Under the pieces are notes generated by a model that was not told the DNA's origin, did not search any database, and saw only the letters and a list, made by a program, of their open reading frames with translations. A DNA stretch of 64,000 bases, from the NCBI RefSeq assembly GCF_001658025.2, contig NZ_CP014007.2:558001-622000 (forward strand), given 5' to 3'. This document shows, one piece after another, positions 1-64,000 of the stretch. The DNA comes from Kosakonia oryzae (GTDB taxonomy: Bacteria > Pseudomonadota > Gammaproteobacteria > Enterobacterales > Enterobacteriaceae). The position numbers were made by a program, and so were the translations under genes. Numbering within the stretch: the stretch's first letter is position 1; every line of letters starts with the position of its first letter.

Positions 1-1
1 T

Positions 2-955
2 CGTGAACAGATCCTGAAAGTTCATATGCGTCGCGTACCGCTGTCGCCGGATATCGATGCCGCGATTATTGCGCGCGGTACGCCGGGCTTCTCGGGTGCC
101 GATCTGGCGAACCTGGTCAACGAAGCTGCTCTGTTTGCCGCTCGCGGTAACAAACGCGTGGTTTCGATGGTCGAGTTTGAAAAAGCCAAAGACAAAATCA
201 TGATGGGTGCGGAACGCCGCTCCATGGTGATGACGGAAGCGCAGAAAGAGTCCACGGCCTATCACGAAGCAGGTCATGCGATTATCGGCCGTCTGGTGCC
301 GGAACACGATCCGGTGCATAAAGTGACGATTATCCCGCGCGGTCGCGCATTGGGTGTGACGTTCTTCTTGCCGGAAGGTGATGCGATTAGCGCCAGCCGT
401 CAGAAACTGGAAAGCCAGATCTCAACGCTGTACGGTGGCCGCCTGGCTGAAGAGATTATCTACGGTGTTGAACATGTTTCTACCGGTGCGTCCAACGATA
501 TTAAAGTTGCGACTAACCTGGCGCGTAACATGGTTACCCAGTGGGGTTTTTCTGACAAACTCGGTCCGTTGCTCTACGCCGAAGAAGAGGGTGAGGTTTT
601 CCTTGGACGTTCTGTAGCGAAAGCGAAACATATGTCCGATGAAACCGCGCGTATTATCGACCAGGAAGTGAAAGCGTTGATCGAACGTAACTACGATCGC
701 GCACGCCAGATCCTGAACGATAACATGGATATTCTGCATGCAATGAAGGATGCTCTGATGAAATATGAGACCATCGATGCACCGCAGATTGATGACCTGA
801 TGGCGCGCCGTGAGGTACGTCCACCGGCAGGTTGGGAAGATCCTGGCGCGAACAACTCTGACAACAATGGTACTCCGCGTGCGCCGCGTCCGGTTGATGA
901 ACCGCGTACGCCGAACCCGGGCAATACCATGTCTGAGCAACTGGGCGATAAATAA
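2..955 (+). CDS. ftsH: FtsH, membrane-anchored ATP-dependent zinc metalloprotease (C-terminal part)
   Basis: The gene enters from the left edge already in frame, so only about the last 317 of roughly 645 residues are present; the membrane segments and AAA Walker motifs lie outside. What remains is the end of the AAA module and the whole peptidase domain. The zinc motif HEAGH is encoded at 263-277, and the third ligand is expected in the ASNDI motif about 80 residues later. FtsH is a hexameric inner-membrane protease known to degrade LpxC, sigma-32 and unassembled SecY. The tail is low-complexity, rich in Pro, Arg and Asn, as in enterobacterial FtsH. folP follows after 97 nt. Confidence 0.98.
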
Positions 956-983
956 GGTATCCGTTGCTGGACCTGTTCTAACT

Positions 984-1013
984 GAAAACCCTGGGGCATG
1001 CTCCGGGGTTTTC
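984..1013 (+). terminator. Hairpin with T-rich tail between ftsH and folP
   Basis: A GC-rich inverted repeat (AAAACCC...GGGGTTTT) is followed by TCTTTATT. It resembles an intrinsic terminator or attenuator after ftsH. folP lies only 40 nt beyond, so it probably gives partial termination. Confidence 0.6.
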
Positions 1014-1052
1014 TTTATTGTATTAACCGCAACAACTCAGGGACTTTAAGTC

Positions 1053-1901
1053 ATGAAACTCGACGCCCAGGGCACTATACTCGAGCTCTCCCACCCGCAT
1101 GTGATGGGGATCCTCAACGTTACGCCGGACTCATTTTCCGATGGTGGCGCGCACAATACGTTAGTTGAGGCAGTTAAACATGCCAATTTGATGATCAACG
1201 CCGGGGCGACAATTGTTGATATTGGCGGGGAGTCCACAAGGCCGGGCGCGGCAGAAGTTAGCGTTGAAGAGGAACTGGAACGAGTAATCCCTGTGGTTGA
1301 GGCGATAGCCCAGCGTTTTGAGGTCTGGATCTCTGTCGATACGTCGAAGCCTGAAGTTATTCGAGAATCCGCACGAGCAGGCGCACATATTATTAATGAT
1401 ATCCGCTCGTTAACGGAGCCGGGTGCGATAGACGCTGCCGCTGAGACCGGTTTACCGGTATGCCTGATGCATATGCAGGGACAACCAAAAACAATGCAAG
1501 AAGCGCCGAAGTACGACGATGTGTTTGCTGATGTAGATCGCTTCTTTGCCGAACATATTGCCCGTTGCGAAAAGGCCGGTATCGCAAAAGAGAAATTGAT
1601 ACTCGACCCGGGATTCGGTTTCGGTAAGAATCTCTCGCACAATTATGCGCTGCTGTCCCGTCTGGCGGAATTTCATCACTTTGGGTTGCCGCTGCTGGTT
1701 GGGATGTCACGTAAATCTATGGTCGGACAACTGCTCAATGTCGGTCCTTCTGAGCGTTTAAGTGGGAGTCTTGCGTGTGCGGTGATTGCAGCAATGCAGG
1801 GCGCGCAGATTATTCGAGTTCACGATGTAAAAGAAACGGTAGAAGCTATGCGGGTGGTTGAAGCCACGCTGTCAGCGAAGGAAAATAAACGCTATGAGTA
1901 A
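1053..1901 (+). CDS. folP: Dihydropteroate synthase
   Basis: FolP condenses 6-hydroxymethyl-7,8-dihydropterin diphosphate with p-aminobenzoate to give dihydropteroate in folate synthesis; it is the sulfonamide target. The protein has 282 residues, the usual length. The first family signature ([14 protein letters not shown]) is at about residues 19-32, and the second conserved segment (DPGFGFGK) is near residue 190. The TIM-barrel pattern is intact with no visible lesion. The stop codon overlaps the start of glmM by 8 nt, the conserved enterobacterial folP-glmM coupling. Confidence 0.98.
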
Positions 1902-3231
1902 TCGTAAATATTTTGGCACCGATGGCATTCGTGGCCGGGTAGGCGACGCACCGATCACCCCGGATTTTGTTCTCAAGCTGGGTTGGGCCGCCGGAAAAGT
2001 ACTGGCACGCCACGGTTCACGGAAGATTATTATCGGTAAGGACACCCGTATTTCCGGTTATATGCTGGAATCTGCTCTTGAAGCCGGGCTGGCGGCGGCG
2101 GGGTTGTCCGCTTCCTTCACTGGCCCGATGCCGACACCGGCTGTTGCCTATCTGACTCGTACTTTTCGTGCTGAAGCAGGTATTGTTATTTCCGCATCGC
2201 ATAACCCGTTTTATGACAACGGCATCAAGTTCTTCTCAATCGATGGCACTAAATTGCCTGATGCAGTTGAAGAGGCGATTGAAGCAGAAATGGAGAAAGA
2301 ACTGACCTGCGTCGATTCCGCTGAACTGGGTAAAGCAAGCCGCATCGTTGATGCTGCTGGACGTTACATTGAATTCTGCAAAGCCACATTCCCCAATGAA
2401 CTGAGCCTGAACGAGCTAAAAATCGTAGTCGATTGCGCTAACGGGGCAACTTACCACATCGCACCGAATGTGTTCCGCGAGTTGGGTGCGAAAGTCATTG
2501 CCATAGGGTGTGAGCCTGACGGCGTGAATATCAATGAAAAATGCGGCGCTACGGATGTCAGAGCATTGCAGCAACGCGTTCTGGCAGAGAAAGCGGATCT
2601 TGGCATTGCTTTTGATGGCGATGGCGATCGGGTCATCATGGTGGACCATGAAGGTAACAAAGTAGATGGCGACCAGATCATGTACATCATTGCGCGCGAA
2701 GGTTTGCGTCAGGGGCAATTGCGTGGCGGCGCTGTCGGCACGCTGATGAGCAATATGGGGCTGGAACTGGCACTCAAGCAATTGGGCATTCCTTTTGCTC
2801 GTGCCAAAGTAGGCGATCGCTATGTCCTGGAAAAAATGCAGGAAAAAGGCTGGCGCATTGGTGCCGAGAACTCTGGCCATGTGATTCTGCTGGACAAAAC
2901 GACGACCGGCGATGGTATCGTTGCTGGTTTGCAAGTTGTGGCAGCAATGGTACGCAACCATATGTCGCTGCATGATTTATGTAGCGGTATGAAGATGTTC
3001 CCGCAGGTGCTTGTCAACGTGCGCTTTACGGCTGGCAAAGGTGATCCTCTGGAAGATGAGCATGTAAAAACGACGACGGCTGAGGTGGAAGCGACTCTGG
3101 GCAATCGTGGGCGCGTGCTGTTGCGTAAGTCGGGAACCGAGCCGTTAATCCGTGTGATGGTGGAAGGCGAAGACGAAGCTCAGGTGACGGCGATGGCAAA
3201 TCGCATTGCCGACGCGGTGAAAGCCGTATAA
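1894..3231 (+). CDS. glmM: Phosphoglucosamine mutase
   Basis: GlmM converts glucosamine 6-phosphate to glucosamine 1-phosphate, supplying UDP-GlcNAc for peptidoglycan and LPS. I chose the ATG at 1894, giving 445 residues starting [11 protein letters not shown], over a longer reading frame opening at 1858, because 1894 matches the family start. The phosphorylated serine is S102 in the motif SASHNP. The metal loop DGDGDR and the C-terminal phosphate-binding motif [12 protein letters not shown] are intact. It overlaps folP by 8 nt and is probably translationally coupled to it. A hairpin (GGCGGC/GCTGCC, about 3249-3273) follows the stop. Confidence 0.98.
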
Positions 3232-3457
3232 TGGCGTGATAAGTGCTTAAAAAGGCGGCTATTGCTGCCTTTTAACGGGACGGAAGTTGTAGTTTTGCTG
3301 TTTTTTTCCGCACTTGATAAAATGCACTGAAATTGCCCTTGCGAAGGTCATTCGCTTTGGTTAGTATTCACACCCGCTTCAGTGGGAAAGCAGAAAACGC
3401 CCCACTTTTATTGGTTGAAGCATTTGCTGCGGCAATACCGCAAGGAACAGGTTGATT

Positions 3458-3790
3458 ATGTACGAAGCTCTTTTAGTTGTTTTCCTTATTGTGGCACTGG
3501 CGCTTGTTGCCATGATTATGCTGCAGCAAGGTAAAGGCGCTGATATGGGAGCCTCCTTTGGCGCTGGCGCGTCTGGCACGTTGTTCGGTTCAAGTGGTTC
3601 TGGGAACTTCATGACTCGCACGACAGGTGTACTGGCAACCCTGTTTTTTATCATCAGCCTTGTGCTGGGTAACGTTAACAGCAATAAAACCAATAAAGGA
3701 AGCGAGTGGGAAAATCTGAGTGCACCGGCGAAGAGTGAACAAACTCAGCCTGCAGCGCCGGCGCAGCCGACCAGCGATATCCCACACTAA
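3458..3790 (+). CDS. secG: SecG, protein-export translocase subunit
   Basis: SecG is the small accessory subunit of the SecYEG channel. The ATG at 3458 gives 110 residues starting MYEALLVVFLIV, preceded by an AAGGAACAGG ribosome binding site; a TTG two codons upstream is not needed. Two hydrophobic segments (about residues 2-20 and 52-72) flank a Gly/Ser-rich loop (GADMGASFGAGAS), and the hydrophilic tail is typical. The stop is 9 nt before tRNA-Leu, so the tRNA is probably also processed from a secG transcript. Confidence 0.97.
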   Translation: MYEALLVVFLIVALALVAMIMLQQGKGADMGASFGAGASGTLFGSSGSGNFMTRTTGVLATLFFIISLVLGNVNSNKTNKGSEWENLSAPAKSEQTQPAAPAQPTSDIPH

Positions 3791-3799
3791 GTAAGTCGT

Positions 3800-3886
3800 G
3801 CCGAGGTGGTGGAATTGGTAGACACGCTACCTTGAGGTGGTAGTGCCCGATTGGGCTTACGGGTTCAAGTCCCGTCCTCGGTACCA
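3800..3886 (+). tRNA. leuU: tRNA-Leu (anticodon GAG)
   Basis: An 87-nt class II tRNA with an extended variable arm. The acceptor strand GCCGAGG pairs with CCTCGGT (one G-T wobble), the CCA end is encoded, and the T-loop GTTCAAG is present. The anticodon stem CTACC/GGTAG closes the loop TTGAGGT, so the anticodon is GAG. The sequence agrees with E. coli leuU as I recall it. Its last 18 nt recur at 5641-5659. Confidence 0.98.
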
Positions 3887-3895
3887 ATATTCCAG

Positions 3896-3926
3896 AAAAA
3901 AGACATCGTAAGATGTCTTTTTTTTC
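3896..3926 (+). terminator. Intrinsic terminator after secG-leuU
   Basis: Perfect stem AAAAGACATC / GATGTCTTTT with a GTAA loop, followed by a run of T. It ends the secG-leuU transcription unit. Confidence 0.9.
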
Positions 3927-3952
3927 GTCTGTAATCCAGAAAACCAGACAAT

Positions 3953-3980
3953 AAAAAAGACGCCTGATGGCGTCTTTTTT
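3953..3980 (-). terminator. Terminator of argG
   Basis: The inverted repeat AAAAAAGACGCC...GGCGTCTTTTTT lies 13 nt beyond the argG stop on the minus strand. Runs of A and T flank both sides, so it can work in both directions between convergent leuU and argG. Confidence 0.88.
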
Positions 3981-3993
3981 AATCTGTCAGCGA

Positions 3994-5394
<1,401 letters not shown>

Positions 5395-5421
5395 CTATTT
5401 ACCACTCATTTTGAAAATCTC

Positions 5422-5460
5422 AGTGAATGGTTATGCAAAATAAATGAGTTTTCATTTAAT
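5422..5460 (-). promoter_or_regulatory. Two tandem ARG boxes (ArgR operator) upstream of argG
   Basis: Two imperfect 18-bp palindromes, 5422-5439 (TGAAT-GGTT-ATGCA core) and 5443-5460 (TGAGT-TTT-CATTT core), are separated by 3 bp. That 18+3 bp arrangement is the classic ArgR-hexamer operator. Exact half-site boundaries are my reading against the TGAATwwwwATTCA consensus. Confidence 0.72.
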
Positions 5461-5640
5461 CATCTTTTGGCGATGACCGGAAGAGAAGAGTGCAATTTTC
5501 ATCGGAATTATTGGTATGAGACATCTTTTATACAGGCATAATATGCCACAATAAAATGCATAGTCGGCAGTGCGCCGGATGCAGGTAACATACGGTTGAC
5601 AGATAGCTATATTTATCAATATAATGTAGGCCGATTTTAC
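5461..5640. other. AT-rich gap without a recognisable gene
   Basis: This lies in the roughly 375-nt space between argG and metY, where E. coli K-12 carries opgE/yhbX. I see no credible reading frame. A frame on the minus strand through here runs across the metY tRNA and resembles nothing. The segment ends in the tRNA-Leu 3' fragment. Confidence 0.6.
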
Positions 5641-5659
5641 GTCCCGTCTTCGGTACCAA
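5641..5659 (+). repeat. Partial copy of the tRNA-Leu(GAG) 3' end
   Basis: These 19 nt match leuU 3869-3887 at 18 positions (C-to-T at the ninth base), including the T-stem end, the acceptor 3' strand and CCA. No 5' tRNA part is present, so it is not a tRNA gene. Such 3'-end duplications are typical of attachment sites left by integrases that use tRNA genes. Confidence 0.75.
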
Positions 5660-5716
5660 ATCCCAGCATTATTTGCAAATTCACGCTCAACCGAGTAGAA
5701 TTTGCCACGTTTCAGG

Positions 5717-5793
<77 letters not shown>

Positions 5794-5915
5794 CTTTCCC
5801 TAAGTGTTTTTTTTCAAATATACTATGAAGACTTAACGCCTTCGTAGCTGGATTTGAGAAAATACTCACGGAAGGTTCTCCAGGCCGCAGTTGCGGCTAT
5901 AGGGTTCAGTTATTT

Positions 5916-5942
5916 AAAGCCCCGATTTATCGGGGTTTTTTG
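5916..5942 (+). terminator. Terminator in the rimP leader, after metY
   Basis: The hairpin AAGCCCCG-ATTTAT-CGGGGTT followed by T6 lies between metY and rimP. It probably separates tRNA processing from the downstream operon with partial read-through, as described for the E. coli nusA operon leader. Confidence 0.85.
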
Positions 5943-6000
5943 TTATCTGAGTACGAAATAACTGGGCTATACGCCCTTTTTTTATGTCTTGGGGGTGGAC

Positions 6001-6453
6001 TTGTCCACATTAGAGCAAAAATTAACAGAGATGATTACGGCACCGGTTGAAGCACTGGGCTATGAACTGGTCGGTATCGAATTTGTGCGTGGTCGCACAT
6101 CTACGCTGCGCATCTATATTGATAGTGAAGATGGCATCAATGTTGATGATTGCGCTGATGTCAGCCACCAGGTCAGTGCGGTACTGGATGTTGAAGATCC
6201 GATTACCGTTGCTTACAACCTGGAAGTTTCCTCACCAGGTCTTGAGCGTCCTTTGTTTACGGCTGAGCACTACGCGCGCTTTAAGGGCGACGAAGTCACG
6301 CTGGTGCTGCGTATGGCGGTGCAAAACCGCCGTAAATGGCAGGGCATCATTAAAGATGTCGATGGCGAGATGATCACCGTTACGGTCGAAGGTAAAGATG
6401 AAGTGTTCGCATTGAGTAATATTCAGAAAGCGAACCTGGTCCCCCACTTTTAA
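6001..6453 (+). CDS. rimP: Ribosome maturation factor RimP
   Basis: RimP assists late maturation of the 30S subunit. The start is a TTG at 6001 giving 150 residues (MSTLEQKL), with the strong Shine-Dalgarno GGGGGTGG directly upstream. An in-frame TTG at 5989 would lie within that Shine-Dalgarno and is rejected. The N-terminal alpha/beta domain and C-terminal SH3-like domain ([15 protein letters not shown]) are both present. nusA starts 28 nt downstream. Confidence 0.96.
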
Positions 6454-6481
6454 CAGTCTGGATTGAGGTGAAAGGCCCCCG

Positions 6482-7969
6482 ATGAACAAAGAAATTTTGG
6501 CTGTTGTTGAAGCTGTTTCTAACGAAAAGTCGCTTCCGCGTGAAAAAATCTTTGAAGCGCTGGAAAGTGCTCTGGCTACAGCAACCAAGAAAAAATATGA
6601 ACAAGAGATCGATGTACGCGTAAGCATCGACCGTAAAAGTGGTGATTTCGATACTTTCCGTCGCTGGATGGTGGTTGAAGAGGTAACGCAACCGACGCGT
6701 GAAATCACGCTTGAAGCGGCGCGCTACGAGGACGAAAGTCTGAATGTCGGCGATTACGTCGAAGATCAGATTGAATCCGTGACCTTTGACCGTATCACCA
6801 CGCAAACTGCGAAGCAGGTTATCGTGCAGAAAGTGCGTGAAGCTGAGCGTGCGATGGTGGTCGATCAGTTCCGCGAACACGAAGGCGAAATCATCACTGG
6901 CGTGGTGAAGAAAGTTAACCGCGATAACATTACTCTTGACCTCGGTAGCAATGCTGAAGCGGTGATCCTGCGTGAAGATATGCTGCCGCGTGAAAACTTC
7001 CGTCCGGGCGACCGCATCCGTGGCGTGCTGTACGCAGTGCGTCCTGAAGCGCGCGGTGCTCAACTGTTCGTCACGCGTTCCAAACCGGAAATGCTGATCG
7101 AATTGTTCCGCATCGAAGTGCCGGAAATTGGCGAAGAAGTGATTGAGATTAAAGCCGCAGCCCGCGATCCGGGTTCACGCGCCAAAATCGCTGTGAAGAC
7201 CAACGATAAGCGTATCGATCCGGTCGGTGCTTGCGTTGGTATGCGTGGCGCGCGCGTTCAGGCGGTTTCAACCGAGCTGGGCGGCGAGCGTATCGATATC
7301 GTGCTGTGGGACGACAACCCGGCTCAGTTCGTGATCAACGCGATGGCGCCGGCAGATGTTGCTTCTATCGTTGTGGATGAAGACAAGCACACCATGGATA
7401 TCGCCGTTGAGGCGGGTAACCTGGCGCAAGCTATCGGCCGTAATGGTCAGAACGTGCGTCTTGCGTCTCAGCTGAGCGGCTGGGAACTCAACGTTATGAC
7501 CGTTGAAGATCTGCAGTCCAAGCATCAGGCTGAAGCGCATGCAGCAATTGATACCTTCACCCGTTATCTGGACATTGACGAAGATTTCGCTACCGTCCTG
7601 GTCGAAGAAGGTTTCTCTACGCTGGAAGAACTGGCCTATGTGCCAATTAAAGAGCTGCTGGAAATCGACGGTCTGGATGAAGACACCGTTGAAGCTCTGC
7701 GCGATCGTGCGAAAAATGCCCTGACCACTCTGGCTCTGGCGCAGGAAGAGAGTCTCGGCAATAAAGAGCCGGCTGAAGACCTGCTGAATCTGGAAGGTCT
7801 GGATCGCGCATTGGCTTTCAAACTGGCTGCTCGTGGTGTTTGTACGCTTGAAGACCTCGCCGAGCAAGGCGTGGATGACCTGAGTGATATCGAAGGGTTA
7901 ACCGACGAGAAAGCAGGTGAGCTCATCATGGCCGCACGTAATATTTGCTGGTTTGGTGACGAAGCGTAA
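6482..7969 (+). CDS. nusA: Transcription elongation/termination factor NusA
   Basis: 495 residues, the E. coli length. In order it has the N-terminal RNA-polymerase-binding domain (about 1-125), an S1 domain (about 135-200), two KH domains (about 200-345, including [13 protein letters not shown] and [13 protein letters not shown]), and two acidic repeats (about 360-495) that bind polymerase alpha-CTD and lambda N. NusA modulates pausing, intrinsic termination and antitermination. It lies between rimP and infB with 28- and 24-nt gaps. Confidence 0.98.
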
Positions 7970-7993
7970 TAAACTGTAGCAGGAAGGAACAGC

Positions 7994-10705
7994 ATGACAG
8001 ATGTAACCGTAAAAACGCTGGCCGCTGAGATTCAGACCTCCGTGGACCGCCTGGTACAGCAATTTGCTGATGCAGGGATCCGCAAGTCCGCTGAAGACTC
8101 AGTGACGGCACAAGAAAAGCAGACGCTTCTGGCGCACCTGAACCGTGAACACGGTTCGTCGCCTGATAAGCTGACGCTGCAGCGCAAAACGCGCAGCACA
8201 TTAAGTATCCAGGGCACCGGTGGTAAAAGTAAATCGGTGCAGATCGAAGTCCGTAAAAAACGCACCTTTGTAAAACGCGATCCACAAGAGGCTGAACGTC
8301 TCGCTGCGGAAGAAGAGGCGATGCGTGAAGCGGAAGAGAAGGCCCGTCGTGAAGCAGAGGAAGCCGCTGAGCGCGAAGCCGAGGAAAAAGCAAAGCGTGA
8401 GGCCGAAAGTCGCCTGAAACGTGAAGCTGAAGAAAAAGCTAAACGCGAACATGCTGAAAATGCAAAACGCGAGGCTGCGGAAAATAGCAAAGTGAGCAAC
8501 CAACAATCTGACGAAATGACCAGGGCAGCCCAGACGGAGAAAGCCCGTCGCGAAGCTGAAGCGCAAGAACTCAAGCGCAAAGCGGAAGAAGAGGCTCGCC
8601 GCAAACTGGAAGAAAATGCGCGCCGCGTAGCGGAAGAAGCTCGTCGTATGGCGGAACAAAATGAAAATGGCTGGGCAGCCAGCAGCGATGAAGAAGAGAC
8701 TATCGGCGATTATCACGTAACCACTTCGCAGCATGCGCGCCAGGCGGAAGATGACAACGACCGTGAAGTTGAAGGTGGTCGAGGTCGTACCCGCACTGCT
8801 AAAGCGGCGCGTCCGAAGAAAGGTAACAAACACGCTGAAAGCAAAGCTGACCGTGAAGAAGCGCGTGCAGCAGTTCGCGGTGGCAAAGGTGGCCGTCAGC
8901 GTAAAGGTTCCACTCTGCAGCAGGGCTTCCAGAAGCCAGCGCAGGCAGTTAACCGTGACGTGGTAATTGGCGAAACCCTCACCGTCGGCGAACTGGCGAA
9001 CAAGATGGCCGTTAAAGGCTCTCAGGTCATCAAAGCCATGATGAAACTGGGTGCGATGGCAACCATCAACCAGGTTATCGACCAGGAAACCGCGCAGCTT
9101 GTTGCTGAAGAAATGGGCCACAAAGTTATCCTGCGTCGTGAAAACGAGCTGGAAGAAGCGGTAATGAGCGACCGTGATACTGGTGCAGCGGCTGAACCTC
9201 GCGCACCGGTCGTGACCATCATGGGTCACGTTGACCACGGTAAAACCTCTCTGCTGGACTACATTCGTTCGACGAAAGTGGCCTCCGGCGAAGCGGGCGG
9301 CATTACTCAGCACATTGGTGCATACCACGTTGAAACCGACAACGGCATGATCACCTTCCTGGATACCCCTGGCCACGCTGCGTTTACCGCAATGCGTGCT
9401 CGTGGTGCTCAGGCAACGGATATCGTTGTTCTGGTTGTTGCTGCCGACGACGGCGTCATGCCGCAAACCATCGAAGCTATCCAGCATGCGAAAGCAGCGC
9501 AGGTGCCGGTGGTGGTTGCAGTGAACAAGATTGATAAACCTGAAGCCGATCCGGATCGCGTTAAAAATGAACTGGCTCAGTACGGAATCATTCCGGAAGA
9601 GTGGGGCGGCGAAAGCCAGTTCGTACACGTTTCCGCGAAAGCCGGTACAGGTATCGACGACCTGCTTGATGCAATTCTGCTGCAGGCCGAAGTCCTGGAA
9701 CTGAAAGCTATCCGTAAAGGTATGGCGAGCGGTGTCGTTATCGAATCCTTCCTGGATAAAGGCCGTGGTCCGGTGGCTTCCGTTCTGGTTCGCGAAGGGA
9801 CGCTGCATAAAGGCGACATCGTTCTGTGCGGCTTCGAATACGGTCGTGTGCGTGCGATGCGTGACGAGCTGGGCCGTGAAGTTACTGAAGCGGGTCCGTC
9901 TATTCCGGTGGAAATCCTCGGTCTTTCCGGCGTTCCGGCTGCAGGCGATGAAGCAACCGTAGTGCGTGACGAGAAGAAAGCGCGTGAAGTTGCGCTGTAT
10001 CGTCAGGGCAAATTCCGTGAAGTTAAACTGGCGCGTCAGCAGAAATCCAAACTGGAAAACATGTTTGCCAACATGACTGAAGGCGAAGTTCACGAAGTGA
10101 ACATCGTACTGAAGGCTGATGTTCAGGGCTCTGTAGAAGCGATCTCCGATTCTCTGCTGAAACTCTCTACTGAAGAAGTGAAAGTGAAGATCGTGGGTTC
10201 CGGCGTAGGTGGTATCACCGAAACCGATGCGACTCTGGCTGCTGCGTCCAACGCTATTCTGGTTGGCTTTAACGTTCGTGCTGATGCCTCTGCGCGTCGT
10301 GTGATCGAAGCCGAAGGCCTGGATCTGCGTTACTACTCGGTCATCTATAACCTGATCGACGAAGTGAAAGCAGCGATGAGCGGTATGCTCTCTCCGGAAC
10401 TGAAACAGCAGATCATCGGTCTGGCGGAAGTTCGTGATGTGTTCAAATCACCGAAATTCGGCGCGATCGCAGGCTGTATGGTTACTGAAGGTGTGGTTAA
10501 ACGTCACAACCCGATCCGTGTCCTGCGCGACAACGTGGTTATTTATGAAGGCGAGCTGGAATCCCTGCGTCGCTTCAAAGATGACGTTAACGAAGTCCGT
10601 AACGGCATGGAATGCGGTATTGGCGTGAAGAACTACAATGATGTGCGCACTGGCGATATGATCGAAGTGTTCGAAATTATCGAAATTCAGCGCACAATCG
10701 AATAA
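7994..10705 (+). CDS. infB: Translation initiation factor IF-2
   Basis: 903 residues, slightly longer than the 890 of E. coli; the extra length lies in the highly charged Ala/Glu/Lys/Arg-rich N-terminal region (about residues 95-225). The N-terminal IF2 domains are followed by the GTPase domain, with P-loop GHVDHGKT at about residue 410, DTPGHAAF and NKID motifs, and then the fMet-tRNA-binding C-terminal domains. IF-2 places initiator tRNA on the 30S subunit and promotes subunit joining. In-frame internal starts for shorter isoforms are conserved (8492, 8516). Confidence 0.98.
8492..8518 (+). promoter_or_regulatory. Internal translation starts for IF2-beta (GTG) and IF2-gamma (ATG)
   Basis: The in-frame GTG at 8492 is followed by codons for SNQQ, the N-terminus I recall for E. 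coli IF2-beta, and an in-frame ATG follows at 8516, matching IF2-gamma. A GGAA motif lies upstream of the GTG. Conservation within an otherwise variable charged region suggests the isoforms are made here too. Confidence 0.65.
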
Positions 10706-10815
10706 TCCGCATCGCCTTTCGGTCTGCTGCGTTGGTGGCATGCGTAGCCCCTACAGAGTGGGGGCTCGGATTTGCCGCCCGGCTGCAACCCGCGTTCATC
10801 GTGGATACAAATATT

Positions 10816-10846
10816 GTAGGCCGGGTAAGCTAAGCGCCACCCGGCA
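10816..10846. repeat. REP (palindromic unit) element between infB and rbfA
   Basis: GTAGGCCGGGTAAGC and GCGCCACCCGGC form the typical REP/PU stem-loop. A separate hairpin (AGCCCC/GGGGCT, about 10747-10768) lies just upstream. REP elements stabilise upstream mRNA and can cause transcript polarity. Confidence 0.82.
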
Positions 10847-10853
10847 GAATATC

Positions 10854-10877
10854 AAAAGGGGCTACGGCCCCTTTTTA
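10854..10877 (+). terminator. Terminator-like hairpin directly before rbfA
   Basis: AAAAGGGGC-TACG-GCCCCTTTTT, a near-perfect stem with a 3' T run, ends about 15 nt before the rbfA ATG. It has the form of an intrinsic terminator, placed inside an operon of important genes. Confidence 0.7.
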
Positions 10878-10892
10878 GTCTGGAGAATTATT

Positions 10893-11294
10893 ATGGCGAA
10901 AGAATTTGGTCGCCCGCAGCGCGTAGCCCAGGAACTGCAAAAAGAAATTGCGATTATCCTGCAGCGTGAAATCAAAGATCCGCGACTGGGGATGATGACT
11001 ACCGTATCCGGTGTTGAAGTTTCCCGCGATCTGGCTTATGCCAAAGTGTTTGTCACCTTCCTTAACGATAAAGATGAAGCTTCTGTTAAAGCGGGCATCA
11101 AAGCGCTACAGGACGCTTCCGGTTTTATTCGTACCCTGGTGGGTAAAGCTATGCGTCTGCGTATCGTGCCGGAACTGACCTTCTTCTACGACAATTCGCT
11201 GGTGGAAGGGATGCGTATGTCCAACCTGGTGACCAGCGTGGTGAAGCACGATGACGAACGTCGTGTGAATCCGGACGACAGCAAGGAGGACTGA
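10893..11294 (+). CDS. rbfA: Ribosome-binding factor A
   Basis: RbfA binds the 30S subunit near helix 1 of 16S rRNA, helps late maturation and is needed for cold adaptation. The ATG at 10893 gives 133 residues starting [13 protein letters not shown]; the open frame extends back to 10740 but that stretch is REP and hairpin sequence. The KH-like fold region (residues about 5-105) is intact, with a charged, poorly ordered tail. TCTGGAG serves as ribosome binding site. The stop TGA shares one base with the truB ATG, so the two are coupled. Confidence 0.96.
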
Positions 11295-12241
11295 TGAGTC
11301 GTCCTCGTCGTCGTGGTCGCGACGTGCATGGCGTGTTGCTGCTTGATAAACAGCAGGGCGCCTCGAGCAATGATGTGCTGCAAAAGGTCAAACGCCTCTA
11401 CAATGCTAACCGTGCCGGACATACCGGGGCGTTGGATCCGCTGGCGACCGGTATGTTGCCGATTTGTCTGGGCGAAGCAACAAAGTTTTCCCAGTATCTG
11501 CTGGATTCTGATAAACGCTATCGGGTCATTGCGCGGCTGGGCCAGCGAACTGATACTTCTGATGCGGACGGTCAAATTGTCGAAGAGCGCCCGGTAACCT
11601 TTACCGACGAGCAATTGGCTGCGGCGCTGGAGAGTTTCCGTGGCGATACGCAGCAAGTGCCGTCAATGTATTCCGCGCTGAAGTATCAGGGAAAGAAACT
11701 CTACGAGTATGCGCGCCAGGGTATTGAAGTGCCGCGTGAAGCCCGGCCTATTACCGTTTATGAACTGATATTTATTCGTCATGAAGGTAATGAGCTGGAG
11801 CTGGAAATCCACTGCTCTAAAGGGACTTACATTCGCACCATTATTGACGATCTGGGTGAGAAGCTGGGTTGTGGCGCGCATGTTATCTACCTGCGTCGTC
11901 TGGCGGTGAGCAAATACCCGGTTGAGAGGATGGTCACTCTGGAGCACTTGCACGAGCTGGTGGCCCAGGCTGAGCAGCAGAATATTCCGGCGGCACAGCT
12001 ACTGGATCCGCTGTTGATGCCAATGGACAGCCCGGCATCCGATTTTCCCGTCGTCAATATTCCTTCTGTCGTGGCCGCGTATTTCAAAAACGGTCAGCCA
12101 GTACGCGCATCAGCCGCGCCAAAAGAGGGGCTGGTACGCGTGACGGAAGGTGATGAAGGTAAATTTATCGGTATGGGCGAAATAGACGATGATGCGCGTG
12201 TGGCGCCGCGTCGTCTGGTTGTAGAGTATCCTGCTGTATAA
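11294..12241 (+). CDS. truB: tRNA pseudouridine-55 synthase
   Basis: TruB makes the pseudouridine at position 55 in the T-loop of nearly all tRNAs. 315 residues, the expected length. The catalytic aspartate lies in the motif [12 protein letters not shown] at about residue 48, and the C-terminal PUA-like RNA-binding region is present. AAGGAGG precedes the ATG, and the start overlaps the rbfA stop by one base. Confidence 0.97.
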
Positions 12242-12371
12242 CGGACTTACCTTGCGAGAACCTGTCACTACGAGTAGAATATTGCCGCTTAACGTTGGGC
12301 CATGTATTTAACATTGCCCGGCGTTAAACCCTGGGGTGCTGAATTAGAGATCGGCATCCTTTCATTTATAA

Positions 12372-12659
<288 letters not shown>

Positions 12660-12673
12660 GTCTGGCGAGTTTC

Positions 12674-12702
12674 AAGAAGGGGCCTTTATGGCCCCTTTTT
12701 TC
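12674..12702 (+). terminator. rpsO terminator
   Basis: The stem AAGGGGCC-TTTAT-GGCCCCTT is followed by T6. In E. coli this hairpin gives partial termination between rpsO and pnp. Confidence 0.93.
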
Positions 12703-12854
12703 AACCAGGCGGCAGCAATTGGCAGTAAACTAATGTATTGTTGCCATGTATGTCTTCACTGCAGAGGTTCGCGCGGCTAATGAGAGGCTTTATCCGCAAT
12801 GGGGCGGGTCAGGGTTGTCATTAGTCGCGAGGATGCATGAAGATTCGGTTTAAT

Positions 12855-12881
12855 TGTCAGCACGCCTTTGGTGTGCTGACA
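12855..12881 (+). promoter_or_regulatory. pnp leader stem-loop (RNase III / PNPase autoregulation)
   Basis: A 9-bp perfect stem TGTCAGCAC/GTGCTGACA with a short loop sits about 22 nt before the pnp start. It corresponds to the leader duplex that RNase III cleaves and PNPase then degrades in E. coli pnp autoregulation. E. coli also encodes the antisense RNA SraG in this interval; I could not verify it here. Confidence 0.7.
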
Positions 12882-12903
12882 TTCATTAAGAAAGGACAGA
12901 ATT

Positions 12904-15039
12904 TTGCTGAATCCGATCGTTCGTAAATTCCAGTACGGTCAACATACCGTTACGCTGGAAACCGGCATGATGGCTCGTCAGGCCACCGCTGCCGTAATGG
13001 TAAGCATGGATGACACCGCGGTATTTGTGACCGTAGTTGGCCAGAAAAAAGCGAAACCAGGTCAGGACTTTTTCCCGTTGACCGTTAACTATCAGGAGCG
13101 TACCTACGCTGCTGGTAAAATCCCCGGTGGTTTCTTCCGTCGTGAAGGCCGTCCGAGCGAAGGTGAAACCCTGATTGCGCGTCTGATTGACCGCCCGGTT
13201 CGCCCGTTGTTCCCGGAAGGCTTCGTTAATGAAGTTCAGGTTATTGCCACCGTCGTTTCCGTTAACCCGCAGGTTAACCCGGATATCGTCGCGATGATCG
13301 GTGCTTCCGCAGCCCTGTCTCTGTCCGGTATTCCGTTCAATGGTCCGATTGGCGCCGCTCGCGTGGGCTACATCAACGACCAGTACGTGCTGAACCCGAC
13401 CCAGGAAGAGCTGAAAGCGAGCAAGCTGGATCTGGTTGTTGCCGGTACTGAAGCGGCTGTTCTGATGGTGGAATCCGAAGCAGAACTGCTGAGCGAAGAT
13501 CAAATGCTGGGTGCTGTGGTATTTGGCCACGAACAGCAGCAAGTCGTTATCCAGAACATCAACGAACTGGTGAAAGAAGCCGGCAAACCGCGTTGGGACT
13601 GGCAGCCGGAAGCGGTAAACGAAGCGCTGAATGCACGCGTTGCCGCGCTGGCAGAATCTCGTCTGAGCGATGCATACCGCATCACCGACAAACAGGAACG
13701 TTATGCTCAGGTTGATGTGATCAAATCTGAAACTATCGCGACGCTGACTGCCGAAGACGAAACGCTGGACGCTAACGAGCTGGGCGAAATCCTGCACGCT
13801 ATCGAGAAAAATGTTGTTCGTAGCCGCGTACTGGCTGGCGAACCGCGCATCGATGGCCGCGAAAAAGATATGATCCGTGGTCTGGACGTTCGTACCGGTG
13901 TTCTGCCGCGTACTCACGGTTCTGCACTGTTCACCCGTGGTGAAACTCAGGCGCTGGTAACGGCAACGCTGGGTACTGCGCGTGATGCTCAGATCATCGA
14001 CGAACTGATGGGCGAGCGTACTGACTCTTTCCTGTTCCACTATAACTTCCCTCCGTACTCCGTAGGGGAAACCGGGATGGTCGGTTCGCCGAAGCGTCGT
14101 GAGATCGGTCACGGTCGTCTGGCAAAACGTGGCGTGCTGGCTGTGATGCCGGATGCAGAAAAATTCCCGTACACCGTTCGTGTGGTTTCTGAAATCACCG
14201 AATCCAACGGTTCTTCTTCCATGGCTTCCGTGTGTGGCGCTTCTCTGGCGCTGATGGATGCGGGCGTGCCGGTGAAAGCAGCCGTTGCAGGTATCGCAAT
14301 GGGTCTGGTGAAAGAAGGCGACAACTTTGTTGTTCTGTCTGACATCCTTGGCGATGAAGATCACCTGGGCGATATGGACTTCAAAGTGGCGGGTTCCCGC
14401 GACGGTATCTCTGCGCTGCAGATGGATATTAAAATTGAAGGTATCACCAAAGAGATCATGCAGGTTGCGCTGAACCAGGCGAAAGGCGCACGTCTGCATA
14501 TCCTGAGCGTGATGGAACAGGCGATTAATGCGCCGCGTGGTGATATCTCTGAATTTGCACCGCGTATCCACACCATCAAGATCAACCCGGACAAAATCAA
14601 AGACGTTATCGGTAAAGGCGGTTCTGTTATCCGTGCATTGACCGAAGAAACGGGCACTACTATTGAAATCGAAGACGACGGTACCGTGAAAATCGCGGCC
14701 ACCGATGGTGAAAAAGCGAAATTCGCTATTCGCCGTATCGAAGAAATCACCGCTGAGATCGAAGTGGGCCGTATCTACACTGGTAAAGTGACCCGTATCG
14801 TTGACTTTGGCGCGTTTGTTGCCATCGGCGGCGGTAAAGAAGGTCTGGTACACATCTCTCAGATCGCTGATAAGCGCGTTGAGAAAGTGACCGATTATCT
14901 GCAGATGGGCCAGGAAGTTCCGGTGAAAGTTCTGGAGGTTGATCGCCAGGGCCGTATTCGTCTGAGTATCAAAGAAGCGACTGAACAAACTCAGCCAGCT
15001 GAAGCGTTAGAAGCGCCACAAGCAGAGCAGGGCGAGTAA
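12904..15039 (+). CDS. pnp: Polynucleotide phosphorylase
   Basis: PNPase degrades RNA 3' to 5' by phosphorolysis, as part of the degradosome with RNase E. It starts with TTG at 12904, as in E. coli, preceded by AAAGGA, and has 711 residues. Two RNase PH domains (about 1-215 and 315-545) are joined by a helical linker. A KH domain ([15 protein letters not shown], about residue 560) and an S1 domain ([18 protein letters not shown], about 620-690) follow. The leader stem-loop at 12855-12881 suggests autoregulation. Confidence 0.98.
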
Positions 15040-15050
15040 GGTTGCCTTTG

Positions 15051-15076
15051 CCCTCCGCCATCAGGCGGAGGGTTTA
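15051..15076 (+). terminator. Hairpin after pnp
   Basis: Perfect 9-bp stem CCCTCCGCC/GGCGGAGGG with an ATCA loop and a short T-rich tail. Probably a partial terminator or mRNA-stabilising hairpin before nlpI. Confidence 0.75.
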
Positions 15077-15149
15077 TTCGCAGGCAGGACGCCATGTTTG
15101 CAGCCGGGGGACAGGACGTTCATCCAATTGTTGTCTTCGGGAGTGGGAA

Positions 15150-16034
15150 ATGAAGCCTTTTTTGCGCTGGTGTTTCGTTGCGACAGCTTTAACGCTGGCA
15201 GGATGCAGCAACTCTGCCTGGCGTAAGAGCGAAGTCCTCGCGGTGCCATTGCAACCGACTTTGCAGCAAGAAGTGATTCTGGCACGCATGGAACAAATTC
15301 TTGCCAGTCGGGCTTTAACCGATGACGAACGCGCACAGCTTTTATATGAGCGCGGAGTGTTGTATGATAGTCTCGGTCTGAGGGCCTTAGCGCGGAATGA
15401 TTTCTCACAAGCGCTGGCAATTCGACCGGATATGCCTGAAGTATTCAACTACTTAGGCATTTATTTAACGCAGGCAGGCAATTTTGATGCTGCCTATGAA
15501 GCGTTTGATTCTGTACTTGAGCTTGATCCAACTTACAACTACGCGCACTTAAATCGCGGGATCGCATTGTATTACGGCGGTCGCGATAAGTTAGCGCAAG
15601 ATGATCTGCTGGCGTTTTATCAAGACGATCCTAATGATCCTTTCCGCAGCCTGTGGCTTTACATCGTTGAGCGAAAGCTTAATGAGAAGCAGGCAAAAGA
15701 AGCACTGAAACAGCGCTTCGAGAAATCGGACAAGGAACAATGGGGATGGAATATTGTCGAGTTCTACCTCGGTGACATTAGCGAAGCAACGCTAATGGAT
15801 CGCCTGAAGGCAGACGCAACGGATAACACCTCGCTCGCTGAGCATCTCAGTGAAACCAACTTCTATTTAGGTAAGTATTACCTAAGTCTGGGGGATAAGG
15901 ACAGCGCCACGGCACTGTTCAAACTAACGGTTGCCAACAACGTCCATAATTTTGTTGAGCACCGTTACGCATTGTTGGAATTAGCGCTCTTGGGCCAGGA
16001 GCACGATGACCTGGCAGAATCGGACCAGCAATAG
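15150..16034 (+). CDS. nlpI: Outer-membrane lipoprotein NlpI
   Basis: NlpI is a TPR adaptor lipoprotein that brings peptidoglycan endopeptidases such as MepS to the protease Prc. The ATG at 15150 gives 294 residues; longer frames upstream lack the signal peptide at their N-terminus. A lipoprotein signal ends in LAGC, with acylated Cys19. Several tetratricopeptide repeats span about residues 60-200 (for example [20 protein letters not shown]). It lies between pnp and deaD as in E. coli. Confidence 0.97.
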
Positions 16035-16140
16035 CTGACGAACATATCAGCCCGTAATCTCTTTTGATTGCCATCATCTTCACGGGTGAGGGCTTCATTG
16101 TTCGTTAATCAACCTACTTTGAGCCGGTTCACACTTTTCA

Positions 16141-16221
16141 ATGAAAATTGCTAATCATTTTCACGATGAGTTATGTAGACTGGCCGCCAATGACATAGAG
16201 GCACTTGTACTACATGGCTGA
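16141..16221 (+). CDS. yrbN: YrbN, 26-residue leader protein overlapping deaD
   Basis: The frame ATG 16141 to TGA 16221 encodes 26 residues beginning [14 protein letters not shown]. This closely resembles the small protein YrbN found between nlpI and deaD in E. coli. The last 8 nt overlap the deaD start codon, so ribosomes ending here could reinitiate on deaD. The product has no known biochemical role; the arrangement suggests translational coupling. Confidence 0.8.
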
Positions 16222-18118
16222 ATTCGAAACCACTTTTGCAGATCTGGGCCTGAAGGCTCCTATCCTTGAAGCCCTGAACGATCTCGGTTACGAAAAACCA
16301 TCTCCGATCCAGGCTGAGTGCATTCCGCACCTGCTGTCTGGTCGTGACGTACTGGGCATGGCCCAGACTGGTAGCGGTAAAACCGCAGCGTTTTCTCTTC
16401 CGCTGCTCCATAACATCGATCCGGACCTGCGTGCGCCGCAGATCCTTGTGCTTGCTCCGACCCGCGAACTGGCGGTTCAGGTAGCTGAAGCAATGACCGA
16501 TTTTTCTAAACATATGCATGGCGTAAACGTTGTTGCCCTGTACGGCGGCCAGCGTTATGACGTGCAATTACGCGCCCTGCGCCAGGGGCCGCAGATCGTC
16601 GTCGGTACGCCGGGGCGTCTGCTGGATCACCTGAAACGCGGTACGCTGGATCTCTCTAAACTGAGCGGTCTGGTTCTGGATGAAGCCGACGAAATGCTGC
16701 GCATGGGCTTTATCGAAGACGTTGAAACGATTATGGCGCAGATCCCGGAAGGTCATCAGACCGCGCTGTTCTCTGCAACCATGCCGGAAGCGATCCGTCG
16801 CATTACCCGCCGCTTTATGAAAGAGCCGCAGGAAGTGCGCATTCAGTCCAGCGTAACTACTCGCCCGGACATCAGCCAGAGCTACTGGACGGTGTACGGC
16901 ATGCGTAAAAACGAAGCGCTGGTTCGTTTCCTCGAAGCGGAAGATTTTGATGCGGCGATCATCTTCGTTCGTACCAAAAACGCGACGCTGGAAGTGGCTG
17001 AAGCCCTGGAGCGCAACGGTTATAACAGCGCCGCGCTGAACGGCGACATGAACCAGGCGCTGCGTGAGCAGACTCTGGAACGCCTGAAAGATGGTCGTCT
17101 TGATATCCTGATCGCTACCGACGTTGCGGCGCGTGGTCTGGACGTTGAGCGTATCAGCCTGGTCGTTAACTACGACATTCCGATGGATTCTGAATCCTAC
17201 GTTCACCGTATCGGCCGTACCGGTCGTGCGGGTCGCGCTGGCCGTGCACTGCTGTTCGTTGAGAACCGCGAGCGCCGTCTGCTGCGCAACATTGAACGCA
17301 CCATGAAGCTGACCATTCCGGAAGTCGAGCTGCCGAACGCAGAACTGCTGGGCAAACGCCGTCTGGAAAAATTCGCCGCGAAAGTACAGCAGCAGCTGGA
17401 AAGCAGCGATCTGGATCAATACCGCGCGCTGCTGGCAAAAATCCAGCCTTCTTCCGAAGAAGAGATGGACATTGAAACGCTGGCCGCTGCATTGCTGAAA
17501 ATGGCACAGGGCGAGCGTCCGCTGATTCTGCCACCGGATGCGCCAATGCGTCCGCGTCGCGAATTCCGCGAACGTGATGACCGTTTCGAACGCCGTGGCG
17601 ATCGCAACGACCGTGGCCCGCGCGGCGAGCGTTCCGAGCGCGGTGGTGAAGATCGCCCGCGTCGTGAACGTCGTGATGTTGGCGACATGGAACTGTACCG
17701 CATTGAAGTGGGCCGTGATGACGGTGTTGAAGTACGTCATATCGTTGGCGCGATTGCTAACGAAGGCGATATCAGCAGCCGTTACATCGGTAACATCAAG
17801 CTGTTTGGTTCTCACTCTACTATCGAGCTGCCGAAAGGTATGCCGGGTGAAGTTCTGCAGCACTTCACGCGTACGCGTATTCTCAACAAACCGATGAATA
17901 TGCAGTTGCTGGGCGATGCTCAGCCGCGCGAGCGTAACGAACGTCGCGGTGGCGGTGAGCGCCGTGGTGGTTTTGGTGGCGAACGTCGTGAAGGCGGTCG
18001 TAGCGAAGGCCGTCGTTTCAGCGGTGAGCGTCAGGAAGGCCGTAGTTTTGGTGGCGAACGTCGTGCTCCGCGCCGCGATCGTGACGAAAGCACCAGCCGT
18101 CGTCGCAACGACGCATAA
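16214..18118 (+). CDS. deaD: DEAD-box RNA helicase DeaD/CsdA
   Basis: CsdA unwinds RNA in 50S assembly and cold-shock mRNA turnover. The ATG at 16214 gives 634 residues starting MAEFETTF; a TTG at 16205 would add only MYY and is rejected. Core helicase motifs are intact: AQTGSGKT (I), PTRELA (Ia), DEAD (II), SAT (III), RGLD (V) and [10 protein letters not shown] (VI). A C-terminal RNA-binding domain (about 480-560) is followed by a long Arg/Gly/Glu-rich tail with repeated GGERR-like units. The overlapping yrbN probably controls translation. Confidence 0.97.
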
Positions 18119-18150
18119 TTTTCCTTACGATCTGTAAAGAAAAAGATACA

Positions 18151-18181
18151 GCCCCGGTCAAAACGATCGGGGTTTTTTTTA
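18151..18181 (+). terminator. deaD terminator
   Basis: GCCCCGGTC...GATCGGGG followed by T8; a strong intrinsic terminator about 32 nt after the deaD stop. Confidence 0.92.
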
Positions 18182-18186
18182 TCTGC

Positions 18187-18212
18187 AATGTACTCTTGTA
18201 CTGGTACAATGC
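18187..18212 (+). promoter_or_regulatory. Putative TrpR operator in the mtr promoter
   Basis: The palindrome TTGTAC-TGGTACAA at about 18197-18209, within AATGTACTC...ACAATGCA, resembles the TrpR operator half-sites (GTAC spaced across a dyad) known upstream of E. coli mtr. TyrR boxes are also expected in this promoter, but I could not place them securely. Confidence 0.55.
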
Positions 18213-18256
18213 AGCGGCCTGAATCCAGGCTTTGAATCCACAGGAGAATATTTCAG

Positions 18257-19501
18257 ATGTCGACACTGACAACCACACAGGCTTCCCCTTCGCTGTTCGG
18301 CGGGGTGGTAATTATCGGCGGCACCATCATTGGCGCAGGCATGTTCTCGTTGCCCGTAGTGATGTCCGGCGCGTGGTTCTTTTGGTCACTGCTGGCACTG
18401 CTGTTTACCTGGTTCTGCATGCTGCACTCGGGGTTGATGATTCTTGAGGCCAACCTTAACTATCGCAGCGGGGCAAGTTTCGACACCATCACCAAAGATT
18501 TGCTGGGAAAAGGCTGGAATCTGGTGAATGGCGTCTCGATTGCCTTCGTGCTTTATATTCTGACTTACGCTTACATTTCGGCGAGCGGCTCCATTCTGCA
18601 TCATACTTTTGCCGAAATGTCGCTGAACGTGTCGCCGCGTCTGGCGGGATTGTGCTTTGCGTTAGGCGTTGCTTTTATCGTTTGGCTCTCCACGCACGCA
18701 GTCAGCCGCATGACGGCGATCGTGCTTGGGGCGAAAGTGATCACGTTTTTCCTCACCTTTGGCAGCCTGCTCGGGCACGTGCAGCCCGCGACATTGTTTA
18801 ATGTGGCGCAAAGCGACGCATCCTATACGCCCTATTTGCTGATGACGCTGCCGTTTTGCCTTGCCTCATTTGGCTATCACGGCAACGTTCCAAGCCTGAT
18901 GAAATACTACGGCAAAGATCCGCGCACTATCACCCGTTGCCTGGTCTACGGCACGTTACTGGCGTTGGGGCTGTATGTTGTCTGGCTGCTGGTGACGATG
19001 GGCAATATCCCGCGTCCGGCATTTATTGAGATCGCTGCGAAGGGCGGCAACATTGATGTGCTGGTGCAGGCGCTCAGCGGCGTGTTGAATAGCCGTAGCC
19101 TGGATCTGCTGTTAGTGATTTTCTCCAACTTTGCAGTTGCCAGCTCATTCCTGGGCGTGACTTTGGGGCTGTTCGATTATCTGGCGGATCTGTTTGGGTT
19201 TGACGATTCACCGGCTGGGCGCTTCAAAACGGCTTTGCTGACGTTTGTACCGCCGATTGTCGGTGGTTTACTGTGGCCGAATGGTTTTCTGTATGCCATT
19301 GGTTATGCGGGGCTGGCGGCAACGATTTGGGCGGCGATTGTTCCTGCGCTGCTGGCGAATGCGTCACGTAAACGCTTTGGCAGCCCGGCGTTTCGCGTCT
19401 GGGGCGGCAAGCCAATGATTATCCTGATTCTGCTGTTTGGCATCGGTAACGCCGTAGTACACCTGCTTTCCAGCTTCAATCTGCTGCCGGTTTATCAGTA
19501 A
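18257..19501 (+). CDS. mtr: Tryptophan-specific proton symporter Mtr
   Basis: Mtr is the high-affinity tryptophan permease of the HAAAP family. 414 residues, identical in length to E. coli Mtr, with about eleven hydrophobic segments beginning at residue 13 ([19 protein letters not shown]). The ATG is preceded by ACAGGAGAAT. It is a single-gene unit between the deaD terminator and a REP cluster. The operator-like palindrome upstream fits repression by Trp-bound TrpR. Confidence 0.97.
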
Positions 19502-19506
19502 TTTCA

Positions 19507-19578
19507 GGCCGGGTGGCGTTGCGCTTACCCGGCCTGCAAAGCCACCGGGCCGGATAAGGTGCAAACCGCTATCCGGCA
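19507..19578. repeat. REP/BIME cluster between mtr and yhbW
   Basis: Two or three palindromic units in tandem (GCCGGGTGGCG...TTACCCGGC; GGCCGGATAAGG...CTATCCGGC) fill the space between the convergent genes mtr and yhbW. This is a bacterial interspersed mosaic element that probably protects both 3' ends. Confidence 0.88.
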
Positions 19579-19588
19579 CAGACAAAAA

Positions 19589-20596
19589 CTATCCGAGCAG
19601 TGCTTCTTTCACCTGCATCGCCAGCTCAAACGAGTAGAGCCGTGCCTGGTGATCGAAAATTTGCCCATTAACCATGATTTCATCCGCGTCGGTTTCCCGC
19701 AGGATCGACTCCAGCCCGTGGCGCACCTTCGCTTTATCCCCGACCAGCGACATGCTCAGCGCCTGCTGTACGCCATACTGCTCCGACGGTGACCAGAACT
19801 GATCCATATTGGCGATTGGCGGCGGCAACTGCGCCGTTTCACCCCGGCGCAGTTTCACAAATGCCTGCTGCATGGAGGTAAAGAGGAATTCCGCATCGCG
19901 GTTGCTGTCGGCGACAACAATGTTGATGCACACCATTGCATAAGGTTTCTCCAGCCGCGCGGAAGGTTTGAAATTCGTGCGATAGAGATGCAGCGCCTGG
20001 AACAACATATCCGGCGCAAAGTGCGAGGCAAAAGCAAACGGCAGGCCGAGTTGTGCGGCCAGTTGCGCACTGTACAGGCTGGAACCCAGCAACCAGACCG
20101 GGATCTGCTCGCCGTAACCCGGCACAGGACGGACATGCGGGTTCGGATCGCGGGCGTCAAACCAGTCCACCAGTTCGGCTACATCGCGCGGGAAGTTATC
20201 AATATCGCCGCTCATATGGCGACGTAACGCCATCATGGTGCGCTGATCGCTGCCTGGTGCGCGGCCGAGACCCAGATCGATGCGTCCCGGATAGAGTGTA
20301 TTTAGCGTGCCAAACTGCTCGGCAATCACCAGCGGCGAGTGGTTCGGCAGCATCACGCCGCCGGAACCCAGGTGCAGGGTTTGCGTATTGGCGGCAAGAT
20401 AGCCAATCAGCACCGACGTCGCGGCGCTGGCGATGCCTGTCATATTGTGGTGTTCCGCCAGCCAGTAACGGTGATAGCCACGCTTCTCAGCCAATTTCGC
20501 CAGATCCAGCGAATGGGTAAACGCCTCGCGGGCAGAGGAGCCTTGTGGGATCGGCGCGAGATCCAGCACCGAAAAGGGAATTGTTTTCTCAGACAT
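19589..20596 (-). CDS. yhbW: YhbW, luciferase-like FMN-dependent monooxygenase family protein
   Basis: 335 residues of the bacterial luciferase-like fold (single-domain LLM family). The N-terminus ([21 protein letters not shown]), the motif YWLAEHHN and the stretch DLGLGRAPG are hallmarks of this subgroup. The substrate is unknown; the family uses reduced flavin and O2 or acts as flavin oxidoreductases. It is monocistronic and convergent with mtr. Confidence 0.93.
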
Positions 20597-20737
20597 AGAA
20601 ACTCACTTTGCTACAGCATCGTCATCAGATTGAAGGTCTTCTTCCAGCCTGGCCCAGAGTAGCGGGACAGGCCAGAAAAGCTGCAACTTTTATAGTGCAT
20701 TAACCTTTGCTGAAAGCTGTTAACAAAGTGAGCTTTA

Positions 20738-21616
20738 TTAAAGTTCTAACTGCAAGCCAGGCAACCTGCGCCAGTAGCCATTACAGTCGCTGTGAGACGT
20801 GAGCGGCAGCGGCGCGTTGCCCGTTTCATTCGCTTTAAACGCGTCCAGCATGGCGAACGTTTCCGGTCCCATCGGCGACAGACGCACGATATCGACAACA
20901 TCTTTCATCGAAACCAGTTCATTGCCGAGGTTATAGACATAGCCGCTCATCGTCTGGATGCCATTGAGAACAAACACTTGCTGGTTCTCCTGCGACACCA
21001 TGCTGCGTCCGTTCGGGTATTTAATGCAGCAGGTTTCGCACTCATCTTTCGGTCTGTCTTCCGAGCGCGCGGTAAAGCAGCGGGCGGAATATGCCAGCGG
21101 CAGATGGCCGTAGCTCAACACTTCTACCTCGAACTGCCGACGAATGCCCAGCGTTTCGCACTGTTCGAGCAGATTGACCAGCCAGTCCCGGGAAAGCTCG
21201 ACCGGCATGCACCAGCGCACCATGCCTTGTTTGAGCAGCAGACGCAGCGTCACGGCGTTATAGCAGTTAAGGGCGTGCCCGGCGACGAAAGGCAATTTAC
21301 GGTCAGCGCACATGTTCACTACGCCTAAATCGCTGGCTTCCAGCAGAAATTCGCCGTTATCAACATAGCGCTTCAGTTCGTTTAATTCTGAGGAGGCTTG
21401 CACCAGCGCCAGCGTGGAGAGCACGACCTGTTTGCCGCTACTGGCGAGCGTTTTTGCCATCTCCAGCCAGTCGCCCACTTTGGTCGCGCGACGCTTGCTG
21501 CACACCGCCTCGCCAAGATAAATCACATCAGCGCTGCTGCTGGCAGCCTGGCGGTAAAAATCTTCCAGCGTCTCTTTTGGCCAGTAATAAAGGACCGGCC
21601 CTAATGAATATTTCAT
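20738..21616 (-). CDS. ubiV: UbiV, O2-independent ubiquinone hydroxylation protein (U32 family)
   Basis: UbiU and UbiV form a heterodimer needed, with UbiT, to make ubiquinone without oxygen. 292 residues. The four cysteines known to bind the 4Fe-4S cluster are visible: C39 in AVCSKR and three in the segment ARCF...ECETCC. Peptidase-U32 family resemblance is across the whole length, without implied protease activity. It is downstream of ubiU with a 7-nt gap, so the two are one operon. Confidence 0.95.
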   Translation of the reverse strand: MKYSLGPVLYYWPKETLEDFYRQAASSSADVIYLGEAVCSKRRATKVGDWLEMAKTLASSGKQVVLSTLALVQASSELNELKRYVDNGEFLLEASDLGVVNMCADRKLPFVAGHALNCYNAVTLRLLLKQGMVRWCMPVELSRDWLVNLLEQCETLGIRRQFEVEVLSYGHLPLAYSARCFTARSEDRPKDECETCCIKYPNGRSMVSQENQQVFVLNGIQTMSGYVYNLGNELVSMKDVVDIVRLSPMGPETFAMLDAFKANETGNAPLPLTSHSDCNGYWRRLPGLQLEL

Positions 21617-21623
21617 TGTCTAC

Positions 21624-22619
21624 CTACTGCCATTTACGGTGATATGCGCCGAGCGTGGTTTGTGTGCCTTCCGACATGGCTCCTAACGTCTCCATCCATG
21701 CGGATTGCGGGACAAAGCCCTGCGGCGCGGCCATGCAACGATCAATAGCCTGACGCCACACCTTCGCCACCTGGCTGACATACGCCGGGCTGCGCTGGCG
21801 GCCTTCGATTTTTACCGAGGCGATATTGGCTGCCAACAATTCCGGCAACAGCTCCAGCGTATTCAGGCTGGTGGGCTCTTCCAGCGCATGATAACGCTCG
21901 CCATCCACCAGATAACGCCCTTTGCACAGCGTGGGATAACCCGCGTTTTCACCCTCCTGATAGCGGTCGATCAGCACGTCATTCAAACGGGATTCCAGCC
22001 CTTGCGGTGTTTGCTGCCAGCGGACAAAACGCGCGGGCGAACAGGCGCCGACGGTATTGGGCGATTCACCGGTGAGATAGGAGGAGAGGTAGCAACGGCC
22101 TTCGGCCATAATGCACAGGCTGCCGAAAGCGAAGACCTCCAGCGGAACGGGCGTTGCACGCGCCAGTTGTTTCACCTGATGAATGGATAAAACGCGCGGC
22201 AGTACCACGCGTGCGACATCAAAGTGACGGTGGTAAAAGCGGATGGCTTCTTCGTTAGTGGCGGAGGCCTGCACGGATACATGACGCTCAATATGCGGAT
22301 AACGCTCGGCGGCGTATTCCAGCATCGCCAGATCGGCAAGGATCAGCGCATCGGCACCCATCTGTGCGGCCATATCCACGGCCCGCTCCCAGCGCTGGTA
22401 GCCATCCGGGTGAGCAAAAGTATTAATGGCGATATGCAGTTTGCGGCGGTGCTGATGAACAAAACTCACCGCCTCCTGGAGTTTTTTCTCCGTAAAGTTG
22501 AGTCCGGCAAAATGGCGGGCGTTCGTATCATCTTTCAGCCCGATATAAACCGCGTCGGCGCCGTTTTCGATAGCCGCCTTCAATGCCGGAAGGTTTCCGG
22601 CAGGGCAGAGCAACTCCAT
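21624..22619 (-). CDS. ubiU: UbiU, O2-independent ubiquinone hydroxylation protein (U32 family)
   Basis: Partner of UbiV in anaerobic hydroxylation of the ubiquinone ring, reported to use prephenate as oxygen donor. The ATG at 22619 gives 331 residues starting MELLCPAGNLPALK; the open frame reaches 22676 but the extra residues have no counterpart. The four cluster cysteines are in GSLC, GRCY, GACS and TLCKG. It lies divergent from ubiT across a 240-nt intergenic region. An FNR site is expected, but I could not identify a convincing one. Confidence 0.95.
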   Translation of the reverse strand: MELLCPAGNLPALKAAIENGADAVYIGLKDDTNARHFAGLNFTEKKLQEAVSFVHQHRRKLHIAINTFAHPDGYQRWERAVDMAAQMGADALILADLAMLEYAAERYPHIERHVSVQASATNEEAIRFYHRHFDVARVVLPRVLSIHQVKQLARATPVPLEVFAFGSLCIMAEGRCYLSSYLTGESPNTVGACSPARFVRWQQTPQGLESRLNDVLIDRYQEGENAGYPTLCKGRYLVDGERYHALEEPTSLNTLELLPELLAANIASVKIEGRQRSPAYVSQVAKVWRQAIDRCMAAPQGFVPQSAWMETLGAMSEGTQTTLGAYHRKWQ

Positions 22620-22859
22620 AGTGTATCCTGCAATCAGCGGGCCAGAAGGCCCGGACGTACCCCGCAGGGTCGCCAAATTGTTAACGAACTGGGATTTTAG
22701 TTAACCTGCTGGCGACAATTTTTGATTTAAGGCAGTTAAATGCGTATTGATGGAGCCATAACTGCCGTCTATTTATTGCCGGATTGTTGATTTGCGCCGC
22801 TATGCTGTGACGGGAATATGGCAAAATAGCCGCAATTATCATTTCTGGGAGTTAAGCCC

Positions 22860-23384
22860 GTGTTGGAATCATTGCGCTCACGTCTTGTTCACTTCGGCCC
22901 GGCATTATTAAGTGTTCCGGTTAAGCTCACGCCTTTCGCCATCAAGCGTCAGGTGCTGGAGCAGGTGCTGCGATGGCAATTCCAGCAGGCGCTGGCGGAC
23001 GGAGAGCTTGAGTTTCTCGAAGGTCGCTGGTTAAGTATTCAGGTACGGGATATCGGTCTGACGTGGTATACCTCTGTTGATAATGGTCAGTTGATTGTGC
23101 GTGAGTCAGCTGATGCCGATGTCAGCTTCAGCGCGGACGCCAGCGATTTGCTGATGATTGCCGCACGCAAGCAGGATCCGGACACGCTCTTTTTCCAGCG
23201 TCGGCTGGCGATTGAAGGCGATACGGAGCTCGGGCTGTACGTAAAAAATCTGATGGACGCCATTGAACTGGAGCAGATGCCAAAACCCCTGCGGGTGATG
23301 CTGCTGCAACTGGCGGAATTTGTTGAGGCCGGCCTGCAAGCGCCGCCTGCAACGACACAACCTTCTGTAGGTGAGCCATGCTGA
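22860..23384 (+). CDS. ubiT: UbiT, SCP2-domain accessory factor for anaerobic ubiquinone synthesis
   Basis: 174 residues with an SCP2 lipid-binding domain (about 40-145). UbiT acts with UbiU/UbiV and is thought to bind isoprenoid quinone intermediates. The start is the GTG at 22860 (GTG TTG GAA), with GGGAG upstream; the adjacent TTG is the alternative. It is divergent from ubiUV, and the last 7 nt overlap yhbS, so the two are likely cotranscribed. Confidence 0.93.
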   Translation: MLESLRSRLVHFGPALLSVPVKLTPFAIKRQVLEQVLRWQFQQALADGELEFLEGRWLSIQVRDIGLTWYTSVDNGQLIVRESADADVSFSADASDLLMIAARKQDPDTLFFQRRLAIEGDTELGLYVKNLMDAIELEQMPKPLRVMLLQLAEFVEAGLQAPPATTQPSVGEPC

Positions 23385-23881
23385 TTAGAGTTGAAATTCC
23401 CATTGATGCACCCGGTATCGACGCGTTATTGCGTCGTAGTTTTGGTGGTGAAGGCGAAGCCATGCTGGTGCACAATCTGCGTGAGGACGGTTTGATCACG
23501 CTGGGATTTGTCGCAACCGATGATGAAGGTCAGGTTGTGGGCTATGTGGCCTTTAGCCCGGTCACGGTTGCCGGTGAAGAGCTGCAATGGGTCGGGCTTG
23601 CGCCGCTGGCGGTCGATGAGCAGTATCGCGGCCAGGGCATTGCGCGCCAGCTTGTCTATGAAGGGCTGGATTCGCTGAATGAGTTTGGTTATGCCGCAGT
23701 CGTCACGTTGGGCGATCCGGCGTTCTATGGCCGTCTGGGGTTTAAAAAAGCCTCGCAGTACGATCTGCGTTGCCGCTGGCCGCAAACGGATGAGGCGTTT
23801 TTAGTTCACCCTCTTGCTGATGATGCGCTGAATGGCGTCAATGGCCAGGTGGAATACAGCGATCACTTCGATCGCCTTTAA
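23378..23881 (+). CDS. yhbS: YhbS, GNAT-family N-acetyltransferase
   Basis: 167 residues with the GNAT acetyl-CoA loop [11 protein letters not shown] (about residues 85-95) and the motif [10 protein letters not shown] typical of this subfamily. The substrate is unknown. The start overlaps the ubiT stop by 7 nt. The 3' end overlaps the opposing yhbQ gene by 44 nt. Confidence 0.92.
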
Positions 23882-24170
23882 CAGCTGCTGCTTGCAGGCT
23901 TTCCCGTAGCGCCTCGAATGTGCCATCTCCGGCGACGAGGCGCTCTTTCTGGCGTTTGGTTAACTGCTTGATGCGGTACTCCAGCCGTAACGCCAGCGAT
24001 CTTTCTCCCACCTGAGCTGAAAAAACCAGCGCCAGCGCGCCTTTTCCCCGCAGCGCTTTTGCCCCTTTGCCATTTTGATGCTGCGTAAAGCGACGCGCCA
24101 CATCGGTGGTAATGCCGGTATACAGCATGTTGTCGGCGGTGCGGATAAGATAAAGAAACCAGAGCGTCAT
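23838..24170 (-). CDS. yhbQ: YhbQ, GIY-YIG domain protein
   Basis: The start at 24170 gives 110 residues beginning [13 protein letters not shown], matching E. coli YhbQ (100 residues); a start at 24182 (MNNV) is possible. The GIY-YIG signature appears as LYLIR...LYTGIT within the first 25 residues, followed by the RR and KALRG segments. E. coli YhbQ is reported to act on branched DNA in vitro. The C-terminus is about 10 residues longer than in E. coli and runs 44 nt into yhbS on the opposite strand. Confidence 0.9.
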
Positions 24171-24224
24171 GACATTATTCATTGTGTTAATGTGAACGAA
24201 AAAATAACACGAGGAAGAGAAAAA

Positions 24225-24662
24225 ATGGAGACGCTTGCAGCCATTAACCGCTGGCTGGCGAAACAGCATGTTGTCAGTTGGTGCGTGGCGAACCGGGGCG
24301 AATTGTGGTGTGCGAATGCGTTTTACGTTTACGATGCGCAAAAAGTGGCGTTTTACATTCTCAGTGAAGATCACACGCGTCACTCACAGATGACCGGGCT
24401 TCAGGCGAAGGTGGCGGGAACCGTCAACGGTCAGCCGAAAACCGTGGCGCTGATTCGCGGCGTGCAATTTACCGGGGAGATCCGTCGTCTGGAAGGGGAG
24501 GAAAGCGAGGCACCGCGTGCGCAGTACAACCGTCGCTTTCCTGTTGCGCGCATGTTGTCAGCCCCTATGTGGGAGATTCGCCTTCACGAATTGAAATTCA
24601 CTGACAACACGCTGGGTTTTGGTAAAAAATTACACTGGATCCGCGACTCAGGCACCCAGTAA
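24225..24662 (+). CDS. yhbP: YhbP, UPF0306 family (FMN-binding split-barrel-like) protein
   Basis: The ATG at 24225 gives 145 residues starting [14 protein letters not shown], with the ribosome binding site GAGGAAGAG. The length and sequence match E. coli YhbP. The fold resembles pyridoxamine-phosphate-oxidase-like split barrels, but no activity is established. The 3' end overlaps the opposing yhbO by 15 nt. Confidence 0.9.
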
Positions 24663-25166
24663 GCGCAACGCCTCGCGGTTAAACGCAGGCAAATCTTCGG
24701 GGGTGCGGCTGGTCACCAGTTGATCTTTATCGATCACCACTTCCTGGTCATAGAACTCGCCCCCGGCGTTTTTCACATCGACGACAATAGGTTTCACCGC
24801 TGTCAGCTTACGCCCGCGGATGGCGTCCGCGCTGATCAGCAACTGCGGGCCGTGACAAATGGCGAAGACGGGCTTACCACTGCTGATAAAATCGCGGGTG
24901 AAGGTGACAAACCGTTCGTCGCCGCGCAAATGATCGGGTGAGTGGCCGCCCGGTAGCAGCAGGGCGTCAAAATCCGCTGGCCGCACTTCATCAATGGCTT
25001 TATCAATCACCACTTCCGCTTCGCCTTGTTTGCCGTGGATGGTTTTCCCCGCTTGCTTCTCTATGGTGATTACCTCATGGCCGGCTTGACGAAATTCCTG
25101 TGCCGGAGAGGTGAATTCTGAATCTTCAAACTCGTCGGTGATCAAGACTGCAATTTTCTTGCTCAT
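24648..25166 (-). CDS. yhbO: YhbO, DJ-1/PfpI family stress protein
   Basis: 172 residues. The nucleophile elbow AICHGP places the catalytic cysteine at C104, with the conserved acid in TDEFED near the N-terminus and a nearby His. E. coli YhbO is linked to oxidative, thermal and pH stress and has been proposed as a protein deglycase, a disputed activity. It is monocistronic, convergent with yhbP and divergent from yraR. Confidence 0.94.
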
Positions 25167-25287
25167 AATTCCTCCGTTGTTTTGGCTTCAGCGTTCGTTG
25201 TTATCCATACTGATAACCCATCAGACTACTAAGCCTGGTTTAGCTGGCGGGTATTGCAAGGCAGATTCATCTGCAAAAGGAGAGTAA

Positions 25288-25941
25288 ATGCCACGCGTAA
25301 TGATTACGGGCGCAACGGGCCTGGTTGGCGGACATCTGCTGCGATTGCTGAGCAAAGACGCGCGGATTGGCACGATCGTAGCGCCAACGCGCCGTCCGTT
25401 GTCGGGATTTCCCGATGTTGAAAATCCACATGATCCGCAGTTAAGCGATGCGCTGGCGCAGGTGAATGGCGCGGTGGATACGGTTTTTTGCTGCCTTGGC
25501 ACCACGCGGCGCGAAGCGGGGAGCGAAGAGGCTTTCGTGCTTGCGGATTATACGCTGGTGGTCGATACGGCATTAACCGGGCTGCGGCTTGGTGCCAGGC
25601 AGATGCTGGTGGTCAGCTCGCTGGGCGCAAACGCGCGTTCACCGTTTTTCTATAACCGGGTAAAAGGTGAAATGGAAAAAGCGCTCATCGCGCAGGAGTG
25701 GCCCCGGCTGGTGATTGCCCGTCCGTCGATGCTGCTGGGGGAGCGCGAAAAGCCGCGCTCCAGTGAATCTCTGCTCGCACCGCTGTTTCGTTTGCTGCCG
25801 GGCAACTGGAAGTCGATCCGCGCACAGGATGTCGCCCGCGCGTTGCTGACATTGTCCTTCACGCCCGCGGAAAATCGCGTCGAGGTTGTCGCTTCCGCGC
25901 AGTTACGCGCGATTGCTGCAGGCTCGCAATTGGCAAAATAG
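25288..25941 (+). CDS. yraR: YraR, NAD(P)-binding Rossmann-fold protein
   Basis: 217 residues, an atypical short-chain dehydrogenase related to HTATIP2. The nucleotide loop [12 protein letters not shown] is at residues 8-19, and [12 protein letters not shown] matches the YxxxK region. The substrate is unknown. AAAGGAGAG precedes the ATG. yraQ follows after 52 nt on the same strand. Confidence 0.9.
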
Positions 25942-25993
25942 TTTTCCCGGCGTACTATTCCCCGGCTTATCACCTATTTCCCCGGGGAATGTT

Positions 25994-27031
25994 ATGACTG
26001 GTCAGTCTTCACCTCAGGCGGCAACACCTCTTCAGTGGTGGAAACCCGCGCTGTTCTTTCTTGTGGTTATCGTTGGTCTTTGGTACGTGAAATGGCAGCC
26101 TTATTACGGTAAAGCCTTCACTGCTGCCGAGACGCACAGCATCGGTAAATCTATTCTTGCACAGGCCGCTTCCAGCCCGATTCAGGCGGCATGGGATTAT
26201 GCGTTGGTCTATTTTCTTGCCGTCTGGAAAGCGGCCGTACTGGGCGTAGTGCTGGGTTCGCTGATTCAGGTATTGATCCCGCGCGACTGGCTACTGCGTA
26301 CGCTGGGGCAAAAACGCTTTAGCGGCACGCTGTTTGGTACGCTGTTTTCTCTGCCTGGCATGATGTGCACCTGCTGTGCCGCACCGGTGGCGGCAGGTAT
26401 GCGCCGTCAGCGCGTCTCAATGGGCGGCGCGCTGGCATTCTGGATGGGCAACCCGCTGCTTAACCCGGCTACGCTGGTGTTTATGGGCTTTGTTCTTGGC
26501 TGGCATTTTGCCGCAATCCGTCTCGTCGCGGGTCTGGTGACGGTGCTGGGTGTTGCTTTACTGGTACAGGCGTTGGTCAAAGAGAGCCCGCAGCAGGCGG
26601 AAGCGGTGGATATTACGCTTACGGAGCCGCAGGGCAGCTTTATGGCGCGCTGGGGCAAAGCCTTATGGCAACTCTTCTGGAGCACCATTCCGGTCTATAT
26701 TCTCGCTGTTCTGGTACTGGGCGCTGCGCGCGTCTGGTTATTCCCGCATGCGGATGGCGCGATCGATAACACGCTGTTGTGGGTGATTGCGATGGCGATT
26801 GTCGGCTGCCTGTTTGTGATCCCGACGGCCGCCGAGATCCCGATTGTGCAGACCATGATGCTGGCGGGTATGGGAATGGCGCCAGCGCTGGCGCTGTTGA
26901 TTACGCTGCCAGCGGTAAGCCTGCCGTCGCTGATCATGCTGCGTAAATCGTTTCCGTTAAAAGCGTTGTGGCTGACCGGTGGGCTGGTGGCGCTGTGCGG
27001 GGCGGTCACTGGCGCTATTGCGTTGTTCTGA
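25994..27031 (+). CDS. yraQ: YraQ, DUF318/permease family inner-membrane protein
   Basis: The ATG at 25994 gives 345 residues (MTGQSSPQAATPLQ), the E. coli YraQ length; the open frame extends upstream into yraR but that part is non-homologous. About eight hydrophobic segments are visible. The motif GMMCTCCAAPVAAGMR (about residue 130), with three cysteines, and the repeated IPTAAEIPIV segment are typical of permeases linked to metal or metalloid efflux. The substrate in enterobacteria is unknown. Confidence 0.9.
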   Translation: MTGQSSPQAATPLQWWKPALFFLVVIVGLWYVKWQPYYGKAFTAAETHSIGKSILAQAASSPIQAAWDYALVYFLAVWKAAVLGVVLGSLIQVLIPRDWLLRTLGQKRFSGTLFGTLFSLPGMMCTCCAAPVAAGMRRQRVSMGGALAFWMGNPLLNPATLVFMGFVLGWHFAAIRLVAGLVTVLGVALLVQALVKESPQQAEAVDITLTEPQGSFMARWGKALWQLFWSTIPVYILAVLVLGAARVWLFPHADGAIDNTLLWVIAMAIVGCLFVIPTAAEIPIVQTMMLAGMGMAPALALLITLPAVSLPSLIMLRKSFPLKALWLTGGLVALCGAVTGAIALF

Positions 27032-27044
27032 GGTTTGACAGAGC

Positions 27045-27077
27045 AAAAAAAAGCCCGGCAAATTGGCCGGGCTTTTC
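27045..27077. terminator. Bidirectional terminator between yraQ and dolP
   Basis: AAAAAAAGCCCGGC-AAATTG-GCCGGGCTTTT, a strong stem with A run and T run, shared by two convergent genes. Confidence 0.93.
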
Positions 27078-27079
27078 TG

Positions 27080-27655
27080 TTATTTCAGCAGGGTAAATGC
27101 CGTCGTTACGTGTTTCACACCGCCGACTCGGCTGGCGATATCTGCCGCTGCCTGGCCTTCACGCTGAGTGACCAGACCCATCAGGAACACTTCGCCATTT
27201 TCGGTGGTCACTTTCACATTAGAGGATTTCACCTGATCGCTGCCCAACAACTGCGAGCGGACTTTGGTGGTGATCCAGGTGTCGGAAGACGCCGTACCGA
27301 GGCCGATCGGCTGGCCCTGGCGAATTTCGTTGAATACTTCGGTTGCGCCCTCAACGCCTACGGCAATCTGTTTCGCTCTGGAAGAGAGTTCGGTATTCGG
27401 GGCCTGCCCGGTCAGCAGAACTTTCCCCTGATACGCGGTAACGTTGATACGCGCTTCTTTTTTAAGCTGCTCATCTTTGGACAACGCGCTGTTGACGCGC
27501 AGTTCCAGCGTGCTGTCATCCACCTGGGTGCCAACGGTTCGCGGATCCGTTGCGGCTTTAGTGCCAACGGCTGCAGAACCGACCACGACTGCGCCAACAC
27601 AACCTTGTAACAGCAGCGCGGAAATAAGGACTGCGAGGGGCGTGAATGCCTTCAT
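27080..27655 (-). CDS. dolP: DolP (YraP), outer-membrane lipoprotein with two BON domains
   Basis: 191 residues. The lipoprotein signal ends LLLQGC with acylated Cys19. Two BON domains follow (about 45-115 and 120-190). DolP supports outer-membrane integrity, localises to the division site and interacts with the BAM complex; it belongs to the sigma-E regulon in E. coli. It lies 9 nt after diaA in a diaA-dolP unit. Confidence 0.95.
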   Translation of the reverse strand: MKAFTPLAVLISALLLQGCVGAVVVGSAAVGTKAATDPRTVGTQVDDSTLELRVNSALSKDEQLKKEARINVTAYQGKVLLTGQAPNTELSSRAKQIAVGVEGATEVFNEIRQGQPIGLGTASSDTWITTKVRSQLLGSDQVKSSNVKVTTENGEVFLMGLVTQREGQAAADIASRVGGVKHVTTAFTLLK

Positions 27656-27664
27656 GTGTACTCC

Positions 27665-28255
27665 TTAATCATCCTGGTGAGGAAAAAGCGTGTTATCAAT
27701 CAGATCGCATAAGCAATTCACTGTCAGCATGTGCATTTCCTGGATGCGTGCGCTGCGATGGGAAGGAATACGGATTTCGACATCCTGTGGCCCCAGCAGA
27801 CCCGCCAGCTCACCACCGTCGTAGCCGGTCAGCGCTATGATGGACATATCACGCGTTACCGCCGCTTCCACGGCTTTAACGATATCGCGGCTGTTGCCGC
27901 GCGTGGAAATGGCCAGCAGGATATCCCCGCTGTGGCCGAGCGCGCGAACCTGCTTGGCGTAAATCTCATCATGCAGACGATCATTTGCTATCGCGGTTAA
28001 GACCACATTATCGGTATTAAGTGCAATGGCAGGTAAACTGGGACGTTCTGTTTCAAAACGGTTGATCATGCTGGCAGCAAAATGCTGTGCATTGGCGGCA
28101 GAAGTGCCGTTGCCACAACAGAGGATTTTGTTGCCGTTAAGCAGGGAGTGAACCATCGTCATGGCTGCGCGGGAAATGGCATCAGGTAACGCTTCCGCCG
28201 CCGCAATTTGGGTTTGAATGCTTTCCGTAAAGCAGACTTTAATTCGTTCGAGCAC
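27665..28255 (-). CDS. diaA: DiaA, DnaA initiator-associating protein
   Basis: DiaA tetramers bind DnaA and promote timely initiation at oriC. The start is a GTG at 28255 giving 196 residues ([14 protein letters not shown]), the exact E. coli length; ATG codons upstream in frame would add non-homologous residues. It is a sugar-isomerase (SIS) fold protein, with the phosphosugar motif [13 protein letters not shown] near residue 50. It is followed by dolP and preceded by yraN. Confidence 0.95.
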
Positions 28256-28277
28256 AGTAATCCCTATCATTTTGTAA

Positions 28278-28673
28278 TTATGAGTGGTCGTTAAAGGCGT
28301 TTTGTATCCACTCAACGTCATTTTCGGTGCAGGCTACCACATCAAACCGGCAATCCACAGTATCAAAACTCCCATTGTGCCGGGCGAGCCATAAACGGGC
28401 TGTTTGCAGAAGCCTGGCTTGTTTCGCGCGTGTGATACTGCTCGCAGCGCCGCCAAAACGTGACGATCTGCGATAGCGCACTTCAATAAAAACGGTGGTA
28501 GTTTTGTGCCGCATTATCAGATCGATTTCGCCGCCGCGCTCGCGCACATTGGCGGCTAAAAAATGCAGTCCTTTGCTTTCCAGCCAGCGACGCGCTTTGG
28601 CTTCCCACGCGTCGCCGGTCTGTTTACGGGTTAACTGGCCGGGACGATCTGCCCCTGCTGGTATTTGAGCCAT
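28278..28673 (-). CDS. yraN: YraN, UPF0102 nuclease-like family protein
   Basis: The start at 28673 gives 131 residues ([14 protein letters not shown]). The sequence carries the predicted endonuclease-like core GGEIDLIM...VFIEVRYR of the UPF0102 family; its function is unproven. The first 43 nt overlap the end of lpoA, an arrangement shared with E. coli, so translation is probably coupled. Confidence 0.93.
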
Positions 28674-30748
28674 GACAACTTCCTGTTGATCACGCAATCC
28701 TGGGTGGCGGTTAAATCACCGGTATTTCCGTTCAGTTCAAACCCCGGAACCTGACGCATCTGCGAGAAGTTGTTCGCCAGCGACCAGGCATCTGCGCCCA
28801 TGGCATACAGGCGCGCCAGTGAATAATCATTGTTAACGCTCTTCAGCGCCTGCTGCATTAACGATGGATTCGCGCCTGCCAGCATCGGGATTTCGTTAAA
28901 TTGCAGGCCTTCCATCTCCAGACGGAAATCGGGGCCTGCACCGCCCTGTGCGCTGCGCGAGCTGGCGTACAGCATCACATTGCTTTGGCTACCGGTGCGC
29001 AGGGTAATCATCGGTTTAATCAGCGCGATCTCATCCTGCGTTGCCACGATATAAACGGAATCCACGCTGCCGCTACCGCTGATTTGCGCGTCGGTCGGCG
29101 GAGCCGGAATATTCAGGCCGCCAATAGTCACGCCCTGCTGTTGCGGCAGGCTGGCAACCACCGGGCTGCCAGTCATGGCAATACCGGAACCACCATTCAG
29201 GCCCATTCGCAATTCAGCGGTAGAGCCAAATTTCTGTTCCAGAACCACGCCGCCGCCGAGTTTCAGCCACTCTTCGGCAAAGGCTTTACTGATTCGTTCG
29301 CCCAGATTGCTGCGCGGCACCAGCAGCAGCGGCGCATGACGGCCCTGTTCATGGATATGACGCGCGGCATCGTGTGCTTCATCTTCCGGCGAGAGCGCGA
29401 AGTAGCAGATATTTGCGCGGTTTTCGACGTTTTCCGGCTGGTTGAGCGCCAGTACGTTCAGCGTAGTGTGGCTACGCATCAGCTCTTCAACATTGTTTTT
29501 CAGCAGCGGGCCGACCACGATACTCGCGCCATCTTGCTGTACCTGGTTGAGGATCTGATCCATCGGTTGTGCGCTGGTATCGTAAATTTTCAGTTCAGCG
29601 CCCGGGTTTGCTGGCGTACCGGCCACGGCCGGCGCGGCAACCGGCTGCGTCGCATTGGCATCAGCAGATTGAGGCGGCGTTACCGCTGCGGGATTCTGCT
29701 CTGCTGTGGTGTTGGATTGGGTGTCGGTTTCGCTCTGCGCGGCGCTATCCGGTGCCTGCACCTGCTGTGCATCCGGCGCGGCGGCGCTGGTTAAATCGCT
29801 GACGCTGGTCTGCGATGGGCTAACCACCGCAGCATTCGCCGCCTGCGCCACCTGCTGCGGAACAGCCGGGCCGGAAACGGTGGAAACACCGTTTTTAGCG
29901 GCTTCAAACCCCTGCTGAATCGCCCGGCCAAAAACAGCGGCCTGGCCATTTAATGGCAGCAGCAGCGCGATTTTATTGGCCGATGCCGGTTTGAAGTTTT
30001 GCAGATTCGACAGTTGGGTCGGCAGCATTTTCGCCGCCGGGTTTTGCGGGTAGCGGGTTTGCCAGTCGGTAATGCCCGCTTTCAGCATGTTGGGATCGTT
30101 GCGGTTATCAAACCAGACGCGTTGCAGATCGAGCCAGCCCTGCAAGGTGACTTCATCGGCGTTGATCACCAGCGCTCTGGCTTGATCCTGCGTCATCGAA
30201 GCCAGCGCCTGCCAGGTGGCATCGATATTTTTCTGCTTCTCTTCGGGTTTCGTTAACAGCGGCTCCTGGGCAATCAGCGCGCGCAGCAATGTCAGGGATG
30301 GCTTGCCTTGCGCGGCTTCAATCCCTAACTGCCAGTAACGCGCCTGTTGATTTTGCTCCAGATCGGCCGGATCGATCTTACTCAGCAGCGCCTGTGCGCC
30401 GGCGAAATCTTTCTGCACCAGTTTCATTTCGGCGGCGAGCAGAGAATATTCTTTACGCTGATTGTCGTTCAGATTCTGCGGTAGCTGGCTGAAGAGTTCG
30501 CTTGCCTGCTGGGTTTTGCCCTCTTTAAGCAGTGCACGAATGGCGAGTAATTGCCAGTTGGTCTTGCTATCATCTGTGCTTTGCTGCATCTGCTGCAGGT
30601 AATAGCCAGAATCGGCTTGCGCCGCGCCTTGCAGATGCGTGGTGCTCTGGTCTGTCGACTGGGTACCGCAGCCTGCAAACAGCAGGGCGGCCAGCACCAC
30701 AGGCACGCAGCGCGTGGCTTTCGAACGTAGAAATCTTGACGGTAGCAT
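28631..30748 (-). CDS. lpoA: LpoA, outer-membrane lipoprotein activator of PBP1a
   Basis: LpoA spans the periplasm and activates the peptidoglycan synthase PBP1a (MrcA). The start at 30748 gives 705 residues; the lipobox LLFAGC places acylated Cys at 27. An N-terminal TPR-like helical domain (about 30-250) is joined to a C-terminal periplasmic-binding-like domain (about 255-705). A low-complexity Ala/Gln/Pro/Thr-rich insertion (about 310-400) makes it longer than the 678 residues of E. coli. It is divergent from rsmI across 62 nt and overlaps yraN by 43 nt. Confidence 0.96.
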
Positions 30749-30810
30749 ACTGTATCCAGTGATAATTTTTACGCAATGCTCAATATTAAATCGGCAATAC
30801 GGATGAAACA

Positions 30811-31668
30811 ATGAAACAACACGAATCGGCGGAGAATTCTCAGGGTCAGCTTTATATTGTACCTACTCCCATTGGGAATTTGGCTGATATTACGCAACGC
30901 GCCCTCAACGTGTTGCAGGCCGTTGATTTAATTGCGGCGGAAGATACCCGCCACACCGGTTTATTGCTGCAACACTTTGCTATTAATGCCCGCCTGTTCG
31001 CCCTGCATGACCATAACGAGCAGCAGAAAGCGGAAACGCTGGTGGCAAAGCTGAAAGAGGGACAGAACATTGCGCTGGTCTCGGATGCCGGAACGCCGCT
31101 GATCAACGATCCGGGTTATCATCTGGTGCGCACCTGCCGTGAAGCGGGCATCCGCGTTGTACCTTTGCCTGGCCCGTGCGCTGCGATTGCCGCGTTGAGC
31201 GCTGCGGGATTACCGTCGGATCGTTTTTGTTACGAAGGGTTTCTGCCTGCCAAATCGAAAGGGCGTCGCGATACGTTAAAAGCGCTGGAAACGGAAAGCC
31301 GCACGCTGATTTTCTATGAATCCACCCACCGTTTACTGGAAAGTCTGGAAGATATGGTCGCAGTGTGGGGCGAGAGCCGTTATGTTGTGCTGGCCCGCGA
31401 GCTGACCAAAACCTGGGAAACCATTCAGGGCGCGCCAGTAGGCGAACTGCTGGCATGGGTGAAAGAGGATGAAAACCGCCGTAAAGGCGAGATGGTGCTG
31501 ATTGTCGAAGGCCATAAAGCGCAGGAAGATGAGTTACCCGCCGATGCGCTGCGTACGCTGGCGTTGTTGCAGGCTGAACTGCCGCTGAAGAAAGCCGCAG
31601 CCCTTGCGGCGGAGATCCACGGCGTGAAGAAAAACGCGTTGTACAAGTACGCGCTGGATCAGCAATAA
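30811..31668 (+). CDS. rsmI: 16S rRNA 2'-O-ribose C1402 methyltransferase RsmI
   Basis: 285 residues of the tetrapyrrole-methylase fold. Conserved motifs include [14 protein letters not shown] (about residue 15), EDTRHTG and [12 protein letters not shown]. RsmI methylates the 2'-OH of C1402 in the decoding centre using SAM. It lies beside the galactitol operon; gatR converges on it from the right. Confidence 0.97.
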
Positions 31669-31728
31669 CCCGAGCAATACAGGCGCTGAAAAGCCGCATC
31701 AGCGATCGCAGCGCCGTAGACCCGCTTT

Positions 31729-32502
31729 TTACACTACCGCCAGTTCCTTCTCCATTTTGCGAAACGCGGCTCTGTCCTTGTCGCTGATGCTGTCATCGGT
31801 GATCACCACATCGATTTTCTCCATCGGCAGCACCTGATTAAAACCGCGACGATTGAATTTGCTGGCATCCACGACTGCCACGACTTTATGCGCGGCGGCG
31901 GCCATCACGCTGCTAATGGAGTAGCCTTCATTAAAGGTGGTGATGCCGTTCGTCGCATCAATGCCATCCGCACCGACGAACATTAAATCTGCGCTGATGC
32001 CCTGCAAAGAGCGTTCGGCAATAGTGCCGTGCATGGAGTGCGTTTTATGCCGTACGGTACCGCCGCAAACCACAAGGGTGATGTCTTTGTTTTCCGACAG
32101 GGCAAATGCGGCAGGAAGGCTGTTAGTAATAACGGTAATGTTGGTTCTTTTCGTCAGGGCCTCAGCAATCAGCATGGTGGTGCTGCCGCTGTCGAGGATC
32201 ACCGTCATACCCTCTTCGATCATGCTGGCGGCGGCCTGGGCGATACGTTTTTTCGGATCGCTCGCCAGCCGGTAGCGTTCTTCCAGCACCACTTCCTGAT
32301 TTTCGTTATCCAGCATCGTTGCGCCGGGTTTTGCGGCGCCGCCGTGGAAGCGTGTTACCAGGCCTTTCTCTTCCAGCAGACGCAGATCTGCGCGGATGGT
32401 GACTTCAGAAATGCCAAAGTTGTTCGAAAGGTCAATCACCAGCACACTTCCCTGTGAGTTAACCAGTTCGACGATCTTATTCCTTCGTTCAAATGAGTTC
32501 AT
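31729..32502 (-). CDS. gatR: GatR, DeoR-family repressor of the galactitol operon
   Basis: 257 residues. The N-terminal DeoR helix-turn-helix (about residues 5-57, DLSNNFGISEVTIRADL) is followed by a sugar-phosphate sensor domain with the DSGSTT and FVGADGID motifs. It resembles E. coli GatR, starting MNSFERRNKI in both. It is intact here, whereas K-12 gatR is disrupted. It is the last gene after gatD with its own upstream region containing an inverted repeat (32552-32578) related to elements upstream of gatY, suggesting self-regulation. Confidence 0.93.
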   Translation of the reverse strand: MNSFERRNKIVELVNSQGSVLVIDLSNNFGISEVTIRADLRLLEEKGLVTRFHGGAAKPGATMLDNENQEVVLEERYRLASDPKKRIAQAAASMIEEGMTVILDSGSTTMLIAEALTKRTNITVITNSLPAAFALSENKDITLVVCGGTVRHKTHSMHGTIAERSLQGISADLMFVGADGIDATNGITTFNEGYSISSVMAAAAHKVVAVVDASKFNRRGFNQVLPMEKIDVVITDDSISDKDRAAFRKMEKELAVV

Positions 32503-32551
32503 ATTAATTTTGCCTGATAAGTAACTTCCTCTAGTGTAATCGAAGGATTGT

Positions 32552-32578
32552 GAAAGTTGAACGCTAACTTTCGAAAGG
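32552..32578. promoter_or_regulatory. Inverted repeat upstream of gatR (candidate GatR operator)
   Basis: GAAAGTT (32552) and AACTTTC (32566) form an inverted repeat, and ACTTTCGAAAGG continues to 32578. The TTTCGAAAG core recurs upstream of gatY at 38135-38143. It lies about 50-75 nt before the gatR start. Confidence 0.5.
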
Positions 32579-32613
32579 AAATGTGAGCCAGCGCAGGTTG
32601 CTGGCTCTCTCGC

Positions 32614-33657
32614 TTAATCGAGCCGTAACAGGATTTTGCCCTGCATTGGCGCACCGTTAAGGTTCTGTACTGCACGGGCGTAACTGTCCGGATCACCGCG
32701 ATGGGCGATCAACGGCTCCAGCATCAGCTTTTTCTCTGTCAGCAGGCGTGTAGCCGTTGTCCACTCTTCGCCCGGCCACGGGCCGGAGTAGTTCATCCAA
32801 CTGCCAATCAGGGTCATTTCTTTGCGCAGAATTTGGCCGAACACGGGCGCGGTTAACGTCAGGTCGTGATGCAGGGTACCGATCAATGCCAGTTGTGCGC
32901 GCGGCCCGGCGATTTCGATTGCCAGTGAGACGGTTTGCGGCGTTCCTGCTGTTTCCAGCACCAACTGGTCGAAACGCGCCTCTTCCAGGCCTGCGGCAAT
33001 CACGCTCATATCCTGCTCGTGACTATTGAAGGTGTAGGTTGCGCCGAGTTCGCTGGCCAGTTGTAGCTTGTCGGGGTTGATATCGATAGCGGTAACGCTT
33101 TTGGCGCCAAGCGCCCGTGCGCACTGCATGGCCAGCAGGCCAATGGTACCGGCACCGACAATGATCACATTTTTGTTTTCACAACCGCCAGCAAGGTGGA
33201 AAGCGTGCAGGCCGACGGTGATAGGTTCAATAAATGCGCCATCTTCAATCGCCATTTCCTTCGGCAACGCGATCAGATTCGCCCGTTTCACCACGATGTA
33301 TTCGGCATTACCGCCGTCGCTGCGCGAGCCGACAAACTGGTAGCGCTTGCACAAGGAGAAGTACTCGCGGCGGCACTCCGCGCAATCAAAGCAGGGCAAC
33401 AACGGCACGCATGCCACCGCATCTCCGGCGTGTAAATCGTTGATTGCCTTGCCGCAGGTTTCAACATAACCGCTGAATTCATGTCCCAGGGTAATCGGAT
33501 AAAAATGCGCACCGCCGGCAAAGATACGCGGGATGTCAGAACCGCACAGTCCGGAACTGACTACCCTGACTTTGACATCATCATCGTGCTGCAACTGAGG
33601 TTCCGGACGTTCTTCAACGCAGACGTGGCCCTCAGCATGGATAACCACTGATTTCAT
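32614..33657 (-). CDS. gatD: Galactitol-1-phosphate 5-dehydrogenase
   Basis: GatD oxidises galactitol 1-phosphate to D-tagatose 6-phosphate with NAD+. The start at 33657 gives 347 residues (MKSVVIHAEG). It is a zinc-dependent medium-chain dehydrogenase: catalytic zinc ligands C38 (GLCGSD), H59 and E60 (GHEF), structural-zinc cysteines in PCFDCAEC...C, and the NAD loop GAGTIGLLA near residue 172. It is the sixth gene of gatYZABCD, 45 nt after gatC. Confidence 0.96.
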   Translation of the reverse strand: MKSVVIHAEGHVCVEERPEPQLQHDDDVKVRVVSSGLCGSDIPRIFAGGAHFYPITLGHEFSGYVETCGKAINDLHAGDAVACVPLLPCFDCAECRREYFSLCKRYQFVGSRSDGGNAEYIVVKRANLIALPKEMAIEDGAFIEPITVGLHAFHLAGGCENKNVIIVGAGTIGLLAMQCARALGAKSVTAIDINPDKLQLASELGATYTFNSHEQDMSVIAAGLEEARFDQLVLETAGTPQTVSLAIEIAGPRAQLALIGTLHHDLTLTAPVFGQILRKEMTLIGSWMNYSGPWPGEEWTTATRLLTEKKLMLEPLIAHRGDPDSYARAVQNLNGAPMQGKILLRLD

Positions 33658-33702
33658 AACACTCTCCAGGAACAACAAAGGGGGAGCGGGGCTCCCCGGG
33701 GA

Positions 33703-35076
33703 TCAGGATACGGTCTGGCTTTGTGCGGCGAGCGAGGCTTTTTCGGCCGCTCTGAAGTTGCGTGCTCTGCGCCAGGTCAGCAGCACACCGGCCAGATAAA
33801 TGACAGCGATCACCACAAAACCCACCGCGTTTTGCCAGGTGAAAAGCTGAATAAGCAGCCAGGTGAACGGCGAACCGCCCTGGTCCATTGATGCCACCAG
33901 ACCGCCCGCTTTCAGCGCGCCTGCGTTGGCGGCAAGCTGCGTATGCAGGCCGATGGTTTGCGTGGCGACCCACAGCGTGATGCTCATGATAATGATGCCG
34001 GAGATCAGCGTGCGGAACAGGTTGCCCTGATGTACCGCAACCGCCATCGCTACAAAGAACCCGATGGTTGCCAGGTCGCCGAAAGGCAGTACCTGGTTAC
34101 CCGGCACCAGCACCGCAATCAAAATGGTTAGCGGAATAAAGATCAAACTGGCGGAGACCACTGAGGTGTGGCCAAGCAGTAGCGCCGGGTCGAGGCCAAT
34201 CAGGAATTCCTGGCTGCCAAATTTAGCCTGTAGCCGTTTACGCGCCTGTTTCGCGATAGGCGTTAGCCCATCCATAATCGGTTTGATGACGCGCGGCATC
34301 AGCAGCATCACGGCGGCCGTTTTTACCGCCAGTTGCAGTACGCCTTTCAGGTCGTAGCCTGCCAGCAGACCAATGACAATCCCCATCACAAACCCTACGG
34401 TGACTGGCTCGCCAAACGGGCCAAAGCGTTTCTGAATATCGTCGGCGCTAAAGTGAATGCGATTCAGGCCGGGGATTTTTTCGACAATCGTATCAACCAG
34501 TACGGCAATGGGGCCGAGGTAAGCAGAGGTACCGTGCGGGATGGCAATCCCTTCCAGCCCAAAGAAATCCCGCGTGTCCTTTGCAAACCAGTCGCCCAGC
34601 TTGAAGACGAACGCCGCATGCGCCACGACGCCGAGTATGCCGATCCAGTAAGAGCCAGTAGCGAGGTGCAGCATGGCGCCGGTAAAGGTCATGTGCCAGA
34701 TATTCCAGATATCGACGTTCACCACGCGCGTCATGCGGGTGACCAGCATCAGGATATTCACAGCAATCGCGACCGGGATGGCGACCAGCGCGATCTGTGA
34801 CGCCCAGGTCATCGGTGACGAGCCAGGCCAGCCGACATCAATCACATGCAGGTTAATCTGGAAATGTTCAGCCATTGCTTTTGCCGCCGGGCCGATGGAG
34901 TCCAGCATCAGGCCAATCACCAGCCCAATACCGACAAAGCCAATCCCGATGTGCAGGCCCGATTTAAAGCAATCCCCGAGCTTCATCCCCAGCAATTTCG
35001 AGAAGATGATGATCACCACCGGCAGCATGACGGTAGGACCTAAATCGAGGATATAACGCATAATTTCGCTAAACAT
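33703..35076 (-). CDS. gatC: Galactitol-specific PTS enzyme IIC
   Basis: 457 residues with about ten to twelve hydrophobic segments. It is the membrane channel of the galactitol phosphotransferase system (EIIC-Gat), which imports galactitol as galactitol 1-phosphate. The region around GLEGIAIPHGTSAYLGPIA is conserved in the family. It starts 4 nt after the gatB stop, so it is tightly coupled. Confidence 0.96.
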   Translation of the reverse strand: MFSEIMRYILDLGPTVMLPVVIIIFSKLLGMKLGDCFKSGLHIGIGFVGIGLVIGLMLDSIGPAAKAMAEHFQINLHVIDVGWPGSSPMTWASQIALVAIPVAIAVNILMLVTRMTRVVNVDIWNIWHMTFTGAMLHLATGSYWIGILGVVAHAAFVFKLGDWFAKDTRDFFGLEGIAIPHGTSAYLGPIAVLVDTIVEKIPGLNRIHFSADDIQKRFGPFGEPVTVGFVMGIVIGLLAGYDLKGVLQLAVKTAAVMLLMPRVIKPIMDGLTPIAKQARKRLQAKFGSQEFLIGLDPALLLGHTSVVSASLIFIPLTILIAVLVPGNQVLPFGDLATIGFFVAMAVAVHQGNLFRTLISGIIIMSITLWVATQTIGLHTQLAANAGALKAGGLVASMDQGGSPFTWLLIQLFTWQNAVGFVVIAVIYLAGVLLTWRRARNFRAAEKASLAAQSQTVS

Positions 35077-35080
35077 CGCG

Positions 35081-35365
35081 TTACCCCCTGAGGATCGTCA
35101 GGATTTTTTGTTGCAGCGCGTCAATGCCCACGCCGGAGACGAAAGGCATGCCGTGCAAAACAGGAATATCGCCAAAGGTACGATCGACTCTCGCGGTGGT
35201 GCAGATCAGATCTGCGCCATCCATATAGGTTTCAATTTCATTCACCCGGCACTGCACGAGGTCGAGTTCGATCTGGTGGTCGGCGCAGAGTTCTTTGATC
35301 TCTTCCGCTGCCATGGTGGAGGTGGCGACCGCACCGCCGCAGGCGACAATTACTTTACGTTTCAT
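35081..35365 (-). CDS. gatB: Galactitol-specific PTS enzyme IIB
   Basis: 94 residues, a cytoplasmic EIIB phosphocarrier. The phosphorylated cysteine is C9 in [10 protein letters not shown], the usual position. It passes phosphate from GatA to the sugar at GatC. It sits between gatA (29 nt) and gatC (4 nt). Confidence 0.96.
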
Positions 35366-35394
35366 AGGGTACTCCTTTTATTATCAGTATGTTA

Positions 35395-35859
35395 TTAAGC
35401 CTGCTCGCACTTCTCAGGCTCCAGGATCGTGTCCCGAAAAAGCGTCGCCAGGTTATCGGCAGGCGTACCCAGCAGCGCCTCCAGCGTGTTCGGGTTTTGC
35501 AGCTCACTAAAAAGACGTCGTAACAACTTCAATTGCTCGGCCGGGTTTTCCACAATCAGGGCGATAATCAGCGAGACGGCGATTTCGGCATCATCGTCAG
35601 CTTGTTGAAAATAAACCGGTTTATCCGGGCGGATCAGATACAGTGCCGGGGACTTAGCATGTACTGCCTCGCAGTGCGGGATGGCCACCGCATGGTGTTC
35701 AAGGGCAATGCCGGTCGGGTAAATCGCTTCGCGCGCCAGGAGTGCTGCCGGATAGCTTTCATGCACGACGCCCTGCGCCAGCATCTCCTCGCCAATATGC
35801 GTCAGCACATGCTGGCGCGAGGTAAATTCAATTCCGGTACGGACAAACAGTTGGCTCAT
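35395..35859 (-). CDS. gatA: Galactitol-specific PTS enzyme IIA
   Basis: The start at 35859 gives 154 residues (MSQLFVRTG); an in-frame start at 35874 overlapping the gatZ stop is less likely. It is a fructose/mannitol-type EIIA with the phosphorylated histidine H62 in AIPHCEA. It takes phosphate from HPr and gives it to GatB. It lies 14 nt after gatZ. Confidence 0.96.
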   Translation of the reverse strand: MSQLFVRTGIEFTSRQHVLTHIGEEMLAQGVVHESYPAALLAREAIYPTGIALEHHAVAIPHCEAVHAKSPALYLIRPDKPVYFQQADDDAEIAVSLIIALIVENPAEQLKLLRRLFSELQNPNTLEALLGTPADNLATLFRDTILEPEKCEQA

Positions 35860-35873
35860 ACATTCTCCAGTCA

Positions 35874-37145
35874 TCAGGCAATTTCAGGGGCGCATCCATA
35901 GCGATAGGCGCGCAATACATCCTGTATTTTGTCAATGATCAGGCTGTGCGGCGTTGCGGCGATCTCATTTAGCGACGCACGTTCCAGTTGTACGGGTAAA
36001 TACTGGCTAATCAGCCCTAACGGCAGCGTTGTGTCGCTGAGATTCGCCAGCAGTTTCCCAACGCTCTGGCGAATGCGCGGGTGCGGCCAGTAGTAGCGAA
36101 TACGATCCGAAAGGCTAAAGTGGATATCCACCATCGACTGGCTCCAGGTTGGACGGTAGTACTTTTTCCAGTAATCCGGTTCGTTAAGCATGACTTCATC
36201 AATCACCTCCAGTACGCGGCTGCGGTTTTCCGGCGCAATCAGTTCGTTTTCCATCTGCGCCAGCGCAAAAATGGCTTCGCGCAGCGCAAAGGTCAGCGCG
36301 GGGCCCACTTTCAGAATGGCGAAGTGGTCGCGTACCAGTGCGCGGTAAGACTGGCGGGACTGGTAATCAGTGGAGTGCGCTTCGTAGACCATCGGCGTCT
36401 GGCGGATCCAGCCGGAAAGCGCTTCTGCCGCCTGCGGCTGATAGTGGATCACCTGGGTATGATCGAATTCAACGCCTGGCTGCACGACGATAGCAATAAC
36501 GCGGTTCATCGCGTCATCCAGCCCTAATGCATGGAAAGCGACACGGTGCGTTTCCAGCGTGCGAGCAGCATCTTCGACGCGCGTAACGTGAACCGTATTG
36601 ATACTGCTGGTTTCGCCGCCGGGAACCGGAACTTCAGTACCTATCACGTAGGTCAGGTTTTTTTTCAGCGCGTCGCTGGCGGTTTCTTCCGCCGCCTGGC
36701 ACAGACGTGCGGCGCGTTCGGCGACAACATGCGGTTCCAGCGGAACCGGATCGTCGGCGCAGGACATCGATGCATCCAGATGGATTTTGCTGAAACCGGC
36801 AGCCACATAGGCTTTGATCAGCTCGACGGATTTTTCCATCGCGGCGGTGGCGTCTTCGTTTTGCCAGCAGTTAGGCCCAAGGTGATCGCCGCCAAGGATT
36901 AGCCGCTCCCGTGGAAAGCCGACCTCATCGGCGATGCGGTAGACAAAGTCGCGGAAATCGGCGGGTTTCATGCCGGTATAGCCGCCAAACTGATTGACCT
37001 GGTTCGAGGTTGCTTCGATCAATACTTTCGCGTCGGTCGATAAATCAAAGCGCAACGCGGCTTCAATGACCAGCGGGTGCGCTGAGCAAACAGAACAGAT
37101 ACCGAGGTGCTCCCCCGCTTTATGGCGGGCAATAATCTCTTTCAC
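35874..37145 (-). CDS. gatZ: GatZ, tagatose-1,6-bisphosphate aldolase accessory subunit
   Basis: 423 residues. GatZ is required for full activity and stability of the GatY aldolase but is not itself thought to be catalytic. Conserved stretches include [29 protein letters not shown] and [11 protein letters not shown]. It lies between gatY (44-nt gap) and gatA. The similar KbaZ of the N-acetylgalactosamine pathway is the alternative, but the gat neighbours decide the name. Confidence 0.95.
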
Positions 37146-37189
37146 GTCTTCCTCCGGTTATTACGCAATATTTTCAAAAGGTTGTGGCG

Positions 37190-39806
<2,617 letters not shown>

Positions 39807-39937
39807 TGTCAAGTAATCTCCAGCTAACTTATACGATGCATTGCTCTATAAAAGCGGAATTATTCTTTATTCTGGAATTAATATCGGGAATAAAAATCTT
39901 GTTTGCTGAAATAAGAATGTCAGGAGTTTAAATATTA

Positions 39938-39959
39938 AAATGTGATCTAAATCACTTAT
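39938..39959. promoter_or_regulatory. CRP-binding site between garD and garP
   Basis: A 22-bp sequence with TGTGA-N6-TCACT, very close to the CRP consensus, centred about 143 nt upstream of garD and 280 nt upstream of garP. The rest of the 423-nt divergent region (39807-40229) is AT-rich. CdaR is the expected activator for gar genes, but I cannot place its site. Confidence 0.8.
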
Positions 39960-40229
39960 TATCCTGATTCCCCATCTGGCGGGGCTGCATATTGTGAGAT
40001 CTGTGCATCAGCGCCCAGGCTTATGTGCAAATGCTCAAAATAATCTTTTCGCGCAATGTTAAAATTGAGCAACCCACCAGTGTGTGGCGTCCTGTCGGTG
40101 ATTATACTGAAGGCTAATAAAATCAAAGTGCCATTATCTGATAATAAGTTTCGAGTGCTTAAATAAAATCAGATAAGAAACGTCTCAATAATTATATTTT
40201 AAAGTTAGCGGCGCCCAAGGAAATTTAAA

Positions 40230-41567
40230 ATGACTATCGAAGATTCTGTCGTGGAAACAAAACGGGGGTTGCCGACCCGTTATTTAATTCTGCTGATTAT
40301 ATTTATCGTAACAGCAGTGAATTATGCAGACCGCGCCACATTGTCCATTGCAGGGACAGAAGTGGCGAAAGAGCTGCAATTGGATGCTGTATCGATGGGC
40401 TACATTTTTTCGGCTTTCGGCTGGGCTTACCTGCTGATGCAAATCCCTGGCGGCTGGCTGCTTGACCGCTTCGGCTCTAAAAAAGTGTACACATGGAGCC
40501 TCTTTTTCTGGTCGCTCTTTACTTTCCTGCAAGGTTTTGTCGACGTTTTCCCGATCGCCTGGGCCGGCATTTCCATGTTTTTCATGCGTTTTATGCTGGG
40601 CTTCTCTGAAGCGCCTTCATTCCCGGCAAATGCCCGCATCGTTGCGGCCTGGTTCCCGGCGAAAGAGCGCGGTACGGCATCAGCGATTTTTAACTCTGCA
40701 CAGTACTTCTCACTGGCGCTGTTCTCGCCGCTGCTGGGCTGGTTGACCTTTGCCTGGGGCTGGGAACATGTCTTCACCGTAATGGGCGTGATCGGTTTTG
40801 TGCTGACCTTTGCCTGGATGAAATTTGTCCACAACCCGACCGATCACCCGCGTATGAGCCGCGAAGAGCTGGAGTATATTGAGAAAAACGGCGCGGTTGT
40901 CGATATGGACCACAAAAAAGCCGACGATGGCAAAAATGCGGGTCCAAAAATGGATTATATCAAGCAGTTGCTGTGCAACCGCATGATGCTTGGCGTCTTT
41001 TTCGGGCAATACTTCCTGAACACCATTACCTGGTTCTTCCTGACATGGTTCCCGATTTACCTGGTGCAGGAAAAAGGCATGTCGATACTGAAAGTGGGGT
41101 TTGTCGCGTCCATTCCGGCGCTGTGTGGTTTTGCCGGTGGCGTGCTGGGCGGCCTGTTTTCTGACTATCTGATTAAGCGCGGCTCCACCCTGACGATGGC
41201 GCGTAAATTCCCTATCGTGGTCGGGATGTTACTGGCTTCCAGCATCATTCTGTGTAACTACACCGATAACACGGCGATGGTCGTCGCACTGATGGCGCTC
41301 GCCTTCTTCGGTAAAGGTTTTGGCGCACTGGGTTGGCCGGTTATCTCCGACGTCGCGCCGAAAGAGATTGTCGGTCTGTGCGGTGGTGTATTCAACGTAT
41401 TTGGTAACGTGGCTTCTATCGTGACGCCGCTGGTCATCGGATACATGGTTAAAGAGTTGCATTCTTTCAACGGTGCGTTGGTGTTCGTAGGCTGTTCAGC
41501 ACTGATGATGATGGTCTGCTATCTGTTCGTGGTCGGCGACATCAAACGTATGGAATTGAAGAAATAA
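40230..41567 (+). CDS. garP: GarP, galactarate/glucarate MFS transporter
   Basis: 445 residues of the major facilitator superfamily, anion:cation symporter subfamily, with twelve predicted membrane segments. The first is at about residues 18-36, and the loop motif [14 protein letters not shown] lies between segments 2 and 3. It imports D-galactarate and D-glucarate with protons. First gene of garPLRK; garL follows after 26 nt. Confidence 0.95.
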
Positions 41568-41593
41568 GCAACGACACATTTAAGGTACAAAAG

Positions 41594-42364
41594 ATGAATA
41601 ACGATATCTTCCCAAACAAATTCAAGGCCGCGCTGGCGGCCCAACAGATTCAAATCGGTTGTTGGTCTGCGCTGGGTAGTCATATCAGCACTGAAGTTCT
41701 GGGCCTGGCAGGCTTTGACTGGCTGCTTCTGGACGGCGAACACGCCCCAAACGACGTGCTCACTTTTGTACCGCAGTTAATGGCGTTGAAAGGCAGCGTC
41801 AGCGCGCCGGTAGTGCGCGTGCCGACTAACGATCCGGTGGTCATCAAACGCCTGCTGGATATCGGCTTTTACAACTTCCTCATCCCGTTTGTGGAAACCG
41901 AAGAAGAAGCGGTGAATGCGGTAGCGGCAACTCGTTATCCGCCGGAAGGCATTCGCGGCGTGTCGGTTTCCCATCGCGCCAATATGTTCGGCACCGTGCC
42001 GGATTACTTCCGTCAGTCCAACGCCAATATCACCATCCTGGTACAAATCGAAAGCCAGGCCGGTGTGGATAACCTTGATGCAATCCTTACCACCGACGGC
42101 GTGGATGGCGTGTTTGTCGGCCCAAGCGATCTGGCGGCGACGCTGGGTTACATCGGTAACGCGGCGCACCCGGAAGTTCAGCGCACCATTCAGCACATTT
42201 TTGCCCGCGCGAAAGCGCACAACAAACCGAGCGGCATTCTGGCGCCGGTGGAAGCTGATGCTCGCCGCTACCTGGAATGGGGGGCGACCGTCGTTGCGGT
42301 TGGCAGCGATTTGGGCGTATTCCGTTCGGCGACGCAGAAACTGGCCGACACCTTTAAAAAATAA
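41594..42364 (+). CDS. garL: 2-dehydro-3-deoxyglucarate (KDGlucarate) aldolase
   Basis: GarL splits 5-dehydro-4-deoxy-D-glucarate (and 2-dehydro-3-deoxyglucarate) into pyruvate and tartronate semialdehyde. 256 residues of the HpcH/HpaI class II aldolase family, metal-dependent. The active-site segments [10 protein letters not shown] and [10 protein letters not shown] (metal-binding Glu) and [11 protein letters not shown] are intact. Confidence 0.96.
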
Positions 42365-42395
42365 CCAAACCACCCTTTAAAAGAGAGACGCAATT

Positions 42396-43286
42396 ATGAC
42401 GATGAAAGTTGGTTTCATTGGCCTTGGCATCATGGGTAAACCAATGAGTAAAAACCTCATTAAAGCAGGTTACTCACTGGTGGTCGTGGACCGTAACCAG
42501 GAAGCGGTGGCTGAACTTATCGCCGCGGGCGCGGAAACGGCAGCGAACGGGAAAGCGGTTGCTGAGAAGTGCGATGTCATCATCACCATGCTGCCGAACT
42601 CCCCGCACGTGAAAGAAGTGGCGCTGGGTGAAGGCGGCATTATTGAAGGCGCTAAAGCGGGCACCGTGCTGATCGACATGAGCTCCATCGCGCCGCTGGC
42701 CAGCCGTGAAATCAGTGACGCGCTGAAAGCGAAAGGCGTGCAAATGCTTGATGCGCCGGTAAGCGGCGGCGAACCGAAAGCGATCGACGGTACGCTGTCT
42801 GTGATGGTGGGCGGCGACAAAGCTGTCTTCGACAAATACTACGATCTGCTGAAATCCATGGCCGGTTCTGTCGTGCACACCGGTGATATCGGTGCGGGCA
42901 ACGTCACCAAACTGGCAAACCAGGTGATTGTGGCGCTGAACATTGCTGCGATGTCTGAAGCGCTGACGCTGGCAACCAAAGCCGGTGTTAACCCGGATCT
43001 GGTGTATCAGGCTATCCGTGGTGGTCTGGCGGGCAGCACCGTGCTGGACGCGAAAGCGCCAATGGTGATGGATCGCAACTTCAAACCGGGCTTCCGTATC
43101 GATCTGCACATCAAAGATCTCTCCAACGCGCTGGATACGTCGCATGGCGTGGGCGCTCAACTGCCGCTGACCGCCGCAGTGATGGAAATGATGCAGGCGC
43201 TGCGCGCTGATGGTCTGGGCAATGCCGACCACAGTGCTATTGCTTGCTACTACGAGAAACTGGCGAAAATCGAAGTGACTCGTTAA
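42396..43286 (+). CDS. garR: Tartronate semialdehyde reductase
   Basis: GarR reduces tartronate semialdehyde to D-glycerate. 296 residues of the beta-hydroxyacid dehydrogenase family: NAD(P) loop GFIGLGIMGKPM (residues 5-16), substrate motif DAPVSGGEPKA, and the catalytic lysine in GNVTKLANQ. A second ATG two codons downstream is an alternative start. It sits between garL (31 nt) and garK (104 nt). Confidence 0.96.
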   Translation: MTMKVGFIGLGIMGKPMSKNLIKAGYSLVVVDRNQEAVAELIAAGAETAANGKAVAEKCDVIITMLPNSPHVKEVALGEGGIIEGAKAGTVLIDMSSIAPLASREISDALKAKGVQMLDAPVSGGEPKAIDGTLSVMVGGDKAVFDKYYDLLKSMAGSVVHTGDIGAGNVTKLANQVIVALNIAAMSEALTLATKAGVNPDLVYQAIRGGLAGSTVLDAKAPMVMDRNFKPGFRIDLHIKDLSNALDTSHGVGAQLPLTAAVMEMMQALRADGLGNADHSAIACYYEKLAKIEVTR

Positions 43287-43390
43287 TTAAGAAGGGCGCG
43301 GCTCTGCGCCCTGGATTTCTTGTACATCCACATCTTCAGGCCGCAGTGAGCCTGAAGGGTGAAGTGCGCGGCACTATCAGGCTCACAATT

Positions 43391-44536
43391 ATGAAAATCG
43401 TAATCGCCCCAGACTCTTATAAAGAAAGCCTTTCTGCTACTGAAGTAGCTCAGGCGATAGAAAAAGGATTTCGGGAAATTTTTCCCGATGCTCACTACGT
43501 GTCAGTTCCGGTTGCCGACGGCGGCGAGGGAACAGTTGAAGCCATGATTGCCGCCACTAAAGGTACTGTGCACACCGCGCACGTTACAGGCCCGCTGGGG
43601 AATGATGTTGATGCCCGGTGGGGGATGTCCGGCGACGGGAAAACCGCATTTATTGAAATGGCGGCGGCCAGCGGTCTGGCGCTGGTGCCACCGGAATTAC
43701 GTAACCCTTTGATTACCACTTCGCGCGGCACCGGGGAACTTATTTTGCATGCGCTGGAACATGGGGCGACCAACATTATTATCGGCATTGGCGGCAGTGC
43801 GACCAACGATGGCGGTGCGGGTATGGTACAAGCGCTGGGGGCCAGACTGACCGATGCGAACGGCACCGAGATTGGTTACGGCGGCGGCAGCCTGATAAGC
43901 CTGAATGCGATTGATATTTCCGGGCTGGATCCGCGCCTGAGCGATTGTACGATTCGTGTGGCCTGCGATGTAACTAACCCGCTGATCGGCGAGCAGGGCG
44001 CATCACGCATTTTTGGCCCGCAAAAAGGGGCGACGGAAGCGTTGATTGTCGAGCTGGATCGCAACCTGAGCCATTTCGCCGATGTCATTAAAAAATCACT
44101 GCGCGTGGATGTGAAAGAGGTGCCAGGCTCTGGCGCGGCAGGCGGTATGGGCGCGGCGCTGATGGCTTTCCTCGGCGCGGAACTGCGCAGCGGTATTGAG
44201 ATTGTGACCCAGGCGTTGAATCTCGAAGAGCATATTCATGACTGTTCGCTGGTGGTGACCGGCGAAGGGCGTATCGACAGTCAGAGCATTCACGGCAAAG
44301 TGCCGGTTGGCGTGGCGCACGTTGCTAAAAAATACCACAAACCCGTAATCGGGATTGCCGGCAGTCTGACCAGCGATGTTGGCGTGGTTCACCAGTACGG
44401 TATTGATGCGGTGTTCAGCGTGTTGACCGGCATTACTACGCTGGAAGAGGCGTTCCGCGGCGCGTTTGACAATATTTACCGCGCGTCACGCAATATTGCA
44501 GCCACATTGCAGGTTGGAATGCTGACGGAAGGGTGA
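43391..44536 (+). CDS. garK: Glycerate 2-kinase
   Basis: GarK phosphorylates D-glycerate to 2-phosphoglycerate, feeding galactarate carbon into glycolysis. The ATG at 43391 gives 381 residues (MKIVIAPDSYKESL), the E. coli length; the frame extends to 43244 inside garR but that part is not homologous. The conserved motifs IGIGGSATNDGGAG and GEGRIDSQS are intact. The stop codon lies inside the -35 region of the rnpB promoter. Confidence 0.96.
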   Translation: MKIVIAPDSYKESLSATEVAQAIEKGFREIFPDAHYVSVPVADGGEGTVEAMIAATKGTVHTAHVTGPLGNDVDARWGMSGDGKTAFIEMAAASGLALVPPELRNPLITTSRGTGELILHALEHGATNIIIGIGGSATNDGGAGMVQALGARLTDANGTEIGYGGGSLISLNAIDISGLDPRLSDCTIRVACDVTNPLIGEQGASRIFGPQKGATEALIVELDRNLSHFADVIKKSLRVDVKEVPGSGAAGGMGAALMAFLGAELRSGIEIVTQALNLEEHIHDCSLVVTGEGRIDSQSIHGKVPVGVAHVAKKYHKPVIGIAGSLTSDVGVVHQYGIDAVFSVLTGITTLEEAFRGAFDNIYRASRNIAATLQVGMLTEG

Positions 44537-44561
44537 CAGGCGCGCGCAAACCCACTATACT
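44533..44561 (+). promoter_or_regulatory. rnpB promoter
   Basis: -35 GTGACA at 44533-44538, a 17-bp spacer and -10 TATACT at 44556-44561, followed by a GC-rich discriminator (GCGCGCC) and the RNA start at 44569. The -35 box includes the garK stop codon. The discriminator is typical of growth-rate-controlled stable RNA promoters. Confidence 0.85.
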
Positions 44562-44568
44562 GCGCGCC

Positions 44569-44947
<379 letters not shown>

Positions 44948-44956
44948 TTTTCAGGC

Positions 44957-44979
44957 AAAACCCGCTTCGGCGGGTTTTT
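44957..44979 (+). terminator. rnpB terminator (first of a series)
   Basis: AAAACCCGC-TTCG-GCGGGTTTTT, a perfect stem with T run about 10 nt after the mature end. Copies recur in the downstream array; alternate ones carry changes (GGTGGATTTTT) that weaken the stem. Confidence 0.92.
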
Positions 44980-45943
44980 GCTTTTCTGCGGCTCTGCTTT
45001 TCTGTGGTTTTGTGGCGAGAGATGAATGACTGTCCACTCCGCTTTCTATGAAAGAACGCGGCTTACCGGTCAGTTTCAATTTTTCAGGCATAACCCGCTT
45101 CGGTGGATTTTTGCTTTTCTGTGGTTTTGTGGCGAGAGATGAATGACTGTCCACTCCGCTTTCTATGAAAGAACGCGGCTTACCGGTCAGTTTCAATTTT
45201 TCAGGCACAACCCGCTTCGGCGGGTTTTTGCTTTTTTGCGGCTCTGCTTTTCTGTGGCTTTGTGGTGAGAGATGAATGACTGTCCACTCCGCTTTCTATG
45301 AAAGAACGCGGCTTACCGGTCAGTTTCAATTTTTCAGGCATAACCCGCTTCGGTGGATTTTTGCTTTTCTGTGGTTTTGTGGCGAGAGATGAATGACTGT
45401 CCACTCCGCTTTCTATGAAAGAACGCGGCTTACCGGTCAGTTTCAATTTTTCAGGCACAACCCGCTTCGGCGGGTTTTTGCTTTTTTGCGGCTCTGCTTT
45501 TCTGTGGCTTTGTGGTGAGAGATGAATGACTGTCCACTCCGCTTTCTATGAAAGAACGCGGCTTACCGGTCAGTTTCAATTTTTCAGGCACAACCCGCTT
45601 CGGTGGATTTTTGCTTTTCTGTGGTTTTGTGGCGAGAGATGAATGACTGTCCACTCCGCTTTCTATGAAAGAACGCGGCTTACCGGTCAGTTTCAATTTT
45701 CAGGTAAAACCTGCTTCGGCGGGTTTTTGCTTTTGTGCAGTTCTGCGGCGTGAGATAAATGGCTGTCTACTATGTTTGATGGCGGCTAAGTCCTGGTCAG
45801 GCGTACATCGCCAACCATCAACAACATTCTCTTCCCTTAAGCTCCATTGCTTCTAACCATATAAAAAAATATCCACCCGGGCGCATGACGAAAAGCGCTA
45901 CTCTGTCCAGAAGGGTTTTATTGCTACGGGAGTCGTTGCCGTT

Positions 45944-46699
45944 ATGGAACATAAGTCAGTGCTTATTATTCAGGTGGGAAGTGCCCCGGAACCGCTACGC
46001 CAGGCTCATGGCGATATCCCGCTCTGGTTTTGCGAACTGCTTGGATATTTGCCGGAAGAAGTGGACATTGTGCGCGTTTTCGAGGGCGAAACGCTGCCCG
46101 CCCCGGATGCCAGCCGGGTGGCGATCATCACGGGTTCGTGGGCGATGGTTTCGGACAGACTGCCATGGAGTGAAAAGACGGCCGAATGGATCCGCGATGC
46201 AATGGCGATACAAATGCCGCTGTTTGGCGTTTGTTATGGTCATCAGTTAATGGCATGGGCGCTGGGTGGCGACGTGGAATATCATCCGCAAGGCCGGGAA
46301 GCGGGAACGCAAACGGTCTACCTGAATGCCGCAGCGGCAAACGATCCGCTGCTCAGCCATCTGACGGAGCCTTTTCCGGCGCATCTGACGCACCGGCAAA
46401 CGGTCACGCGCTTGCCGGAAGGGGCATCGGTGCTGGCCTCGTCTGCGCATGATAATCATCAAATCGTCCGCTATGGCCCGCGCGCGGTTTCCGTACAGTT
46501 CCACCCGGAAATGACGCCGGAAATCGCCACGGATCTGCTGCGTCTTAACCGCGCTAACATTGAAAAAGAGGGCACCGATGCCGATCGCTTAGTTGCTGGT
46601 GTGCTTCCGGCACCGGATGCCGCAGAGATCCTGCGCCGCTTCGTGCAGGACGTTACCGGTTACAGCAAGGCGCGGCGCTCAATTCACGCTGCCCAGTGA
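45944..46699 (+). CDS. Class I glutamine amidotransferase (GMP-synthase-like), substrate unknown
   Basis: 251 residues of the stand-alone class I GATase fold. The catalytic triad is visible: nucleophile C97 in FGVCYGHQ, with H187 and E189 in QFHPEM. No synthetase domain is attached. Family members hydrolyse glutamine or gamma-glutamyl compounds, so gamma-glutamyl hydrolase or a guanine/folate-related role are possible. The 3' end overlaps the opposing SnoaL-like gene by 21 nt. It is absent from this position in E. coli K-12 as I recall and belongs to a small accessory block. Confidence 0.85.
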   Translation: MEHKSVLIIQVGSAPEPLRQAHGDIPLWFCELLGYLPEEVDIVRVFEGETLPAPDASRVAIITGSWAMVSDRLPWSEKTAEWIRDAMAIQMPLFGVCYGHQLMAWALGGDVEYHPQGREAGTQTVYLNAAAANDPLLSHLTEPFPAHLTHRQTVTRLPEGASVLASSAHDNHQIVRYGPRAVSVQFHPEMTPEIATDLLRLNRANIEKEGTDADRLVAGVLPAPDAAEILRRFVQDVTGYSKARRSIHAAQ

Positions 46700-47077
46700 A
46701 CGATCTTCCGCTGCGCCGCTCATCAGCCGGGTGAGTTCTTCGCAGCGGATAATCAGCCCGTCCTGAAGCGTAAAATGGGCAAACACCTCGATCTCAGCAA
46801 AATCCCCCACCTTCTTGCGCACCCTCACCCGATGGTGTGTCAGCACGTTACCGTCTTCACCTGCAATAGCCAGGATGGTTAGCTCAATACGTTCGGTCAG
46901 TTGTTTCAACGCCGCCATATGGCTGACAAAGCCTGCAAAATCCAGCCGCTTTCCATCGACATATTGTTGATATTTTGGTGAAAAAAATGCGCAAATGGTC
47001 GCGTCGTCATGCGCCGGGTTGCAGATAATCTCGCGCAAAGCCTGCGCTACACGGTGGGTTTCTGTCATGGTCGTCAT
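46679..47077 (-). CDS. SnoaL-like / NTF2-fold protein, function unknown
   Basis: 132 residues whose pattern (N-terminal helix, FFSPKYQQYVDGKRLDFAGFVSHM, then beta strands rich in charged residues) fits the SnoaL-like NTF2 fold. Members are polyketide cyclases, isomerases or small-ligand binders; no catalytic residue can be assigned. It is divergent from the AraC-type regulator across 85 nt, which suggests control by it. It converges with the amidotransferase by a 21-nt overlap. Confidence 0.7.
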   Translation of the reverse strand: MTTMTETHRVAQALREIICNPAHDDATICAFFSPKYQQYVDGKRLDFAGFVSHMAALKQLTERIELTILAIAGEDGNVLTHHRVRVRKKVGDFAEIEVFAHFTLQDGLIIRCEELTRLMSGAAEDRSLGSVN

Positions 47078-47162
47078 CCTCTGTATTAGGGTGAGCAGAG
47101 GATATCGTTGATGGCTGTTGGTATATTAGCCGTAACAGGACAATAAATACGGTGAATCGGCC

Positions 47163-47888
47163 ATGATGATAGTGCAAAGCCAGAAACTCACGCATCAGCG
47201 AAAGCATCAAACCCACTGGCATCAGCATGATACCGGCCAACTGTTCTGCATTCGTCGCGGTATGATGATCGTTCAGACGGAGCAGGCGCAATGGGCGCTG
47301 ACGCCCGCAACGATAGGCTGGTTTCCGCCGCAGTTGCAGCACTGCGCCTGGACGGTCGGTGAGGTTGAGGGAGAGAGCCTGCAAGTACGTGGCATGGTAT
47401 TGCCTGCGGCAGGTGTCTGGCCAGCCGATCCTTTCCTGATGCTATTGATGGCCCGGCTGGCAAAGTGCGATGCTGCCGATCTTATGCCGCAGCAACACCT
47501 CCTGGCGGTGATGATGGATGAATTGAAACGAATGTCTCCCGCCCCGTTGCAACTTATCCTGCCGCAGGACCGGCGCGCCAGGCAGGTGGCTGAAGCGCTG
47601 CTGGAAAAGCCGCACAGCACGCAGCCTCAGGCTGAACTGGCGAGCCGCTACGGGTTAAGCGTGCGAACCTTAAGCCGCTTATTTCGTGCCGGGACCGGGC
47701 TTAGCTTCAGCCAGTGGCGACAGCAGGCGAGGGTTCTGGCGGCGATGGCGTTGCTGCTGGGCGGCAAAACGGTGAGCGAGACGGCGACGCAATGTGGCTA
47801 TGAGAATGTCAGCGCCTTTATCGCCGCTTTCAAAATGCGTTTTGGCATTACGCCGGGGCAATTTCGCGCCCGTCAGTTTGGAGATTAA
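47163..47888 (+). CDS. AraC-family transcriptional regulator
   Basis: 241 residues. The N-terminal cupin-like ligand region begins HWHQHDTGQLFCIRRG, and the C-terminal AraC domain (about 140-238) has both helix-turn-helix units (ELASRYGLSVRTLSRLFR and TVSETATQCGYENVSAFIAAF) and the end signature GITPGQFR. An ATG one codon downstream is an alternative start. The probable target is the divergent SnoaL-like gene. The closest named relatives I can suggest are NimR/YeaM-type regulators, but I cannot assign it. Confidence 0.88.
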   Translation: MMIVQSQKLTHQRKHQTHWHQHDTGQLFCIRRGMMIVQTEQAQWALTPATIGWFPPQLQHCAWTVGEVEGESLQVRGMVLPAAGVWPADPFLMLLMARLAKCDAADLMPQQHLLAVMMDELKRMSPAPLQLILPQDRRARQVAEALLEKPHSTQPQAELASRYGLSVRTLSRLFRAGTGLSFSQWRQQARVLAAMALLLGGKTVSETATQCGYENVSAFIAAFKMRFGITPGQFRARQFGD

Positions 47889-48076
47889 CCCTCCGGCGTG
47901 GATAGGCTAATAAACCGGCAGATAGCCCTGCCATTCAGGCCTGAAGTGTTTACGCTGGCGTCGGACAGCAGATGGAGATGATTGCCCACTTTTCCCGGCA
48001 ACACGCAGTCATCCACTGCTTTGAGATTGTCTTTGTACTGCTGTAAGGCAACGCTGAGCCTTTGATTTTCCCAGCG
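47885..48076 (-). pseudogene. Open frame without start codon; possible gene remnant
   Basis: This minus-strand frame of 63 codons (RWENQRLSVALQQYKDNLK...) has protein-like composition but no ATG, and an in-frame TAA bounds it upstream. Its end overlaps the AraC gene stop. I do not recognise the family. It may be the C-terminal end of a lost gene, or chance. Confidence 0.25.
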
Positions 48077-48128
48077 TTATGCGCGGCAAACAGAATGAAA
48101 ATGCCCCGGCATAAACCAGGGCAGGAGA

Positions 48129-48287
48129 TCAGGCGGCTTCTTCTTCGGCCAGCCGGATTTCGGCTTCGGCGACGATGGCTTCCAGCTCGGTCAGCATCTC
48201 TTCAAACCCAAAGACCGGAAGCGGTTCATGGAGCGTAGGCTGTGTGAGGGCGCTCTCAATAGATATTTTAGTTACGCTGCTATTCAT
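48129..48287 (-). CDS. yhaL: YhaL-like small protein
   Basis: 52 residues from the ATG at 48287, with AGCAGGTGAG upstream. The C-terminal half (FGFEEMLTELEAIVAEAE, then IRLAEEEAA) closely matches E. coli YhaL (54 residues), while the N-terminal half differs (MNSSVTKISIESAL). The product is acidic and probably helical, with no known function. It lies 25 nt after yhaK on the same strand, as in E. coli. Confidence 0.82.
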   Translation of the reverse strand: MNSSVTKISIESALTQPTLHEPLPVFGFEEMLTELEAIVAEAEIRLAEEEAA

Positions 48288-48312
48288 ATACTCACCTGCT
48301 AAAACATAACTG

Positions 48313-49014
48313 TCACACTGGTAAATCTATCAGCAAAGCGCGCAGCGGCGTATCGGCAACTAACGTTATGTTAGCCTCATCACGAATAAAAGCGCCGTCG
48401 CCGCAGGTCAGGGCTTCCTTCGCTTCGCAATGCGTCACCGCATGCACCGTGCCGTGGATCGATTGCAGATAGGCGCGCGGGCCATGTAGCTGAATTGTCA
48501 GCTCTTCGCCTTTTTTCAACTCGATATGGTGCAGCCACACTTGCTGACGCAGTTGCAAACTACCCTGGCTACCATCCGGCGAAGCCAGCAGTTGTTGCGC
48601 TGCATCGGCAATCGTCATTTTCTGCACCGGTGGATTTTCGCGCTCCGGGCAGGCATCAAGCCACAACTGCATACGCGTTAACGACTTGTCTTTGCTCAGG
48701 TTATGTTCGCTATAGCTGATGCCGGGCTGAGTGGCGATAAGCAGCGCTTCACCGGCTTTCGCCTGCACATGGTTCCCTTCGCTGTCGCGGTATTCCGCTT
48801 CACCTTCAAGGATCAGGTTCAGAATATCCACTTTCGGGTAGGCCCGTGGCTGGAAGGAGGCACCTGGAGCAAGGACTTCCTGGTTCAGTACACGCAGGGA
48901 GGCATAACCTAACAGTTTCGGGTCAAAGTAGTGTCCAAAAGAAAACGTGTAGCGGGCCTGAAGCCAGCCGAAGTCAGCTTGTCCGCATTGTTTTGCAGTA
49001 CGGGTAGTAATCAT
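48313..49014 (-). CDS. yhaK: YhaK, pirin-like bicupin protein
   Basis: 233 residues, the E. coli length. The pirin signature is in the N-terminal cupin (RYTFSFGHYFDPKLLGYASLRVLNQ...PHPK-like region), followed by a divergent second cupin. E. coli YhaK is proposed to sense reactive oxygen or nitrogen species and can be regulated by the neighbouring LysR protein YhaJ, which is divergent here across 106 nt. Confidence 0.95.
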   Translation of the reverse strand: MITTRTAKQCGQADFGWLQARYTFSFGHYFDPKLLGYASLRVLNQEVLAPGASFQPRAYPKVDILNLILEGEAEYRDSEGNHVQAKAGEALLIATQPGISYSEHNLSKDKSLTRMQLWLDACPERENPPVQKMTIADAAQQLLASPDGSQGSLQLRQQVWLHHIELKKGEELTIQLHGPRAYLQSIHGTVHAVTHCEAKEALTCGDGAFIRDEANITLVADTPLRALLIDLPV

Positions 49015-49120
49015 CGTTATTGACCTCTCTTTACTTAAAACAATGTTAAAGGTATGGACGATGCATTGTTAGCCAGATATTCTGCCAGGTATGTTCAAAT
49101 TTACTGAATGAGAACAATAA

Positions 49121-50017
49121 ATGGCGAAAGAAAGGGCACTTACGCTGGAAGCGTTGCGCGTGATGGATGCGATTGATCGGCGCGGAAGCTTTGCCGCTGC
49201 GGCGGATGAGTTGGGGCGCGTACCTTCCGCACTCAGCTACACCATGCAAAAACTGGAAGAAGAACTGGACGTGGTGCTGTTTGACCGCTCCGGCCACCGG
49301 ACCAAATTCACCAACGTCGGGCGTATGCTGCTGGAGCGCGGACGCGTGCTGCTGGAAGCGGCAGATAAACTGACGACCGATGCCGAAGCGCTGGCGCGCG
49401 GTTGGGAAACGCATCTGACGCTGGTCACCGAAGCGCTGGTGCCGACGGTTGAACTCTTCCCGCTGGTGGAGAGGCTGGCGGCGAAAGCCAATACGCAATT
49501 ATCGATTATTACCGAAGTGCTGGCCGGGGCGTGGGAACGGCTGGAGCAGGGGCGTGCGGATATCGTTGTCGCGCCGGATATGCACTTTCGTTCCTCGTCG
49601 GAAATTAACTCCCGCAAGCTCTACTCGGTAATGAATGTGTATGTGGCCGCGCCGGATCACCCGATTCATCAGGAGCCGGAACCGCTGTCGGAAGTCACTC
49701 GCGTGAAATACCGTGGCGTGGCGGTGGCGGATACCGCCCGCGAACGGCCGGTATTAACAGTACAACTGCTGGATAAACAGCCGCGTCTGACGGTCAGTAC
49801 CATTGAAGATAAACGCCAGGCGTTGCTGGCCGGCCTCGGCGTGGCGACAATGCCTTACCCGCTGGTGGAACAGGATATTGCCGAAGGGCGGTTGCGGGTG
49901 GTGAGCCCGGAATATACCAGCCAAGTGGATATCATTATGGCATGGCGTCGCGACAGCATGGGTGAAGGTAAAGCCTGGTGTCTGCGTGAAATCCCCAAGC
50001 TATTTGCCGGTAAATAA
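49121..50017 (+). CDS. yhaJ: YhaJ, LysR-type transcriptional regulator
   Basis: 298 residues. N-terminal winged helix-turn-helix (about 6-65, SFAAAADELGRVPSALSYTMQKLEEELD) and a C-terminal periplasmic-binding-like effector domain. In E. coli YhaJ activates yqjF and other genes in response to aromatic nitro or quinone compounds; yqjG/yqjF lie just downstream here on the other strand. Divergent from yhaK. Confidence 0.94.
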   Translation: MAKERALTLEALRVMDAIDRRGSFAAAADELGRVPSALSYTMQKLEEELDVVLFDRSGHRTKFTNVGRMLLERGRVLLEAADKLTTDAEALARGWETHLTLVTEALVPTVELFPLVERLAAKANTQLSIITEVLAGAWERLEQGRADIVVAPDMHFRSSSEINSRKLYSVMNVYVAAPDHPIHQEPEPLSEVTRVKYRGVAVADTARERPVLTVQLLDKQPRLTVSTIEDKRQALLAGLGVATMPYPLVEQDIAEGRLRVVSPEYTSQVDIIMAWRRDSMGEGKAWCLREIPKLFAGK

Positions 50018-50022
50018 AGCTT

Positions 50023-50388
50023 TCAGGGAAACGCTTTCGGCTGCGGCCCAAAACGGTTCTCCTCCGGCGTACTGCGCTGGCTGTAAAAGGCCAGCAACAT
50101 TAACCAGCCCAGCACCGGAAGCAGGAGCAACAACAACCAGCGACCGCGGCGATCGGTATCGTGCAGACGGCGAACCTGCACCGCCAGCGAAGGCACCAGT
50201 ACCAGTAATGTGTAAATCAGGCTCAATGGGCCAAACCCGCCGCCAAACTGCCAGCCAAGAATGTGGTCCACCACCATCAGCACGCCGGAAAGGATGATAT
50301 TGACCAGAACGAACATCCAAAACTCGCGCCGGTGCGCCCGTCCGTGGAAGGTGGCATAGTTACCCAGTACCTTAAAATACCAGTCCAT
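50023..50388 (-). CDS. yhaH: YhaH, DUF805 inner-membrane protein
   Basis: 121 residues with three to four hydrophobic segments. The N-terminus MDWYFKVLGNYATFHGRA and the motif RRLHDTDRRG define DUF805. E. coli carries two adjacent paralogues (yhaH and yhaI); only one is present here. The function is unknown. Convergent with yhaJ, 5 nt apart. Confidence 0.9.
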   Translation of the reverse strand: MDWYFKVLGNYATFHGRAHRREFWMFVLVNIILSGVLMVVDHILGWQFGGGFGPLSLIYTLLVLVPSLAVQVRRLHDTDRRGRWLLLLLLPVLGWLMLLAFYSQRSTPEENRFGPQPKAFP

Positions 50389-50513
50389 TTTTAACCTCGA
50401 TCAATGGTCAATTCGTTGTTTTCTAAACGATCAAAGTAAGAATAGACGGCAAAAATACAAAGCGATAAACCCGGCGGGAAATAATTTGGGCGCGCGGTCA
50501 CGCGCCCGAAAGA

Positions 50514-51500
50514 TCAGGCGAAACGAATGTCGCGCCCGTGAGGTTCATCCAGATCCTGCCACGGCCCGACAGAGATGATCCCGGTTGGGTTGATGGTTTT
50601 GTGGCTGCGGAAATAGTGATTGCGGATATGCGCAAAATCGACGGTTTCAGCAACGCCCGGCATCTGGTAAATATCGCGCAGAAAACCGTGCAGATTGAGG
50701 TAGTCGCTGATGCGGTGTTTATCGCATTTAAAATGGGTGACATATACCGGATCGAAGCGGATAAGCGTGGTCCACAGGCGAATATCGGCTTCTGTCAGCC
50801 GATCGCCGGTCAGATAACGGTGCTGACCCAGGATCTGCTCCAGCCGTTCCAGCGAGGTAAAGACATTCACAACAGCTTCGTCGTAGGCCTGCTGGCTGGT
50901 GGCGAAACCCGCTTTATAAACGCCATTGTTGACGTTGTCGTAGATCCAGCTATTAAGCTCATCGATTTGCGCGCGCAGTTCCGGCGGGTAGTAATCCCCG
51001 GCTCTGGCACCCAGTCCGTCAAAGGCGGTATTGAACATGCGGATAATTTCCGCTGATTCATTACTGACAATGGTGTGATTCTTTTTATCCCACAGCACCG
51101 GCACGGTGACGCGACCGCTGTAGTGCGGATCGGCATGCAAATAAAGCTGATAGAGAAATTCGTGCTGATAAAGGGTATCGCCGGTTGCTGCCGGGAAATC
51201 GTCATCGAACGTCCAGCCATTTTCCAGCATCAAAGGGTGAACGACGGAAACAGAGATAAACGGCTCCAGGCCTTTCAGTTTACGCAGGATCAGAGTGCGG
51301 TGCGCCCACGGGCAAGCCAGTGAAACATAGAGATGATAGCGATCTTTCTCTGCGGCGAAGCCCCCTTCGCCGGAGGGGCCAGGCGCGCCGTCGGCAGTGA
51401 GCCAGTTGCGAAATGCGGAAACGGAGCGTTTAAACCGCCCACCGGTGGATTTGGTGTCATACCAGGTGTCGTGCCAGACGCCGTCAATCAGTTGTCCCAT
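50514..51500 (-). CDS. yqjG: Glutathionyl-hydroquinone reductase YqjG
   Basis: The start at 51500 gives 328 residues (MGQLIDGVWHDTW); the frame continues 8 codons upstream without homology. It is a Xi-class glutathione transferase with the catalytic cysteine C63 in LACPWAHR. It reduces glutathionyl-hydroquinones to hydroquinones with glutathione. It follows yqjF, separated by a terminator. Confidence 0.95.
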   Translation of the reverse strand: MGQLIDGVWHDTWYDTKSTGGRFKRSVSAFRNWLTADGAPGPSGEGGFAAEKDRYHLYVSLACPWAHRTLILRKLKGLEPFISVSVVHPLMLENGWTFDDDFPAATGDTLYQHEFLYQLYLHADPHYSGRVTVPVLWDKKNHTIVSNESAEIIRMFNTAFDGLGARAGDYYPPELRAQIDELNSWIYDNVNNGVYKAGFATSQQAYDEAVVNVFTSLERLEQILGQHRYLTGDRLTEADIRLWTTLIRFDPVYVTHFKCDKHRISDYLNLHGFLRDIYQMPGVAETVDFAHIRNHYFRSHKTINPTGIISVGPWQDLDEPHGRDIRFA

Positions 51501-51521
51501 TTTGCTTCCTCCTTCTGATAG

Positions 51522-51551
51522 CAAAAAAGCGAGGAGTGAACTCCTCGCTTT
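51522..51551 (-). terminator. Terminator between yqjF and yqjG
   Basis: On the minus strand AAAGCGAGGAGT-TCA-CTCCTCGCTTTTTT, a perfect stem with T run about 26 nt after the yqjF stop. Part of it abuts the yqjG leader. Confidence 0.9.
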
Positions 51552-51576
51552 GATCTCTTTACTCAGTATAGAGTGC

Positions 51577-51969
51577 TTACCATTTTTTATTCAGCACGCG
51601 GTCGATACTGATAGCACCCGGACCGGTGATGCCCAGCAGCAGATAGCCGCCAGCGATGGTCAGGTTTTTCATAAACATCAGCGAGTTCACGCCTTCCGCA
51701 AAGTTGCTGTGGAAGATGAATGCGGTCAGCAGTGTGAAGGCCGCAGTGAACAGCGCGGTGGTACGGGTCAGGAAACCGAACAGAATCGCCAGACCGCCGC
51801 CGAACTCAAGCAGAATGGTCAACGGCAGCAGGAACCCCGGCACGCCCATGGCTTCCATATACTGCTGCGTACCTGCATAACCGGTAATTTTTCCCCAGCC
51901 AGCCACGATAAACAGAATCGGCATCAGGATACGTGCGACCAGAAAACCAACATCTTCTAATTTTTTCAT
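51577..51969 (-). CDS. yqjF: YqjF, DoxX-family membrane protein
   Basis: 130 residues with four hydrophobic segments, DoxX/DoxD family. The motif GWGKITGYAGTQQYMEAMGVPGFLLP is the family signature region. E. coli yqjF is induced by nitroaromatic breakdown products through YhaJ and is linked to quinone detoxification. The leader of about 190 nt up to yqjK holds no gene. Confidence 0.93.
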   Translation of the reverse strand: MKKLEDVGFLVARILMPILFIVAGWGKITGYAGTQQYMEAMGVPGFLLPLTILLEFGGGLAILFGFLTRTTALFTAAFTLLTAFIFHSNFAEGVNSLMFMKNLTIAGGYLLLGITGPGAISIDRVLNKKW

Positions 51970-52163
51970 CTTTCTCTCCAGGGGGCCACTGCTGCGGCTA
52001 TCAGTAAATAGTGTGCAATTACGGGCAGATGCCGCGTGCTTGCTGTCGATGGAGAGGATAGTAATCGTGGCGGGAAAAGATTGTTAGCAAGGAAAACTGT
52101 CGAATTTTTTCAAAAAAACTGAGTAAGAAGAGAAGGGCGATCGTCGCGACCGCCCTTAACGCA

Positions 52164-52454
52164 TTAACGCGGTGAGTTGAGCGTGGTTTTAACCAGGCGC
52201 CACAGGCTCCAGATGCCGAGACCGCGTTTACCCCAGCGCACCAGCATATTCGGATGGCGAACCGACCAGACTGCGAGCGCGCTGCTGCCAATTAATGCCC
52301 ATGAACGCAGGCTGAGCAGGGTATTCCAGCCGCGATCGTAAGGGCTGGTGGCTTCAAGCCAGTCGCGACGCCCGGCGGTGAGATCCAGCCGTTGCTGCTG
52401 GATCTCGCTGAGCAGGCGCGCTTTACGTTTCAGACGCTCTGCTTTGTTGCTCAC
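52164..52454 (-). CDS. yqjK: YqjK, YqjK-like family protein
   Basis: 96 residues: a basic N-terminal helical region (KAERLKRKARLLSEIQQQRLDL), one hydrophobic stretch around residues 49-63 and a basic C-terminus. Function unknown. The start overlaps the yqjE stop by 4 nt, making it the last gene of yqjCDEK. Confidence 0.92.
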   Translation of the reverse strand: MSNKAERLKRKARLLSEIQQQRLDLTAGRRDWLEATSPYDRGWNTLLSLRSWALIGSSALAVWSVRHPNMLVRWGKRGLGIWSLWRLVKTTLNSPR

Positions 52455-52849
52455 GATTTATCGTCCTCCAGCAGGGCGCGGTCATTTTCAAGCTCCTGCC
52501 GGGTATGGCGCAACAGTGTTGATGCGCGCGCTTTACGTAGCGTCCAGATGCCGCCAATTAGCGCCAGCACCAGTAACACTACCGTGGTGGCAATCATCGC
52601 GTTCAGGCGATATTGCGGATCAATGGCCCAAATAATCAGCACCATCAGACTCATCAGGCCAAATGCGGCAAAAAGCATGGTCAGACCCAGCATCATCAAC
52701 AGCTGGAACAGATTGGCTTTCTCTTCTTCCAGCTCGACAACCGCCAGCCGCAGGCGGGTCTCAACCATCTCTACAAGGATCGTCAGAATACGCTGGCCGA
52801 TCCCCAGTGCGCTTTTGCCTGGCCCCTGCGCGTGTCGTGGCTCCGTCAT
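52451..52849 (-). CDS. yqjE: YqjE, inner-membrane protein (phage holin superfamily III-like)
   Basis: 132 residues with two membrane segments (about 48-75 and 82-105) after an N-terminal helical region. Function unknown; in E. coli it is coexpressed with the ribosome-associated protein YqjD. It starts 1 nt after the yqjD stop and overlaps yqjK by 4 nt. Confidence 0.92.
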   Translation of the reverse strand: MTEPRHAQGPGKSALGIGQRILTILVEMVETRLRLAVVELEEEKANLFQLLMMLGLTMLFAAFGLMSLMVLIIWAIDPQYRLNAMIATTVVLLVLALIGGIWTLRKARASTLLRHTRQELENDRALLEDDKS

Positions 52850-52850
52850 A

Positions 52851-53153
52851 TCAACGACGCGTCAGCAGCACGCCCAACACCACCCCAATAGCGGCGCCGA
52901 TGCCTACACTGGCCCATGGGTTTTCGCGGACATATTCATCAGTACGCGCGGCGGCTTCACGTGTTTGTTTGGCAATAACATCACCCGTTTCGCCGAGGCG
53001 ATGACGGCTGTCACGCAGAACCTGCTCTGCTTTTCCCCGCAATTTACTCAGCTCTTCTTTCGATTTTTCACCAGAATTACTCAGCACTTCTTCCAGCGTA
53101 TCCGCGAGGGATTTCAGTTCAGCGCGCAGATGATCGGCATTATCTTTTGACAT
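52851..53153 (-). CDS. yqjD: YqjD, membrane-anchored ribosome-associated protein (DUF883/ElaB family)
   Basis: 100 residues: a long charged helical N-terminal part, the motif YVRENPWASVGIGAAIGVVLG and a C-terminal membrane anchor ending LLTRR. E. coli YqjD binds 70S ribosomes in stationary phase through its N-terminal part and inhibits growth when overproduced. Second gene of yqjCDEK. Confidence 0.93.
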   Translation of the reverse strand: MSKDNADHLRAELKSLADTLEEVLSNSGEKSKEELSKLRGKAEQVLRDSRHRLGETGDVIAKQTREAAARTDEYVRENPWASVGIGAAIGVVLGVLLTRR

Positions 53154-53192
53154 AATTTTCTCCAGGTGAGTGAGTGGTAACGTCCTTAAAAA

Positions 53193-53564
53193 TCAGTAAT
53201 CGCGAGCCTCCAGCTCTTTCAGTTCAAGCTGTGCTTCTTTCAGCTTGTGTTCGCGTTTGCTTATTTTCTCCGCATCGCCTTTCTGCTTTGCTTCCGCCAG
53301 ATCGCGACGGCGCTCGGCAACCTCTTCTTTCTGCCCGGCTATTTTTTTCTGGTGAGCGGCGCGGAGTTGGGTATCTGAACAGTTAGCGCGCACTTCATGC
53401 AGCGCCTTTTTCAGCCCCTCAATTCGGCTCTGGTTGTTATGTTTTTCGGCATAACTGATTTCGCGCTGGATATCATGTTCTTTCTCCTGACAGGGGCTTG
53501 CAGCTTGTGCAATAGCGCTCAGAGAAAGAAGAGCCAACGCCAGTGCGATGCGGTTTTTCATCAT
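53193..53564 (-). CDS. yqjC: YqjC, periplasmic DUF1090 protein
   Basis: About 123 residues; two adjacent ATG codons (53564 and 53561) can start it, after GGAAGG. A Sec signal peptide (LALALLSLSAIAQA) is cleaved near residue 20. The mature protein is a charged helical, coiled-coil-like chain with two cysteines (SPCQEKE and ANCSDTQ) and Glu/Lys/Arg-rich repeats. Function unknown; head of yqjCDEK, linked in E. coli to acid and envelope stress. Confidence 0.92.
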   Translation of the reverse strand: MMKNRIALALALLSLSAIAQAASPCQEKEHDIQREISYAEKHNNQSRIEGLKKALHEVRANCSDTQLRAAHQKKIAGQKEEVAERRRDLAEAKQKGDAEKISKREHKLKEAQLELKELEARDY

Positions 53565-53708
53565 CGAAACCTTCCATTGTTGGCCAGCGAAACGGTTGTT
53601 GCGCCAGCATCCAGTTGTACAAAGTGAACCCTGGTTCCGTTTACTCAAGCATAGTAAGTAAACTGCTAAACACCAAAGTGAGTGAAAAGATTCAGAATCC
53701 TGGAAGGA

Positions 53709-54095
53709 TTAACCGAATCGGTGAGTGGTAGTACGCAGAAGCGCCAGCCACGCAGAGGGTTGGCCGTTGCCATCATCCTGGGCGGCGATGATATAGCCGT
53801 GGGGTAAGGTACGATCGAGGACGGCTTTCGCCGCTGCGCTTTGGTCGCTGGATTCAAAAGTAATCAATAACGTATCGTTTTTCGGCGTAATACTTTTGAA
53901 TTGTATGCCGTTGGCGTCCAGATGGTGCCAGACGGAGAAACCATCCGGCACGCTGACGTTCTGCGTCGCCGGGCGAATCGCCAGCGTGGATTCGCGGTTT
54001 TGCAGCGTCGCCCAGGTAATGAACATGACGCTGAAAATCGCCATCGTCATTAAGCCCATTAATAACCTGCGCAGCAAGGGACGTTGCAATTCCAT
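53709..54095 (-). CDS. mzrA: MzrA, modulator of EnvZ/OmpR
   Basis: 128 residues with one N-terminal membrane segment (about 11-31, LLMGLMTMAIFSVMFITWA) and a periplasmic domain. In E. coli MzrA binds EnvZ and raises OmpR phosphorylation, linking the Cpx response to porin control. It starts 4 nt after yqjA, forming the conserved yqjA-mzrA operon. Confidence 0.93.
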   Translation of the reverse strand: MELQRPLLRRLLMGLMTMAIFSVMFITWATLQNRESTLAIRPATQNVSVPDGFSVWHHLDANGIQFKSITPKNDTLLITFESSDQSAAAKAVLDRTLPHGYIIAAQDDGNGQPSAWLALLRTTTHRFG

Positions 54096-54099
54096 ATTC

Positions 54100-54762
54100 T
54101 TAGCCTCGATCGCGATATTTTTTCTTCCACAGCACCACCAGCGAGCCGATCAGGCCAATCACCAGCAATACGACCGGAAGCAACATCAGGCAGGACATCA
54201 GCGCATCTTCATACTTACGAAACACCGGCGTCTTACCCAGCAGGTAACCAAGCGATGTCAGGATCAACACCCACAGCAGGCCGCTCACCCAGTTGAAAAA
54301 CTGAAAGCGTGTATTACTCAGACCAGAAAGTCCGGCAATCGTTGGCAACAATGTGCGAACAAAGGCAATAAAACGCCCGATTAATAGCGCAGAAAGGCCA
54401 TGCTTATGGAACAGGTGATGCGCGCGCTGATGATAATGCGCGGGCAGATGTGACAGCCAGTTTTGTACGATGCGCGTATTGCCAAGCCATCGTCCCTGGA
54501 TGTAGCTCAGCCAGCAGCCAAGGCTGGCCGCAACGGTCAGCAGGAGGATGGTTTGCGGGTAGCCCAGCGCGCCTTTAGCAATCAACACGCCGATCAGCAC
54601 CAGAAGACTATCACCAGGCAGAAACGCCGCCGGAAGCAGACCGTTTTCCAGAAATAAGATGACAAATAAAACAAAATAGAGCATGCCGATCATGCCGGGA
54701 TGCGAAAGTGTTTCGAAATCCTGGCTCCAGAGGGCATGAAGTAATTGGCTTAAAAGTTCCAT
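54100..54762 (-). CDS. yqjA: YqjA, DedA-family membrane protein
   Basis: The start at 54762 gives 220 residues ([12 protein letters not shown]). It has the DedA/SNARE-associated signature ([16 protein letters not shown] and [16 protein letters not shown]) and five to six membrane segments. E. coli YqjA is proposed to be a proton-dependent transporter needed at alkaline pH and with YghB for division and Tat export. Upstream of mzrA; Cpx control is known in E. coli. Confidence 0.95.
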
Positions 54763-55099
54763 TCGGTGTTCCTGGTACATCGGTTTACGTCACGTCGGTT
54801 ACTGGCACAGAACAACACGGCGGCGGGCTCTAATATATTATGACCGCGCATGGCACATCCGGGTGCGATTGTTATCCAGCTAAAAGACGTTGTGAGTAAG
54901 CGCTAACTCATTCAATGGCGAAATGCATCTAATTGTAACAAAAGCTGACCGTGTGCGTCAGTCAGAATAACGCTCGCAAACGATTTTGCTTGCCAGGAGA
55001 GGGGGTGGCGAGGGTATTTACAAAGGCTGACACTCTATACCATTCACTGACCCTAAAAGGGAGCGGCGCAACGTAAGTGTGCGCCTGAATAGCGATTTT
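54763..55099. other. Intergenic region between exuR and yqjA
   Basis: About 337 nt without a credible reading frame. It should hold the yqjA-mzrA promoter and the exuR 3' end. I saw no convincing terminator or CpxR box. Confidence 0.6.
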
Positions 55100-55876
55100 T
55101 TATTTCGTGCCGGTAGCGGCAGTATCAAGGTGAACCACCGGGTTTTCGGCAAACAGGTAGCGGTCAGCGTTGAACTCAAAATCATCGCTGGTTTCGTTAA
55201 ACAGCATCAGCTTGGTGTTTTCCAGATGCTGCCACATGGCTACTTTCGCCGCGTGCGGATCTTTGCGGATCAGCGCCTTCAGAATTTGGTCATGATCGTC
55301 ACACCAGTTATCGACGGTACGTAAATCGATATGGTCGTGCAGTTTTTTCCAGTACGGGTTATGTACGCGCTGCGTCCACATCTTCTCAACAATCGCCGCC
55401 AGTGCGCTATTTTGCGTGGCCAGTGCGACCTGAACATGGAATTGCAAATCCCACTCTGAATCACGGAAGCACTTCTCTTTGCGGGCGTTATCCTGGATTT
55501 CCATCAGCTTCATAATGTCCTGTTTCGTCACCTGAGTGGCGGCGAACTCAGCAATATTACTCTCGATAAGCTGACGTGCCTGCAACAGTTCAAACGGGCC
55601 GTAATTGGCAAACTCCAGGCTCTCATCCGGTGCTTGCGTATGGCGCGGCTGGCTGGAAATGACATGGATGCCGGAGCCTTTGCGAACTTCAACGTACCCT
55701 TCTACTTCCAGCATAATGATCGCTTCGCGAACCACGGTCCGGCTGACGCTTTTCTCATCGGCAATAAAGCGCTCAGCGGGCAGTTTGTCTCCCACAAGAT
55801 ACACGCCTTGCTCGATACGGCTCTTCAGCTCGGCGGCAAGCTGCTGATACAAACGACGTGACTCGGAAATTTCCAT
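55100..55876 (-). CDS. exuR: ExuR, GntR-family repressor of hexuronate genes
   Basis: 258 residues, the E. coli length. N-terminal GntR winged helix (about 8-75, [28 protein letters not shown]) and an all-helical FadR-type effector domain. ExuR represses exuT, uxaCA and uxuAB and is released by hexuronate derivatives such as galacturonate or tagaturonate. It lies downstream of exuT, separated by a terminator and 131 nt. Confidence 0.96.
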
Positions 55877-55953
55877 ATAGGCTCCAGGGAAAAGAAAGGC
55901 GAGAGTAGATTTGTTATACCACTTTTACCGCATTCTCACCATCATCTCTGACG

Positions 55954-55978
55954 AAAAAGCCGCCCTGCGGCGGCTTTT
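55954..55978 (-). terminator. Terminator after exuT
   Basis: On the minus strand AAAGCCGCC-GCAG-GGCGGCTTTTT, about 30 nt after the exuT stop. Confidence 0.88.
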
Positions 55979-56007
55979 ACATTGTTCTGTCATACTTTTG
56001 TGAATCG

Positions 56008-57306
56008 CTAATTTTGCGCAGCGGTTCCGACAACCGTATGATTCACCACCTCATCGGCGGTCTGGTTTTTCAGCACCGTCCAAATCACCACGGCGCCCAT
56101 CAGGTCAAACAGTGCCAGTACAGCGAACAGCGGGCTGAAACCAATGGTATCCGCGAGCGCACCGACGACCAGAGCAAACAGCGTACTGGCAGTCCAGGCA
56201 GCCATACCGGTCAGACCGTTTGCTGTTGCCACTTCATTACGACCAAAGACGTCAGAAGAGAGTGTAATCAGCGCGCCGGACAGAGACTGGTGAGCAAAAC
56301 CACCGATGCACAGCAGACCGATTGCCACGTACGGGCTGGTGAACAGGCCGATCATGCCAGGGCCGATCATCAGCAGCGCACCCATGGTCACCACCATTTT
56401 ACGGGAAACGATCAGGTTGACACCAAACACGCGCTGGAACAGCGGCGGCAAGTAGCCCCCAACGATACAACCCAGGTCAGCGAACAGCATCGGCATCCAG
56501 GCGAACATGGCGATTTCTTTCAGGTTGAAACCGTACACTTTAAACATGAACAGCGGGATCCATGCGTTGAAAGTACCCCAGGCCGGTTCTGCCAGGAAGC
56601 GCGGCAGTGCGATACCCCAGAACTGACGGGTGCCCAGAATCTGCCAGACGGACATTTTCTTGCCATTGTTGGTCTGGTGCTGTGCTTCCTGACCGCCAAT
56701 GATGTAGTCGCGTTCTTCTTCGCTCAGTTTTTTCTGGTCACGCGGGTGTTTATAGAAGAACAACCAGGCCATTGCCCATGCGAAGCTCAGCACACCAGAG
56801 ATGATGAATGCCATTTCCCAGCTGTGCATCACAATTGCCCACACCACCAGCGGCGGAGCGATCATGGCACCAATAGAAGAACCGACGTTGAAGTAGCCAA
56901 CCGCGATAGAACGTTCTTTTGCCGGGAACCATTCAGACGCGGCTTTCAGGCCCGCCGGAATCATAGCGGCTTCAGCCGCACCGACCGCACCACGTGCCAG
57001 CGCCAGGCCGCCCCAACTGCCTGCCAGCGCAGTTGCGCCGCAGAATACAGCCCAGGTAATGGCGAAGAAAGCGTAACCAATTTTGGTGCCCAGAATATCC
57101 AGCACATAGCCGGCTACAGGCTGCATAACGGTATAAGCCGCGGAATACGCTGCAATGATGTAAGAATATTGCTGGGTAGAAATGTGCAGCTCTTCCATTA
57201 ATGTCGGAGCCGCGGCTGCCACTGTGTTACGTGTCAGATAGCCCAATACGGTGCCGACCGTCACCAGTGCTATCATGTACCAACGTAATCCTTTGATTTT
57301 ACGCAT
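56008..57306 (-). CDS. exuT: Hexuronate MFS transporter ExuT
   Basis: 432 residues with twelve membrane segments, anion:cation symporter branch of the MFS. The N-terminal signature is WYMIALVTVGTVLGYLTRNTVAAAAPTL. It imports D-galacturonate and D-glucuronate. Divergent from uxaCA across 466 nt with CRP- and ExuR-like sites. Confidence 0.95.
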   Translation of the reverse strand: MRKIKGLRWYMIALVTVGTVLGYLTRNTVAAAAPTLMEELHISTQQYSYIIAAYSAAYTVMQPVAGYVLDILGTKIGYAFFAITWAVFCGATALAGSWGGLALARGAVGAAEAAMIPAGLKAASEWFPAKERSIAVGYFNVGSSIGAMIAPPLVVWAIVMHSWEMAFIISGVLSFAWAMAWLFFYKHPRDQKKLSEEERDYIIGGQEAQHQTNNGKKMSVWQILGTRQFWGIALPRFLAEPAWGTFNAWIPLFMFKVYGFNLKEIAMFAWMPMLFADLGCIVGGYLPPLFQRVFGVNLIVSRKMVVTMGALLMIGPGMIGLFTSPYVAIGLLCIGGFAHQSLSGALITLSSDVFGRNEVATANGLTGMAAWTASTLFALVVGALADTIGFSPLFAVLALFDLMGAVVIWTVLKNQTADEVVNHTVVGTAAQN

Positions 57307-57523
57307 GTAAACCTCATCGTTATGTTATTACCGCTTGCGCGGTCACCCTTCAATGGTGTTCGGAGGGTGAAAACGGGAGGACGTAACCGGGAGAGTCCCC
57401 CGGTACGGCCCAAACCTTGCCACAAGTAAGCGTTTTTTTAATCCGGCATCCGTACCGTCAAGACCGATTTAATGAGTTATCGGGAATGCATTCCGTCGGC
57501 TATGTGTTCGACGGCTGAACGAT

Positions 57524-57540
57524 AACTTGTCATACAACTT
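57524..57540. promoter_or_regulatory. Putative ExuR operator 1 (exuT/uxaC intergenic)
   Basis: AACTTGTCATACAACTT is a near-palindrome similar to the ExuR/UxuR dyad (ATTGG-TATACC-AAT type). It lies directly beside the CRP-like site. Confidence 0.42.
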
Positions 57541-57542
57541 GA

Positions 57543-57564
57543 AAAGGTGAGTGATATCACAAAA
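57543..57564. promoter_or_regulatory. CRP-binding site (exuT/uxaC intergenic)
   Basis: AAAGGTGA-GTGATA-TCACAAAA fits the 22-bp CRP consensus with one full half-site (TCACA) and a GGTGA left half. It could serve both divergent operons. Confidence 0.72.
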
Positions 57565-57703
57565 GCGTTTTTCTTTGTGTGGTCTTTAACTTTGCTGGAA
57601 GAAGCCAGATTTGGCGCGGTCTGGCGGGGTATTTATCGCGCGGAAGCGTAAATTTTTGTCCGTTTTTATTGATCCAACTCACGAAAATATCTTCGGTCTA
57701 TAG

Positions 57704-57721
57704 AAATTGGTGTGATAACTT
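57704..57721. promoter_or_regulatory. Putative ExuR operator 2 near uxaC
   Basis: AAATTGGTGTGATAACTT keeps the AAATTGGT half of the ExuR dyad; the other half is degenerate. It lies about 50-70 nt upstream of uxaC. The remainder of 57307-57772 shows no gene. Confidence 0.4.
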
Positions 57722-57739
57722 TGTCAGCATCAAAGGTAA

Positions 57740-59185
<1,446 letters not shown>

Positions 59186-59202
59186 GGCCGTTTGAGGTTG
59201 AT

Positions 59203-60690
59203 ATGCAATACATCAAGATCCATTCGCTGGATAACGTTGCGGTAGCACTGGCGGATCTCGCTGAAGGGACGGAAGTCGTTGTCGACAACCAGACCGTTCG
59301 GCTGCGCCAGGCGGTGGTGCGCGGGCACAAGTTTGCGCTGCAAGCCATTGCCGAAGGTGAAAATGTTGTCAAGTATGGTCTGCCAATTGGTCATGCGACA
59401 TCTGATATCGCGCCGGGCGAGCACATTCATTCCCATAACGCGCGTACCAATCTGAGCGATCTGGACGAGTATAGCTATCAACCTGATTTTCAGGATGAAG
59501 GCGCACAGGCGGTGGACCGGGACATTCAGATCTACCGTCGTGCAAATGGTGAAGTCGGGATCCGCAACGAACTGTGGATCCTGCCGACCGTGGGCTGTGT
59601 TAACGGCATCGCCCGCCAGATCCAGAACCGTTTCCTGAAAGAGACCCAGGATGCCGAAGGTATCGACGGCGTTTACCTGTTCAGCCACACCTATGGTTGT
59701 TCCCAGTTGGGCGACGACCACATCAACACCCGCACCATGCTGCAAAACATGGTGCGTCACCCTAACGCCGGAGCGGTGCTGGTAATTGGTCTGGGTTGTG
59801 AAAACAACCAGGTCGATGCTTTCCGCGAGACGCTGGGTGAGTTCGACCCGGAACGCGTTCACTTTATGATTTGCCAACACCAGGACGACGAAGTGGAAGC
59901 CGGGCTTGAACATTTGCATGAGCTCTATCAGGCGATGCGTAACGACAAACGCGAGCCGGGTAAACTGAGCGAGCTGAAATTCGGTCTGGAATGCGGCGGC
60001 TCAGATGGCCTGTCCGGTATCACCGCGAACCCGATGCTCGGTCGTTTCTCCGATTATGTGATCGGTAACGGCGGTACTACCGTGCTGACCGAAGTGCCGG
60101 AAATGTTCGGTGCTGAGCGTATTCTGATGAGCCATTGCCGCGACGAAAGTACCTTCGAGAAGACCGTCACCATGGTGAACGACTTCAAACAGTACTTTAT
60201 CGCCCACAATCAGCCGATTTATGAAAACCCATCGCCGGGTAACAAAGCAGGCGGCATTACTACGCTGGAAGAGAAGTCCCTCGGCTGTACACAGAAAGCA
60301 GGGGCCAGCCAGGTCGTGGACGTGCTGCGCTACGGCGAACGTTTGAAAACTCACGGCCTGAATCTGCTGAGCGCGCCGGGTAACGATGCTGTTGCCACCA
60401 GCGCACTGGCGGGCGCAGGCTGTCATATGGTGCTGTTCAGTACCGGTCGCGGTACGCCGTACGGCGGTTTTGTGCCAACGGTGAAAATCGCCACCAACAG
60501 CGAACTGGCCGGGAAGAAAAAACACTGGATCGACTTCGACGCAGGTCAACTGATTCACGGCAAAGCGATGCCGCAACTGCTGAACGAGTTTGTTGATGTG
60601 ATTGTCGATATCGCTAACGGTAAGCAAACCTGTAACGAGAAAAACGATTTCCGCGAGTTAGCCATTTTCAAAAGCGGCGTTACGCTCTGA
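59203..60690 (+). CDS. uxaA: Altronate dehydratase
   Basis: UxaA dehydrates D-altronate to 2-dehydro-3-deoxygluconate (KDG). 495 residues: N-terminal SAF-like domain (about 1-90) and the catalytic region with HTYGCSQLGDDH, LECGGSDGLSG and [11 protein letters not shown]. It is in the same family as GarD in this window, and the two share the order of motifs. The reductase uxaB is not in the window. Confidence 0.97.
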   Translation: MQYIKIHSLDNVAVALADLAEGTEVVVDNQTVRLRQAVVRGHKFALQAIAEGENVVKYGLPIGHATSDIAPGEHIHSHNARTNLSDLDEYSYQPDFQDEGAQAVDRDIQIYRRANGEVGIRNELWILPTVGCVNGIARQIQNRFLKETQDAEGIDGVYLFSHTYGCSQLGDDHINTRTMLQNMVRHPNAGAVLVIGLGCENNQVDAFRETLGEFDPERVHFMICQHQDDEVEAGLEHLHELYQAMRNDKREPGKLSELKFGLECGGSDGLSGITANPMLGRFSDYVIGNGGTTVLTEVPEMFGAERILMSHCRDESTFEKTVTMVNDFKQYFIAHNQPIYENPSPGNKAGGITTLEEKSLGCTQKAGASQVVDVLRYGERLKTHGLNLLSAPGNDAVATSALAGAGCHMVLFSTGRGTPYGGFVPTVKIATNSELAGKKKHWIDFDAGQLIHGKAMPQLLNEFVDVIVDIANGKQTCNEKNDFRELAIFKSGVTL

Positions 60691-60809
60691 TTGACCTTTC
60701 TCTTTCGCGTCAGGGCCGCCAGGGTAGCCCTGGCGCGGAATATTTTGATAACTACGTCAGTGCTGACCTGCGGTAACATTTTCTTTTTTGGACCTGACAA
60801 GGATTTTTC

Positions 60810-61361
60810 ATGACCGCGTATTGGCTTGCCCAGGGCGTTGGTGTCATTGCCTTTCTGATTGGTATTACAACCTTCATCAATCGTGATGAGCGGCGCTTCA
60901 AAAAGCAGCTCTCGCTCTACAGCGCCATTATCGGCGTGCACTTTTTTCTTATGGGCGCATTTCCCGCCGGATCGAGCGCCATGCTCAACGCAATACGAAC
61001 GCTGATCACGCTGCGCACCCGCAATGTATGGGTGATGGTGCTGTTCATTGTGCTGACTGGCGGGCTGGGGCTGGCAAAATTCCACAATCCGATCGAGTTG
61101 TTGCCGGTGGCGGGAACGATCGTCAGTACCTGGGCGCTGTTCCGCTTTAAAGGTTTGCCGATGCGCTGTGTTATCTGGTGTTCGACCGGTTGCTGGGTGA
61201 TCCACAACTTCTGGCTCGGATCGATTGGCGGTACGCTGATTGAAGGCAGTTTTCTGGTAATGAACGGGCTGAACATTATTCGTTTCTGGCGTATGCAGCG
61301 ACGCGGTATCGATCCGTTTAAAGTCGAAACCGCGGTGCATAAAGAGTCTGCCGCCCGCTGA
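60810..61361 (+). CDS. ygjV: YgjV, inner-membrane protein
   Basis: 183 residues with about five to six hydrophobic segments, matching E. coli YgjV along its length (MTAYWLAQGVGVIAFLIGITTF). The function is unknown. ACAAGGA precedes the ATG. It converges with alx, 13 nt apart. Confidence 0.92.
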   Translation: MTAYWLAQGVGVIAFLIGITTFINRDERRFKKQLSLYSAIIGVHFFLMGAFPAGSSAMLNAIRTLITLRTRNVWVMVLFIVLTGGLGLAKFHNPIELLPVAGTIVSTWALFRFKGLPMRCVIWCSTGCWVIHNFWLGSIGGTLIEGSFLVMNGLNIIRFWRMQRRGIDPFKVETAVHKESAAR

Positions 61362-61374
61362 CGGCAGATTGGGT

Positions 61375-62343
61375 TTATTCCTGTGCTTTTTTCCTGTCGT
61401 TCTGGTGGTTAACCCAGGCGTTGATCAGCAGCGTCAGCGCCAGGATCCCGCCGACCACACCGAGCGAAATGGCGATCGGAATATGGAAGAAATCCACGAT
61501 CAGCATCTTGATGCCAATAAACACCAGGATCACCGACAGCCCGTACTTCAGCATTGAGAAGCGCTCCGCGACGCCCGCCAGCAGGAAGTACATGGCGCGC
61601 AGACCGAGAATCGCGAACAGGTTTGAGGTCAGCACGATAAAGGGATCGGTGGTCACCGCAAAGATCGCCGGAATGCTGTCAACGGCAAAAATCACATCGC
61701 TCAATTCCACCAGAATCAGCACCAGCAACAGCGGCGTGGCGAACAGCAGGCCATTTTTACGCACAAAGAAGTGCTCGCTTTCGATGCGATCTGTCATGCG
61801 CAAATGCCCGCGCAGCCAGCGCACCAGCGGCTTATCGCCGATCCCGGTCTCATCTTCTTTCGCCAGTGCCATCTTCACGCCGGTAAACAGCAGGAAAGCG
61901 CCAAACACATACAGCAACCATGAGAATTGCGAGATCAGCCAGCTACCGGCGAAGATCATGATAGTACGCAGCACAATCGCGCCGAGTACGCCGTAAACCA
62001 GCACCCGCCGCTGGAGCGCCGCCGGAACCGCAAAGTAGCTGAACAGCATCAGCCAGACAAAGACGTTATCCACCGCCAGCGCTTTTTCAATCAAATAACC
62101 GGTGAGAAACGCCAGCGCCTGCGTATCGGCCACCGCGCGCCCTTCGGTTTGCGTCAGATACCACCAGAACGCGGCATTAAAGAGTAATGAGAGGCTAACC
62201 CAGACGATCGACCATACGGCCGCTTGCTTCATGGACATGGTGTGCGCGCCGCGTCGTCCCTGAAGCAAGAGGTCGATGGCCAGCATAATCACGACCACGA
62301 CAGCGAACCCGCCCCATAACATCGGTGTGCCGACTGTATTCAT
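61375..62343 (-). CDS. alx: Alx, TerC-family membrane protein (manganese exporter)
   Basis: 322 residues with nine or so membrane segments. The TerC-family acidic motifs within the membrane are visible ([12 protein letters not shown] and [14 protein letters not shown]). Alx is induced at high pH and by manganese and is reported to export Mn2+. The gene is preceded by a yybP-ykoY riboswitch with terminator (62365-62521). Confidence 0.95.
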
Positions 62344-62364
62344 AATGAATTCCTTACCTAAAAC

Positions 62365-62521
62365 AAAAAACGGCTAACGTCGAAAGACGTCAGCCGCTTG
62401 CTTTAGATGCAGGGAGTCTCGCCTTCCGGCAAGGTCTCACTTACGTCGGTGTAGACGCCCGGCGACCGGATGCAGTAACGCATCGTAATGACGATCCACC
62501 GGCAATGAAGTTACTCCCCTT
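62365..62521 (-). promoter_or_regulatory. yybP-ykoY manganese riboswitch (PRE element) of alx
   Basis: Read on the minus strand, the leader contains the family marks GGGGAGTAACT near its 5' side (62511-62520), TGAGACCTTGCCGG, and a closing stem GGCGAGACTCCC. It is followed by a perfect hairpin (CGGCTGACGTC-TTTC-GACGTTAGCCG, 62371-62397) and T6, an expression-platform terminator ending about 20 nt before the alx ATG. In E. coli this RNA responds to Mn2+ and alkaline pH. Confidence 0.85.
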
Positions 62522-62588
62522 TGCGAGTAACAAAATATGTCAGTCCATTCATGCCGTCAATGAGTCGGCCTCCCTGGTTTACGAACCT

Positions 62589-63587
62589 TTACGCAGTGAG
62601 TTCGACACCTACATCATCTGCCGGGAATTTCACGCCGGTCTGACGGCGGATTTCCGTTTGCAGTTTGGCCGTGGTACGGCTGATAGCCAGCCCCGGATGG
62701 TTGATCTCATTCTCTTCCACCAGCCGGGCAAAGGTCTCTGCTTCATAGAGCATGGTGTTGATATGCTGCGGCTGCGTCAGCTCCTGCGCTTTACTGCCGC
62801 GCGGCACGAACGACACTTTCTGGCATTCGGAAATCTTTTCTACCAGCAGCGAACCGGCTTCACCCTGGATTTCGCTTGGCAAAACGGAGTCGCTCACTTT
62901 CGAGTGTTGCAGCGTGACGCTGAAATCACCGTAATCCATTACCACTACGCCGTGCGCATCAACGCCGCTGTCGAGCAGGCTGGCGGTGGCCTGCACGCTG
63001 TGCGGCTCGCCCCACAGCGCTACTGCAGATGCCAGGCAGTAGAAGCCGATATCCATAATCGAACCGTTAGAGAACGCCGGATTAAAGGTATTTGGGTTTT
63101 CGCCATCCAGATAACGCTGGTAGCGCGAAGAGTACTGGCAGTAGTTAATAAAGGCTTTTCGCATTTTGCCCACTTTCGCCAGCGACTGTTTCAGCAGGAT
63201 GAAGTTCGGCAGGCTGGCGGTTTTGAAGGCTTCAAACAGTACCACCTGATTTTCCCGCGCGCAGGCAATCGCCGCTTCGACCTCCTGTAAGTTCGAGGCC
63301 AGCGGCTTTTCGCAGATCACATGCTTTTTGTGGCTCAGAAACAGCCGGGTCTGCGGGAAATGCAGAGAGTTCGGGCTGGCAATATACACCGCGTCAATGG
63401 CATCGCTTTTCGCCATCTCATCCAGAGAGGTAAAAAGATGTTCTACCGGGTAGTCGTTGGCGAACGTTTGCGCCTGTTCAAGGCTGCGGGAAAAAACGGC
63501 GGTGAGTTTATATTTGCCCGTCTCATGGGCGGCGTCGACAAACTGGCGGGTGATCCAGTTTGTACCTATGACAGCGAAACGTATCAT
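62589..63587 (-). CDS. ygjR: YgjR, Gfo/Idh/MocA-family oxidoreductase
   Basis: 332 residues. N-terminal Rossmann NAD(P) domain (VIGTNWITRQFV at residues 6-17) and the EKP motif (CEKPLASNL, about residue 93) of the family, followed by the beta-sheet substrate domain. The substrate is unknown. It is a lone gene between the alx leader and an aminotransferase gene on the same strand. Confidence 0.93.
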   Translation of the reverse strand: MIRFAVIGTNWITRQFVDAAHETGKYKLTAVFSRSLEQAQTFANDYPVEHLFTSLDEMAKSDAIDAVYIASPNSLHFPQTRLFLSHKKHVICEKPLASNLQEVEAAIACARENQVVLFEAFKTASLPNFILLKQSLAKVGKMRKAFINYCQYSSRYQRYLDGENPNTFNPAFSNGSIMDIGFYCLASAVALWGEPHSVQATASLLDSGVDAHGVVVMDYGDFSVTLQHSKVSDSVLPSEIQGEAGSLLVEKISECQKVSFVPRGSKAQELTQPQHINTMLYEAETFARLVEENEINHPGLAISRTTAKLQTEIRRQTGVKFPADDVGVELTA

Positions 63588-63681
63588 AAGGGCGCAATTT
63601 CTCCGTAAAGGGGGGATTTGTGCACTCTACCACGTCAGAATGACAAAACCAGTGCACTGCTACGCAGAAGCACAAATGGTC

Positions 63682-64000
63682 TCAACCGGGAAAGAGACGC
63701 AGCGCGGCAATGCGTGAAAGTGCGGTTTCGAGCGCTTCATCGCTGGCCGTCAGGCTGATACGAATAAACCGCTCGCCTCCTTTACCAAAGCCAGAACCCG
63801 GCGCAACCAGCACATGCGCCTCGTTCAGCAGTAAAGCGGAAAACGTAGCGGCATTAAAGCCTGCAGGTACGGGCAGCCAGAGAAAGAATGTGCCTTGCCT
63901 GGCATGTACCGGCCATGACATCGCGGCCAGCGTTGCCAGCACCCATTTGCGTCGCCGATGGTAAACCGCCACCAGTTGCTGCATACGCTGTGGCGGCAGC
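63682..64000 (-). CDS. PLP-dependent class I/II aminotransferase (C-terminal part only)
   Basis: About 106 C-terminal residues run off the right edge in frame. The segment GTFFLWLPVP...EAHVLVAPGSGFGKGGERFIRISLT is the small-domain signature of fold-type I aminotransferases; the substrate-carboxylate arginine is expected in RISLT. The pattern is closest to LL-diaminopimelate/PatA-like aminotransferases. The PLP lysine and start lie outside the window, so the substrate cannot be told. Confidence 0.8.
   Translation of the reverse strand, partial: LPPQRMQQLVAVYHRRRKWVLATLAAMSWPVHARQGTFFLWLPVPAGFNAATFSALLLNEAHVLVAPGSGFGKGGERFIRISLTASDEALETALSRIAALRLFPG

Follow-up and report, generated by a model that had tools for sequence, protein, structure and literature searches.

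The window, which is the whole 64,000-nucleotide stretch of DNA analyzed here, carries secG, leuU, argG (on the opposite strand), metY, rimP, nusA and infB, in that order. The leuU gene (3800–3886, + strand; ARAGORN and the Rfam tRNA family) encodes tRNA-Leu(GAG) and is intact; it appears to be a target gene whose 3′ end was regenerated. Directly 3′ of leuU, at what would be the left end of an argG islet, a script scan identified a terminator-like hairpin with a T run (3899–3928, + strand), which was not listed by a stricter terminator tool run over 3780–5800. The argG gene (3994–5340, − strand) encodes an argininosuccinate synthase of the NF003779/PRK05370 (E. coli) type, based on its open reading frame, NCBIfam and an ArgG tree; its 5′ boundary is an ATG chosen by hand, and the listed reading frame has an upstream GTG start. 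Divergent argG/metY promoters were reportedly noted by Krin in 2003. Farther along lies metY (5717–5793, + strand; ARAGORN), an initiator tRNA gene and the first gene of metY-rimP-nusA-infB. The rimP leader RNA (Rfam RF01770) is found at 5883–5983 with 95 bits (gathering threshold 47), as expected.

Between argG and metY, a promoter scan predicts a TTGACA-18-TATAAT promoter (12/12) at 5596–5625 on the + strand. A promoter of this form is listed for E. coli metY in the available text of PMC3946193, and the available text of PMC6511841 gives P-1 as the most cold-responsive promoter of the metY-nusA-infB operon. From its position and sequence, the promoter in the window is taken to be the equivalent of E. 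coli P-1. The segment next to metY (5659–5716, + strand), identified as the original leuU-metY spacer by alignment to empty-site spacers, includes a promoter-like P0 at 5673–5701.

The 3′ end of leuU (3869–3886, + strand), which would mark the left end of the islet, recurs at 5641–5658 on the same strand, the putative attR relic at its right end. The original prediction, an orphan leuU 3′ end including CCA that matches at 18 of 19 bases, holds for 5641–5659 when the A after CCA is counted; the tRNA-derived part is 17/18 identical, with a single C to T change. A pattern search with the 18-mer GTCCCGTCYTCGGTACCA at up to three mismatches finds only these two places in the window (shuffles give a mean of 0.04 matches, and two matches in 0/100), and at up to two mismatches they are also the only two in the whole 5.42-Mb genome, with no third copy. 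The relic represents the leuU 3′ end only. The 60 bases on its 5′ side are no more similar to leuU than expected by chance (398/1000 shuffles score as well), which agrees with the predicted lack of a 5′ tRNA portion, and a longer leuU duplicate there was therefore rejected. The ends of the two repeats are 1,772 bp apart with argG between them, close to the anticipated 1.8 kb.

Empty and occupied sites among relatives

Loci were compared around rimP, using the best 80 of at least 520 confirmed loci as the named set. Among these 80, leuU and metY are adjacent in 45, and argG lies between them in 26, all of which (26/26) have the relic within two edits, as anticipated for islands with this repeat at their right end. 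Another six have a different or unresolved insert, one of them (L189) showing the relic at a contig edge, and three could not be scored for the leuU-metY state. The adjacent state includes Buttiauxella, Cedecea, Atlantibacter, Erwinia, Pantoea, Izhakiella, Yersinia, Serratia, Rahnella, Ewingella, Hafnia, Dickeya, Lonsdalea and one Brenneria; two adjacent-state records labelled Enterobacter and Citrobacter group within the Buttiauxella clade. No further repeat copy occurs at up to three edits in the 26 argG loci. The original prediction would be refuted by conservation of the repeat in lineages that never held an island. This is not what was observed: at the same tolerance, the 45 empty loci (up to 16 kb each) gave one match outside leuU, in L245 and on the other strand.

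A species tree of RimP, NusA, part of IF2, RbfA and TruB (FastTree, midpoint root) places the window beside Kosakonia pseudosacchari (support 98). The 32 core rows form one clade (support 95), in which all 28 fully scorable members have argG plus relic. All nine rows of a Buttiauxella/Cedecea/Atlantibacter clade have the empty site. Shimwellia has the islet, and its position relative to the empty Buttiauxella clade is not settled by this midpoint-rooted tree. In Trabulsiella guamensis (L228; G476, L092, L166), no metY was found upstream of rimP.

The order in E. coli K-12 is secG-leuU-yhbX(opgE)-argG-metY. The prediction had put E. coli opgE/yhbX at the place of the relic, which is wrong: the gene lies between leuU and argG and not between argG and metY. 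The K-12 relic has an altered form, GTCCCGTCTCGGTACACCA, and 5373/5426 E. coli genomes have the 95-base relic region with a coverage of at least 80%.

Two types of argG and their positions

Two ArgG types were distinguished: type-2, the window and E. coli type (NF003779), and type-1, the Buttiauxella type (NF001770). The window ArgG belongs to NF003779 (PRK05370) with 914.7 bits, against a curated cut-off of 657, and is only ~30% identical to the ArgG of Buttiauxella noackiae (G140), assigned by NCBIfam to NF001770. An ArgG match was obtained in 191/246 family genomes. Among the matches listed, at least 79 family genomes have the window type at 80–100% identity, and the remaining matches are at ~28–31%, except for a 56% fragment in G334. 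The argG loci surveyed were 60 from these window-type genomes, plus G334.

In an ArgG tree of 67 rows, the 35 leuU-metY rows together with G425 form one 36-row clade (support 98). The nearest rows to this clade, Samsonia, Brenneria and others, have argG at other loci. Type-2 argG is at other loci in 26 of the 61 family rows, which indicates that the gene moves by more than one route. Outside the sampled order-level kin, 8/273 genomes of the class have an ArgG relative (E ≤ 1e-100) at 70–80% identity, and this patchy spread would agree with horizontal movement.

Type-2 argG also appears in other settings. In G425 (L062) the gene is nested in the islet clade, with a selenocysteine tRNA gene ~2.6 kb away; since rimP of this genome is only 85% like that of E. 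coli, a separate transfer is suggested. In G228 (L035) it lies ~1.4 kb from a tRNA-Gly gene, and its congener G450 has type-1; a repeat of the tRNA-Gly end was looked for around the G228 argG and none was found. Yersinia alsatica and Y. frederiksenii (L032, L033) have type-2 argG at another locus.

Buttiauxella noackiae keeps argE/argCBGH with a type-1 argG inside, as does G097; we take these gene names from gene order and sequence. The Buttiauxella genomes G112 and G140 have a single ArgG match each, of type-1. The genome of the window has argE, argC, argB and argH; the gap from argB to argH measures ~120 bases and contains no argG. Together, the type-1 argG in the Buttiauxella cluster and the argCBH without argG in the window genome point to replacement of the resident gene by the incoming one. 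The two genes serve the same step of arginine synthesis, differing in subfamily and locus; the window argG is not at argCBH.

Probable insertion at leuU and alternative readings

Insertion of the argG islet at the leuU 3′ end is strongly supported, and we think it likely that the relic is the scar of an old attachment site. The relic, the empty sites and a foreign argG combine into the signature of integration at a tRNA gene from which the integrase has since gone, and integrase action would best explain the insertion. If the insertion occurred there, the DNA after the relic should equal the DNA that follows leuU in empty genomes. The 58 bases after the window relic do resemble the 45 empty-site spacers (median z 6.6, lowest 1.5), in contrast to the bases after the window leuU (median z −0.3, highest 0.8), and the post-relic sequence scores higher in 45/45 comparisons. 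The terminator-like hairpin 3′ of leuU was found by the script scan in the window, in all 20 of the named islet loci with leuU on the stretch, and in 1/45 empty-site loci.

A same-strand 3′ fragment beside metY could also result from tandem duplication, if leuU was doubled, argG landed between the two genes, and all but the last 18 bases of the second gene were then lost by decay. A possible weak extension of the similarity into the T arm (22/27 by eye) would suit this reading, which is nevertheless improbable. The sequence upstream of the fragment is at chance level against leuU, the aligned loci share a single start point for the fragment, and a second tRNA-Leu(GAG) gene occurs in 0/62 annotated argG loci and in 0/80 of the best rimP loci of at least 520.

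It is considerably less probable that argG plus relic is the ancestral state and that leuU-metY adjacency arose by clean excision between the repeats. Recombination of direct repeats would indeed remove argG and leave a precisely restored empty site, but exact losses would have to be repeated in Buttiauxella, Cedecea, Erwinia, Pantoea, Yersinia, Serratia, Rahnella, Hafnia and Dickeya, and the empty-site genomes that were read (B. noackiae and G097) have the type-1 argG inside argCBGH. We give the least credence to the 18-mer being a metY promoter or leader element, and not a scar, that has grown to resemble leuU. Its very strong conservation between P-1 and P0 is in keeping with such an element, but the match is exactly the leuU 3′ end, CCA included, in the same orientation, for which 17/18 by convergence is not credible, and the sequence after the relic resembles the post-leuU sequence of the 45 empty-site genomes.

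Insertion at leuU, the reading that we prefer, could have proceeded from a state with metY ~60 bases 3′ of leuU. In the ancestor of the core Enterobacteriaceae, an element with an E. coli-type argG would have entered the 3′ end of leuU. The element's own copy of the leuU 3′ end would have made the tRNA gene whole again and moved the original end to its place beside metY, where it became the 18-bp relic, as genome comparison supports. The most likely enzyme is a tyrosine integrase that acted at the T-stem/acceptor region, and the integrase and the rest of the element may later have been lost. The incoming argG presumably replaced the type-1 argG of argCBGH, which is absent from the window genome, in an order of steps that we infer. 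The islet would thereby separate metY-rimP-nusA-infB from secG-leuU, with the hairpin after leuU and P-1 directed towards metY, and the relic would now lie in the first transcribed bases of P-1, just upstream of P0, under purifying selection for a presumed function. Of the integration or excision at leuU originally proposed, an insertion scar stands, given the intact tRNA gene with its fragment, the empty sites and the continuity of the spacer. The associated idea of local gene loss is unsupported, and the event is better described as a gain of argG (plus promoter) between leuU and metY.

Integrases next to leuU, also part of the prediction, were not found in the intervals and loci that were read. 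The window islet has none, and its one long set of open reading frames is argG. Forty-nine loci have leuU, argG and metY on one stretch; in the 20 of their leuU-argG intervals longer than 400 bp, no integrase was seen by eye among open reading frames of at least 100 aa. Four longer leuU-metY inserts, read in part, contained no recognizable integrase. A query with a P4-type integrase had a sole match, in G511 (L170, L171), where a rearrangement joins a P4-type island at tRNA-Leu(CAA) to the argG-metY end of the islet. This integrase beside argG was rejected as a leuU island because it adjoins tRNA-Leu(CAA), a gene that we take to be leuX, on a rearranged chromosome.

Searches of phage and viral contigs found no leuU-type attP. 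The exact-pattern viral matches, two contigs, were tRNA arrays and were rejected as leuU attP, as were the three phage records matched by a 45-base query (a Salmonella chromosome contig filed as phage and two weak partial matches). A search of 85 loci gave no convincing third repeat copy from later inserts; a three-edit match in L166 falls inside a long open reading frame and was discounted.

Some genomes with argG elsewhere carry unrelated genes between leuU and metY. Among 14 loci with such argG-less inserts, two (L151 and L164) have a leuU-like fragment beside metY at three edits, which weakly hints at repeated use of the leuU site; L152, of the same genus as L151, has none within three edits. 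In E. coli, 5127/5375 matching genomes have the K-12 leuU-yhbX stretch at a coverage of 80% or more. Two of the remaining genomes, read at this locus, contain a helix-turn-helix gene and an IS26 block, respectively, and no integrase. The latter, in E. coli Z1323CEC0017 (L273:12378–20815), is an IS26-associated aminoglycoside resistance block that adjoins leuU.

The available text of PMC4383910 describes the Islander class, genomic islands in tRNA genes that have a displaced tDNA fragment and a site at the T-stem or junction. Like these, the islet has an intact tRNA gene, a downstream 3′ fragment in the same orientation, a foreign segment with its gene between the copies, as judged from the ArgG tree against the species tree, and an empty site in relatives. 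Unlike the islands as described there, it has no integrase inside the interval, its 1,772 bp (~1.77 kb) fall below the 2–200 kb range, it is apparently old and clade-wide, and its fragment is conserved instead of decaying. A literature search recovered no paper that links argG with leuU, with or without metY, or one that links argECBGH and argG, and nothing relevant on leuU integration sites; subscription papers were mostly outside its scope, so earlier notice is possible. On this reading, argG of E. coli, Salmonella and Klebsiella would acquire a traceable origin, as a horizontally gained, integrase-less islet that replaced an inherited gene, and the islet would have set the promoter of the NusA/IF2 operon, central to transcription and translation, beside an arginine gene.

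Conservation of the displaced leuU end

The conservation of the scar is the strongest new point of this analysis. Within two edits, the relic is present in 57/61 argG-metY regions (25 exact, 19 with the C to T change and 13 other), and four regions (L034, L055, L065 and L073) have no recognizable relic. The 61 regions comprise 58 distinct sequences over the last 190 bases; 39 of these with the relic in one register were used for an identity profile, and 19 were dropped (15 for shifts, four without relic). Mean pairwise identity is 0.97 in the relic, 0.94 in the following 12 bases and 0.96 in the final 17 bases before metY, compared with 0.89 in the P-1 −10 box, 0.74 in the 15 bases immediately 5′ of the relic and 0.29 far upstream. 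Fourfold-degenerate argG sites of the same group (42 loci with 40 distinct argG segments) have an identity of 0.52, and none of 20000 draws of 18 such sites reached the 0.97 of the relic. An alignment of 46 loci, all with relic, and the conservation profile delimit a near-invariant block (5633–5676, + strand) that begins close to where P-1 transcription is predicted to start, extends to the P0 −35 box and includes the relic.

This constraint shows, at the sequence level, that the relic is under purifying selection. In many genomes leuU varies in the repeat region and the relic stays unchanged, so conversion by leuU does not account for its conservation in those genomes. An attachment fragment, which would be expected to decay, has instead been kept almost unchanged. 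We lean towards the view that an integration scar was taken into service, so that the displaced leuU 3′ end is now required by the control region of metY-rimP-nusA-infB in core enterics. The original prediction had set a functional leader element of metY against an attachment-site relic. Such an element may be present, given the strong constraint, and is compatible with an old att scar.

The constraint probably acts within the promoter/leader of metY-nusA-infB. The available text of PMC6511841 describes the same genes in E. coli with two promoters, P-1 and P0, upstream of metY; in the window the relic lies between promoter-like sites, and the locus adds to that account the origin of the segment and the tRNA fragment. 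We favor a function in the P-1 initial transcribed region, because the near-invariant bases start before the tRNA-derived part; a function upstream of P0 is the alternative. Of three base pairs predicted on 46 rows none changed on both sides, and Rfam has no match at the relic. A tRNA minihelix or conserved RNA structure was rejected given this lack of covariation and an E. coli-type sequence that breaks the pairing (by eye), although the leader of the window, as one sequence, folds better than its shuffles (z −3.45), opposing this result. Without covarying structure, a role that depends on the sequence itself is more probable than one through a conserved RNA fold.

In three of the loci without relic (L055, L065 and L073), a different sequence replaces the argG-metY region upstream of metY, one that, compared by eye, does not resemble what lies upstream of metZWV in the window genome. 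A second leuU allele, with the T arm GTGGGTTCGAGTCCCAT and in some cases a changed acceptor pair, is found sporadically among islet genomes (L052–L055, L057, L060, L063, L065, L066, L069, L070, L073, L074, L085 and L087) and is also present in the empty-site genomes L126, L132, L135 and L141. These leuU alleles look swapped, and the relic, where present, retains the other allele.
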